This document shows, in pieces, positions 1 to 40,515 of a stretch of 40,515 nt of DNA. A program made the translations under genes and the position numbers. This stretch comes from Deltaproteobacteria bacterium (GTDB lineage Bacteria; Myxococcota_A; Polyangia; Polyangiales; Houyiibacteriaceae), in assembly GCA_013151775.1 (NCBI GenBank), contig JAADHO010000374.1, forward strand, positions 1 to 40,515, written 5' to 3'. Position 1 is the first letter of the stretch. Each line of letters begins with the position of its first letter. The notes below the pieces were generated by a model. It worked only from the letters and a program-made list of their open reading frames with translations. It made no database searches and was not told the origin of the DNA.

Positions 1-67
1 TCCGCCGGGGCACAGTCCGTCGCCGCCGTCCTCGTCCACGAGTCCGTCGCAGTCGTCGTCCACGCAG
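1..67 (-). repeat. 67-bp direct repeat, copy A
   Basis: Bases 1-67 are identical to bases 610-676. The offset is 609 bp (203 codons), so both copies are in frame in the MopE-like gene and encode the same VDDDCDGLVDEDGGDGLCPGG-type segment. The copy touches the window edge and may extend further left. Confidence 0.9.
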
Positions 68-2385
68 CGGCCCCCGAGGCAGACGCGCGTCCGGCCGCAG
101 ACGGGATCGCACGCGTCCGCCTGACAGCTGCCGTCGACGCAGCTCTCGCCCTCGGCGCAGCCTCCGCAGGCAGCGGGCGCGCACACGCCGTCGAGGCAGC
201 TCTCGCCCTCGGCGCAGCCGTCGGCGCAGGCCGTCACGCAGGCGCCGTCCCGGCAGAAGGAGCCGGCGTCGCAGTTCATGCCGAGGCAAGGATCGGCCTC
301 GCACACACCGGCCCGGCAACGCTGCCCCGCGTCGCAGCCGCGCCCGTAGCAGTTGTCCTCCACGCAGGCGCCGCGCACGCAGGCGAAGCCCGAGCCGCAA
401 GAGACGGTCTCGCACAGGTTGCGGCACGCGCCCGTGGTCGGCTCACACACCTCCTCCTCCGTGCAGGTCACGCCCGCGCAGCGCCCCGGCACGCACAGGC
501 CTATGATGCCGGCGGCCGGATCCGCCAGGCTGCGATCACACTCCTTGCCCGGCGGGCAGGGGAACTCCGTGTCGACGCAGGGAGAGGCGCAGGTGCAGTC
601 GAGGCACGCTCCGCCGGGGCACAGTCCGTCGCCGCCGTCCTCGTCCACGAGTCCGTCGCAGTCGTCGTCCACGCAGTTGCAGATCTCGCGCGTCGGGCTC
701 GAGGCGCCGGCGCACGTGAGCTCTCCACCCACGCAGCGCACGCGACCGGGCACGCAGTGGTCGCCCACGGCCGGTGGCGGCGTTCCGTCGGGCAGCACGC
801 GGTACGTGCCGTCCTCGTTGGGCAAGCAGGAGGCGCCGCCGCCGGGGTTGCCGTCGTCGATCACGCCGTCGCAGTCGTCGTCGAGGTTGTTGCAGGTCTC
901 GACGCCGGGGGCGGGCGCGTCGCAGCCCGTGAAGACGCCGGCGACGCAGGTCTCCGTGCCCGTGCCGCAGGCGCTTCCGCAGGTGCGCGTGAGGCCCTCG
1001 TCGATCTCGCCATCGCAGTCGTCGTCGACCCCGTTGCACACCTCGAGGCCCGGCGTGGGCGCGCTGCAGCCGACGTAGCTGCCCGAGACGCAGGTCTCCG
1101 TGCCGGCGCCGCAGGCCGTGGAGCACGCTCGCGTGAGCCCCTCGTCGGTGGTTCCGTCGCAGTCGTCGTCGACTCCGTTGCACAGCTCCGCGGTCGGAGC
1201 GGGCGCGTCGCAGCCCGTGTAGCTGCCGGCGCTGCAGGTCTCCGTGCCGGCGCCGCAGGCGGAGAAGCACGCCCGCGTGAGTCCCTCGTCGACGGTTCCG
1301 TCGCAGTCGTCGTCGGCTCCGTTGCAGACCTCGATGCCGGGCGTGGGCGCCGTGCAGTCGACGAAGCTGCCGGCTCGGCAGATCTCCGTGCCGCTGCCGC
1401 AGCTGTTGCTGCAGGCGCGGCTGAGTCCCTCGTCGACGCTTCCGTTGCAGTTGTCGTCGAGGCCGTTGCAGGTCTCGGGCGCCGGTGCCGGGGCGGAGCA
1501 GGCGCCGAAGCTGCCGGCGCTGCAGGTGCGCAGGCCGGCTCCACAGGCCGTAGAGCATGGCGTGGTGACGCCCTCGTCGATGGTCCCGTCGCAGTCGTCG
1601 TCGAGCCCGTTGCAGGTCTCGAGCTGGGGCGTGCAGATGGGCACCAAGCCGGTGACGCGCGCGAGCACGTCCTCGAAGTCGTTGTCGCCGCCACGGAAGA
1701 GATCCTCGAAGCCGAAGTAGTAGGTGTTGGTGAAGGTGACGCTCTCGTAGATCAGGAAGTGGACGAAGTCGCCGTCGTCGTTGAGAGCCTGGCTGGTGAA
1801 GTAGGTGCGGTGGTTCTGGTTCGTCGCGTCGGGGCCGCCGCATTGGTCGTTGTTCCGGGTTCCGTCGAGCTGCTCCGGCGTGCGGATCCAGAAGGTCACG
1901 GCGCGCCCGGGCGCGAAGCCCGGGAGTGTGGCGAAGTCGAGCGTGCGCTCCCACGACGTGGGCGAGCCGTCCGTGCGCCGCATGTCCGTCGGGTTGCACG
2001 GGCAGGCGCAGCTAGCGAAGGGCCGACAGTCGAAGACCATGTGCAGGTTGGCGGGGTTGCTCGGATCCTCGTCGGTCCAGAAGTAGCCGAAGGTGTTTCG
2101 GAAGCCGGCGCCCTCGCCGATCATGCGGAAGGTGACGGGGTAGCGCCCGGAGCCGATGGGATCCTCCACGGGGCGGAAGGCCTCGGGCAGGATGCGTCCG
2201 TCCGCGATGGCGTTGACGCTGCCTGGCGCCGCCTCGCCTGTGATGGGTCGGTCGAGGCAAGCCTGCATGTTTCCCGTCTGCGGGATGACCGTGCCGTCGA
2301 CCTGACTGATGTAGGCCTGCGCGGGTTCTGGCGCGAGCGCGAGCAAGAATGCGAACGCCGCGAGGCGAGCGAGGTTGCGAGTCAT
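1..2385 (-). CDS. Secreted DUF4114/MopE-type metal-binding repeat protein, 3' end outside the window
   Basis: An open frame of 795 codons starts at ATG 2385 and continues without a stop to base 1, so the C-terminus is missing. GGAGG sits 5 bases before the ATG. Residues 1-24 form a signal peptide (hydrophobic core, cleavage after AQA). Around residues 150-250 there is a DUF4114-like region with an FGFEDL...GGDNDFEDV signature. After it come at least eight Cys/Asp motifs of the CNGxDDDCDGxxDEG type, the putative metal-binding motif of MopE-like proteins, at about 145-bp spacing between 1000 and 1620, with variants near 880, 660 and 40. Between them are EGESCxDGxC-type Cys repeats. A surface or secreted, calcium- or metal-binding, possibly adhesive role is typical of the family; the specific function here is unknown. 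Arginine-rich open frames on both strands here are frame shadows of the repeats. Confidence 0.9.
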   Translation of the reverse strand, partial: MTRNLARLAAFAFLLALAPEPAQAYISQVDGTVIPQTGNMQACLDRPITGEAAPGSVNAIADGRILPEAFRPVEDPIGSGRYPVTFRMIGEGAGFRNTFGYFWTDEDPSNPANLHMVFDCRPFASCACPCNPTDMRRTDGSPTSWERTLDFATLPGFAPGRAVTFWIRTPEQLDGTRNNDQCGGPDATNQNHRTYFTSQALNDDGDFVHFLIYESVTFTNTYYFGFEDLFRGGDNDFEDVLARVTGLVPICTPQLETCNGLDDDCDGTIDEGVTTPCSTACGAGLRTCSAGSFGACSAPAPAPETCNGLDDNCNGSVDEGLSRACSNSCGSGTEICRAGSFVDCTAPTPGIEVCNGADDDCDGTVDEGLTRACFSACGAGTETCSAGSYTGCDAPAPTAELCNGVDDDCDGTTDEGLTRACSTACGAGTETCVSGSYVGCSAPTPGLEVCNGVDDDCDGEIDEGLTRTCGSACGTGTETCVAGVFTGCDAPAPGVETCNNLDDDCDGVIDDGNPGGGASCLPNEDGTYRVLPDGTPPPAVGDHCVPGRVRCVGGELTCAGASSPTREICNCVDDDCDGLVDEDGGDGLCPGGACLDCTCASPCVDTEFPCPPGKECDRSLADPAAGIIGLCVPGRCAGVTCTEEEVCEPTTGACRNLCETVSCGSGFACVRGACVEDNCYGRGCDAGQRCRAGVCEADPCLGMNCDAGSFCRDGACVTACADGCAEGESCLDGVCAPAACGGCAEGESCVDGSCQADACDPVCGRTRVCLGGRCVDDDCDGLVDEDGGDGLCPGG
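610..676 (-). repeat. 67-bp direct repeat, copy B
   Basis: This is the second exact copy of bases 1-67, in frame within the same coding region. It diverges at base 677. Perfect identity, including third codon positions, points to recent internal duplication or gene conversion. Confidence 0.9.
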
Positions 2386-2501
2386 GAAGCCCTCCGAGGG
2401 TGGCGAGAGGGTAGCAAGTCGGCCCGGCCCCGGCCACGCTCACGATCGACGCGCGGGCGGCTGATGAATCGAACCTGCCGCTACCGTAGCCACAATTAGC
2501 A

Positions 2502-2531
2502 CCGCGGCGGAGCCTCTCGACTCCACCGCGG
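2502..2531 (-). terminator. Possible intergenic hairpin after the Cys-rich lipoprotein gene
   Basis: Bases 2502-2512 and 2521-2531 form an 11-bp stem with an 8-base loop. The one mismatch on the plus strand becomes a G-U pair in a minus-strand transcript, so the structure suits minus-strand RNA. It lies between the lipoprotein stop (2564) and the MopE-like start (2385). There is no clear U-tract after it, so it may be an attenuator, an RNA-stabilising hairpin or nothing. Confidence 0.3.
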
Positions 2532-2563
2532 ACCCCCGTGAAAAAAGCGTATTCGGATGCCCG

Positions 2564-3484
2564 CTAGCGGCAGGCGCCGTCGATGCAGGACTCGCCGCTG
2601 GGGCAGTCCGCCTGGGTGGCGCACTCGGGGCTGGTCTCGTTGCGCGAGTGGCAGAGGTTGTCCGTGCCGCAGATGGGGAGCTGCGAATCGAAGCCCATGC
2701 ACTGGGAGTCGAGGCCCGTGGGGCACGGAATCCGGCAGGCGCCGTCGCGACAGACCGAGCCCGAGGCGCAGTCGCTGTTGATGCTGCAGAAGGGGCTGGG
2801 CGTGCGGTCCGGGCGGCAGAAGCCGTCGGAGGCGCAGGTCTCTCCGGCGGAGCAGCCGGAGGAGGACGTGCAGCCGGGCAGGCAGCGCTGGTCGACGCAG
2901 CTCTTGGAGCCCGAGCATTGGCTGCTGTCGGTGCACTCCGGGGTCGAGCGACAGAAGCCGCTCTGACAGGTCTCGCCCGAGGCGCAGTCCGAGTTCGAGC
3001 CGCAGATGTCCGTGCAGCCGCTGTTGACGCAGGCCCGCGCCGCGCCGCATTCGTAGTTGAACTGGCAGGTGTTGCTGGGCGCCGTGCACTGATCCTCGAC
3101 GCAGAGGTCGCCGGCCGAGCAGTCGGCGCCGGTGCGACAGTGTCCGGCGGGCGGCGTCACGCAGCTGCCGCGGAAGTCGCAGATCTGGCCCGCCGAGCAG
3201 TCGACGTCCAAGGCGCAGACCCCCGTGGGGATGCAGCTGCCGGCGGAGCAGGCGTCGCCGATCGCGCAGTCCGCGTCCGCGCTGCAGGTCGGCGGAGGCG
3301 ACTCGGCGGCGCAGTAGCCCGCGTCGGAGCAGATGTACCCGGGTCCACACTCGCTGTCGAAGACGCACGGCGTGCCGCAGCCCACGCCTACGCAGGAAGA
3401 AGAGCCGCCCCCGCTCCACACCGGGCAGCCGGCGAGCAGGATGACGAAGGGAAGCAAGAGGGAGAGAGTAGACAGCGTTCGCAT
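2564..3484 (-). CDS. Cys-rich outer-surface lipoprotein
   Basis: 306 residues starting at ATG 3484, with GAGG 6 bases upstream. The N-terminus is a lipoprotein signal with an LLAGC lipobox, so the mature protein begins at a lipidated Cys near residue 19 and is probably on the outer membrane. The rest is a chain of about a dozen short repeats of the CxxDxDCxxGxxCxxGxC type (EB/Dickkopf-like Cys modules, common in myxobacterial surface proteins). Each repeat carries regularly spaced cysteines likely to form disulfides. No catalytic motif is visible. It lies upstream of, and on the same strand as, the MopE-like gene (178-bp gap), and both are secreted Cys-rich repeat proteins. Function unknown; a structural or adhesive surface role is inference. 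Confidence 0.85.
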   Translation of the reverse strand: MRTLSTLSLLLPFVILLAGCPVWSGGGSSSCVGVGCGTPCVFDSECGPGYICSDAGYCAAESPPPTCSADADCAIGDACSAGSCIPTGVCALDVDCSAGQICDFRGSCVTPPAGHCRTGADCSAGDLCVEDQCTAPSNTCQFNYECGAARACVNSGCTDICGSNSDCASGETCQSGFCRSTPECTDSSQCSGSKSCVDQRCLPGCTSSSGCSAGETCASDGFCRPDRTPSPFCSINSDCASGSVCRDGACRIPCPTGLDSQCMGFDSQLPICGTDNLCHSRNETSPECATQADCPSGESCIDGACR

Positions 3485-3578
3485 GGGTAGCCTCGTGTGG
3501 CGGTCGCGTTTCGCTCGTGGTCTTATGCGACGACCGTGCCAGGTGGGAGACTAGGACAAATTGTGCTCCGGCGCTCCC

Positions 3579-4541
3579 TCAGCGTGAAACTTCGTCCCCC
3601 GCCTCCGGGCGATCCGTGAAGCTGGGTTCACGCTCTGGCGGAGACTCGCCGTCCACGGAGGAGGGCGTGGGGCGGGCTTCTGCGGCCTCCTCGGCTGGGG
3701 CTCGCTCGATCCTGCGGAAGTGCCTCGCCGGATCCCTCGGGTGGCCGCCCACGCGCCACTCGAAGTGCAGATGTGTGCCCCGGGCTAGGCCCGTGTCTCC
3801 GACCTCTCCGATCACCTGTCCGCGTCGCACGCGGGCGCCCGCGGGCACCCAGGCGGCGAAGAGGTGGGCGTAGAAGGTCACGCTCGCGTCCGCGTGGACC
3901 AACATCAGCAGGTTGCCATAGCCCCTGAGCTCGTTGCCCGCGTAGACCACCAAGGCGTCGTTCACGGCCCGCACGGGCGTGTGCCGAGGAGCGCCGATAT
4001 CCGTGCCCTTGTGCCGGGGGCGCCTGCGCCGCGCGCGCCTCAGACCGCGCCACAGGTGACCCCCGTCCACGGGGAAGAGCAGCGTGCTGCGGGTCTGACC
4101 CGGCGCAGCGGCGACCCACTCGGGGCGTGGCCCGCCCAGCAGCAGATGGCGTGCCACGGCCACCCCGCCGAGCCCCAGGCGACGGGCTCGCTCGGCCTGC
4201 GCGGCGTTGGGCTCGGGGACTCTCAGAGGGCCATCGCAGAAGCGCCTGCGCCGGTAGCGGCGGCAGCGTCGTGGTGCGGGGCTGACCCAACGCGAGGGGC
4301 GCGCGGTGGCGAGCTCGGGGTCCGAGAGGTCGACGGCCGCCGGCTCCGGGTTGGGCGACGCGATCTCTCCAGGATTCGCGTCTGCGGGCACTTCGTCCTC
4401 GAGCCAGGCCGTGGGGATCTCCACCGTCACGCCCGTGTGGCCGTCTTCCACGCGGGTCATCTCCGGGGCGCCGGCGTCCTGCGCTCGGGCCGCGCCAGCT
4501 CCGCAGAGCAACCCCAGGGCCAGGCCGAGAGCGGCTTTCAT
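3579..4541 (-). CDS. M23 family (LytM-type) peptidoglycan metallopeptidase
   Basis: 320 residues. The start at 4541 gives a clean signal peptide (MKAALGLALGLLCGAGAARA, then QDAG), and this ATG overlaps the trmL stop as ATGA, which decides the start. The C-terminal half is an M23 domain: HxxxD zinc ligands at about H177 and D181 in HKGTD, and the THLH motif with H257/H259. The product should be a periplasmic Zn endopeptidase, or a regulator of one, that cuts peptide cross-links in peptidoglycan. All expected metal ligands are present, so it is probably active rather than a degenerate EnvC/NlpD activator. The C-terminus after the domain is a disordered, Glu/Pro-rich tail. Coupling to a tRNA methyltransferase gene is probably organisational rather than functional. 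Confidence 0.88.
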   Translation of the reverse strand: MKAALGLALGLLCGAGAARAQDAGAPEMTRVEDGHTGVTVEIPTAWLEDEVPADANPGEIASPNPEPAAVDLSDPELATARPSRWVSPAPRRCRRYRRRRFCDGPLRVPEPNAAQAERARRLGLGGVAVARHLLLGGPRPEWVAAAPGQTRSTLLFPVDGGHLWRGLRRARRRRPRHKGTDIGAPRHTPVRAVNDALVVYAGNELRGYGNLLMLVHADASVTFYAHLFAAWVPAGARVRRGQVIGEVGDTGLARGTHLHFEWRVGGHPRDPARHFRRIERAPAEEAAEARPTPSSVDGESPPEREPSFTDRPEAGDEVSR

Positions 4542-5071
4542 CTGGGCGCGTCCTGCGCGCTCTCGACGTAGGTGTGATCCAGGGCGCCCACTTGGCGCAG
4601 CGCCTCGTAGACGACGATCGAGACGCTGGTCGCCAGGTTCAGGCTGCGGACGCCGCCGAGGGTTGGGATGGCCCAGCGCCGGACGCCCGGTCGCGCCAAG
4701 GTCGCCGCGTCGAGGCCCACGGACTCGCGGCCGAAGACCAGGGCGTCGCCAGGGCGGAAGTCGGCCTCGAGGTGGCTGTGGGGCGCCGACGAGCTGAAGA
4801 GGTGCAGCCGCGCTCCGGGCTGCGCCTCGACGAAGGCGTCGAGATCGGGGTGGGTGTGGAGGTCCACCAGGTGCCAATAGTCGAGCCCGGCGCGGCGCAC
4901 GGCGCGCTCGTCGATGGAGAATCCGAGCTCGCCCACCAGGTGCAGGCGGGAGGCGGTGGCGGCGCAGGTGCGGGCTACGGCGCCGGTGTTGGGGGGGATC
5001 TCCGGCTCGACCAGCACGACGTGAAAGGGCTGCGTGAGGGCTGCGGCGCGGAGTTTGGGCCCCTGGGGCAT
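4538..5071 (-). CDS. trmL: tRNA (cytidine/uridine-34-2'-O)-methyltransferase (SPOUT)
   Basis: 177 residues from ATG 5071 (MPQGPKL). Upstream in-frame starts to 5236 would run across the divergent neighbour's start, so this one is preferred. The TrmL/SpoU layout is clear: VVLVEPEIPPNTGAVARTCA at the N-terminus, the VFGRESVGL loop, and a C-terminal knot segment IPTLGGVRSLNLATSVSIVVYEAL that matches the SAM-binding trefoil knot of the family (E. coli TrmL is about 157 residues). It would 2'-O-methylate the wobble base of tRNA-Leu species in the cytoplasm. The stop overlaps the M23 gene start (ATGA, 4538-4541), suggesting translational coupling. It is divergent from the 5168 gene. Confidence 0.9.
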   Translation of the reverse strand: MPQGPKLRAAALTQPFHVVLVEPEIPPNTGAVARTCAATASRLHLVGELGFSIDERAVRRAGLDYWHLVDLHTHPDLDAFVEAQPGARLHLFSSSAPHSHLEADFRPGDALVFGRESVGLDAATLARPGVRRWAIPTLGGVRSLNLATSVSIVVYEALRQVGALDHTYVESAQDAPR

Positions 5072-5167
5072 GGCCGCAGCCTGCGGCCCGTGACCTCCGC
5101 GGGCAAGTTGTCGTGCGAGCGTGCCTTGACGCAGCGGGAGCGAAGCCGATAGCGTACGCTGCTGAGG

Positions 5168-6202
5168 ATGCCCGTCGTGAAGCGCCATTTCGCCATCATC
5201 TCCCTCTTCGTGCTCGTGCTCGGTTCCACCGGACACGTCCGCGCGGATCCCATGGACCTCGCCCTCTCGCGTCTACGCATCAGCGGTGGCACGGCGGCCT
5301 GTCCGGCCACGCTCCCCGGCGGCGGTGCGGTCAGTTACTGCGCCAACAACGACGATTGGCGGCGCTTGATCTCCCAGCAGGGCTTCGCCCTCGCCCCGCC
5401 CATCCTCTCGCCCGCGCGCACGCTGGGCTTCAGAGGCTTCTACCTCGGCCTCGAGACGGGCACGAGCGGCATCTCCGACTCCCAAGGCTACTGGCATCAG
5501 GGGACCGAAGGCGACAGCGACGGTAGCTTCGGCGAGGGCAACCGCTTCGTGGACTCGGCCATCACCTGGATGCGTCTCGCCATGCGCAAGGGCTTGCCCT
5601 TCGGCTTCGAGCTCGGCGGATCCGTCGGCCGGCCCTTCAACTCGTCCCTCTGGATGTGGGGCCTGTCCGTGAAGTGGTCTCTGCTCGAGGGCTTCGATCA
5701 TGGCCTGCCGGCGATCATGCCCGACATCGCCGTGCGCGGCTCGGTCAACACCATGACCGGCGACGGGCAGTACAACCTCACCGTGCCCTCCATCGATCTG
5801 ATCGTCTCCAAGGGCATCGTCTTGGCGAGTCAGGCGGTCTTGACGCCGATGATCGGCGCGCAGCTGATGTGGCTCGTGGCCGACAGCGAGCTGGTCGACC
5901 TGAACCCCGAGGGATCCTCCGCCTTCGACACCTGCCTGCCCGAGACCGGGCCACCCGGCGTCGGACAGAACACGATCCGCTGCATGGGGCCCAGCAGCCA
6001 TTTCAACAACACCGCCGTCTTCGAACAGATCCGATCCCGGCGCACCCGCATCTCCCTAGGCTTCCAGTTCCGCTTCCGCGCCCTGACCATCGCGAGCAGC
6101 TTCAACTTCGACCTCAAGAAGCCGAACCAGATGGACTCCTCGATGCCCGCAGATCTCCCGCGGCAGTGGAACGTCTCGAGCGCCATCGGCCTTACATACT
6201 GA
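5168..6202 (+). CDS. Secreted protein, putative outer-membrane beta-barrel
   Basis: 344 residues if started at ATG 5168. GAGG directly abuts that ATG, so GTG 5177 (giving MKRHFAIISLFVL, a more typical signal peptide, with GAGG 9 bases upstream) is a serious alternative. The signal peptide is cleaved after HVRA. The mature part has many alternating aromatic/aliphatic strands (for example MWGLSVKWSLL, TRISLGFQFRFRALTIASSFNF) and ends in an aromatic residue (IGLTY), as outer-membrane barrels do. Two Cys pairs may form disulfides. A TTGACG at 5126-5131, with a weak TAGCGT about 18 bases on, could be its promoter in the 96-bp divergent gap. No family was recognised; a barrel or porin-like role is inference. 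Confidence 0.75.
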   Translation: MPVVKRHFAIISLFVLVLGSTGHVRADPMDLALSRLRISGGTAACPATLPGGGAVSYCANNDDWRRLISQQGFALAPPILSPARTLGFRGFYLGLETGTSGISDSQGYWHQGTEGDSDGSFGEGNRFVDSAITWMRLAMRKGLPFGFELGGSVGRPFNSSLWMWGLSVKWSLLEGFDHGLPAIMPDIAVRGSVNTMTGDGQYNLTVPSIDLIVSKGIVLASQAVLTPMIGAQLMWLVADSELVDLNPEGSSAFDTCLPETGPPGVGQNTIRCMGPSSHFNNTAVFEQIRSRRTRISLGFQFRFRALTIASSFNFDLKKPNQMDSSMPADLPRQWNVSSAIGLTY

Positions 6203-6300
6203 GTTCTGGGAGGAGCTGATCGCAGCTCGTCCGCCGCGCTGTAGCGCGTCCGGACCCCCTACCGCGGGCGGCCGCGGCAGGGTGACGTTCGCGCTGACGA

Positions 6301-6330
6301 GGGAAGGTCCTCGCGCAGCGAGGTCCGTCC
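6301..6330 (-). repeat. 30-bp dispersed repeat, copy 1 (inverted relative to copy 2)
   Basis: The reverse complement of 6301-6330 matches 8536-8565 at 29 of 30 bases. Each copy contains a short internal palindrome (CCTCG/CGAGG or similar around a CGCAG loop). Both copies are intergenic and bracket 6331-8535, which contains the toxin remnant, the decayed recombinase and the unknown secreted gene. Confidence 0.8.
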
Positions 6331-6438
6331 CAGGAGACGGCACACTTGTCTCAGCCGCGACTTCGTTGGGGTAGCGATCACAGCGCCCCCATCGTGGTCC
6401 TTCTCCGCCACCTCCCACATCACAACCGCAACTTAGTC

Positions 6439-6510
6439 GAGGCGGCGACGTGCGCAGAGGCGGCGACGTGCGCAGAGGCGGCGACGTGCGCAGAGGCGGC
6501 GACGTGCGCA
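6439..6510 (+). repeat. 18-bp tandem repeat, 4 perfect copies
   Basis: The unit GAGGCGGCGACGTGCGCA occurs four times without interruption (6439, 6457, 6475, 6493), followed by a degenerate GCGGCGGCG. On the plus strand it reads in frame as repeated RRGGDV into the ParE/RelE-like remnant that follows. The unit length is a multiple of 3. There are no spacers, so it is not a CRISPR array. Confidence 0.92.
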
Positions 6511-6521
6511 GCGGCGGCGGC

Positions 6522-6632
6522 GTGTTCTACACCGTGCAGCCTGATGGCCTGGTCGTGGTTGCTGTGGCTCACGCGAAGCGCCGGCCAGGCAGCCTTGTAG
6601 TCCGGCTCGAAGAAGTGTCCCGGCTCGGATAG
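6522..6632 (+). pseudogene. ParE/RelE-type toxin, C-terminal remnant
   Basis: The frame from 6522 reads VFYTVQPDGLVVVAVAHAKR followed by RPG. This matches the last two strands of ParE/RelE toxins (the usual pattern is RVFYxVxGDxVxVLAVAHxxRxPxYW). After RPG the expected Tyr-Trp is replaced by an unrelated tail ending at a TAG at 6630. The N-terminal two thirds of a toxin and any antitoxin gene are absent, and the 18-bp tandem repeat sits where they should be. It is a non-functional fragment of a former toxin-antitoxin locus. The call rests on about 23 residues. Confidence 0.5.
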
Positions 6633-6653
6633 TTCGCGTGGCGTGATGGGCGC

Positions 6654-6982
6654 TTGTCCCGGTCTGGCTTGGGGGCTTTCTCGAAGATGCTGCACGGCTA
6701 CTGGAACGAGGAACGCCCCGACGCGCGGCTGCTCTTCAGCGCCTCCAAGGTGGAAGGTCCGGTACGCGTTCGCACGGTGCGTCGAGCGCTGCACCACGCG
6801 ACCGCGGAAGCCGGGATCCGCAAGATGTGCTCCGCCACAGCTTCGCGACGCATCAGCTCGATCTGGGCACGGACATGCGCGTGATCCAGCACATCCTCGG
6901 GCACAAGTCGCTCCACACGACCATCCGCTACACGCAGGATGGATCCGCGAAGGGAGCCCGCCGATGCGTCATGTGTCAGTGA
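6654..6982 (+). pseudogene. Decayed tyrosine recombinase (XerC/D-like integrase), C-terminal part
   Basis: Two frames together give a tyrosine-recombinase catalytic domain. The first (about 6654-6830) reads [20 protein letters not shown] and on to AEAGIRK. After a short deletion or frameshift near 6830, the second frame reads [20 protein letters not shown] then [18 protein letters not shown], ending at TGA 6980-6982. The catalytic HxxR box (LRHSFATH), the LGH motif and the nucleophile Tyr of TIRYTQ are all visible. The N-terminal core-binding domain is missing, and about 4-6 residues (the VTPH that usually precedes LRHSFATH) are lost at the junction. The end overlaps the stop of the next, opposite-strand gene by a few bases. 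It is a remnant of a mobile element, not an active gene. Confidence 0.8.
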
Positions 6983-8250
6983 CGTCCGTGTCGTCCCCTG
7001 CGACCCGACCGTCCGTGTCGCGCGGTCGGTGCGGGCGTGCCGACGTTGGGCGCGGCATGAGCGAGCGCGCGACCCTCATCCGTATGCCAGCCGAGTCCGT
7101 AGAAGGGGCGCCGCTCCAGAGCGGCGCGCTCGACGCGCGTCTCGTAGCCGGAGCCACCGTTGGGGATGACGGTCTCGACGAGGTAGGCGTTGGCGCCAAG
7201 GCCGAAGCCCGCGCCCTGCTCCGCATGGGGTGCGACGTGGCCGTCTTCCGTGACGGTCCAGCGGAAGGTGCGCAGGACCACCCGATTCTCACGCCACTGG
7301 CACTCCCATTGGCCGGGATGCTCGTCGATGTAGGTCAGACTCTCGTCGTAGTGCTCCAGGGGATGCCAGCGCTCGTGCGTCTGAGTCACGATGGGATCGT
7401 GGAAGCTCAGCGGTAGACGCAGCACGAACTGCCGGAAGATCACCAGCTCGCGCTCGTCGCGTCGACCTTGGCCATGCGTCTGGACCTCATACACGTGACG
7501 CAGCTCGTCGCCGTGGATCTGAGAGTCCGCGATTTGCACGCGCTCGCCGTTCACGGAGCAACGCATGCTCCCTTGGAGGCTCACCGAGCCATGAGCCTCG
7601 TCGGGCGTGAGGTTGACGAGCAGCGTCACCACGTTCTTTCCGTCAAACTTACTGAGACTTCGTCCGTTCACGCTATCGAAGTAGGCAGGTGCGCGGTTGT
7701 GCTGCAGATGCAGGATGCTGGTCAGCTCCTCACCGTTCCGATCAACGTAGTGATGCGGAGCGTCGGGCTCCCCATTGCCCCGCACCCGCGATACCTCGAC
7801 CACACGGATGTGGTACGTTCGCAGCAGATGCTCTGCGTCGGTGTCGTCGTCGATGTAGTAGACGAGCACATCGAGATTGCCCGACTCCCGAATGCGTTGC
7901 GAGTTGTCTAGGCAGTCGTTGGTGAAGAACTGCGCGGGTCCTGAGGACACTTCCGCGACCCAGTCCCTGCGCGAAACATCGCACGTAGTCTCGCCGAGTG
8001 TGCGTCGGCCCTTCTTGATCACCATCTTGAAGGAGCTCTCCGACGCGGTTCGTCCGAACACCCGGAACTGACCCTTCAACGCCCAGCCGACGTCGACGGG
8101 ATGGCCGTTCACGAAGTCTTGATGGTCTTCGATCTCGTAGAATGTGTACCCATCGTCGAAGGTCATGCCCTCCGGGACCTGTGCGTGGCTCGTGCGCGGC
8201 AGCGCGCACAACCCCAGTGAGGTCAGCAAAATTGCAACACCGTATTTCAT
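6976..8250 (-). CDS. Secreted protein of unknown function with a basic C-terminal tail
   Basis: 424 residues from ATG 8250. AAGGAGG at 8255-8261 gives 4-base spacing to this ATG and only 1 base to the adjacent ATG 8253, so 8250 is preferred. The N-terminus is a signal peptide ([18 protein letters not shown], cleavage after SHA). The mature part is about 400 residues, rich in beta-type segments and charged residues, with Cys in several positions (for example TTCDVS, TNDCLD, SMRCSV, GQWECQW). No known domain was recognised. The last 15 residues are almost entirely Arg/His/Gly ([15 protein letters not shown]), an odd tail that extends into the recombinase remnant, so the natural C-terminus may have been altered by that insertion. 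Third-position GC looks lower than in neighbouring genes, in line with acquisition. It lies inside the 30-bp inverted repeat pair. Confidence 0.75.
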
Positions 8251-8619
8251 CATTCCTCCTTGTGACGGCTTACGACGGCGGAGGCTGTCATCCCTCGGAT
8301 CCGCGTTGAACATCCTCGGTAGACCTTCCGGCGCTGCGCGTAAAGGAAAGATTCACCACCCATCCCCGGCGCTCGCCGCGCTGCCTCTACCCGCTTGGCT
8401 CGCCTTCGTCCAAAACCCCACAGCAGCGCAGCCCCCTCGATCTCCCAAAGGGCTTGCGAAGAGTAAGCGTTCAGGCCCTGGGTTGAGGGTGCGCGCGAAC
8501 GGTGCGATTCCTGTGAACCAAGTTGGCGTCGCCTCGGACGGACCTCGCTGCGCGAGTACCTTCCCACGTCGTCGGTTGCTTTGTGCCGGCCTCTGGGATG
8601 GGGCTGACCATCCCGCCTG
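8251..8619. other. Intergenic stretch with one copy of the 30-bp repeat
   Basis: This 369-bp gap between ald and the secreted protein gene has no convincing coding region. It holds copy 2 of the dispersed repeat at 8536-8565 and the strong ribosome binding site of the 8250 gene. I see nothing else in it. Confidence 0.6.
8536..8565 (+). repeat. 30-bp dispersed repeat, copy 2
   Basis: This is the partner of 6301-6330 in opposite orientation, with one mismatch (T for G at 8557). It lies 55 bp downstream of the ald stop. Confidence 0.8.
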
Positions 8620-9732
8620 TCAGCTCAGCAGGTCGCTCAGGTCGGTGTAGTCGACGTCGACGCCGGTGGCGACGGCCTCGTAGGTGCACGCGCCGTCCCA
8701 GCAGTTGACGCCTCGGGCGAGGCCCGGGTCTTGGCGGATGGCCTCTTCGACGCCTTGGTTGGCCATGCGCAGGGCGTAGGCCAGGGTGACGTTGGTGAGG
8801 GCGAAGGTGCTGGTCTGGGACACGGCGCCGGGCATGTTCGCGACGCCGTAGTGGACTACCCCGTCGACCTCGTAGGTGGGGTCGTCGTGGGTTGTCGCGT
8901 GGATGGTCTCGATGCAGCCGCCCTGATCGATGGCTACGTCCACCACCGCCGTGCCCTTCTCCATGTTCGAGATCATCTCGCGGGTCACCAGGCGTGGCGC
9001 CTTGGCGCCCGGCACCAGCACGGCGCCGATCACCAGGTCGGCGTGCGCGAGCTGCTTCGCCACCGAGTGGGGGTTCGAGTAGAGGGTCTCGATCTGACCT
9101 TGGAAGATGTCCTCGAGGTAGGCCATGCGCTCGTGGTTCAGGTCCATCACCGTCACCTGCGCGCCCATGCCCACGGCGATGCGCGCCGCGTTGCTGCCCA
9201 CGATGCCGCCACCGAGGATCACCACGCGACCGCGCCGCGTGCCCGGCACGCCGCCGAGCAGCACGCCCTTGCCGCCGCGCTCCTTCTCGAGACACATGGC
9301 GCCGACCTGCGTCGCCATGCGACCGGCGACCTCGCTCATGGGGCGCAAGAGCGGCAGCGAGCCGTCCGGGGCCTCGATGGTCTCGTAGGCGATGGCGCGC
9401 ACCTTGGTCTTCATCAACGCCGCCGTCAGCTCTGGCATGGGCGCCAGGTGCAGATAGGTGAAGAGCGTCAGGTCCTCGCGGAAGAACTCGAATTCGCTCG
9501 GCAACGGCTCCTTCACCTTGATCACCATCTGGGCGGCCCAGGCGTCGGCGGCTGTCGGCACCATGCGCGCCCCAGCCTGCACGAAGTCGTCGTCGCTCAT
9601 GCCGGAGCCGAGGCCGGCGCCCGCCTGTACGAGCACCTCGTGTCCAGCCTTCACCAAGCTGGCCACGCCGCCCGGGTTGATGCCCACGCGGTACTCGCGC
9701 GTTTTGGTCTCTGTGGGAACGCCTACCTGCAT
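8620..9732 (-). CDS. ald: Alanine dehydrogenase
   Basis: 370 residues from ATG 9732, the usual length for the family (about 370). An AGGAG lies about 5-6 bases upstream. It catalyses NAD-dependent reversible oxidative deamination of L-alanine to pyruvate and ammonia in the cytoplasm. The N-terminal signature [18 protein letters not shown] carries the substrate-binding Arg15. K74 (VIKVKEP) and H95 (YLHLAP) are the conserved catalytic pair. The NAD-binding Rossmann loop GGGIVG is at residues 174-179, followed by the Asp of VTVMDLN that binds the adenosine ribose. The C-terminus closes with the conserved [16 protein letters not shown] region. It is divergent from the 9862 gene and alone on its strand. 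All key residues are present. Confidence 0.97.
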
Positions 9733-9861
9733 GATGACTCCTGGGAAGGCGTCGAATCTAGCGCCGCTCTCCGGGTGGGGGAAGGCCCAATCGCGGCCCT
9801 CGCCCGCGACGCGTGAGGGATCTCTGGCGCTGGGCCGGAGGATGGGATAGAGCGGGCCGCT

Positions 9862-10938
9862 GTGATCGAGAGGCGCGCGCGGTCGTGGAAGCCATGGGCC
9901 CTTGGTGGGCTCGTGCTGGCGCTCTTCTTGGCCGCCTTGGCCTTCGGCGTGCGCGCACCCAACGGCGTCGCGGAGCTCGCCGAGGAGCTCTCCGATCGGG
10001 GCATCTTGGTGCGCGTCGGCGACGCCGACCTCGACGTGCTCGCCGCGGGTGGCACCCGCATCGTCCCCGTCTCCGACGCTCCGGAGGTCGCGCGGGCCTT
10101 GGCGCAGACCGATCCCGAGGTGCTCGGTCGCGCCCTCGACTCGGGCGGCTTCGCGGGGCTCTTGGTCGACGGTCGCGAGCGTGGTTCCCTGGACGCCGAC
10201 GCCACGCTCGAGGCGCGTCTGCGCGCCTACGGCTTCGTGCCCTCTCTGCGCGGCGTCTACCTCGCGCCCGCGGCCGCGCTCTACCTGCGCGCCGAGCATC
10301 CCCAAGTGCGCGGCCCCGTGGGCGAGGCGGCGGCTCGGGTCGCCCGGGCCATCGTCGCCGGTCAGTCGCCCCCTCGGGTCACGCTCTTCCCCGAACCCCT
10401 GCGGCGCATCGGCAGCGTCGAGGTGATGGTGCTCCTGCGACGCGGGGGTCGCCCGCGGCTGTGGCGCAGCGCCCGGGGCAGCTCCATCGCGCGGGCGTTG
10501 ACCACCGCCGCGATCGTCGCGCGGCAGCGTTGGCAGGAGCGCGAGCAGGCCATGGGCGGGCCCATCGATCGCGCTCTGCCGCGTATGGACGTGGAGGTGT
10601 CGCTGCTGCTCGACGATGGCAGCTTGGGCTCGCGCCGCCCGGCCTTCCTCGATCGCGTCATCACGGAGCGCCATGGGGTGGCCTACGAGCGCACGGGCGC
10701 GTGGCGCTATCTGCTGCCGGCGGCCACGCGGCGCGCGGGCGAGGGCTCGGCCATCCGGGCCTACGCCCAGCTCTTCGAGGACAGCGGCCTGCCTCCCGAC
10801 TCGCTCCAGCGCGCCGACCTGCGGCTCTACCGTCTGGTCATGCGACGCGTGGGGCTCTCGCCGGCTCCGCGGCCGCCTATCGCCATCCCCAGCGAGCCGC
10901 TCGATGGGGGCGCCGGGGTCGACGCCGACAGCCGCTAG
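9862..10938 (+). CDS. Membrane-anchored protein of unknown function
   Basis: 358 residues starting at GTG 9862; no in-frame ATG lies nearby and no strong ribosome binding site is visible, so the start is moderately certain. Residues 10-29 form one N-terminal transmembrane helix (WALGGLVLALFLAALAFGV) after an Arg-rich start, giving an N-in, C-out topology. The remaining 330 residues are presumably periplasmic, Arg/Ala/Leu-rich, with no recognised catalytic motif. A region around residues 175-300 is well formed (VEVMVLLRRGGRPRLWRSAR and on). The stop TAG shares the bases CTAG (10935-10938) with the stop of the convergent sensor kinase, so the two genes overlap tail to tail by 4 bp. Function unknown. 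Confidence 0.7.
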   Translation: MIERRARSWKPWALGGLVLALFLAALAFGVRAPNGVAELAEELSDRGILVRVGDADLDVLAAGGTRIVPVSDAPEVARALAQTDPEVLGRALDSGGFAGLLVDGRERGSLDADATLEARLRAYGFVPSLRGVYLAPAAALYLRAEHPQVRGPVGEAAARVARAIVAGQSPPRVTLFPEPLRRIGSVEVMVLLRRGGRPRLWRSARGSSIARALTTAAIVARQRWQEREQAMGGPIDRALPRMDVEVSLLLDDGSLGSRRPAFLDRVITERHGVAYERTGAWRYLLPAATRRAGEGSAIRAYAQLFEDSGLPPDSLQRADLRLYRLVMRRVGLSPAPRPPIAIPSEPLDGGAGVDADSR

Positions 10939-12983
10939 GCGTTCTGTGGGTCGCTGGCTCTGACCGCGGGTAGGCGCACGACGAAGGTGGTGCCCCAGCC
11001 CGATCGGCTGCGCACTTGGATCAGCCCGCCGGCGGCCGTCACCAGCCGTTGGGACACGGCGAGTCCCAGGCCCGTGCCGCGCTCACGCGTCGTCACGAAG
11101 GGCAGAAAGAGCGTGTCTCGGACGCTCTCGTCGATGCCCGGGCCCGTGTCCTCGACCTGGATCTCCACGCTCCCTCGACCGGCATGGGCCTGGGTCGCGC
11201 GCGTGCACAGGGTGACGCGGCCGCCCGCGCCCATGGCCTGGACGGAGTTCTGCACCAGGTTGATCAGCACCTGCCTCAGGCGCACGCCCTCGATCGCCAC
11301 CATGGGCAGCCCAGGGGCCAGCTCGCACACGACCTCCGTCTCGGCCGAGGAGAGCTCGGGGCCGAGGATCTGCAGCGTGCGCTCCACCGCGACGTTCACG
11401 TCCAGGGGTGGCGCGTTGCCTCGCCCGGGTCTGGCGTAGTCGAGGAAGGAGCCGACGACGTGGTCGAGGCGATCCACCTCCTCCACGATGATGTCGAGGA
11501 ACTCCCGCCCTTCGCTGGCGCCCGTCTCCGGATCCTCGAGGTATTGGGCCGAGGCCTTGATGGCGCCTAGAGGGTTGCGGATCTCGTGGGCCAGGCCCGC
11601 GGCCATCTCACCCAAGGAGGCGAGGCGATCGCGCTCCTTCATGTCGAGGTAGAGGCGCGAGTTCTCGAGCGCCACGGCGGCCTGGTTCGCCACTGCGCGC
11701 AGCAGCTGCACCTCCTCCGGGCTGAAGGCGTCGCGCACGCGCTCGTCTCGCACACACAGCAGCCCATAGAGCTCTCCCGCGGTCGAGCGGATGCCGAGGG
11801 CCACACCCGCCAGCAGCGCCTCCATGGTCTGGCTCAGCTCGTAGAGGGTCTCGGCCTCCCGATCCTCACCCAGCTCGCGTCGCTCCTCGAGCTCGCGCTC
11901 CACCCACTCGAGCACCACCGCGCCACCTGAATCGAGGCGCGCCGTCAGCGGCCTGGCGGGGCCGATCTCGAGTCGCTCCGGCGGCGCCGCGCCCACGTGC
12001 CCGTGGAGCTCGAAGCGCAGGCGCTCGGGCCCGAGCAGGTACACGGAGGCGTGGGTCACGCGACCGCTCAGCTCGAGTCCGTCGAGCAGCGTCTTCACCA
12101 GATCCTCCACCTCGAGCACGTGGGCGATGCGCCCCTTGAGGTCCGTGAGCGTGCGCTCGAAGTCGTGGCGCTCGCGCAGCAAGACCTGGGAGATCATCTG
12201 CTCGACCTTGTCGCGCACGGGGTCGAAGAGCACCAACATCACCAAGGCCGAGACCACGCCGTGCAGGAAGAACTGACCGCCCGTGGCCATCACCAGCGCC
12301 CAGAGCACGGCCGCGAGGGCGAAGGCCAGCACGGTCAACACCGCCAGCCGTCCGGCCAATTCGTAGAGGTCGAGCAGGCGCTCGCGGGCGATGGATTGGG
12401 CCAGCACGTAGAGGAAGACCAGCACCAACACGGTGCCCACGGGCGGCAGGTCCAGGCCGACGAGAGGCAGGTACTCGAGGATGGTGAAGCTGCACGCCAG
12501 GGCGCCCACCAGGCCGAGGAAGCGCAGGCGCGCCCGCTCGAAGCGTGAGCGGGCTGCCGCGGATCGCTCCCAGAGCAGATACAGGGACGCGAAGACGAAG
12601 ACGAAGACGTTCAGAAAGAGCGCCGTGCCCACGAAGATGGACTTGTAGAGGGGCGTCAGCGTCGCCACGAGCAGCACCGCGGCGGAGAACAGGGCCGCGC
12701 GGTTGAGCTTGCGAGCGCGCTGACTCCCGGGTTCGGCGAAGGCGCCGAAGAAGCTGATGGCGGCCAGGGGCAGGAACACACCGACCATCAGGTTCAGCCG
12801 TCGCGTGATCGGGCTGTGGACGACGCCCGCGAGGAAGGTCGTGAGATACCAGAAGCCGATGTTCAGGCCGAAGAGGCCAAAGGCGCGATGGGTCCTGCGC
12901 TTGCGCGAGCGCAGCAGCACGCTGGTGGCGATGGCGATGGCCAGGAGCGCCGCCGTCAGGGAGGTCTGGGTGCGAAGGTCCAC
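10935..12983 (-). CDS. Membrane-bound sensor histidine kinase with GAF domain
   Basis: 682 residues from GTG 12983. Residues 1 to about 265 contain seven or more hydrophobic helices (7TM-type sensor, similar in layout to PrsK-like kinases). A GAF domain follows at about 285-445. The HisKA dimerisation helix holds the phospho-acceptor H466 in GLAHEIRNPLGAI. The ATPase domain has the N box (LINLVQNSVQAM), G1 box DTGPGI at 612-617, the F box LFLPF and G2 GTGLGLA near 636. It should autophosphorylate in response to a membrane or cytoplasmic signal. It has no receiver domain and no adjacent response regulator, so it is an orphan kinase. Its start is divergent from the GntR-family gene, 92 bp away, and its end overlaps the 9862 gene by 4 bp. 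Confidence 0.93.
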   Translation of the reverse strand: MDLRTQTSLTAALLAIAIATSVLLRSRKRRTHRAFGLFGLNIGFWYLTTFLAGVVHSPITRRLNLMVGVFLPLAAISFFGAFAEPGSQRARKLNRAALFSAAVLLVATLTPLYKSIFVGTALFLNVFVFVFASLYLLWERSAAARSRFERARLRFLGLVGALACSFTILEYLPLVGLDLPPVGTVLVLVFLYVLAQSIARERLLDLYELAGRLAVLTVLAFALAAVLWALVMATGGQFFLHGVVSALVMLVLFDPVRDKVEQMISQVLLRERHDFERTLTDLKGRIAHVLEVEDLVKTLLDGLELSGRVTHASVYLLGPERLRFELHGHVGAAPPERLEIGPARPLTARLDSGGAVVLEWVERELEERRELGEDREAETLYELSQTMEALLAGVALGIRSTAGELYGLLCVRDERVRDAFSPEEVQLLRAVANQAAVALENSRLYLDMKERDRLASLGEMAAGLAHEIRNPLGAIKASAQYLEDPETGASEGREFLDIIVEEVDRLDHVVGSFLDYARPGRGNAPPLDVNVAVERTLQILGPELSSAETEVVCELAPGLPMVAIEGVRLRQVLINLVQNSVQAMGAGGRVTLCTRATQAHAGRGSVEIQVEDTGPGIDESVRDTLFLPFVTTRERGTGLGLAVSQRLVTAAGGLIQVRSRSGWGTTFVVRLPAVRASDPQNA

Positions 12984-13062
12984 GCTTGCCCGAGCCTACA
13001 CCGGGAAGCGGGCGGCGCGCCGAAAAGCCAGGCGCCCCTTGCGCGCTCCAGGGTCGTGCGCT

Positions 13063-13077
13063 ATTGGTAATACCAAT
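13063..13077. promoter_or_regulatory. PdhR/FadR-type operator 1
   Basis: ATTGGTAATACCAAT is a perfect 6+3+6 palindrome. It fits the TTGGTnnnACCAA core known for GntR/FadR-subfamily regulators such as PdhR. It ends 1 base inside the ATG of the GntR gene (13076). Confidence 0.8.
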
Positions 13078-13861
13078 GATTGGTGATACCAATTCCAAGA
13101 CTCGCGTGAAGCCCCGTCGTTCGGTCGCCGACGACACTACGGACCGGCTGCGACGCGCCATCCTCGATGGGCAATACCCCGTGGGCAGTCTGCTGCCGCC
13201 CGAGCGCGGCCTGTCGGAGAGCTTCGGGGTCAGCCGCCTGACCTTGCGCTCCGCCATCGCGCGTCTGCAGACGGAGGGCTTGGTTCGGCCACAGCAGGGC
13301 GCTGGCACGCGTGTGCTCGATTACCGCGCGAGCGCGGGCGTCGACCTGCTTGGGGACATGCTCGGGCTCTCCCTCTCTCGCGGCACGCTGCCCGCGGAGC
13401 TGTTGGCGGATCTGCTCGAGCTGCGTCGCATGTTGGCGGTGGAGGTGCTCGGCCTCGCCGCCGAGCGAGGCAGCGTCGAAGAGCATCGGGCGCTGCGTGA
13501 GCACGTCGCGCATCAGCGCACGCTGGTGGGTGACGCCGAGGCCTACGTGGAGGCGGATCTGAAGATGGCGCGCATGCTCGTCCGCGCGAGCCACAACGTG
13601 GCTCTGAGGTTGCTCTCCAACAGCTTGGTGCGCGTACTGAACGCCGCGCCGAGCCTGGCGCCGGCCTTTCTGGTCAACGCGGACGGTACCCTGCGCGCCT
13701 ACACGCGCCTGCTCGATCTGGTGGAGAGTCGAGACGGGGCGCGCGTGCGTGTGGAGGCGCGTCGCCTGCTCGAGCAGCTGGACGCGGACACCTTGGAGCG
13801 CGTGCGCGCGCTGTCGCCGGAGAGTCCGGCGGTGATGGAGCAAGCAGGAGAATCGACATGA
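13076..13861 (+). CDS. GntR-family (FadR/FCD subfamily) transcriptional regulator
   Basis: 261 residues from ATG 13076. GTG 13106 (VKPRRSV) is a possible later start that would leave both operators in the leader; neither start has a good ribosome binding site. The winged HTH spans residues 20-80: DRLRRAILDGQYPVGSLLPP, then ERGLSESFGVSRLTLRSAIA, then the wing GLVRPQQGAGTRVLD. The C-terminal all-helical ligand domain (about 100-245) is FCD-like (ELRRMLAVEVLGLAAERG; EADLKMARMLVRASHN). It probably represses its own cassette by binding the two ATTGGTnATACCAAT sites over its start and releases on binding a carboxylate or acyl ligand; the ligand is unknown. Its stop overlaps the next gene as ATGA, tying it to the oxidoreductase genes. 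Confidence 0.92.
   Translation: MIGDTNSKTRVKPRRSVADDTTDRLRRAILDGQYPVGSLLPPERGLSESFGVSRLTLRSAIARLQTEGLVRPQQGAGTRVLDYRASAGVDLLGDMLGLSLSRGTLPAELLADLLELRRMLAVEVLGLAAERGSVEEHRALREHVAHQRTLVGDAEAYVEADLKMARMLVRASHNVALRLLSNSLVRVLNAAPSLAPAFLVNADGTLRAYTRLLDLVESRDGARVRVEARRLLEQLDADTLERVRALSPESPAVMEQAGEST
13079..13093. promoter_or_regulatory. PdhR/FadR-type operator 2
   Basis: ATTGGTGATACCAAT repeats the arms of operator 1 with a different 3-base centre. The two palindromes are 16 bp apart centre to centre, so bound dimers would lie about one and a half helical turns apart. The site falls within the first codons if ATG 13076 is used. Confidence 0.8.
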
Positions 13862-14325
13862 GACTATTGAATCTGGAGCGTCGTCTGCTCGAGGCGACCT
13901 TGGCGGGTTTCGCGCCCGAGGGTGCGGCCACGGGGCTCTCGCCCTTGCCCGGAGAGATCGACTGGGGCGCGACCTTCCACGGCATGGCGGACGCCTCGAA
14001 CGGGCAGGCGAGGCTGGGCATGCGCGCGGCCATCTGGCTCGCGGGGCTCGCCCCCGTGTGGCTCGAGCGCCGGCCTCGCACGCTGCTCTCTCTCTCCGCC
14101 GAGGAGCGCGTGGCGCTGCTCGAGCGCCTGCTATCCCATCGCTCCTTCGCGGTGCGCGAGCTGACTCTGCTGCTGAAGCTGCAGGCCGCCTTCGCGCTCT
14201 TGGGTAGCGCCACGGCCCGCGCCCGCTCGGGCTATGACCGTGACCGCCCTGCGCCCGTGGAGCACCCCGATTCACGTCAGCGCCTGACCCTGGTGGACTC
14301 GAGCGCCCGAGGAGGCCGGTCATGA
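13858..14325 (+). CDS. Small protein paired with the GMC oxidoreductase (possible accessory subunit)
   Basis: 155 residues. Its ATG overlaps the GntR stop (ATGA, 13858-13861) and its own stop overlaps the GMC gene start (ATGA, 14322-14325), so it is sandwiched by translational coupling. The middle (residues 75-125) has the pattern LLSLSAEERVALLERLLSHR, then LLLKLQAAFALLGS, then GYDRD. This resembles small proteins encoded beside GMC oxidoreductases and, more loosely, gluconate-2-dehydrogenase subunit 3. There is no Tat signal or clear transmembrane helix. A role as a partner or chaperone of the flavoprotein is inferred from context only. Confidence 0.75.
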   Translation: MRLLNLERRLLEATLAGFAPEGAATGLSPLPGEIDWGATFHGMADASNGQARLGMRAAIWLAGLAPVWLERRPRTLLSLSAEERVALLERLLSHRSFAVRELTLLLKLQAAFALLGSATARARSGYDRDRPAPVEHPDSRQRLTLVDSSARGGRS

Positions 14326-15827
14326 GGCGCGAGACGCTGGATGAGGCCGACTTCGTGATCGTGGGCACGGGAGCCGGTGGCGCTACGGCGGCGCGTGTGC
14401 TCGCGGCCGCGGGCCACTCCCTCGTGATGCTCGAGGAGGGCGCCCGCCTGCGCACCTCGGAGCGACCTCGAGACGCCGCAGGCGCGCTCGCCCAGGCCAT
14501 GCGTGACGGCGGGACACAGGTCGCCTTCGGCAGCGCGCCCATGCCCCTGCTGCAGGGGCGCTGTGTGGGCGGCAGCACGGCCATCAACTCCGGCATCATC
14601 TGGCGCATGCCCGAGGACGTGGTCGAGGACTGGACCACGCGCTTCGGCTTGGGCGCGCTGGTCGCTCCCGAACTCACCGAGCCTATCTACGACCGCATCG
14701 AGCAGGAGCTCGAGATCACCCCTACGGGGGAGGACGTCCTCGGTGGCAACGGCCACGCCATGGCGCGCGGCGCCCAGGCCCTCGGCCTCCCGGGTCAGCC
14801 CATGCGGCGCAACGCGGGGCGCTGTCGTGGCAGCGGGGAGTGCCTGCAGGGATGCCCCGGCGAGCGTCGCCAGAGCATGGACGTGTCCTACGTCCCGCGG
14901 GCCCTCGCCGACGGAGCTCGGCTCCACACCCACGCCCGTGTGGAGCGCGTTCTGATCGAGCGTGGGCGCGCCGTCGGCGTGCGCGGGGTCAGGCTCGACC
15001 CCAGCACGGGTCGCCCCAGGGCGCGCTTCGAGGTGCGCGCGCGGCGTGGCGTGATCCTCTCGGCGGGCGTGATCCACACGCCGCTGATTCTGCTACGCAG
15101 CCGGGTGGCCGGACCCGTGGGCCGCCACTTTCAGTGCCACCCCGGCTCGGCTCTGCTCGGCCGCTTCGACGAGCCCATCCGCATGAGCTTCGGCGCCACT
15201 CAGGGCTATGAAGTGCCCATGCGCGAGCGAGGCTACAAGCTCGAGTCCCTGTCTCTCCCGCCCGAGATGTTGGCCGCGCGCATCCCTGGCACGGGCGCCG
15301 AGTGGCAGGAGCGCATCGCCTCCCTCGACCACTACGCCCAGTGGGCCGCCCAATCGCGCTTCGAGGCCCAGGGCCGCGTGCGGCTCGGCTTCGGCGGCGC
15401 GCCGTGGGTGCGTTACGAGCCCAGCGCGCGAGACATCGAGCAGCTGAAGGAGGGGCTCGTGTGGCTCGCGCGCATGATGTTCGAGGCCGGGGCACGGGAG
15501 GTCTATCCGGGCATCCACCACGTGCCCGAGGTGCTCCGCGGACCCGACGAGGTTCGGCTGCTCGAGCAGGCGCAGATCAGCCGAGCCGATCTGCATCTGA
15601 TGGCGTCGCATCTCTTCGGCACGGCGCGCGCCGGAGCCGATCCCGTGCGCAGCGTCGTCGGCCCGACGCTCGAAGCCCACAGCACACGCGCGCTCTACGT
15701 GATGGACGCCAGCGTCTTCCCGACCAACCTTGGTGTGAACCCCCAGCACTCGATCATGGCCGTCGTCTGGCGCGCCGCGGCCCAGCTCGCTGCTCAGGAC
15801 TCGGGTCGGGTTGCCCGCGCCGGATGA
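14322..15827 (+). CDS. GMC-family FAD-dependent oxidoreductase
   Basis: 501 residues from ATG 14322, with GGAGG 7 bases upstream. The FAD dinucleotide-binding motif VIVGTGAGG is at residues 12-20. The GMC signature-1 region GRCVGGSTAINSGIIWRMP is at 79-97, and the C-terminal catalytic region ends with NLGVNPQHSIMAVVWRAA, where His acts as the usual base. An unusual C-x5-C-x3-C cluster (C168, C174, C178 in GRCRGSGECLQGCPG) recalls the Cys cluster of long-chain alcohol oxidase-like and steroid-type GMC enzymes; it might bind a metal or an Fe-S centre. The likely reaction is oxidation of an alcohol or sterol-like substrate to the aldehyde or ketone; the substrate is unknown. It is the last gene of the GntR cassette and convergent with the lipoprotein gene 4 bp away. 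Confidence 0.92.
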   Translation: MRRETLDEADFVIVGTGAGGATAARVLAAAGHSLVMLEEGARLRTSERPRDAAGALAQAMRDGGTQVAFGSAPMPLLQGRCVGGSTAINSGIIWRMPEDVVEDWTTRFGLGALVAPELTEPIYDRIEQELEITPTGEDVLGGNGHAMARGAQALGLPGQPMRRNAGRCRGSGECLQGCPGERRQSMDVSYVPRALADGARLHTHARVERVLIERGRAVGVRGVRLDPSTGRPRARFEVRARRGVILSAGVIHTPLILLRSRVAGPVGRHFQCHPGSALLGRFDEPIRMSFGATQGYEVPMRERGYKLESLSLPPEMLAARIPGTGAEWQERIASLDHYAQWAAQSRFEAQGRVRLGFGGAPWVRYEPSARDIEQLKEGLVWLARMMFEAGAREVYPGIHHVPEVLRGPDEVRLLEQAQISRADLHLMASHLFGTARAGADPVRSVVGPTLEAHSTRALYVMDASVFPTNLGVNPQHSIMAVVWRAAAQLAAQDSGRVARAG

Positions 15828-15831
15828 ACGC

Positions 15832-16527
15832 TCAGGACGTCGGCTGAGTCGGCTCGCCGCTGCGCAGGCTGCCGTCCGAGAGCGAGCTGTCCTCGCTCCC
15901 GATGGCGTCTTGCGACGGGTTGTTGGGCTGGGGCGTCGGGTCCACATCCGGCGCCGCGTCGTCGGGCGCCACGTCGGGCATGAGGTCCGCGCTGTCGTTG
16001 GTCTGGTGGCTGGGGTCGTCGATGGCGTTCACGCCGCCCTGGTGCGCGACCAAGTTCGGCTGGGGTGTGGGGTCCCAGCCCATGTCGATGGCCTCTCGCC
16101 GCGCGACGTTGGACAGCTCTGGATCCTGGAGCGTCGCCAGGTAGCCGAGCCACAGACGGTCGGCTTCATCCGTGAGCTCGGAGTCCGTGAGCTCGGACTC
16201 CAGCGCCGGGTAGGTGTCGGCACAGATGATCGCGCCGCTGGGATCGAGGGCCACCACGAGATCGGGCTCACCCTCGGCGACCCCGAACCCCGCCGCCTCG
16301 AGGTTGCGCCCCTCGCAACCCGCGGGTGCCGTCACCCAGGCGTCGTGCGGGATGGTCGGCAGCGCCTCGGCGTTGGCCACGTCCAGGCTGTCGAAGCGGC
16401 CCGCCGTGTCGGGCGCCTCGGCTGCGCAGCCCATGGCGCTGAGGAGCAAGACGAGGGGCAGGAGCGTGGTCGCGCGTGGCCGCCCTGCACGTGTCGTAGG
16501 TGCGCGTGTTGCCGTGGAGAGAGTCAT
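15832..16527 (-). CDS. Small lipoprotein coupled to the sigma-54 activator
   Basis: 231 residues. The ATG at 16527 overlaps the stop of the large regulator (ATGA, 16524-16527), which fixes the start. The N-terminus is an Arg-rich stretch, a hydrophobic core and a lipobox ending LLSAMGC, giving a mature lipoprotein from about Cys34. The mature protein is acidic and low in complexity toward the C-terminus, with a duplicated SELTD-SELTD (two near-identical 15-bp units at about 16170-16200) and two DPTPQPN copies. Two further Cys (AGCEG, IICAD) could pair. No known domain. Coupling to a signalling regulator suggests it could be a sensor partner or an output of that regulator; this is inference. 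Confidence 0.8.
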   Translation of the reverse strand: MTLSTATRAPTTRAGRPRATTLLPLVLLLSAMGCAAEAPDTAGRFDSLDVANAEALPTIPHDAWVTAPAGCEGRNLEAAGFGVAEGEPDLVVALDPSGAIICADTYPALESELTDSELTDEADRLWLGYLATLQDPELSNVARREAIDMGWDPTPQPNLVAHQGGVNAIDDPSHQTNDSADLMPDVAPDDAAPDVDPTPQPNNPSQDAIGSEDSSLSDGSLRSGEPTQPTS

Positions 16528-19500
16528 GAGGTCCTCTTCGACGAACCCTCGAGGAGTCCGTATTGCTTGACGAGTTGCGAGAGCCGCGGCCGCTTCATTC
16601 CGAGCAGGCCCGCGGCTCGAGTGATGTTGCCGTCGGTCTCGGCGATGGCGCGCACGATGCAGTCGCGCTCGAGGGTTTTCTTCATCTCGAGCAGCGACAA
16701 CTCTCCACCGCGTACGCGTGTGTAGAGCAGCTCCTCGAGGGCTGCGGGCGGCGCGCTGGGTGCGGCCTCGGTGAAGGCGGGGGTGAAGGTCGAGGCGAAG
16801 GCCTCGAGGTGGGCGGGCTGCAAGGTCGGCGCGTCGGAGAAGAGGGTCGCGCTGCGCAAGACGTTCTCCAGCTCGCGCACGTTGCCAGGCCAGGCGTGGG
16901 TCGCGAGTAGCCGGACGCTGTCGGCCGAGAGGCGCTTGGGGGAGTCCCCGCGCTCCCGGGCGATGCGCGCGAGCAGGTGCTCCGAGAGCTCGGCGAGGTC
17001 GTCCAAGCGCTGGCGCAGAGGAGGCACCTCGATCATCACGCCGCGCAGCCGGTAGTAGAGGTCCTCACGGAAGCTACCCTCGCGCACCATGGCCTCGAGG
17101 TCGCGGTGCGTGGCGGTGACGATGCGCACGTCCACCTCGACCGCTTGGGTCCCGCCGACGCGCTCGAAGCGACGCTCCTGCAAGACGCGCAAGAGCGCCA
17201 CCTGGGTCTTGGGCGAGATGTCGCCGATCTCGTCCAGGAAGATGGTGCCGCCGTCGGCGAGCTCGAAGCGGCCCTTCTTGCGGCTGGTGGCTCCCGTGAA
17301 GGCGCCCCGCTCGTGACCGAAGAGTTCACTGAGCAGCAAGGTCTCGACCAAGGCCGCGCAGTTCACCTTGACCATGGGGCGCGTTCGGCGCGACGAGTGC
17401 CGGTGCAGCGCCTCGGCGACCAGCTCCTTGCCCGTGCCGCTCTCGCCGCGGATCAGCACCATGGCGTCCGTCGGCGCCACCTTCTCGAGCATGCTCGAGA
17501 CGTGGACCATGCAGCTGGAGGAGCCCACGAGGTCGGGGAAGAGCTGACGGAGTCGGCGGCCCTCCGCGTCGCCCGCGCCCTGCGTCGGTGGGCGGCTCGG
17601 CCGGCGACTGGGGTGCATCCCCTCGGGGTTTCGGCCCGACTCGAGGCGCGCGTCGAGCTCGGCCAGCAGCTCGCGCACAGGTCGCTGGGCCCAGGCGCTC
17701 TGCGCTACCTCCGGGACCAGGGCCGTGAGCTCGTCGTCCACCTCGTAGGCGCGGTCGAGGTCTCGCGCCGCGGCGCCGACGTCGCCTTCGTCGAGGTGCG
17801 CTCGGCAGCGATGCAGCAGGGCGGGCAAGAGCCGCTGAGGATCTCGAGCGGCTTCGGCCAGGGTGCAGGCGCGGCGTGCGGCGGATAGGGGAGGTCGGCC
17901 CGCGGCTCGATCGAGCTCCGCGCCGATCAGAGCCAGCTCCGCGCGACGCTTCGGGGTCAGCTCCTCGTGGGCCAGGGCGGCTACGCGAGCCTCCGCGTCG
18001 GACACGCGGCCCTCGGCCAAGCAGACGCGGATCAGCGCTAGGGCGGCGTCCACGCGACGCTCCTCGCCGATGGCCTCGAAGGTGGAGAGGGCGGCCTCGA
18101 AGGCGCCGCGCGCCTCGGTCAACTCGTGCTCGGCGAGGTCGACCCGGCCACGCAGGAGCAGGCCCTCCGCCCTCACGGTGGGGCTGAGGTGGATGCCGCC
18201 CATGTGGGTGGCGAAGTCGCACAGGGAGCGAGCCCGCGTCCGGTCTCCGAGGCTGAGGTAGAGTTCGCCCAGGTTGTTGGCGACCCGCGCGAGCATGCCG
18301 CGGTTGCCCAGGCGCTTCAGCTGGGTGATGGCCTCGTGGTAGTGGTGCAGGGCCGCGGTCGCGTCACGCCTGAGGTGCGCGAGCACGGCGAGGTTTTCCG
18401 TCGCGATGGCGTGGTCGCGGGTGTCGCCCGCCTGGGCGGCGACGCGGATGGCGTCCTCGAAGGTCTCCCGCGCGCCCTCGAAGTCCTGGCGCCGGAGCAT
18501 CGCCACGCCGAGGTTGGTCAGCGCCTGGGCCTCCGCGTGCTCGAGGCCGTGGGCCTGGGCCACCGCGCGGTTCTGCTCGAAGTACTCTGCCGCGGCGCTG
18601 GCGTCCCGTCGGGCCAGGGCGACCTTCCCGAGGGTGTTGCGCGCGTGCACGGCCAGGGCGAGGTCCTCGCCCGCCGCCTGAAGCGCCGCCTGGGCGCAGA
18701 TCACGCCCTCGTCGTAGGCCGCGCGCTGGTAGTGGAGTTCGGCGAGCAGGGCCTCGGCTTGGGCGCCCTCGCGTGCGTCGTCTGCCCGTGCGGCCAGCCG
18801 CCTCGCCTCTTCGAGGCTGCGCGTCGCCTCGGCCAGCTGCCCCGCCTGCGTGAGCAGGTCACCCAAGCGTCGGGCGGCGCTCGAGGAGTCGGGTTCGCGT
18901 GCTCGCAGCGCCTTGGCGTGCTCTAGGGCGCGGGGATAGTCGCCGGCCATGCGGTGCAGCTCGGCGAGCTCTGCGAGCAGGTCCTCGTCGCTGTCGGCGA
19001 GCAGGTCGCTCGGCAGCTCTTCGAGCAGCGCCGCCGCCTCTCCGTGAGCGTGGCGTGCCGCCAAGGAGCGCGCCGCCACGATGGTCAGGGGTAGCGCTCG
19101 TTCGACGTTTCCGGCCAACAGGGCGTGGCGAGCGGCCTGTTCACAGTGGGCGCGTTGGTCGAAGGCGCCGGCTACGCCTCGCTCCACGTCGAGACTGCCG
19201 GCGAAGTGGTCGGCGAAGCGCGAGTGCAGCCCGCGGCGTCGCTCTGCGTCGATCAGGCCGTAGGCGCGCTCGCGCTCGTTGTCGCGGGCGAAGCTCAGCA
19301 AGATGCGTCCGTCCAGGACCTCCGTGAGCACCAGGGGCGAGCCGCGGAGCGCGCTCATGGCCGCCGCGTCGGGCCGCTGCTCCGATACCCGGGCCAGGGT
19401 GTCGAGGTCACCCGAATGCCCCAGCACGGCCAGGGCTTCGAGCAGCCCTCGAGCTGACGCGGGGAGCTCCGCCAGGCGCCGCCCGAGGCTCTCTTCGGGG

Positions 19501-20564
19501 GTCAGGGGGCGCGCCTGGAGCAGCAGGTCGAGGCGCTCGGGCACGCCGTCGGTGCGCTCGAGGACCTGGGCGATGGCCTCGGGGCTCTGCAGGTAGGCGC
19601 GCACGCCCTCGGCGTCCAGCGGGCCCAGCTCCAGGGTGCCGCCCGAGGGGTGGCTGAGCAGCTCGGACCAGGCGGCGGTCTCGTCCGTGAGGATGGAGCG
19701 ACAGGAGGCGACGAAGAGCGCGCCCGGCCGCGGCCGGCTCGAGTCGCCAAGGGGCTGGCCCCAGCCGGCGCCGTCGAGCAGATGGGCCAGGAGCCTCGAG
19801 GTGCCCGCGTCCGCGCGGTCGAGATCGTGCAGCAGCACCAAGGGCGCGCGCACGTCCGAGACCTCATGGAGCAAGGCGGCGATGGCGTCGAAGAAGCGCA
19901 TGCGGCGCTCCATGACCTTGGCCGGACCGAAGCGGCCGCCGTCCGTGGGCAGTCCCTCGGCGGCGCCGTCGAGGGCTCCCTCGTGCTGGTACCAGAAGGG
20001 GTGACAGCCCTCACGGCAGGCGAGGTCCGAGAGGTCCACCTGAGGGGCCGCGCCGACATCCGTCAGGAAGCGCAGGGCACGCTCGACGATGGAGGCGAAG
20101 GCGCCAAAGGGGCGGCCGGGTTCGGCGCGGCCCTCGAGCACCGGGCAACCCTCGAGGCGCAGCCTGCGCCCGAGCTCACTCAGCACGCGCGACTTGCCGG
20201 CGCCCGCGTCCCCGTGCACCAGAGTCAACAGCGATCCGCCCTCACGCGTGCGGTCGTAGGAGTCGAGCAGCGTCGCCAACTCCGACTCTCGGCCCACACA
20301 GATGGGGGCGCCAGGCACTGGCATTCGAGCTCCCGGCGCGGCGCTCGGCCGGATGCAGGTCCGCCGTCCGGGCGGCTCGGAGGCGCAAGAGAGCCCTTCG
20401 CCGGCCTCGGCGCCGTTCGAGCCAATCTCGGGTAGGGGTCGTATCAAAAGCAGCCTGTTCGGCACCCCAGCCTCGGGGCGCTCGATCCGTGCAGCGTAGA
20501 ACGCCGCAGGGGCGGCGGCAAGTGCCCCGGCGAATTCCGCTTGCTGTGAGTCGACCCCTGACAT
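16524..20564 (-). CDS. Giant sigma-54 enhancer-binding protein: NTPase - TPR - AAA+ (GAFTGA) - Fis HTH
   Basis: 1346 residues from ATG 20564, which has GGAG 4 bases upstream and lies 10 bp after the predicted start of a sigma-54 promoter. ATG 20324 (MPVPGAPICVGRE, GGGAG upstream) is an alternative, because residues 1-80 show atypical codon use and no domain. The first NTPase (Walker A GDAGAGKS, 118-125) is of the AAA_16/STAND-like kind seen in large signal integrators. A long TPR-rich region follows, about 450-960. The sigma-54 AAA+ module has Walker A GESGTGKE at 1040-1047, the sigma-54 contact loop GAFTGA at 1087-1092, Walker B FLDEIGD and the arginine-finger region. The end (about 1302-1340) is a Fis-type HTH (GNITRAAGLLGMKRPRLSQL). 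It should activate sigma-54 promoters when the NTPase/TPR part senses a protein or ligand. It is followed by a coupled lipoprotein gene. Confidence 0.92.
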   Translation of the reverse strand: MSGVDSQQAEFAGALAAAPAAFYAARIERPEAGVPNRLLLIRPLPEIGSNGAEAGEGLSCASEPPGRRTCIRPSAAPGARMPVPGAPICVGRESELATLLDSYDRTREGGSLLTLVHGDAGAGKSRVLSELGRRLRLEGCPVLEGRAEPGRPFGAFASIVERALRFLTDVGAAPQVDLSDLACREGCHPFWYQHEGALDGAAEGLPTDGGRFGPAKVMERRMRFFDAIAALLHEVSDVRAPLVLLHDLDRADAGTSRLLAHLLDGAGWGQPLGDSSRPRPGALFVASCRSILTDETAAWSELLSHPSGGTLELGPLDAEGVRAYLQSPEAIAQVLERTDGVPERLDLLLQARPLTPEESLGRRLAELPASARGLLEALAVLGHSGDLDTLARVSEQRPDAAAMSALRGSPLVLTEVLDGRILLSFARDNERERAYGLIDAERRRGLHSRFADHFAGSLDVERGVAGAFDQRAHCEQAARHALLAGNVERALPLTIVAARSLAARHAHGEAAALLEELPSDLLADSDEDLLAELAELHRMAGDYPRALEHAKALRAREPDSSSAARRLGDLLTQAGQLAEATRSLEEARRLAARADDAREGAQAEALLAELHYQRAAYDEGVICAQAALQAAGEDLALAVHARNTLGKVALARRDASAAAEYFEQNRAVAQAHGLEHAEAQALTNLGVAMLRRQDFEGARETFEDAIRVAAQAGDTRDHAIATENLAVLAHLRRDATAALHHYHEAITQLKRLGNRGMLARVANNLGELYLSLGDRTRARSLCDFATHMGGIHLSPTVRAEGLLLRGRVDLAEHELTEARGAFEAALSTFEAIGEERRVDAALALIRVCLAEGRVSDAEARVAALAHEELTPKRRAELALIGAELDRAAGRPPLSAARRACTLAEAARDPQRLLPALLHRCRAHLDEGDVGAAARDLDRAYEVDDELTALVPEVAQSAWAQRPVRELLAELDARLESGRNPEGMHPSRRPSRPPTQGAGDAEGRRLRQLFPDLVGSSSCMVHVSSMLEKVAPTDAMVLIRGESGTGKELVAEALHRHSSRRTRPMVKVNCAALVETLLLSELFGHERGAFTGATSRKKGRFELADGGTIFLDEIGDISPKTQVALLRVLQERRFERVGGTQAVEVDVRIVTATHRDLEAMVREGSFREDLYYRLRGVMIEVPPLRQRLDDLAELSEHLLARIARERGDSPKRLSADSVRLLATHAWPGNVRELENVLRSATLFSDAPTLQPAHLEAFASTFTPAFTEAAPSAPPAALEELLYTRVRGGELSLLEMKKTLERDCIVRAIAETDGNITRAAGLLGMKRPRLSQLVKQYGLLEGSSKRTS

Positions 20565-20584
20565 GGTTCTCCACAGAGTAACTT

Positions 20585-20600
20585 AGCAAATTGGGTGCCA
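20585..20600 (-). promoter_or_regulatory. Sigma-54 (-24/-12) promoter
   Basis: On the minus strand the sequence is TGGCAC-N5-TTGCT, a full match to the sigma-54 consensus, with the GG and GC dinucleotides 10 bases apart. The predicted start of transcription is near 20574, giving a leader of about 10 nt with GGAG before ATG 20564. It drives the sigma-54 activator gene itself, implying autoactivation or a cascade. Confidence 0.82.
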
Positions 20601-20696
20601 CTCTTTGGCGCGTGTTCTTCGGAGGTCTACAGGTGCTCTCCGGCGCGGCGTGCGTGGCGCGCGCCCGCGCGTGCAGATTTTGACGCTGCCGGCGAA

Positions 20697-22088
20697 TCAA
20701 CGACGATACTCTTCCACGTCGATGGCGTAGCGCTTGATCCAGCGATGGATCTGCATGCGCGCCTTGCCCAGCTCGCGCCCGGCGGCCGCGATGTTGCCCG
20801 CGTGCCGGGCCAGCAGCTCCCTCAGCGCCTGCTCCGTGGGCGCCTCCCGCGGCTCGGCTGGTGAGTCCCGAGGCGGGCCGGATCGACGCTCGCCGTGTCC
20901 ATCCAGGGAGCGGCGGACGCTGGGAGGCAGGTCGGGGAGATCCAGGGGTCTCGGCCCGGCCAGCGCCTGGGCCACTCGCACGGCGCTCTCGAGCTCGCGT
21001 ACGTTGTAGGGCCAGTCGTGGTGCGCCAGGGCCAGCATGAAGGGCAGGCTAGGGTCCTGAGTGGCCCCGCCCGAGGCCGCCTGGAAATGGCGCACCAGGG
21101 CGCGTCGATGTCGCAGGGGAGGCAGCGTCACGGAAAACTCGCGCAGGCGCGCCAGCAGGTCTCCTCGGAAGCGGCCGGCGGCCACCTCGGCGTCGAGGTC
21201 GCGGTGGGTGGCGCTGACCACACGCACGTCGATGGGCTCCGGACGCGTACCTCCCAGGGGCAGCACCTCACGCTCTTGAAGCACGCGCAGCAGCTTCGCC
21301 TGCGCGCCCACGGGCATGTCGCCCACCTCATCGAGGAAGAGGGTCCCGCCGTGGGCCGCGCGCAGCAGGCCGGGGCGATCCGCGTTGGCGCCCGTGAAGG
21401 CGCCCCGCCGCACGCCGAAGAGCTCGCTCTCGATCAGCGTCTCGGGCAGCGCGGCGCAGTTGATGGCCGAGAGCGGACCGGCTCTGCCGCTGGTCGTGTG
21501 GGCGAATCGCGCGATCAGCTCCTTGCCCGTCCCGGTCTCTCCGGAGATCAAGATCGAGACCGGCTTGCAGGCCACCTTCTCGAGATCGACCAGCAGCTTG
21601 TCGATGGCGTAGCCTCCGACCAAGTAGGAGGGCTTCGCTCGCGGGTGACACGCCTGCGCTGCGGCCACCACGCGCCCTCCCGGGGCGTAGGCGGCGAAGC
21701 GGTAGACGCCCTCGGCGGTGAAGCGGAAGACGCTGTCGCCGATGCGCACCACGTCGTGGTTGGCGAGGCGCACCCTGTCGACCCGTGCGCCGTTGACGAG
21801 CGTGCCGTTGGTGGAGCCCAGATCCTCGATCCAGTAGCCGTCCTCGCGGCGCTCGACGCGTGTGTGGTGTCGTGAGACCGCGGCCTCGGGGATGGGTAGT
21901 GTGTTGTCCGACTCGCGTCCCACGCTGGTGTGTCGCGCGGCGAAGGGCACGATCGAGGGCAGGCTCCGGTGCAGGCGCGAGTAGATCAGCACCAAGCCGG
22001 CGGTGGGATCGGCCGCCGAGAGCGCCAAGGGCAGCGCCTCCACGGACGCCGTGGTCACGCCGACGGGACCCTCGTCAGGCTCCGCCAT
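20697..22088 (-). CDS. FHA-domain sigma-54-dependent transcriptional activator
   Basis: 463 residues from ATG 22088. GGAG lies 9 bases upstream of this start and directly abuts the alternative ATG 22097. The FHA domain (about 35-125) has the phosphothreonine-binding signature TSVGRESDN...SRHH...IEDLGSTNGT. The AAA+ sigma-54 module has Walker A GETGTGKE at 183-190, GAFTGA at 229-234 and Walker B LFLDEVGD. The C-terminal HTH (LLARHAGNIAAAGRELGKAR, then MQIHRWIKRYAID) binds DNA. The FHA domain should read the Thr phosphorylation of a partner, usually from a Ser/Thr kinase, and switch on sigma-54 promoters. Such FHA-type activators are characteristic of myxobacteria. It lies between the hybrid kinase and the giant activator on the same strand. 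Confidence 0.94.
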   Translation of the reverse strand: MAEPDEGPVGVTTASVEALPLALSAADPTAGLVLIYSRLHRSLPSIVPFAARHTSVGRESDNTLPIPEAAVSRHHTRVERREDGYWIEDLGSTNGTLVNGARVDRVRLANHDVVRIGDSVFRFTAEGVYRFAAYAPGGRVVAAAQACHPRAKPSYLVGGYAIDKLLVDLEKVACKPVSILISGETGTGKELIARFAHTTSGRAGPLSAINCAALPETLIESELFGVRRGAFTGANADRPGLLRAAHGGTLFLDEVGDMPVGAQAKLLRVLQEREVLPLGGTRPEPIDVRVVSATHRDLDAEVAAGRFRGDLLARLREFSVTLPPLRHRRALVRHFQAASGGATQDPSLPFMLALAHHDWPYNVRELESAVRVAQALAGPRPLDLPDLPPSVRRSLDGHGERRSGPPRDSPAEPREAPTEQALRELLARHAGNIAAAGRELGKARMQIHRWIKRYAIDVEEYRR

Positions 22089-22180
22089 GGTTGCCATCTC
22101 CGGTCGGGCGCATGGCAGCAGCCTAACGGATCCGGCGCCCGTGGTCTGCTCTTCGCTGCGGCCGCGGGAGAGGGGAAGCG

Positions 22181-23272
22181 TCAGGTCTGCAGCATGCGCA
22201 GCGCCGTGGCCACCAGGTCGTCGGGCTCGAAGGGCTTGCGCAACCAAGCGTCGGGGCGGAAGCGCGCGCCAGGAGGCATGGAGGTCTGCCCCGACATGCA
22301 CACGACTCGCTCCGCGAGCCTCGCGAGGCGCAGACGCTCGGCGAGCTCGAGGCCTGAGCCGTCTCCGAGGGTCAGGTCCACGAAGGCGAGATCCCAGGGG
22401 CCCTCCGCATCGTTCACCTGCGCGACGGAGCCGGCCTCTGTGCAGCGCGCACCCCGTCGCGACAGCGCCGTGACCAGCATGCGCCTCAGCGCGTCGTCGT
22501 CGTCTACCACCAGCAGCTTGGTGTTCGGCAGCCGCCCGCTGCCCGCCGGCAGAAAGGCCTCTCGCTCGATCACGCCGCTCTGGTGCAGCACGCGGGCGGG
22601 GCGCTCGAGGCGGGGAATCGCGACCTCCACGCGCGCACCTCCACCCACGGCGTCGTGCAGCGCGATCGTGCCACCCAGCTTGCTCGTCAGCTCCCGCACG
22701 CGCGAGAGCCCCAGGCCACGGCCTCCCGGTCGGCGACTGAAGCCCGGCTCGAAGGCGCGCTGCTTGACCAGGGCGTCCATGCCTGGACCGGCGTCCACGA
22801 CCGAGATGCCCAGCCCCGCGTCCTGCGACCTGAGCTGAACGCGGACGCGCGTGCCCTCGGCGGAGAGGGCCACTGCGTTGTGGGCCAGATTCCACAGGAT
22901 GCTGAAGCAGGCCCCCTCGGGCAGGCTGGGGAGCTCACCGCCCGTGGCCTCGACCTCGATCGAGACGTGCCGTTCGGCGGCCATGGGCCGGAGCAGCTGC
23001 GCGACCTGCTGCGCCAGCTCGAGGGGATCAGCCCAGGTGTCGGAGCGGCCACCGAGCAGTCTCTGGGTGAGCCTCGCGGCCGTCGCGGCGCTCTCGCGGA
23101 TCAGCCGCAGGGCTGGCTCCCGCTCCGCGTGCGTCGAGAGGGCGAGCTCGGCCCAGCCCGCGATGGCCGTGAGCGCGCCGGCGATGTCGTGAAGCACGCC
23201 TCGGGTGAGCGCTTCGCCGCCCGAATACTCGGCGTCTTGGCTGTCGTCCATCCGTGGTGCGTTCGGTTCCAT
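22181..23272 (-). CDS. Soluble hybrid: histidine kinase with C-terminal receiver domain
   Basis: 363 residues from ATG 23272, with AGAGGG 4 bases upstream; ATG 23302 is possible. No membrane segment. The dimerisation helix carries H28 in GVLHDIAGALTAIAGW, an HD rather than HE phospho-acceptor box. The ATPase domain shows an N box (ILWNLAHNAVALS), DAGPGM and GGRGLGLSRVREL. The C-terminal receiver domain (about 248-363) has the acidic pair in LLVVDDDD, phospho-acceptor D299 (FVDLTLGDG) and the conserved Lys at 346 (LRKPFEP). It may autophosphorylate and pass phosphate to its own receiver. The neighbouring sigma-54 activators have no receiver domain, so its downstream partner is unclear. The 93-bp gap to the FHA activator gene makes cotranscription likely. 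Confidence 0.88.
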   Translation of the reverse strand: MEPNAPRMDDSQDAEYSGGEALTRGVLHDIAGALTAIAGWAELALSTHAEREPALRLIRESAATAARLTQRLLGGRSDTWADPLELAQQVAQLLRPMAAERHVSIEVEATGGELPSLPEGACFSILWNLAHNAVALSAEGTRVRVQLRSQDAGLGISVVDAGPGMDALVKQRAFEPGFSRRPGGRGLGLSRVRELTSKLGGTIALHDAVGGGARVEVAIPRLERPARVLHQSGVIEREAFLPAGSGRLPNTKLLVVDDDDALRRMLVTALSRRGARCTEAGSVAQVNDAEGPWDLAFVDLTLGDGSGLELAERLRLARLAERVVCMSGQTSMPPGARFRPDAWLRKPFEPDDLVATALRMLQT

Positions 23273-23464
23273 GCGCCCTCTAGACAGCGAACATACTGCC
23301 ATATTCCGCCACGGTCAAAGCTCGCCTGGCGTCTTGGTGGCTCGATTCCGGGGTTCACGAGCGCCGCGTGTGGCTCGTGTGTTGGCGCACGGAGCCAGGG
23401 ATGATAACCATGTAACGTGTCTGCGCACGCCTCCGCGCATCTCCTCAGGATGGGCCGTCTCACC

Positions 23465-24550
23465 ATGAAGTCTCGTTTGCCCCTCTCGCCTTGGCGCATC
23501 GCGCCCCTTCTCCTCCTCGTGGCCGCCTGCGCTACCGGTGGCGGCGCCGCCGATGCCGGGGGTCGCGACACCGGGACGCGTGACACGAGCGTGGGGGACG
23601 CCGGCACCGACTCCGCCAGCCCGGACTCGGGCGTCTGCCCCGCGAGCTGTCCTGCGGGTCAGACCTGCCTCGACGGAATGTGTCGCGCCGTGCCCTGTGG
23701 GCCCGATCGGGCTTGCGAGTTCGGCCTGAGCTGCTGCGACGGAAGCTGCGCGTCGCTACCCACCGATCCGGGCAACTGCGGCGCCTGCGGACGAGCCTGT
23801 GGATCCCGCGGCACCGCCTGCGAGGCCGGCCAGTGTCGCTGCGCGGGAGGTCCCGCCTGCGCGCCCGACGAAGAGTGCTGCGACGCGGGCTGCGCGGACG
23901 TGATGAACGACGCCGCCAACTGCGGCGGCTGCGGCACGGCCTGCGCTTCGGACGAGGTGTGCGAAGCGGGCGCCTGCACGCCCTCTCCTTGCACCCCCGT
24001 TTGCGCCACGGGCTTCACCTGCGACGCGGCGACCACGACCTGCAAGTGCGGTGGAGGTACCTGCGCCTCGAGCGCGGCGTGCTGCGACGACGCCTGCGTG
24101 GACGCCACGAGCGACCGCAACAACTGCGGCGGCTGCGGCGTCATCTGCGCCCCGGCCGAGCAGTGCATCGCCGGAAGCTGCACCACGGACATCCCCTGTG
24201 ATCCGGTCTGCGGTGCGGGCGAGACCTGCGTCTCGGGCGTGTGCAAGTGCGGGTCGGGCACGGCCTGCGTTGGCAGTCAGCAGTGCTGCAGCGGCACCTG
24301 CACCGACGTCCGCGGTTCCGACGTCGGCAACTGCGGCGCCTGCGGCCGTGTGTGTTCGGGCAGCGACTCGTGCTGCACGGGCGCCTGCGTCAACACCACG
24401 CGCGACACCAACAACTGCGGCAGCTGCGGCAACTCCTGCGGCGGTTCCGCCGACGGCTGCACCGACAGCGCGTGCAGTTGCGGTGGCGGGCCCGAGTGCG
24501 TGGGCCTATGCACCTGCGGTTTCGGCAGTTGCATTGGGATTTGCCTGTAG
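23465..24550 (+). CDS. Cys-rich STIG1-like repeat lipoprotein
   Basis: 361 residues from ATG 23465, chosen because it gives a compact lipoprotein signal (MKSRLPLSPWRIAPLLLLVA, then AC). The lipid Cys is at about residue 22, so it should be anchored in the outer membrane. A low-complexity Asp/Gly/Thr linker (to about 70) is followed by at least five Cys repeats containing NCGxCGxxC (for example NCGACGRAC, NCGGCGTAC, NCGSCGNSC), the STIG1-like motif found in plant stigma proteins and in many myxobacterial secreted proteins. Cysteines are evenly spaced and probably all disulfide-bonded. No catalytic residues. A surface adhesion or matrix role is inference. It is divergent from the hybrid kinase and convergent with the diguanylate cyclase gene, 9 bp away. 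Confidence 0.85.
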   Translation: MKSRLPLSPWRIAPLLLLVAACATGGGAADAGGRDTGTRDTSVGDAGTDSASPDSGVCPASCPAGQTCLDGMCRAVPCGPDRACEFGLSCCDGSCASLPTDPGNCGACGRACGSRGTACEAGQCRCAGGPACAPDEECCDAGCADVMNDAANCGGCGTACASDEVCEAGACTPSPCTPVCATGFTCDAATTTCKCGGGTCASSAACCDDACVDATSDRNNCGGCGVICAPAEQCIAGSCTTDIPCDPVCGAGETCVSGVCKCGSGTACVGSQQCCSGTCTDVRGSDVGNCGACGRVCSGSDSCCTGACVNTTRDTNNCGSCGNSCGGSADGCTDSACSCGGGPECVGLCTCGFGSCIGICL

Positions 24551-24559
24551 GCGCCGCTC

Positions 24560-26032
24560 TCAGACGCCCGCGGTGAGCGTCGCCACGCTCTCCTCGATGT
24601 AGCGCACGACCTTGTCGCGCCCGCCGTCCTTCGCGCGATACAGCGCCTGATCCGCGTGGTCCACGAGCGCCTCGGCCGTCAGGCCCGGCGCGTACTCCGC
24701 GACGCCGATGGACACCGTGACGTGGCAGGGCAAGTCCGCCGCCGTGGTCGCCAGGCGCACGCGTCGGCGCAGCCTGTCCGCGAGCAGCAGGCCGCCGTCG
24801 AGGGGCGTGTCCGAGAGCACGAGCAGGAATTCCTCGCCGCCCCAGCGCCCGGCGAGGTCGACCTTGCGGATGCCGCTGCACAGGGCCTGCGCCACCTCGC
24901 GCAAGACGGCGTCGCCCGCGCTGTGTCCGAAGGAGTCGTTCACACGCTTGAAGTGGTCCACGTCCACCATGGCCAGCGTCAGGGGCACCTGGTAGCGCCC
25001 GGCGCGCGCCACCTCGTGGCCCAGGCGGCGCTGGATCTCGCGCCTGTTCTTCACCCCCGTGAGCTCGTCCGTGGTGGCCAGGCGCTGCGTCTCCTCGATC
25101 AGCCGCAGCTGCCGCAGGGCCGGGCCGATGGCGTCCGCGAGCAGCGTGGCTGTGTGCCGGTCGTCCGCCGTCAGACCGCGCGAGTCGGGCACCAAGGTCA
25201 GCTCCCCGAGGCGCTCCCCCGCGACCTCGAGGGGTAGGGCGAGGGCCTCGCCCGGCGCGTCCGCCGCCCGGGCTCCCGAGACCTCGGCGTCGCGCAGGAT
25301 CAGGTGTCGCCCGGCGTCCGTTCCCATGGCGTCCAGGCCCAGCGCCTTCAGCCAGGGGGCGTCGTGTCCAGCGTCGACCAGCGGCGGCAGCTTGCCCACG
25401 CGCTCCGGCAGGCCTCCCTCGGGCAGGTAGATGGCGGCGGCGTGCGTGCGTGTCAGCTGCGTGGCGAGGTCGAGCACCGCGCGCGCCAGGGTCGCTCGGT
25501 CACCCGTCAACTCGAAGAGCCGCCGCGCCTCCCCGGTGACGACGGCCTCGAAGAGGCTGCGCTCCAGCACCTCGTTGAGTCGCGCCAGCGGGCTCCCGCC
25601 GCGTTTGCGCCGCGTGCCCTCGCAGGCCCGCCGCGGCCGCGCGAGCAAGGCCTCCACGCGCTCCAAGAGCTCGCCTTGCATGCGCACCTTGGAGAGGTGA
25701 TCGTCGGCGCCCGCCTGCCGGCTCCAGAAGCGGCTGCGCGGGTCGTCGCGGGCCGTGAGCAGCAGGAAGCGCGTGTGGGCCGTGTCGGGATCGCTGCGCA
25801 GGATGCGGCAGAGCTGCACGCCCGAGAGCCCGCCCATCTCCAGATCGGACACCACCAGATCGAAGCTCTGCTCCAGGCACAGGGCGAAGGCCTGCTCGCC
25901 CGAGTCGGCGCGTCGCACGGTGTGTCCGGCGTCCTCGAGCAGACCGGCCACACGCTCGCGCGAGAGCCGGCTGTCGTCCACCACCAAGACGTGGCGCGGC
26001 GGCTGTTGTGCGGAGTGTGGCCTCGGCCCCAT
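24560..26032 (-). CDS. Diguanylate cyclase response regulator (REC-GAF-GGDEF)
   Basis: 490 residues from ATG 26032; upstream in-frame codons run into the mtnA start and look non-coding. An N-terminal receiver domain (15-132) has the acidic pair in VLVVDDS and phospho-acceptor D63 ([10 protein letters not shown]). A GAF-like sensor domain occupies about 150-310. The GGDEF domain (about 318-485) carries an active-site GGEEF at 398-402, preceded by an RxxD inhibitory I-site (RKVD, 389-392) at the standard five-residue distance. It should make cyclic di-GMP from GTP when phosphorylated and be inhibited by its product. There is no EAL domain. It is divergent from mtnA (90 bp) and convergent with the STIG1-like gene. 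Confidence 0.94.
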
Positions 26033-26122
26033 GCCTCGGACAACGGCATATCGGGCGCGAAGCTGAACCCTGAGGCGAGTCGTGCTACGAGGTCTGCGCC
26101 CACCGAAAGTCAGGCAACGAAC

Positions 26123-27229
26123 ATGACCACCGCCCCCGAGCTCTCGCGCGCGCCTCTGTCTGGCGCCCCCTACTTCGCCGTCGAGTACGAGCCCGAGACG
26201 GGTGAGGTGGTGATGCTCGATCAGCGGCTCTTGCCCGCCGAGGTGGTCTATCATCGCCTGTCGACGCCCGATCAGGTGGCCGACGGAATCCGCGACATGA
26301 TCGTGCGCGGCGCGCCAGCCATCGGCGTCACGGCGGCCTACGCCTTGGTGCAGCTCGCGCGCACGCAAGACGGCGACGCCAAGAGCTTCTTGCTCGCCAA
26401 CGGCGCCGCCTCGCGCGTGCTCGACGCCACGCGTCCCACGGCCGTGAACCTCGCTTGGGCCATCGCCCGCATGTCACGCCGCGCCGCCGAGGTCGCCGCC
26501 CTCGCGCCCGTCGAGCGCTATCGGGCCATGCGCACCGAGGCCGAGGCGATTCACCGCGAGGACGTGGCGGCCTGTCGCGAGATGGGCCGGCTCGGCGCCC
26601 TCGACGTACCCGACGGCGCGACCATCCTCACCCACTGCAACGCGGGCGCCTTGGCGACGGGCGGCTACGGCTCGGCCCTCGGGGTGATCCGCGCCGCCGT
26701 GGAGGCGGGCAAGCGCGTGAAGGTGCTGGCCGACGAGACGCGACCCTACCTGCAGGGCGCGCGGCTGACCGCCTGGGAGCTTTTTCAGGACGGCATCGAC
26801 GTGGAGGTGATCACCGACAGCATGGCGGGGCATTTCTTCCAAAAAGGCGAGATCGACTTCGTCATCGTGGGCAGCGATCGGATCGCCAGGAACGGCGACG
26901 TGGCGAACAAGATCGGCACCTATGGCGTGGCCGTCTTGGCGCACGCCCACGACGTGCCCTTCGGCGTGGCGGCGCCCTTCAGCACCGTCGACATGGCCAT
27001 GCCAACGGGCGAGGGCATCCCCATCGAGCAGCGCTCGCGCGAGGAGGTCGCCCGGGTGGGTGATCGCCTGCTGGTGGCCGACGGGATCCCCTGCCGACAC
27101 CCCGCCTTCGACGTGACCCCCGCGCGCCTGGTGGACGCCATCTACACCGAGCGGGGCGTCGTGCGCCCGGCCCAGGGCGAGACCCTCGAGCTGCTCGCGG
27201 CTGATGCGCGGGGGCCCAGGGCTCGCTAG
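26123..27229 (+). CDS. mtnA: S-methyl-5-thioribose-1-phosphate isomerase
   Basis: 368 residues from ATG 26123, in line with the family (about 350). It isomerises 5-methylthioribose-1-phosphate to 5-methylthioribulose-1-phosphate in the methionine salvage pathway. Diagnostic motifs are [12 protein letters not shown] (62-73), the catalytic Cys172 in [14 protein letters not shown], and the catalytic Asp252 in [19 protein letters not shown]. The start sits after a 90-bp divergent gap; no recognisable SAM-type riboswitch is there. The 3' end overlaps the following FHA/transglutaminase gene by 26 bp if that gene starts at 27204. No other methionine-salvage genes are visible nearby. Confidence 0.96.
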
Positions 27230-28490
27230 ACTGGGACTGGAGGATTCCCTGGTCGCGCCTCGCGCTATTGTAATTGGTCGCTCCCGTGACTGTGATCTCG
27301 TCTACGGCGAGGCCACCGTCTCTGGCCACCACGCGCGCCTCGTCTGGCGTGGGCGCGCCCTGTGGATCGAAGACCTGGGCAGCGCCAACGGCACCCTAGT
27401 GCACGGCAAGCGCATTCGACGTGAGAGGATTCGCCCAGGCGACGAGGTGCTCCTGGGTCAGGCGCCCCTGCCTTGGTCGCGTCCCGAGCTGCGGCCCTTC
27501 CTGCGCGCGGGCGCCGGCGGAGACACCGTCGACGCCCTGTCCATCCCCGGGCGTCGCTTCATCTGTGGTTCGTGCGGCGTGCGCGGTGTCATGCCCTCGG
27601 GGTTTGCTGGCGGCGAGCTGAGCTGCGGCTCCTGCGGGGAGCAGCTGCGCGTGGGTCCGCCTCGGCGTCGGGGACGCTCGGGGTTCGCGCTGGCGCTGCT
27701 GGTGTTGCTGGTGGGCGGCGGTGTGACGCTCTGGGCCACCCGTGGCTTCGAGCGCGTGCGCGCGGTTCGGGAGGCGGTGAGAGCCCTGGGCGAGCGAGCC
27801 GGAGAGCAGGTCGGGACCGGAGCCGCGAGCCCCCAGGAGGCGTCCATTCGCGCCCACAGCAGCGACGCGGTGGTGGCGGCCTGGGATTCCACGACGCCGC
27901 TCACGCGCAACACGGCCGTGCAGTTCGCCGCGGGCGATCAGGGCCCCTACCACGTGGAGCAGGTCGCCCGGATCTGGAACGAGGTGCGCGGGCGCTGGCA
28001 CTACGTCAACGACCCTCGCGGTCAGGAATATTTCGCCCGCGCCAGCGAGAGCATCGCCAACGACTACGCCGGCGACTGCGACGACTTCGCCATCGTGCTC
28101 GCCGCCATGATCACCGCCATCGGAGGCGAGTCACGCGTGGTGATGATGGACGGCCCGGGCGGCGGCCACGCCTACACGGAGGCCTGCATTCGCGACGATC
28201 CCGACGCCGTGCGAGACCGACTCGCGACCTACTACCGAGACCACCGCGACGATCGCCTCGGCCGTCAGCGCCTGCGGGAGATCCACTACCGGCCCTCCGA
28301 GTCCTGTCCGGTCTGGCTGAACCTCGACTGGAACGCGGGCGTCCCCGGCGGAGACTACGAGGCCGAGGCCTGGGCCGTGGCCATCCACGCGGACGGCAGC
28401 ACGGAGACCTTGGCCCCCGCCGGCTTGCCCCCGAACATGGGTCACGCCACCGGGGCCATCCCCGAGTCTGCGTCTCCGGCGTCGCCCTGA
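27204..28490 (+). CDS. FHA - zinc ribbon - transmembrane - transglutaminase-like protein
   Basis: 428 residues if started at ATG 27204, inside the mtnA end. A GGAGG at 27239-27243 lies 5 bases before an in-frame CTG (27249), a possible rarer start. Residues 20-70 are an FHA domain ([23 protein letters not shown]). Residues 119-147 hold a Cys4 zinc ribbon (C121, C124, C141, C144). Residues 160-178 are a single transmembrane helix. The external part (about 235-420) is transglutaminase/cysteine-protease-like, with Cys292 in [13 protein letters not shown] and His322 in GGGHAY. FHA and ribbon would be cytoplasmic and the enzyme domain periplasmic, so the protein links phospho-dependent binding to an envelope enzyme. 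It may form an operon with the next three genes. Confidence 0.88.
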
Positions 28491-28539
28491 TCTTGCTTCT
28501 TGGCCCGATGCGACCATCATGCCCTCCGAGGTGCGCGCC

Positions 28540-29031
28540 ATGCCGACTGATCTGCTCCGTTCTCTCTTGCCCCTGGTCGAAGACGATCTCGACGACGTCG
28601 AGGCGGGCCCCGATGGGCTCTCCGCGCAGGTGAGCACGCGCTACGGCGAGGTGGTGCTGCGCGTGGAGCACGACGAGGAGGCCGAGTCCCTGCGCGTCGG
28701 CGTGGCGGTCCCTCCGCCGGCGGGCGCCGGGGTGTCGTTCTTGATCTTCTGCCTCAGCCTCGACGCGCGCTATTGGGACGTGAAGGTCGGGCTCGACGAC
28801 GCGGGCTTCCTGCTGCTGCACTCGGATCTGGCGGCGCCCGAGAGCGAGGACAGCGCGGACCTCGCCTCGCTCTTGGTGGAGCGCTCCGACGCCGTGATCG
28901 ACCTGCTCGACGACGACCTCGTGGGCTTCATGCTCGAGCACGAGCTAGGGACGCCCTCCCAGACTTTGCGCTGGCTGGAGCGTGCGCCGGAGCTCGACGA
29001 CGCCGAGGACGAAGACGCCGACGACGAGTAG
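28540..29031 (+). CDS. Small acidic protein, weakly YbjN/secretion-chaperone-like
   Basis: 163 residues from ATG 28540, which has GAGG 8 bases upstream; ATG 28519 adds seven residues but lacks a site. The protein is strongly acidic, with an Asp/Glu-only tail (DDAEDEDADDE). The predicted alternation of helix and strands (LLRSLLPLVEDDLDDVE; VVLRVEHDEEAESLRVGVAV; FLIFCLSLDARYWDVKVGLD) recalls the YbjN / type III chaperone-like fold, but the match is by pattern only. No catalytic motif, no signal peptide. It lies 50 bp after the FHA/transglutaminase gene and 52 bp before the M48 gene on the same strand. Function unknown. Confidence 0.75.
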   Translation: MPTDLLRSLLPLVEDDLDDVEAGPDGLSAQVSTRYGEVVLRVEHDEEAESLRVGVAVPPPAGAGVSFLIFCLSLDARYWDVKVGLDDAGFLLLHSDLAAPESEDSADLASLLVERSDAVIDLLDDDLVGFMLEHELGTPSQTLRWLERAPELDDAEDEDADDE

Positions 29032-29083
29032 CCTCTCCTCTCGGCCTGTTGCTCTATGGGGCCGGGCACCCTAACGTGCGTGC

Positions 29084-30007
29084 ATGGCCGGGGGTGAATT
29101 CGATTTTGGTGGTTTCGTGGCGTCGCGTGATAGGCGCGCAGGCGGCCACGAGGCGGGGCGCGTCGCCTACGCCTACGAGGGCGACCGGGCGATGCTGCGG
29201 ACGCTCTCCAAGATGCCGCCCATCACCCTCGCCGCCGCCGCCGTCGTGCGCATGTATAAGCGCTTCCTGAAGAACCAATACCTCGGCACCACCGTGCGCG
29301 TGTCCGAGCGTCAGTTTCCGCGCATCCACGCCATCGCCACGCGCTGCGCCGAGCGCCTCGAGGTGCAGGCGCCCACGCTCTACGTGGCCAACAGCCCCTT
29401 CCTCAACGCCTACACCTTCGGCACGCAGGAGGACTCCTTCATCGTCGTCCACTCGGCGCTGATCGATCACTTCACGGAGGCCGAGCTGACCTTCGTGATC
29501 GGCCACGAGACGGGCCACATCCAGAATCAGCACGTGGTCTACGGCACCTTGCTGCACGTGCTGCGCACCACGGCGTCGCTGCTCTTGCGCTGGATCTCGC
29601 CGCCCATCGAGGTGGCGCTCCTGGCCTGGTATCGGCGCGCGGAGATCACCTGCGATCGCGCGGGGCTCTTGTGCTGCGGCGACATCGAGGTGGCGACCAA
29701 GAGCTTCCTGAAGATGGCGACCGGGTCGCAGAAGCTCTACGCCGAGCTCGATGTCGAGGCGTATCTCTCGCAGCTCGAGGAGGGGCGCCGCGGCCTCGGG
29801 CGCTTCACCGAGGCCTTCGCCTCCCATCCCTACCTGCCGAAGCGCGTCTCGGCCTTGCGGCTCTTCACCGAGAGCGCCCTCTGCCGTGAGGCGCTCGCCC
29901 TGGGCGAGGGCGGGCTGAGCATGGAAGAGGTCGATGAGCGCACCCGCGACATCATCCAGATCTTGAAATCCGGGGCAGAGAAGCCCGCAGCAGAGAGCGA
30001 GTCATGA
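29084..30007 (+). CDS. M48-family zinc metalloprotease
   Basis: 307 residues from ATG 29084; no good ribosome binding site, so the first 40 residues are uncertain. The zinc site is HETGH at 141-145 with the third ligand E187 (RRAEITCDRAG), the M48 (HtpX/Ste24/Oma1-like) pattern. A segment at about 155-185 is hydrophobic enough to lie in or on the membrane, but the four-helix layout of HtpX is absent, so this is one of the soluble or peripheral M48 proteins often called M48 family peptidase. The stop overlaps the next gene's ATG (ATGA, 30004-30007). This strongly suggests it works with, or at the same site as, the dynamin-like GTPase, perhaps in inner-membrane quality control. That role is inference. 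Confidence 0.92.
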   Translation: MAGGEFDFGGFVASRDRRAGGHEAGRVAYAYEGDRAMLRTLSKMPPITLAAAAVVRMYKRFLKNQYLGTTVRVSERQFPRIHAIATRCAERLEVQAPTLYVANSPFLNAYTFGTQEDSFIVVHSALIDHFTEAELTFVIGHETGHIQNQHVVYGTLLHVLRTTASLLLRWISPPIEVALLAWYRRAEITCDRAGLLCCGDIEVATKSFLKMATGSQKLYAELDVEAYLSQLEEGRRGLGRFTEAFASHPYLPKRVSALRLFTESALCREALALGEGGLSMEEVDERTRDIIQILKSGAEKPAAESES

Positions 30008-31755
30008 CCTCGAACCACGACGATTCCGCCGCGACCGATTGGGCCGCAAGCAAGCATGAGGCGCTGACGAACCTGCGCGAGCTGGCGAGCCTGGCCGCCG
30101 AGTCCGGCGCCGGGACGCTGTCGAGCAGTCTGCGCGAGGACCGCATCCCGCGCCTCGAGGCCGAGCGCCTGCACCTGGTCGTGCTCGGTGAGTTCAACCA
30201 CGGCAAGACCACGCTGGTGAACGCGCTGCTCGGCGCGCGCGTCTTGCCCATGGGCGTGACGCCGACGACGGCCATGATCCACCGCATCGTCTACGCGGAG
30301 CAGGCGGGCGCCCGGCTCTTGCTGGACAATGGCGAGCAGGGCGAGGAGCTAGGTCTCGAAGGTCTCGCGAAGCTCACCGTCGAGGGAGGCGGCGCGGGCG
30401 ACGCGCAGGAGGTGCTGGTGCGCTACCCGGCGCCGCTGCTCGAGCGCGGCCTGGTGCTGGTCGACACGCCCGGGGTGAACGATCTCGAGGACGCGCGCGC
30501 CGAGGTGACCTATGGCTACGTGCCGCGCGCCGACGCCGTGCTCTTCCTGCTCGACGCGGGCCAGATCCTGAAGGAGAGCGAGCGCGCATTCCTCGAACAT
30601 CGCCTGGTGAAGCAGGCGCGAGGTCGCGTGTTCTTCTTGGTCAACAAGCTCGACGTGCTCGACGAAGACGAGCAGCGCGAGGCCCTGGCCTACGCGCGCA
30701 CCAACCTCGCGCGCTGGGTCGACGAGCCGCGGGTCTGGGGCATCAGCGCCGAGCAGGCTCTGGAGGGCGACGGTGAGTCTTCGGGGCTCGACGCCTTCGT
30801 GACGGAGCTGCAGAGCTGGCTCGCGGACGAGCGCCTACCCCTGCTGCTGACCCGCGCCCGGGCCGCCGGTCGAGAGGCCCTCGCGTCTCTGCGCACGGGG
30901 CTCGAGGTGCAGCGCACGGCCCTGGCCATGGAGCAAGATGAACTCTCGCGTCGCCTCGACCTCTTCGAGTCGGATCTCGAGGCCTCGTCCGAACGCGTGG
31001 AGGCGCGCGAGCGTGCGCTGGGCGAGTCCCTCGCCGCCGTGAAGGCCGTGGTGCGCGAAGACCTCGAGCGCTTCGCCGAGCGCTTCGCCGCCGCCCTGCC
31101 CGACGAGATCGAGTCGAGTCAGGCGACGGACTTGCGGCGCTACCTCGCGGGCTTCATCGAGCAGAAGCTGCGCGAGCAGGTGGAGGACGAGGCCGAGGAG
31201 GTGGCGCATCGCCTCGAGCGCGTGGCCGACGAGGCCGTGGCCTTCGTGACGGAAGAGGCCCACGCCCGTGCCGAGCGCTTCCGCGGATCCCTCGGTGACG
31301 ACGCGCCCGCGCTGGATCTCGACGTCGACACCTTGGCCTACGACGTGGGCGTGTTCGCGGTGGGCGCGGTGGGCGTGACTCTGATGGTGCTCTCCAACGT
31401 GCTGCTCGGCGGCGCCATGACCCTGGCCGCGCCCGTGCTCGCCTACGTGCTGCGCGGCAAGAAGGACGAGCGCGTGAAGGAGCGCGCCAAGGAGGAGGCG
31501 CCCGCGCTGGTGCGTCAGGCGACGCAGAAGGTCATCGAGGCCTTCGAGGCGCGCATCGACGACTTCGGGCAGCGCCTGCGCGACTTCCTCACCCAAGCCG
31601 ACGACGAGACCCGCCGCTCGATCCTCGAGCTGGTCGGGGCCGCCAAGCGCGCGCAGGGTGAAGGCGCCGAAGGCCGCCTCGCCCTGCAAGAGCGCATCGA
31701 CACGAGCCTGGCGCGGGTCGCCGAGATCGAGCCGAAGTTCAACGCCGAGAGCTGA
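30004..31755 (+). CDS. Bacterial dynamin-like GTPase
   Basis: 583 residues. The ATG overlaps the M48 stop. GTPase motifs: G1 GEFNHGKTT at 62-70, a G2 Thr in GVTPTT (about 85-90), G3 DTPG at 154-157, G4 NKLD at 214-217. The G1 form GEFNxGKS/T is typical of dynamin-family rather than Era/Ras GTPases. Long helical, heptad-like stalk segments follow (about 285-440 and 485-580), separated by a hydrophobic hairpin at about 448-483 that should act as the membrane paddle (VGVFAVGAVGVTLMVLSNVL and on). Expected to bind and reshape or fuse the inner membrane upon GTP hydrolysis. Bacterial dynamins often occur in pairs; here only one is present, next to a metalloprotease gene. It is convergent with the membrane-protein gene at 31775. 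Confidence 0.93.
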   Translation: MTSNHDDSAATDWAASKHEALTNLRELASLAAESGAGTLSSSLREDRIPRLEAERLHLVVLGEFNHGKTTLVNALLGARVLPMGVTPTTAMIHRIVYAEQAGARLLLDNGEQGEELGLEGLAKLTVEGGGAGDAQEVLVRYPAPLLERGLVLVDTPGVNDLEDARAEVTYGYVPRADAVLFLLDAGQILKESERAFLEHRLVKQARGRVFFLVNKLDVLDEDEQREALAYARTNLARWVDEPRVWGISAEQALEGDGESSGLDAFVTELQSWLADERLPLLLTRARAAGREALASLRTGLEVQRTALAMEQDELSRRLDLFESDLEASSERVEARERALGESLAAVKAVVREDLERFAERFAAALPDEIESSQATDLRRYLAGFIEQKLREQVEDEAEEVAHRLERVADEAVAFVTEEAHARAERFRGSLGDDAPALDLDVDTLAYDVGVFAVGAVGVTLMVLSNVLLGGAMTLAAPVLAYVLRGKKDERVKERAKEEAPALVRQATQKVIEAFEARIDDFGQRLRDFLTQADDETRRSILELVGAAKRAQGEGAEGRLALQERIDTSLARVAEIEPKFNAES

Positions 31756-31774
31756 GCCGCCGGGTCGCGCCGAG

Positions 31775-32326
31775 CTAGATTCTCTGCAAGAAACGACCGG
31801 TCCCGATGGCCAGCGTCCCTACCGCGAGAGCCGACGCCACCAGCAGCACGATCGCGAGCGCTCGTCGCAGCCTGCCACTCGGTGGATCCCCGGGATGGCG
31901 AGCGAGCAGCACATCGTCGAGGACGGCCGCCAAGAGGCTCCCAAGGGTTAGGCTGACGACGCTGAAGCCGTCTGGTGTGTCCCTGCTGAACAGCAGCGCG
32001 CCAAACCCAATGCCCGCGAAGGCCGCGGGCAACACCGTGCGCAGCGCAAGACTCCAACCGATCCGTCTGGCCGATGCGCCGTTGAAGCCGTGGATCAGCA
32101 GCGGTGCGAAGACGTCGAGGCTGTAGCTGAGCCCGAACCAGGCCGCGTTGGCGCCCCGTGTCGAGGTTAGCGAATCCTCAGACCGGACCATGCCCCAGAG
32201 GCTCAGGGCCATCTGCGGGAGCAGGATCGCGTCCGCGATGGCGAGTTGGTACCCGTAGGACGAATGGGGCGTGGACTCGGCAAGGCCGCGGTCACTCAGA
32301 TCCATGGTTGGAGCAGCTTCTTCCAT
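31775..32326 (-). CDS. Four-helix membrane protein of unknown function
   Basis: 183 residues from ATG 32326, with GAGG 3 bases upstream; GTG 32350 and ATG 32305 are alternatives. Hydrophobic segments lie near residues 25-45, 60-82, 92-112, 120-138 and 155-175, so four or five transmembrane helices. There is a short Arg-rich loop between the last two. No family recognised. It is the third gene of the left lipoprotein cassette (lipoprotein, 46-residue ORF, this gene). Bases 32021-32046 inside it recur exactly at 34448-34473 beside the second lipoprotein, where the rest of a matching gene is lost. Confidence 0.72.
   Translation of the reverse strand: MEEAAPTMDLSDRGLAESTPHSSYGYQLAIADAILLPQMALSLWGMVRSEDSLTSTRGANAAWFGLSYSLDVFAPLLIHGFNGASARRIGWSLALRTVLPAAFAGIGFGALLFSRDTPDGFSVVSLTLGSLLAAVLDDVLLARHPGDPPSGRLRRALAIVLLVASALAVGTLAIGTGRFLQRI
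32021..32046 (-). repeat. 26-bp repeat inside the membrane-protein gene
   Basis: Bases 32021-32046 are identical to 34448-34473 in the same orientation. Read on the minus strand they encode ALRTVLPAA of the membrane protein. The flanks share a further short TCTTGC match, so this copy marks the homologous segment of a duplicated cassette. Confidence 0.85.
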
Positions 32327-32365
32327 GTCCCTCGCAGGCCCTGCAAGCACTTCGCCTGCAACAGG

Positions 32366-32506
32366 TTACTCCTGGCCATATCCGCGCGACGGAGCGAACG
32401 CAGCACAAGCCAAGGCGAGACCGAACACGCCAGCCCACAGTCTGCCGTCCATTCTCAGCCTGTGCCTGGCTACCCGTCCACCCATGCCGCCGACCACTCG
32501 GCTCAT
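32366..32506 (-). CDS. 46-residue signal-peptide-like small protein
   Basis: An ORF of 46 residues whose ATG at 32506 overlaps the stop of the lipoprotein gene as ATGA, the usual coupling arrangement; it ends at TAA 32366-32368, 39 bp before the membrane-protein start. The sequence has a basic N-terminus (two runs with Arg/His) then a hydrophobic stretch (LWAGVFGLALACAAFA) and ends within ten residues (PSRGYGQE). It is either a tiny membrane or secreted peptide, or a secreted protein cut off after its signal peptide. At the second lipoprotein the equivalent position reads ATG AGA TAG, so the ORF is dead there. Confidence 0.5.
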   Translation of the reverse strand: MSRVVGGMGGRVARHRLRMDGRLWAGVFGLALACAAFAPSRGYGQE

Positions 32507-33432
32507 AGCCGATTCTCTGGTCGATAGCAGTCCAACAGCGCTTGACTGACATCGGGGGGCACCGGATAGCCTGCCAGATCCTCAGCTGTTGGACAGGCGC
32601 CCACGATCCGTAGTTCATCGCAGGTTGCACCCACGACGCACATCCACCGTTCCTCGAGCCGAGGCTCAACGGCTTCAAGATACATTGAGAACTCGCCAGA
32701 AAACGCGCGCGCACGACTCTCTACGCATGCGACATATCCATCTGGCACGGCAGATCTCATGGCCGTGCACTGCCCCAGCTTTCGCTCGATGCGTGTGTAC
32801 AGGTAGAAATATCGCTCAATCGCAAGATTTAATGCATCTGTTTCTGTGACGTTGGGACAGAATAGAAGATGAGAGTCAAATGGCGCCCAATCGCACATGC
32901 ACTGCGCATCTGCGACTTGGGGCGGTGACCCAATCCTCACCATGTCAGGCGCGGCAACATCGCACGCCATCCCCATGTCATCTTCGAGAATACACTCGTT
33001 GTATGTGCATTCTTGAAACTGCACCAGGTACGCATTGAGTTCGCCAAGGAATGCGATGAACTCAGATGGGGAGCACATCGCTTGCGTCTCCATACACGCG
33101 ATTTGTTCGGCGCTTGGAGTGGCGCCAAGAAGACAGCCCGCCGCCACTCGTGCTGAAAGATCATCTGATTCGAGCACGACGTACTCCCGAAGCAAGTCTC
33201 GCGCTCTCGCCGACGCATCGCTGAGCCCTCCGTCACACTCGCTGACGCATGCCTCGCATCCGTAGCCAATTGATGCATCGTCATCCGCAAGGTGAGACTG
33301 GCCGCATCCACAGATTGAACCAGCCCCGAAGAAGATGGCTAGAAACCAAAAACTATGCGCACGAACACTCGACGCTATATGTGTCAATACCCGACGTGTC
33401 AATCCCCTACATGTTGCTCGAGCTTTCTGCAT
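32503..33432 (-). CDS. Cys-rich lipoprotein, paralog 1 (cassette A)
   Basis: 309 residues from ATG 33432; TTG 33387 would give a shorter, more typical signal. The hydrophobic segment SFWFLAIFFGAGSICGC ends in a plausible lipobox (ICGC). The mature part has about 15 cysteines and an unrecognised domain with the signature CMCDWAPFD, LLFCP, the ERYFYLYTRIERKLGQC segment, PDGYVACVES and WMCVVGATCDEL. The same skeleton is present in the protein at 34557-35369, so the two are paralogs of a family I do not recognise. Codon usage is visibly lower in GC than in the flanking genes. It is first in a three-gene cassette with the 46-residue ORF and the membrane protein. Function unknown. Confidence 0.78.
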   Translation of the reverse strand: MQKARATCRGLTRRVLTHIASSVRAHSFWFLAIFFGAGSICGCGQSHLADDDASIGYGCEACVSECDGGLSDASARARDLLREYVVLESDDLSARVAAGCLLGATPSAEQIACMETQAMCSPSEFIAFLGELNAYLVQFQECTYNECILEDDMGMACDVAAPDMVRIGSPPQVADAQCMCDWAPFDSHLLFCPNVTETDALNLAIERYFYLYTRIERKLGQCTAMRSAVPDGYVACVESRARAFSGEFSMYLEAVEPRLEERWMCVVGATCDELRIVGACPTAEDLAGYPVPPDVSQALLDCYRPENRL

Positions 33433-33548
33433 AGAATCCACTTCTGCGAAAGAACCGTCATCAGCACGGCGGGGACCTCGCCCAGCAGGGGCTCCAAGAG
33501 GGGATCGAGCAGGCGCGGCATGTACTGTGGAGCGGCCATCGCTCCAGA

Positions 33549-33654
33549 CTACCACTTTCACGCACCTCCCAGTACCACTTTCACGCACCTCCCAGTACCA
33601 CTTTCACGCACCTCCCAGTACCACTTTCACGCACCTCCCAGTACCACTTTCACG
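33549..33654 (+). repeat. 23-bp tandem repeat, four full copies plus a partial
   Basis: The 23-bp unit begins TACCACTTTCACGCACCTCC; successive units start at 33549, 33572, 33595 and 33618, with a 14-base partial at 33641. Copies 2-4 are identical and copy 1 differs at its first base. There are no spacers, so it is not a CRISPR array. It could be a recombination-generated satellite, a multi-site protein-binding array, or the repeated end of a lost insertion element. Confidence 0.93.
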
Positions 33655-33735
33655 CGCGCACGCTCGATGTCCTGGTCAGGTGGAACCCCCAAGACGGCGG
33701 TCACCGAGCGGCCGACTGGCGCCACCGACGCCGCG

Positions 33736-33751
33736 TGATATCATGATATCA
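33736..33751. promoter_or_regulatory. 16-bp palindrome, likely FitAB operator
   Basis: TGATATCATGATATCA is a perfect palindrome made of two TGATATCA octamers, 19 bp before fitA. Half-sites resemble the TGATAGCA-type arms known for gonococcal fitAB. It probably binds the FitA/FitB complex for autorepression. Confidence 0.65.
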
Positions 33752-33770
33752 TTCTCCCAGGAGGTGCATC

Positions 33771-34004
33771 ATGGGGCAGCTCATCGTTCGAAACATCGAG
33801 GACGAGATCGTGCAGGCGCTGAAGCGCCGCGCCGCGAAGCAGGGGCGATCCGCGGAGGCAGAGCACAGGGAGATCTTGCGTCAGGCGCTGGCTGATGAGC
33901 GCAAACGTCCCTCATTCAAACGTTTCCTCGAATCCATGCCTGACGTGGGAGAGGACGAGGACTTCTGCGTCCCGCGCGGCATGCCGAGGGAGCCGGATCT
34001 TTGA
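33771..34004 (+). CDS. fitA: FitA-like ribbon-helix-helix antitoxin
   Basis: 77 residues from ATG 33771, with a textbook AGGAGGT at 33759-33765 (5-base gap). The N-terminus LIVRNIEDEIVQALKRRAAK, then QGRSAEAEHREIL, is the FitA ribbon-helix-helix pattern (VIRNL...LKxRAxxxGRSxEAExRxIL). The C-terminal part (about 50-77) is an acidic/Pro-rich tail that should insert into the toxin active site. It neutralises the PIN toxin and, as a complex, represses the promoter at the upstream palindrome. Its stop overlaps the toxin start (TTGA, 34001-34004). Confidence 0.88.
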   Translation: MGQLIVRNIEDEIVQALKRRAAKQGRSAEAEHREILRQALADERKRPSFKRFLESMPDVGEDEDFCVPRGMPREPDL

Positions 34005-34417
34005 GCTACCTGCTCGACACGAACGTGCTGTCGGAGCTACGCAAGGCGGAGCGGGCGGATGCGAACGTGCGTGCATGGTTTGCCCAGGCGAAGGAGCGAG
34101 AACTCTTCACCAGCGTCTTGGTACATGGCGAGATCAGGCGTGGCGTGGAGTTGCTGAGACGCCGAGATGAGGTCGCCGCCCTGGCGCTCGACCACTGGCT
34201 GAGCAGGCTTCAAGAGACGTTCGCCGATCGCGTGCTGGACGTCGACGTGGACGTCGCGGAGTGCTGGGCGAGGCTGAGCGTGCCGGATCCGGTTCCGGTC
34301 GTCGACGGACTGCTCGCCGCGACCGCCCTGGTGCATGGCCTGACGCTGGTCACGCGCAACCTGAAAGATGTTGTTCGGACGGGTGTGCCCGTGCTCGATC
34401 CTTTCTGCCCAGATTGA
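34001..34417 (+). CDS. fitB: FitB/VapC-like PIN-domain ribonuclease toxin
   Basis: 138 residues from TTG 34001, overlapping the antitoxin stop by 4 bp, which fixes the start. The PIN-domain metal ligands are all present: D6 (LLDTNVLSEL), E44 (VHGEIRRG), D102 (VVDGLLAATA) and D123 with N120 (TRNLKDV). The length is normal for FitB/VapC (about 130-140). It should be a Mg-dependent RNase held inactive by the antitoxin. The pair lies between the two lipoprotein cassettes, directly after the tandem repeat, so it probably arrived with, or stabilises, this lower-GC patch. Confidence 0.92.
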   Translation: MSYLLDTNVLSELRKAERADANVRAWFAQAKERELFTSVLVHGEIRRGVELLRRRDEVAALALDHWLSRLQETFADRVLDVDVDVAECWARLSVPDPVPVVDGLLAATALVHGLTLVTRNLKDVVRTGVPVLDPFCPD

Positions 34418-34447
34418 CCGCTACGGATTCTGAAGCAGCCGAACGGT

Positions 34448-34473
34448 GGCCGCGGGCAACACCGTGCGCAGCG
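34448..34473 (-). repeat. 26-bp scrap of the membrane-protein gene
   Basis: This is identical to 32021-32046. It lies 84 bp beyond the second lipoprotein's stop in transcription direction, where cassette A has its membrane-protein gene. The rest of that gene is missing here, so this reads as a decayed remnant. Confidence 0.8.
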
Positions 34474-34556
34474 AGTGCAATGCAAGATTCTCGCGCCGGG
34501 CTTCGCAGCTGAAGAATGCTATTCATTAGCGTCCTATCTCATCGTCGATTCTCCGG

Positions 34557-35369
34557 TCAAAAACATTCTGTCAGCATCGAGCTGACCGCTGTCGGCGCCG
34601 GTGGAAAGTCATCTGGGCTCAGCTCGGGGCATCGTCCGGTATTCAGGTCTGAGCACGAAGCCATGAGCACACAATCGTGTCGCGCCTCCAATGCGGTTAC
34701 AAGTGACTCGAAATACATCAAAGAATCGGTCGCAATTCCTTGTGCCATGTCCTTGATGCACGACACATACCCGTCCGGATAGATGAACCGAGATTCACCA
34801 CACTGGCCTTTCCGGCGCTCTGTTCTGGTGACTGCATAGTAGTATCTGTCAATTGTGCGCCTTAGGCGATTCGACTCACCTTCCACGGGGCAAAACAGTG
34901 CACCTTCATCAAACGGAGCCCATCGACACGCACACTCTGCGTCGGCGACCTCCGGCGCGCCAGCCACTGCGAACGGCCCGGGTGGGCCGAGAACGCACTC
35001 CGCCCCATCAGCAGTCAAGAGCATGCAGCTTTCATAGTGGCAAGACGGCCTATCTAGATATGCATTTGCTCGAGTGAGCGTCGAGAGCCATACCGCGGGC
35101 GATTCCAATGTCTTCTGTCGCAGGCAGTTTTCCTGCGCGTCAGTAGGTGGCCGAATATCACCACAGCCCCCCCTGCTGCGGCGAGCCCAGTCCTGACGCT
35201 CCAGTCGCATGAAGTCATCGAACAGACTTTGGGCATGAGATGCTGATGAATCATCTGAAGCATCAGTCGAGTACCCCGCGTCCAGTTCGTGGGCGCTGCT
35301 GCAAGCCAGCAGGCCCAGCGCACAGGCCAGCGCCATCCCGGCTCGCCTCGCCATTCTCGCGTTCGCCAT
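34557..35369 (-). CDS. Cys-rich lipoprotein, paralog 2 (cassette B), C-terminally clipped
   Basis: 270 residues from ATG 35369, with GGAGG 8 bases upstream. The signal ends in a lipobox LGLLAC. The mature part carries the same skeleton as the 32503 protein: CACRWAPFD, ALFCP, RRTIDRYYYAVTRTERRKGQC, PDGYVSCIKD, ARHDCVLMASCSDL. It ends CF-stop (TGA). The next codons read P-E-N-R-R-stop, matching the R-P-E-N-R-L-stop end of paralog 1. The TGA therefore replaces the CGA of paralog 1 and removes the last five residues. The change is probably tolerated, so the protein may still be made. The start of the downstream coupled ORF is present but closed (ATG AGA TAG). Function unknown. Confidence 0.82.
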   Translation of the reverse strand: MANARMARRAGMALACALGLLACSSAHELDAGYSTDASDDSSASHAQSLFDDFMRLERQDWARRSRGGCGDIRPPTDAQENCLRQKTLESPAVWLSTLTRANAYLDRPSCHYESCMLLTADGAECVLGPPGPFAVAGAPEVADAECACRWAPFDEGALFCPVEGESNRLRRTIDRYYYAVTRTERRKGQCGESRFIYPDGYVSCIKDMAQGIATDSLMYFESLVTALEARHDCVLMASCSDLNTGRCPELSPDDFPPAPTAVSSMLTECF

Positions 35370-35559
35370 GCTCTGTTCCTCCGCTCGAGCCGACCGCTGC
35401 GGCGGCTGCGACCACCGACTGTAGCGCCACTCGCCCTGGACTGCACACGAGCGCCTCGGCGGCGAGTGCTGGACACTCGGAGTTTCAAACCCACTCGATC
35501 CACGTTGACGTTCGAGTAGAGCTTGGATTAGGTCAGTGGCGAAGGTACGGAGGTCTGTG

Positions 35560-37338
35560 ATGAGCGTGGAGCGATGGCTGTGGGTTGTGCGTTTTGGGGC
35601 GCTCTTGGCTGTCGTGGCGTGCGGCGGCGGATCGGACGCAGACGATTCGGGCGCGCCGGACGCCATGGCGGACGCTAGCGTCGCGGACGCGGGAGACGCC
35701 GCCGCTCTGGATGGCGCGACCGGAGACGCAGGCGCCGACGCCAGCGCGGACTCGGGCACGGACTCGGGCACGGACTCGAGTATGCCCTTGCCCCGGCGAA
35801 ACGAAGGCTCGCCCCTCGGCACGAACCTCTCGGGCATCCGCGATTGGGTCCCGAGTTGGCCCTTCGTGGACGTCTTCAAGACCTCGCGGGGCTGGATCAG
35901 CGGCAGCTCGAGCGAGTGGGACGATGGCCGGCCGGTGGACGTCGACGCCGAGGGGTGGGTGCGCTCGTTGGCGGCGGGGCAGGTCGCTCGCGCGCTGATG
36001 CTCTGGTCGAGCACGCATTTCCCCGAGGGGCAGTACATCGTGCTCTACGACGGCGTCGGCACACTGGAGTACCGGCAGGGTGCGAGCCGGGACGACGCCG
36101 CTTCCGCGCCTGGGCGCGACGTCGTGGACTTCGCCTCGAGCGCTGGCGGGTTCTTGATGAACCTCAGCTCGACCGACGCCAGCGACCCGCTGCGCAACAT
36201 CCGCGTGATCATGCCCGGGGGCGTCTGCAGCGACGACGCGCTGAGCTACTGCGACGCGAGCAGCCCCTGCGGCACCGGAACGTGCGAGAGCTTCGAGGAT
36301 GTCTACGCGACCCAGGTCTTTCACCCGCAATTCCTCTCCCGCGTGGCGCGCTACCGCTTGCTCCGCTTCATGGACTGGATGGACACGAACGGCTCCGAGC
36401 AGTCGGTGTGGGCCGATCGTCCGAAGCCGAGCGACGCCCGCTGGTCGACGCATGGCGTGCCCGTGGAGCTGATGGTCGAGCTTTCGAATCGCCTCTCGGC
36501 CGACGCCTGGATCAACATCCCTCACCTCGCGGACGACGACTACGTGACGCAGCTCGCCAGCTATCTGCGAGACAACCTGCGCCCCGATCTGCGCGTCTAC
36601 ATCGAGTACTCGAACGAGGTGTGGAATGGGCAGTTCGCCCAGGCAGGCTATGCGCGGGAGCAGGGCCTCGCGGCCTCGCTCTCGACGAACGATTTTCAGG
36701 CGCAGCTCTTCTATCAATCGCAGCGCTCAGTGGAGATTTTTCAGATCTTCGAGGGCGTCTTCGGAGCCACCGATCGACTCGTCCGGGTGATGGCGGCGCA
36801 GGCGGCGAACGATTGGACCTCGACGCAGGTGCTCGAGTTCGGCGCCGCGGGCGCGCACACGGACGCCCTGGCCATCGCGCCCTATTTCGGCAGCAGCCTC
36901 GGCGGGCCCTCCGAACGAGCCCGGGTCTCGGCCATGGGCGTGGACGAGCTGATGACCGAGCTGTCCACGAACACATTGCCGACCAGCATCGGCTGGATCC
37001 GCGATCAAGCGGCGGTCGCCTCCGCCCACGGCGTCGCCCTGATCGCCTACGAGGGGGGTCAGCACCTCGTAGGCAATCGAGGCGTCGAGAACGACGCGAC
37101 CATCAACGCCCTGTTCGACGCCGCCAACGCCGACCCGCGCATGGGCGACCTCTACACGACCTACCTGAACGCGTGGCGCAGCGAAGGCGGGCAGGTCTTC
37201 GCCCACTTCACCCACGTCGCCGAACCCGGCAAGTACGGCCGCTGGGGATCGCTCGAGTACGAGGATCAAGCGCGCAGCGAGGCGCCCAAATTCGACGCTC
37301 TCATGAACTTCATCGACGCCAACCCGGCGTGGTGGTGA
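35560..37338 (+). CDS. Secreted glycosidase-like lipoprotein (clan GH-A-like)
   Basis: 592 residues from ATG 35560, with GGAGG 6 bases upstream. The N-terminus is a lipoprotein signal with lipid Cys21 (LLAVVAC), then a long Asp/Ala/Ser/Gly spacer to about residue 80. The catalytic-type domain (about 85-590) has YIEYSNEVWNG with E353, like the acid/base Glu of clan GH-A, and LIAYEGGQH with E498 in the place of the nucleophile. A tandem TDSGTDSG lies in the linker. A polysaccharide substrate outside the cell is likely; its identity is unknown. A TTGACG at 35505-35510 with a weak -10 could be its promoter. It is divergent from paralog 2 (190-bp gap) and convergent with lysA. Confidence 0.78.
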   Translation: MSVERWLWVVRFGALLAVVACGGGSDADDSGAPDAMADASVADAGDAAALDGATGDAGADASADSGTDSGTDSSMPLPRRNEGSPLGTNLSGIRDWVPSWPFVDVFKTSRGWISGSSSEWDDGRPVDVDAEGWVRSLAAGQVARALMLWSSTHFPEGQYIVLYDGVGTLEYRQGASRDDAASAPGRDVVDFASSAGGFLMNLSSTDASDPLRNIRVIMPGGVCSDDALSYCDASSPCGTGTCESFEDVYATQVFHPQFLSRVARYRLLRFMDWMDTNGSEQSVWADRPKPSDARWSTHGVPVELMVELSNRLSADAWINIPHLADDDYVTQLASYLRDNLRPDLRVYIEYSNEVWNGQFAQAGYAREQGLAASLSTNDFQAQLFYQSQRSVEIFQIFEGVFGATDRLVRVMAAQAANDWTSTQVLEFGAAGAHTDALAIAPYFGSSLGGPSERARVSAMGVDELMTELSTNTLPTSIGWIRDQAAVASAHGVALIAYEGGQHLVGNRGVENDATINALFDAANADPRMGDLYTTYLNAWRSEGGQVFAHFTHVAEPGKYGRWGSLEYEDQARSEAPKFDALMNFIDANPAWW

Positions 37339-37420
37339 GCTGTTCTGGGGGCCCACGTGTGATGTGTAGACAGGATGGAATGACTGGCTCCGTTCGCGGC
37401 GTTGTGGCGCCCCGGCGGCG

Positions 37421-38701
37421 CTACATCTCCTCCTGCGCCCACAGGGAGGCGATGCTGGCGCGGCGGCGGACGGTGCGGGTGGTTGCGCCGTCCACCAAGA
37501 TCTCGCGCGCTGCCGGGCGGCCGTTGTAGGTGCTGCTCATCTCGCGGCCGTAGGCGCCGGCGCCGCGGATGGCCAAGAGGTCGCCGCGCTTGACGGGCGG
37601 CAGCGGGCGGCCTTGGGCCAGGAAGTCTCCCGACTCGCACACGGGCCCGACCACGTCGGCGGCGGACCACTCGCCCTCGTGCTGCATCACCGGCATCACC
37701 GCGTGGTGCGCGCCGTAGAGGGCCGGTCGCACCAGCTCCGTCATGGCGCCGTCGACGATCACGAAGCGGCGACCGCCTTGGCGCTTCTCGGCCAGCACGC
37801 GCACCAGCAGGATGCCGGCGTCACCGACCAGCGCGCGCCCCGGCTCGGTCACCACCTCGAGGCCCGCGCCCTGCATGCCCGCGTCGGCGATGCCCGCCTC
37901 GATGGCGGCGCCGAACTCGCGGTGCGCCGGGAAGGGCATCTGCTCGCCGCCGTAGGCCATGGGCCAGCCGCCGCCGGGATCGATGCTGCGCAGCGGCGCG
38001 CCCGCGTCCAGGCATTCGCGCGCGAACTCGGCCAGCAGACGCGTCGCCTCGCGCAGCGGCAGCGTCGAGTCGAGCTGTGAGCCCACGTGGCAGGCCACGC
38101 CCTCGAGGCGCACGCGTTCGCTCTTCACCAGCCGGGGCAAGAGCTCGCGCGCCACCTCCAGCTCGAGACCGAACTTCGTCGAGTGCAGGCCCGTGGCGAA
38201 GTAGGGGTGGGAGCCCGCGTCCACGTCCGGGTTGATGCGTAGCGCGACCCGCACGGGCGCCTCCGTCGAGCCGAACTCCTCCAGCAGATCGAGCTCCTCC
38301 AGGCACTCGATGTGGATGGCCCGCAGCCCCGCGGCGGCCGCGACCTCGAGCTCGCGATCGCGTTTGCCCACGCCGCTCCAGACGATGCGGTCCGCGGGGA
38401 TCCCGGCGCGCAGAGCGCGACGCAGCTCGCCCTCGGAGACGATGTCGGCCCCGGCGCCCGCCTTGGCCAGGCGCGCCAAGATCGCCAGGTTGCCGTTGGC
38501 CTTGATCGCGTAGGCGACCAGGTGCGGCGCGAAGTCCATGGCTTCGTCCACGGCGGCGAAGGACTCGTCGATCACGCGCGCGCTGTAGACCCAGGTGGGG
38601 CCCTCTTCGTCGGCCAGATCCGTCAGCGGCACGTCCTCGCAGTGCAGCACGCCGTCTTCGTAGTGGAAGGCGTTCGAAGGCGGAAAGCTCGGGCGCGTCA
38701 T
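37421..38701 (-). CDS. lysA: Diaminopimelate decarboxylase
   Basis: 426 residues from ATG 38701, whose ATG overlaps the argH stop (ATGA, 38698-38701). It decarboxylates meso-diaminopimelate to L-lysine, the last step of the pathway, using PLP in the cytoplasm. The PLP lysine is K67 (VAYAIKANGN). Other fold-III alanine-racemase-type motifs are HSTKFG, SIDPGGGWP, EPGRALVGDAG, the CESGDF motif with the catalytic Cys, and GAGAYG near the C-terminus. The length agrees with the family (about 420). It is the last gene of the ATPase-argH-lysA run. Confidence 0.96.
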   Translation of the reverse strand: MTRPSFPPSNAFHYEDGVLHCEDVPLTDLADEEGPTWVYSARVIDESFAAVDEAMDFAPHLVAYAIKANGNLAILARLAKAGAGADIVSEGELRRALRAGIPADRIVWSGVGKRDRELEVAAAAGLRAIHIECLEELDLLEEFGSTEAPVRVALRINPDVDAGSHPYFATGLHSTKFGLELEVARELLPRLVKSERVRLEGVACHVGSQLDSTLPLREATRLLAEFARECLDAGAPLRSIDPGGGWPMAYGGEQMPFPAHREFGAAIEAGIADAGMQGAGLEVVTEPGRALVGDAGILLVRVLAEKRQGGRRFVIVDGAMTELVRPALYGAHHAVMPVMQHEGEWSAADVVGPVCESGDFLAQGRPLPPVKRGDLLAIRGAGAYGREMSSTYNGRPAAREILVDGATTRTVRRRASIASLWAQEEM

Positions 38702-40134
38702 CGCGTCGTCTCCTGCACGCCGAGGCGCGCGGCGATCTCCGCGACGTCGACGGCGCGCGCGCTCAGCTCGCCCATCAGGCGCTCCGTTTGGCGCTCCACC
38801 TGCGCCCGGGCGGGGCCGCCCACCAGGCACCTTCGCTCCACAGCGCGCTCGAAGTCGAGGGCCTCATAGACGTCCTCTTCGAAGGCCGCGTGGCCCAGTT
38901 TCAATGTCTCGAGGCTGAGTTCCGAGAGCACCTTCTTCTCCGCGATGGCTCCCGCCACCAGGGCGCCCACCACGTGGTGGGCCTCGCGGAAGGGCACGCC
39001 CTTGGCGGCCAGATAGTCGGCGAGCTCCGTGGCGTCGGCGAAGCCCTCGCGCAGGGACGCGCGCATGCGTTCGCCATCGAAGCGCGCCGTGGCCAGGCAG
39101 CCGGCGAGCACCTCGAGGGAGTCGTTCACGGTGTCGAAGGCGTCGAACACGGGCTGCTTGTCCTCCTGCATGTCGCGGTTGTAGGCCAGGGGCAGCCCCT
39201 TCAGCATCACGATCAGGGAGACCAGGTCGCCGACCACGCGCCCGGTCTTGCCGCGGATCAGCTCCGCCATGTCGGGGTTCTTCTTCTGCGGCATGATCGA
39301 CGAGCCCGTGGTGAAGGCGTCGCTCATCTCGACGAAGCCAAATTCCTGACTCGACCACAACACCAGCTCCTCGCCGATGCGCGAGAGGTGGACGGCGCAG
39401 TTCGCCAAGGCGGCCACGGACTCGACCAGGAAGTCACGGTCGGCCACCGCGTCAAGGCTGTTCTGCATCGGCCGGCGGAAGCCCAGGGCGCGCGCCGTCG
39501 CCTCGCGGTCCAAGTCGAAGGTCGTGCCGGCCAAGGCCGCTGCGCCCAGCGGGCACTCGTTCATGCGCTTGGCCGCGTCGAGCAGGCGTCCCCGATCGCG
39601 TCCCAGCATCTCCGCCCAGGCGAGCAGGTGGTGCGAGAGGCGCACGGGCTGGGCGCGCTGCAGGTGCGTGTAGCCCGGCATCAGGATGTCGATCTCCGTC
39701 CGGGCGCGTGCGGCCAGCACCGCCAACACGCCATCGATGGCCTGCGCCGTGTGCTCGCAGGCGCGCCGCGTGAAGAGGCGCATGTCCGTGGCCACCTGAT
39801 CGTTGCGGCTGCGACCCGTGTGCAGCTTCCCGCCCGACGCGCCGATGCGCTCTGTCAGCGTGGCCTCGATGTTCATGTGCACGTCTTCGCGCGCGTCGCT
39901 GAAGACGAACTCGCCGCCGGCGATCTCCTTGGCGATCTGCGCTAGGCCACGCTCGATGCTCAGGGCGTCCTCCAGCGGCACGATGCCCTGCGCGGCCAAC
40001 ATGCGCACGTGAGCGATGGAGCCCTCCACGTCTTCCGGCGCCAGCCGCTCGTCTACATCGACGCTGGCGCTGAAGGCGAGGGCCTTGTCGTTCAGCTCCT
40101 CCCCGAAGCGTCCACCCCAAGCTTTCTCGTCCAT
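38698..40134 (-). CDS. argH: Argininosuccinate lyase
   Basis: 478 residues from ATG 40134, with AAGG 5 bases upstream. It cleaves argininosuccinate to arginine and fumarate. The fumarase/aspartase superfamily signature GSSIMPQKKNPD is at 277-288; the catalytic His is in GYTHLQRAQP (H157); TGRSRNDQVATD (107-118) is the third conserved region. The N-terminus WGGRFGEELN is typical of ArgH. It is translated with lysA (ATGA) and lies 24 bp after the partial ATPase gene, so the three are probably one operon. Arginine and lysine genes are combined here without other pathway genes. Confidence 0.97.
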   Translation of the reverse strand: MDEKAWGGRFGEELNDKALAFSASVDVDERLAPEDVEGSIAHVRMLAAQGIVPLEDALSIERGLAQIAKEIAGGEFVFSDAREDVHMNIEATLTERIGASGGKLHTGRSRNDQVATDMRLFTRRACEHTAQAIDGVLAVLAARARTEIDILMPGYTHLQRAQPVRLSHHLLAWAEMLGRDRGRLLDAAKRMNECPLGAAALAGTTFDLDREATARALGFRRPMQNSLDAVADRDFLVESVAALANCAVHLSRIGEELVLWSSQEFGFVEMSDAFTTGSSIMPQKKNPDMAELIRGKTGRVVGDLVSLIVMLKGLPLAYNRDMQEDKQPVFDAFDTVNDSLEVLAGCLATARFDGERMRASLREGFADATELADYLAAKGVPFREAHHVVGALVAGAIAEKKVLSELSLETLKLGHAAFEEDVYEALDFERAVERRCLVGGPARAQVERQTERLMGELSARAVDVAEIAARLGVQETTR

Positions 40135-40158
40135 CCGAACCTTCTCTCTTCTAGCCGT

Positions 40159-40515
40159 TCAGCCCCGTGCGGGGATCCTCAGCGCGACACGCCTCAAGAG
40201 GCGCGCCCCAGCGGGCAGCGTGAGCGCGTCCACGGCGACCGCAAGCAGGGCCGCCAAGGTCGGGTCGAGCAAGCCGAGGGCCGACGCGGTCACCATCAAC
40301 CCGCCCACTCCGACGGTGGTGATGGCGCCGCGCCAGGCGCCGTCGCGGGCGGCGTGGGCGATCCAGATGGCGGCGGCCGCGTCGCGGATGTCGCGGGTGG
40401 TGAGCGAGACCGCGTGGTCGCCTGCGGGCGAACCGGCTGCGCCCAGCACGATGGGTACGTCGGCCTCGGCCAGGGCGGCGGCGTCGTGCGCCGGGTCGCC
40501 GACCAGCCCCACCAA
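40159..40515 (-). CDS. P-type ATPase-like protein, C-terminal part only, 5' end outside the window
   Basis: The frame is open from the right edge to the TGA at 40159, giving 118 residues; the first codon at the edge is TTG, but it is probably internal. The sequence aligns with the end of a heavy-metal-type P1B-ATPase: a hinge region VGDPAHDAAALAEADVPIVL in place of the usual VGDGxNDxxALAxADVGIAM, then the membrane-side region and two hydrophobic helices (about 67-100). The invariant GDGxND is changed to GDPAHD: the first and last Asp are kept, Gly becomes Pro and Asn becomes His. It may therefore be an inactive or regulatory ATPase-like protein. The rest of the gene lies outside the window. 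Confidence 0.72.
   Translation of the reverse strand: MVGLVGDPAHDAAALAEADVPIVLGAAGSPAGDHAVSLTTRDIRDAAAAIWIAHAARDGAWRGAITTVGVGGLMVTASALGLLDPTLAALLAVAVDALTLPAGARLLRRVALRIPARG

Follow-up and report, generated by a model that had tools for sequence, protein, structure and literature searches.

In Myxococcus xanthus the activator Nla28, a two-component regulator encoded by nla28S-nla28, takes part in its own regulation; binding sites have been mapped in its own promoter region, and it recognizes tandem 8-bp repeats with the sequence CT(C/G)CG(C/G)AG (PMC9765219). Enhancers of the NifA/FhlA type have the form TGT-N10-ACA (PMC2820453, PMC6615313). For DVU1949 of Desulfovibrio vulgaris, autoregulation was proposed because a conserved motif precedes the operon to which it belongs (PMC4641369). 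The RRNPPA systems Rap-Phr, PlcR-PapR, and NprR-NprX belong to the Bacillota; in these systems the gene for a Sec-exported precursor comes right after that for the TPR regulator, some precursors are processed as lipoproteins, and they may hold repeated peptides (PMC9765709, PMC11343458). Here we analyzed a myxobacterial window, that is, the whole stretch of 40,515 nucleotides under study, and tested conservation within one family (34 genomes) and in three relatives outside it. We consider it probable that a two-gene operon in this window is read from a sigma-54 promoter and is raised by its own first product, an NTPase-TPR activator, via an upstream enhancer. The genes concerned are as follows.

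16524 to 20564, minus strand: gene for an activator of 1346 amino acids with AAA_16 NTPase (Pfam PF13191), TPR (TPR families), sigma-54 AAA+ with GAFTGA (PF00158, E=5e-71), and Fis HTH (PF02954) domains
15832 to 16527, minus strand: gene for a small lipoprotein with the lipobox-like LLSAMGC, predicted second gene of the operon, with a 4-nt ATGA overlap with the activator stop
20697 to 22097, minus strand: gene for an activator of 466 amino acids (from the ATG at 22097) with FHA (PF00498), sigma-54 AAA+ (PF00158), and HTH domains, upstream and co-directional

With its GAFTGA-bearing sigma-54 AAA+ domain and Fis-type HTH, the product of the first gene is a sigma-54 activator (bacterial enhancer-binding protein), and the NTPase-TPR-GAFTGA-Fis order given in the initial annotation was recovered by Pfam and motif searches. 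The domain motifs are kept in all orthologs, among which the HTH sequence GMKRPRLSQLVKQ(Y/H)GL is nearly invariant. With the NifA family model (NCBIfam TIGR01817) the activator scored 361 bits, below the cut-off of 529. A later start of the protein, for example Met80, was considered and not adopted: the 5' region is open in G004, a genome of the same genus, with conserved stretches, yet third-position GC is weaker there, so that the N-terminus given here is tentative. Just upstream of the FHA activator gene and on the same strand, a histidine-kinase/receiver hybrid gene occupies window positions 22181 to 23302 and may share a transcript with it. Farther away, window positions 27204 to 28490 encode a fusion of an FHA domain with a transglutaminase-like domain, and genes for an M48 peptidase and a dynamin-like GTPase come after it on the same strand.

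The predicted promoter lies directly before the NTPase-TPR activator gene.

20585 to 20600, minus strand: sigma-54 -24/-12 promoter core TGGCACCCAATTTGCT, a perfect core match conserved in G004
20574, minus strand: predicted transcription start (+1), placed 12 nt downstream of the -12 C by sigma-54 promoter geometry
20569 to 20572, minus strand: GGAG, Shine-Dalgarno-like, inside the predicted leader

The TGGCAC-N5-TTGCT box described in the initial annotation is indeed present at 20600 to 20585. It agrees with TGGCAC-N5-TTGCW at 11 of 11 core positions, with GG at 20599-20598 and GC at 20587-20586 in the minus-strand reading and with correct spacing, and it is the only match without mismatch found by a scan of the window. 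The extended sigma-54 consensus is YTGGCACG, and the box departs from it at both flanks, with a G before and a C after, so the term full consensus used earlier holds for the core positions and not for the flanks. The GGAG between box and ATG also stands, and the distance had to be corrected from 21 to 20 nt, the ATG being at 20564. From the -12 GC, +1 is placed at about 20574, which predicts a leader of 10 nt in the activator mRNA. Matches with up to two mismatches numbered 19 in the window versus 14.5 in shuffles; as there was no excess of weaker matches, only the perfect match in the window is informative. In G004 the box is retained as TGGCATCCAAATTGCT. A short leader was at first taken as an argument against the promoter, which we dropped, as most of the sigma-54 boxes examined predict leaders of 0 to 30 nt. 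At many sigma-54 boxes of the family (L144-L148, L151, L097, L007, L004, L006) the predicted leaders are only 1 to 6 nt, which would give near-leaderless mRNAs, and before two vWA-like lipoprotein genes (G007 and G008) a GGAGG lies even upstream of the predicted +1.

The box could have arisen by chance, with the gene being read by read-through from the FHA activator gene or from an unseen sigma-70 promoter. From base composition alone (G+C about 69%), three to four perfect matches per genome are estimated, and the FHA gene lies on the same strand, separated by a gap of 132 bp that has no terminator on that strand. However, the perfect boxes mostly stand next to gene starts. The source genome (G000, 6.05 Mb) has eight perfect TGGCAC-N5-TTGCW matches, compared with three for the reversed pattern, and at least six of the eight are followed directly, in sense orientation, by a coding start (the activator, flgB, and four others); the placement of the remaining two, L002 and L003, is unclear. 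A perfect box in this genome is therefore usually a promoter. Moreover, both the box and the enhancer described below are conserved, and no sigma-70-like site was found in 20500 to 20760, so that a chance box is scarcely credible. The genome has one rpoN-type (sigma-54) gene, with a single PF04552 match (E=1e-65). Several genes behind perfect boxes encode proteins with signal-peptide-like starts. The box before flgB (L007:1501-1922), whose product scores over the cut-off of the FlgB model, suggests that a flagellar operon may be under sigma-54 control in the source organism.

The initial annotation had pointed to 20600 to 20900 as the place for upstream enhancer sites, and one candidate was found there.

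20670 to 20685, minus strand: candidate enhancer (UAS) CGTCAAAATCTGCACG with the core CGT-N10-ACG, conserved before orthologs and before vWA lipoprotein genes

Counted from the -24 box, the element starts 85 bp farther upstream; its distance from the predicted +1 is about 103 bp. When the intergenic regions of G000 and G004 were aligned, only two conserved islands appeared, the box and a block beginning with CGTCAAAATCTGCACG. In most other genera the 16-bp element also precedes the activator with at most one mismatch in 11 positions, against an expectation of about 0.01 per region, which is optimistic because the element was first recognized by eye in several of the regions tested. In the regions upstream of the activator, shared 4+4 gapped words counted without guidance were no more frequent than in shuffles; the motif came from aligned conserved blocks and was afterwards tested by scanning. 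We scanned the 34 genomes for the element with GGC-N7-TTGC 40 to 70 bp after it and obtained six matches, against none in reversed controls. Four of these precede the NTPase-TPR activator (G000, G004, G003, and G033), and the other two (G007 and G008) combine CGTCACGAAATGCACG with a perfect box and immediately precede orthologous genes for vWA-like lipoproteins, which are unlinked to the activator. Of 15 sigma-54-like boxes of related genomes, a set that includes a weak box of the G008 activator region chosen after the motif and genomes that share descent, 13 have CGT-N10-ACG within 110 bp; the same half sites at spacers of 4 to 9 and 11 to 16 occur at 0 to 3 of the 15, and 4.6% of background windows contain the motif. 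When each gene is counted once in each genus, the motif is present in 9 of 11 (P about 5e-11). The distances between enhancer and box range from 54 to 99 bp and place most pairs on the same face of the helix (Rayleigh p=0.003 at 10.5 bp). The sigma-54 promoter for the NTPase-TPR activator gene is well supported as a prediction, because of the perfect match, its position, its conservation in the sister species, and an enhancer conserved at a constrained distance. The box, the conservation of the enhancer, the operon overlap, and the domain content can all be read directly from the DNA.

Orthologs of the NTPase-TPR activator were found in 11 of the 34 family genomes, and the enhancer-box arrangement varies among them. 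The boxes are imperfect in G003, G032, G033, and G002 and weak in G008, where the box was noticed after its motif. The activators of G007 and G010 have neither box nor enhancer upstream, and in G001 an enhancer-like site with one mismatch precedes the activator without a box; the circuit is thus not universal, and these upstream regions indicate that it is evolutionarily labile. By eye, a sigma-70-like TTGAAn-N17-TAnnCT is discernible before the activator in several genomes.

The initial annotation had offered two options, positive autoregulation or a cascade from the neighboring FHA activator, and co-occurrence favors the first and makes the second less likely. In a cascade, the FHA activator would bind the enhancer upon a Ser/Thr kinase signal and switch on the NTPase activator operon. 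Cascades from one activator to the next are established for Myxococcus (PMC9765219). Most genomes that encode the NTPase-TPR activator have the two genes side by side and in the same direction, and the FHA activator is present wherever the NTPase-TPR activator occurs. The reverse does not hold: in genus g5 (G005 and G006) the FHA activator is present but the NTPase activator, the vWA gene, and the enhancer-box pair are absent. In G008 the enhancer still precedes the NTPase activator although the FHA gene is unlinked, on another contig, and in G007, where the two activator genes are in tandem, no enhancer lies between them. We regard the cascade as unlikely. The FHA activator was also considered as a target of the enhancer-box circuit and rejected, since no sigma-54 box precedes it in 13 genomes. 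Positive autoregulation appears likelier, because the enhancer and the vWA lipoprotein track the NTPase-TPR activator and not the FHA activator and because of the arrangement in G008; the argument is correlative, its g5 part resting on one genus. We infer that the enhancer is bound by the NTPase-TPR activator rather than by the FHA activator and that the feedback is positive.

It is also conceivable that both activators work on the promoter, as mixed oligomers or as two inputs, or that an unrelated activator binds at the enhancer. The genome holds many sigma-54 activator candidates (98 to 104 at first look), and mixed activator oligomers are reportedly found in myxobacteria, to judge by the title of Volz et al. 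2012 (cited in PMC6971385). Nevertheless, the NTPase activator, tracked by the enhancer and the vWA gene, accounts for the data alone, and we think such a shared or foreign control very unlikely.

If autoregulation is correct, the activator would bind CGT-N10-ACG about 103 bp upstream of +1 via its Fis-type HTH, and a DNA loop would bring its GAFTGA loops to the closed RNA polymerase-sigma-54 complex, which would be opened by ATP hydrolysis by the activator. Once its NTPase/TPR sensor is engaged, the activator would thereby increase the amounts of both itself and the lipoprotein. The activator of related genera would also act on the unlinked vWA-like lipoprotein gene, via the same enhancer and box. 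Homologs of this lipoprotein (L140, L141, L144-L151), which has no Pfam match and carries a DxSxS motif, VDIIWVFDSSGSM, occur only in genomes that have the NTPase activator, except for one weak match in G012. The full-strength homologs in G011, G003, G032, G033, and G002 each come with a box, perfect or nearly so, and an enhancer is recognizable at most of them. In G000 and G004 the only homolog is diverged and has no box, and a search for a second target in G000 found none, leaving the activator operon as the one target identified in the source genus. The initial annotation was right in its observation and underestimated its importance, as promoter, enhancer, and a second conserved target together define a small predicted regulon.

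The partner lipoprotein carries two short proline-rich repeats.

16054 to 16074, minus strand: first DPTPQPN repeat of the lipoprotein
15922 to 15942, minus strand: second DPTPQPN repeat of the lipoprotein

A small lipoprotein gene follows the activator in 19 of 19 relatives (10 orthologs, 6 paralogs, and 3 outside the family), with the 4-nt ATGA overlap in all pairs except that of G001 (+10), and the same arrangement was found in none of 22 unrelated sigma-54 activator loci. Short Pro repeats occur in most partner lipoproteins and differ in sequence from one subfamily to the next: two copies of DPTPQPN in G000, five of GDPHPQPSRP in G001 and five of GDPHPVPMD(R) in its paralog, a single GDPSPDPM near the lipoprotein C-terminus with the shorter TPR-only paralogs, and an IPTPQP-like repeat in two relatives outside the family. 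The shuffle probabilities of the repeats are mostly 0.000 to 0.06, that of L011 not being significant. Each of the paralogous TPR-sigma-54 activators (L100, L101, L102, L104, and L105) has an ATGA-overlapping lipoprotein with its own GDPxPxP motif, and at least two of these paralogs, of about 800 amino acids, have no NTPase domain. Possibly, activator and overlapping lipoprotein form a receptor-signal pair, in which the Pro-rich repeats would be set free as peptides or exposed as a ligand sensed by the TPR region and the self-activating sigma-54 promoter would constitute an auto-induction loop; we consider this rather doubtful. A conserved CEGR...CVD domain is common to the paralog and ortholog lipoproteins and speaks against their being mere carriers of a peptide. 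The structure of the TPR region is predicted with confidence (pLDDT 91.6), and its listed profile and fold matches include LGN/Pins, kinesin light chain, designed TPRs, MalT, and OGT; no RRNPPA receptor is among them. The predicted region resembles general peptide-binding TPR superhelices rather than RRNPPA receptors.

A single consensus match has in this way led to a testable circuit, with a box, an enhancer, a likely activator, a two-gene operon, and a second target across uncultured myxobacterial genera, and it links little-studied sigma-54 activators with NTPase-TPR input to two surface lipoprotein families. An autoregulated sigma-54 activator is a known kind of circuit; the enhancer, the sensor architecture, and the lipoprotein partners make the present one a new form of it. 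As with Nla28, a sigma-54 activator gene of a myxobacterium appears to be involved in its own regulation, here judged from sequence only, but the sensor is of the NTPase-TPR type and the enhancer is an inverted CGT-N10-ACG. The element is built like the NifA/FhlA enhancers, from two inverted half sites of 3 bp that are separated by 10 bp and lie about 100 bp upstream of +1, whereas its half site is CGT instead of TGT and the activator scores too low for the NifA family. The locus resembles DVU1949 in that autoregulation is proposed from a conserved upstream motif, and it differs in operon content and lineage. As in the RRNPPA systems, the gene for a TPR regulator is directly followed by one for a predicted lipoprotein with repeats, a candidate precursor; here, however, the output is a sigma-54 AAA+ domain, and the lipoprotein is larger and has a conserved domain. 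The fixed pairing of TPR activator and repeat lipoprotein raises the question of whether RRNPPA-like peptide sensing, with a sigma-54 output, may exist in a Gram-negative bacterium.

Follow-up and report, generated by a model that had tools for sequence, protein, structure and literature searches.

The window, by which we mean the whole 40,515-nucleotide stretch of DNA analysed, carries a gene for an M48 metallopeptidase-fold protein that runs directly into the gene of a bacterial dynamin. This raises the question of whether the two proteins work together and, if they do, whether the M48 protein serves the dynamin as a protease or as a partner of another kind. The host genome assembly comprises 6.05 Mb in 460 contigs, and among named genomes its closest relatives belong to the Myxococcota, several carrying the title Sandaracinus or Sandaracinaceae. 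The M48 reading frame ends with TGA at 30005–30007 and the dynamin frame starts with ATG at 30004; the shared ATGA of the original prediction is thus confirmed, with both coordinates and Pfam families in agreement. The pair has the following features.

29084–30007, + strand: M48 metallopeptidase-fold protein, 307 residues, active site intact (open reading frame; PF01435, E = 7.3e-26)
29096–29173, + strand: N-terminal segment of the M48 protein, residues 5–30 (D7 F8 .. R15 .. Y29 A30), characteristic of M48 proteins linked to a dynamin
29504–29518, + strand: HETGH zinc-binding/catalytic motif, H141, E142 and H145 (sequence and alignments)
29642–29644, + strand: third zinc ligand, E187, within RRAEITCDRAG (alignments)
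30004–30007, + strand: ATGA stop/start overlap of the M48 and dynamin genes (sequence)
30004–31755, + strand: dynamin-like GTPase, 583 residues, mitofusin/IniA/BDLP type by predicted fold (open reading frame; PF00350, E = 4.4e-25)
30187–30210, + strand: P-loop GEFNHGKT, residues 62–69; residues 62–68 do not vary among the 20 aligned relatives and residue 69 is T or S
30463–30474, + strand: G3 motif DTPG, residues 154–157, unchanged in all 20 aligned relatives
31351–31452, + strand: hydrophobic paddle-like segment of the dynamin, residues 450–483 (Kyte–Doolittle 19-residue maximum of 2.26 at residues 450–468)

Taken alone, the 4 bp overlap is not remarkable, and two others occur in the same window (13858–13861 and 14322–14325). 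Nor is it conserved: among 109 distinct paired loci, a candidate dynamin start overlaps the M48 stop by 4 bp in 35, lies within 60 bp of it in 40 and is farther away in 34. The proposal that the overlap forces near-equal translation of the two proteins therefore finds no support. No sigma-70-like site was found, nor a + strand terminator just after 31755, which is uninformative for a GC-rich genome. The same strand carries, upstream of the pair, an FHA domain joined to a transglutaminase-like domain (27204–28490, +). Elsewhere in the window, genes for a GntR/FCD regulator, a 155-residue protein without a Pfam match and a GMC oxidoreductase are chained by 4 bp overlaps (12986–15827, +), and a PIN-domain protein (34001–34417, +; PF01850, E = 6.8e-13) is possibly a VapC-like toxin.

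The M48 protein scores 91.6 bits against Peptidase_M48 (cut-off 20.3), which places it in the M48 family, and it combines the HEXXH motif with a downstream glutamate ligand. The solved folds nearest to its AlphaFold model (pLDDT 82.8) are 3c37 (Z = 11.6), BepA (6ait; Z = 11.3) and ZMPSTE24 (6bh8; Z = 11.1). The NCBIfam equivalog cut-offs for HtpX were missed (best 49.2 bits against 341), as were those for BepA (16.6 of 570 bits) and LoiP (19.1 of 365 bits); by these scores the protein is nearer to HtpX than to BepA or LoiP, passing none of the cut-offs. A 19-residue hydrophobic stretch above 1.6 is absent (maximum 1.22) and is present in 20 of the 109 paired M48 proteins. No signal peptide is apparent in either the M48 protein or the dynamin, and both are probably located on the cytoplasmic face.

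The dynamin belongs to the dynamin superfamily by its Dynamin_N score (89.1 bits; cut-off 27). In sequence it matches BDLP (2j68; E = 1.3e-39), Cj-DLP (5owv; 3.2e-29), IniA (6j72; 2.9e-21) and MFN2 (1.2e-11). Its predicted structure matches MFN1 (5yew; Z = 26.9 over 323 residues), IniA (6j72; Z = 23.7 over 500 residues) and BDLP (2j69; Z = 21.4 over 512 residues), a mitofusin/IniA/BDLP-type fold that extends over the GTPase domain plus the helical stalk. These sequence and model comparisons suggest that it belongs with the fusion/tether type, which includes BDLP, Cj-DLP, IniA, mitofusin and Fzo1. OPA1/Mgm1 has no row among the sequence and fold matches listed, an absence that is no exclusion. 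The NCBIfam cut-offs for DynA (NF052648; 91.2 of 1600 bits) and LeoA (NF041922; 27.8 of 325 bits) were missed. From its hydrophobicity, the paddle-like segment is likely to insert into the membrane. The GTPase motifs are kept across the examined set of 127 dynamin frames, with a P-loop in all 127 and a DTPG-type motif in 124.

The adjacency of the two genes is not peculiar to this genome. A scan of named genomes returned 253 loci, and in 77 of the best 80, which were kept, the M48 gene lies directly upstream of the dynamin gene on the same strand. Three named loci have no adjacent M48 gene: the sequence of one starts at the dynamin, with nothing upstream present (L089), and the other two, the true losses of adjacency, have the M48 ortholog elsewhere in the genome (L033 and L075). 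Culturable carriers of the pair include Sorangium and Polyangium strains. Of 57 relatives, 26 gave a strong match to the dynamin (best E no higher than 2.7e-95), and exactly those genomes gave a strong M48 profile match (at most 3.4e-131; next M48 match 4.5e-49), so that the two genes have identical presence (26) and absence (31). All but one of the 26 pair-bearing relatives have the M48 gene immediately upstream in the same orientation (25 genomes); the exception, G010, has it on another contig. Across the phylum, 65 of 283 genomes contain a dynamin with an E value under 1e-70. Counted by hand, 60 of these have the M48 gene adjacent, one carries it on another contig (G078), and in four the locus is truncated or cannot be judged at a contig end (G179, G188, G275 and G288). 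This adjacency is far beyond chance, and together with the identical pattern of presence and absence it upholds the functional link between the proteins that the original prediction had put forward, which thus withstands the refuting condition it had set for itself. By contrast, the commonest gene family upstream of the M48 gene accounts for only 8 of 74 loci. Downstream of the dynamin the commonest is a second dynamin, present in 10 of 68. The flanking genes turn over; it is the pair itself that selection maintains.

The two proteins were found as separate chains throughout: searches with both profiles gave no M48–dynamin fusion among 1831 open reading frames of at least 300 residues in 234 loci. 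A second recurrent neighbour family, from single-linkage clustering that may have produced a mixed cluster, occurs in 35 of the 80 named loci, on both strands and at varied distance, and an example of it (L036:22-456) resembles a small GTPase. Outside Myxococcota, a plasmid collection alone was searched, which is too little to call the pair absent there. In it, 12 records contain relatives of the M48 protein and six contain relatives of the dynamin. Four annotated plasmid M48 regions have no dynamin product beside the M48 gene, a fifth, unannotated region gives no match to the dynamin profile along its length and the one dynamin record examined has no M48 annotated in its stretch.

The M48 active site bears on the kind of link. 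Four catalytic positions were read in an alignment of 138 distinct M48 proteins, comprising 109 paired with a dynamin, 25 from outside the pair and four clade members apart from the dynamin. The active site is intact in all 25 homologues outside the pair (20 Myxococcota paralogues and five plasmid-borne relatives) and in 82 of the 109 paired proteins. The other 27 paired proteins lack HEXXH and/or the third zinc ligand, a number that describes breadth and not frequency, as the named loci are the top 80 of 253 and a further 40 regions were hand-picked to take in other families. The clade members apart from the dynamin are the intact moved copy of G010 (L173) and three degenerate proteins (L176, L206 and L207; one moved, two near contig ends). 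Single changes that keep all zinc ligands are HQxxH in the close relatives L193 and L194 (both HQLGH, with the E to Q change only), HAxxH in L110 and HHxxH in L162; most of the active site is gone in L165 and L204, and the M48 protein of L064 is likewise strongly degenerate. Cleft residues lost in degenerate copies include Q77, N108, H141, E142, E187, H248 and P249. The window's own clade keeps the active site in 59 of 59 rows. When the M48 state is mapped onto a quick tree of all 109 dynamins, a minimum of 11 changes is required, seven of them forced by strongly supported branches, or 13 if only one-way losses are counted; a careful tree of 37 dynamins gives eight (bootstrap range 8–9), with seven forced by starred branches. 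The active site has thus been lost repeatedly, in at least 7–8 separate changes, with the pair kept. Since it has gone in several lineages while the pair stays, the M48 protein probably acts as the dynamin's partner and not simply as the protease that cuts it. A proteolytic role is possible in the window's clade; with every row there keeping the full active site, selection for proteolysis is clear, and this may be the chief function.

The original prediction had drawn a parallel to mitochondria, where the M48 protease Oma1 acts on the dynamin OPA1. A switch of this kind, in which the M48 protein would cleave the dynamin and so change its activity or amount, is unlikely. It would suit the tight operon, the probable cytoplasmic-face location of both proteins and the intact M48 protein of the window and its whole clade, but the pair persists where the M48 protein is catalytically degenerate, and the dynamin shows no cleavage-site signature where catalysis is lost. 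Just four dynamin columns, all mild, differ between intact and degenerate loci (a clade of 12 and 13 loci, respectively), none suggesting a lost site. The dynamin is mitofusin/IniA-like, with mitofusin, Fzo1, IniA, Cj-DLP and BDLP nearest to it and OPA1-type proteins not among the relatives listed, and the M48 scores lean towards HtpX. The topology differs as well, with OMA1 and OPA1 in the intermembrane space and the Myxococcota pair probably in the bacterial cytoplasm. The parallel is accordingly weak; what the systems have in common is an M48 protein linked with a dynamin-family protein.

It is also improbable that the genes are only co-regulated, with the M48 protein acting in membrane-protein quality control and the dynamin in membrane repair, the two being co-expressed under envelope stress without contact. 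Relatives of the HtpX type, which gives the M48 protein its nearest NCBIfam scores, carry out membrane quality control, and bacterial dynamins, those of the IniA type among them, function under membrane stress. Co-regulation nevertheless leaves unexplained both the retention of M48 proteins without an active site and the exact co-presence (26 of 26) and co-absence (31) of the genes. A LeoABC-type system for defence against phages, with the M48 protein as one component, is very unlikely: the PADLOC LeoA profile matches the dynamin (E = 3e-21), but the M48 protein has no PADLOC match, the LeoA NCBIfam cut-off is missed as given above, presence follows lineage and neighbours differ from locus to locus.

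The degenerate M48 copies stay full-length. Their dN/dS, obtained by a simple counting method without error bars, is 0.16–0.69 in nine pairs, compared with 0.03–0.64 in nine intact pairs. For the N-terminal segment, the mean top-residue frequency is 0.58 across 23 degenerate clade members and 0.45 across 83 intact ones, a count that leaves out seven strongly diverged members (L152–L157 and L161) of the 30 degenerate; its occupancy is 0.2 in the 25 M48 proteins outside the pair. The N-terminal helix has low confidence in the AlphaFold model, which might fit a segment that folds on a partner. As two of the nine degenerate pairs have a high dN/dS (0.66 and 0.69; the others 0.16–0.50) and the C-terminal SHP region is often absent, some degenerate copies may be decaying. 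That the degenerate genes in general are decaying, and persist as passengers because they couple translation to the dynamin gene, would agree with those two pairs and with the overlap or close spacing of the genes in many loci but is hardly tenable in view of full-length frames over long divergence, the lower dN/dS of the other pairs, an N-terminal segment whose conservation exceeds that of intact copies and a degenerate copy (L176) kept after moving away from the dynamin with a dN/dS of 0.17.

Some loci contain further dynamins. Around the window pair, six open reading frames were scanned with Dynamin_N and only the dynamin matched; all further PF00350 matches of the genome fall on contigs other than the window's. 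Elsewhere, a second dynamin is present in 28 of 80 informative paired loci. It occurs in 18 of 20 degenerate and ten of 60 intact loci, but these are raw counts and we do not claim a tie to M48 degeneration, a tree-aware independent-pairs test being not significant. In other Myxococcota families the locus order is M48–dynamin–dynamin, with a TPR–dynamin fusion as the second dynamin (one example searched, L064:7490-10669, + strand, about 1000 residues; similar in other loci), and in L158 and L159 it is dynamin–M48–dynamin. In the strongly diverged loci L152–L157 and L161 the M48 and dynamin genes are 1.0–1.4 kb apart, and in three examined loci a protein of 441–473 residues lies between them (L153:4280-5602, L154:3731-5149 and L155:3484-4836). 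This protein has no Pfam match (two members searched). In an alignment of three members it matches the dynamin profile from past the P-loop, over 315 columns, at a probability of 90 percent (E = 1.5e-6), and so resembles a diverged dynamin, perhaps a pseudo-GTPase.

The reading that we prefer, at a probability of about 0.5, is a two-gene Myxococcota module in which the M48 fold is an obligate partner of the dynamin, with binding or assembly as its core job and proteolysis as a lineage-dependent extra. The phylum-wide linkage, the co-occurrence in 57 relatives, the repeated catalytic loss and the continued constraint are its established part. In the proposed mechanism, the cytoplasmic M48-fold protein and the mitofusin/IniA/BDLP-type dynamin would be made from one operon. 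The M48 protein would bind the dynamin, or its two-dynamin complex, via parts of its surface away from the active site, among them probably the conserved N-terminal helix, and would act as an assembly factor or adaptor in the assembly or placement of the membrane-bound GTPase. Proteolysis would be retained in the window's clade, where the M48 protein may serve at the membrane to trim or clear either the dynamin or a client; lineages with a degenerate M48 protein would be left with the binding role alone. We see roughly even odds that, across Myxococcota, the dynamin and the M48-fold subunit form one machine, the subunit having turned from protease to non-catalytic cofactor many times independently.

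By analogy, the M48 protein may follow the model of BepA, in which, according to the available text of PMC8423444, one M48 fold combines assisting (chaperone-like) and degrading functions. The same text describes a protease-dead E137Q form with weakened chaperone-like activity, so assisting and cutting roles need not separate cleanly. BepA has its fold in common with the window protein but differs in being periplasmic, in its TPR domain and in acting on LptD, and its NCBIfam cut-off is far from reached (see above). Sugar-beet RF1-Oma1 is a natural M48 protein in which HQVGH replaces HEXXH and which binds a partner protein (PMC6894571, in the part available); it may be compared with HQLGH in L193 and L194, and differs as a plant mitochondrial fertility restorer with no dynamin link.

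Mycobacterial IniA and cyanobacterial BDLP resemble the window dynamin in sequence and, over most of the chain, in predicted fold; we know of no M48 partner of either. The heterotypic dynamin pair Cj-DLP1/2, encoded in paired operons, likewise has a dynamin in an operon with a partner (available text of PMC6104087). The window differs in having no adjacent second dynamin and in its M48-fold partner, of which that text makes no mention; the loci of other Myxococcota families hold the M48 gene plus two dynamins, the second of them the TPR–dynamin fusion. The literature covered, mostly papers available without subscription, describes no M48–dynamin gene pair or bacterial M48 pseudoprotease. Bacterial dynamin operons are themselves already known (PMC6104087, in the part available), and what is new here is one with an M48 (pseudo)protease partner.

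These results caution against treating the M48–dynamin link as a counterpart of Oma1–OPA1. Bacterial dynamins are known in operon pairs, and a partner fixed across a phylum offers a direct handle on what else controls them. Natural catalytic loss separates binding from cutting without a mutant, and intact and degenerate members can be compared directly. If the preferred reading is true, Myxococcota would possess a bacterial M48 pseudoprotease family that builds or controls a membrane-remodelling GTPase, and the shift from cutting a substrate to holding a partner would have been caught at stages, from the E to Q change only, through loss of one ligand, to loss of the whole cleft.
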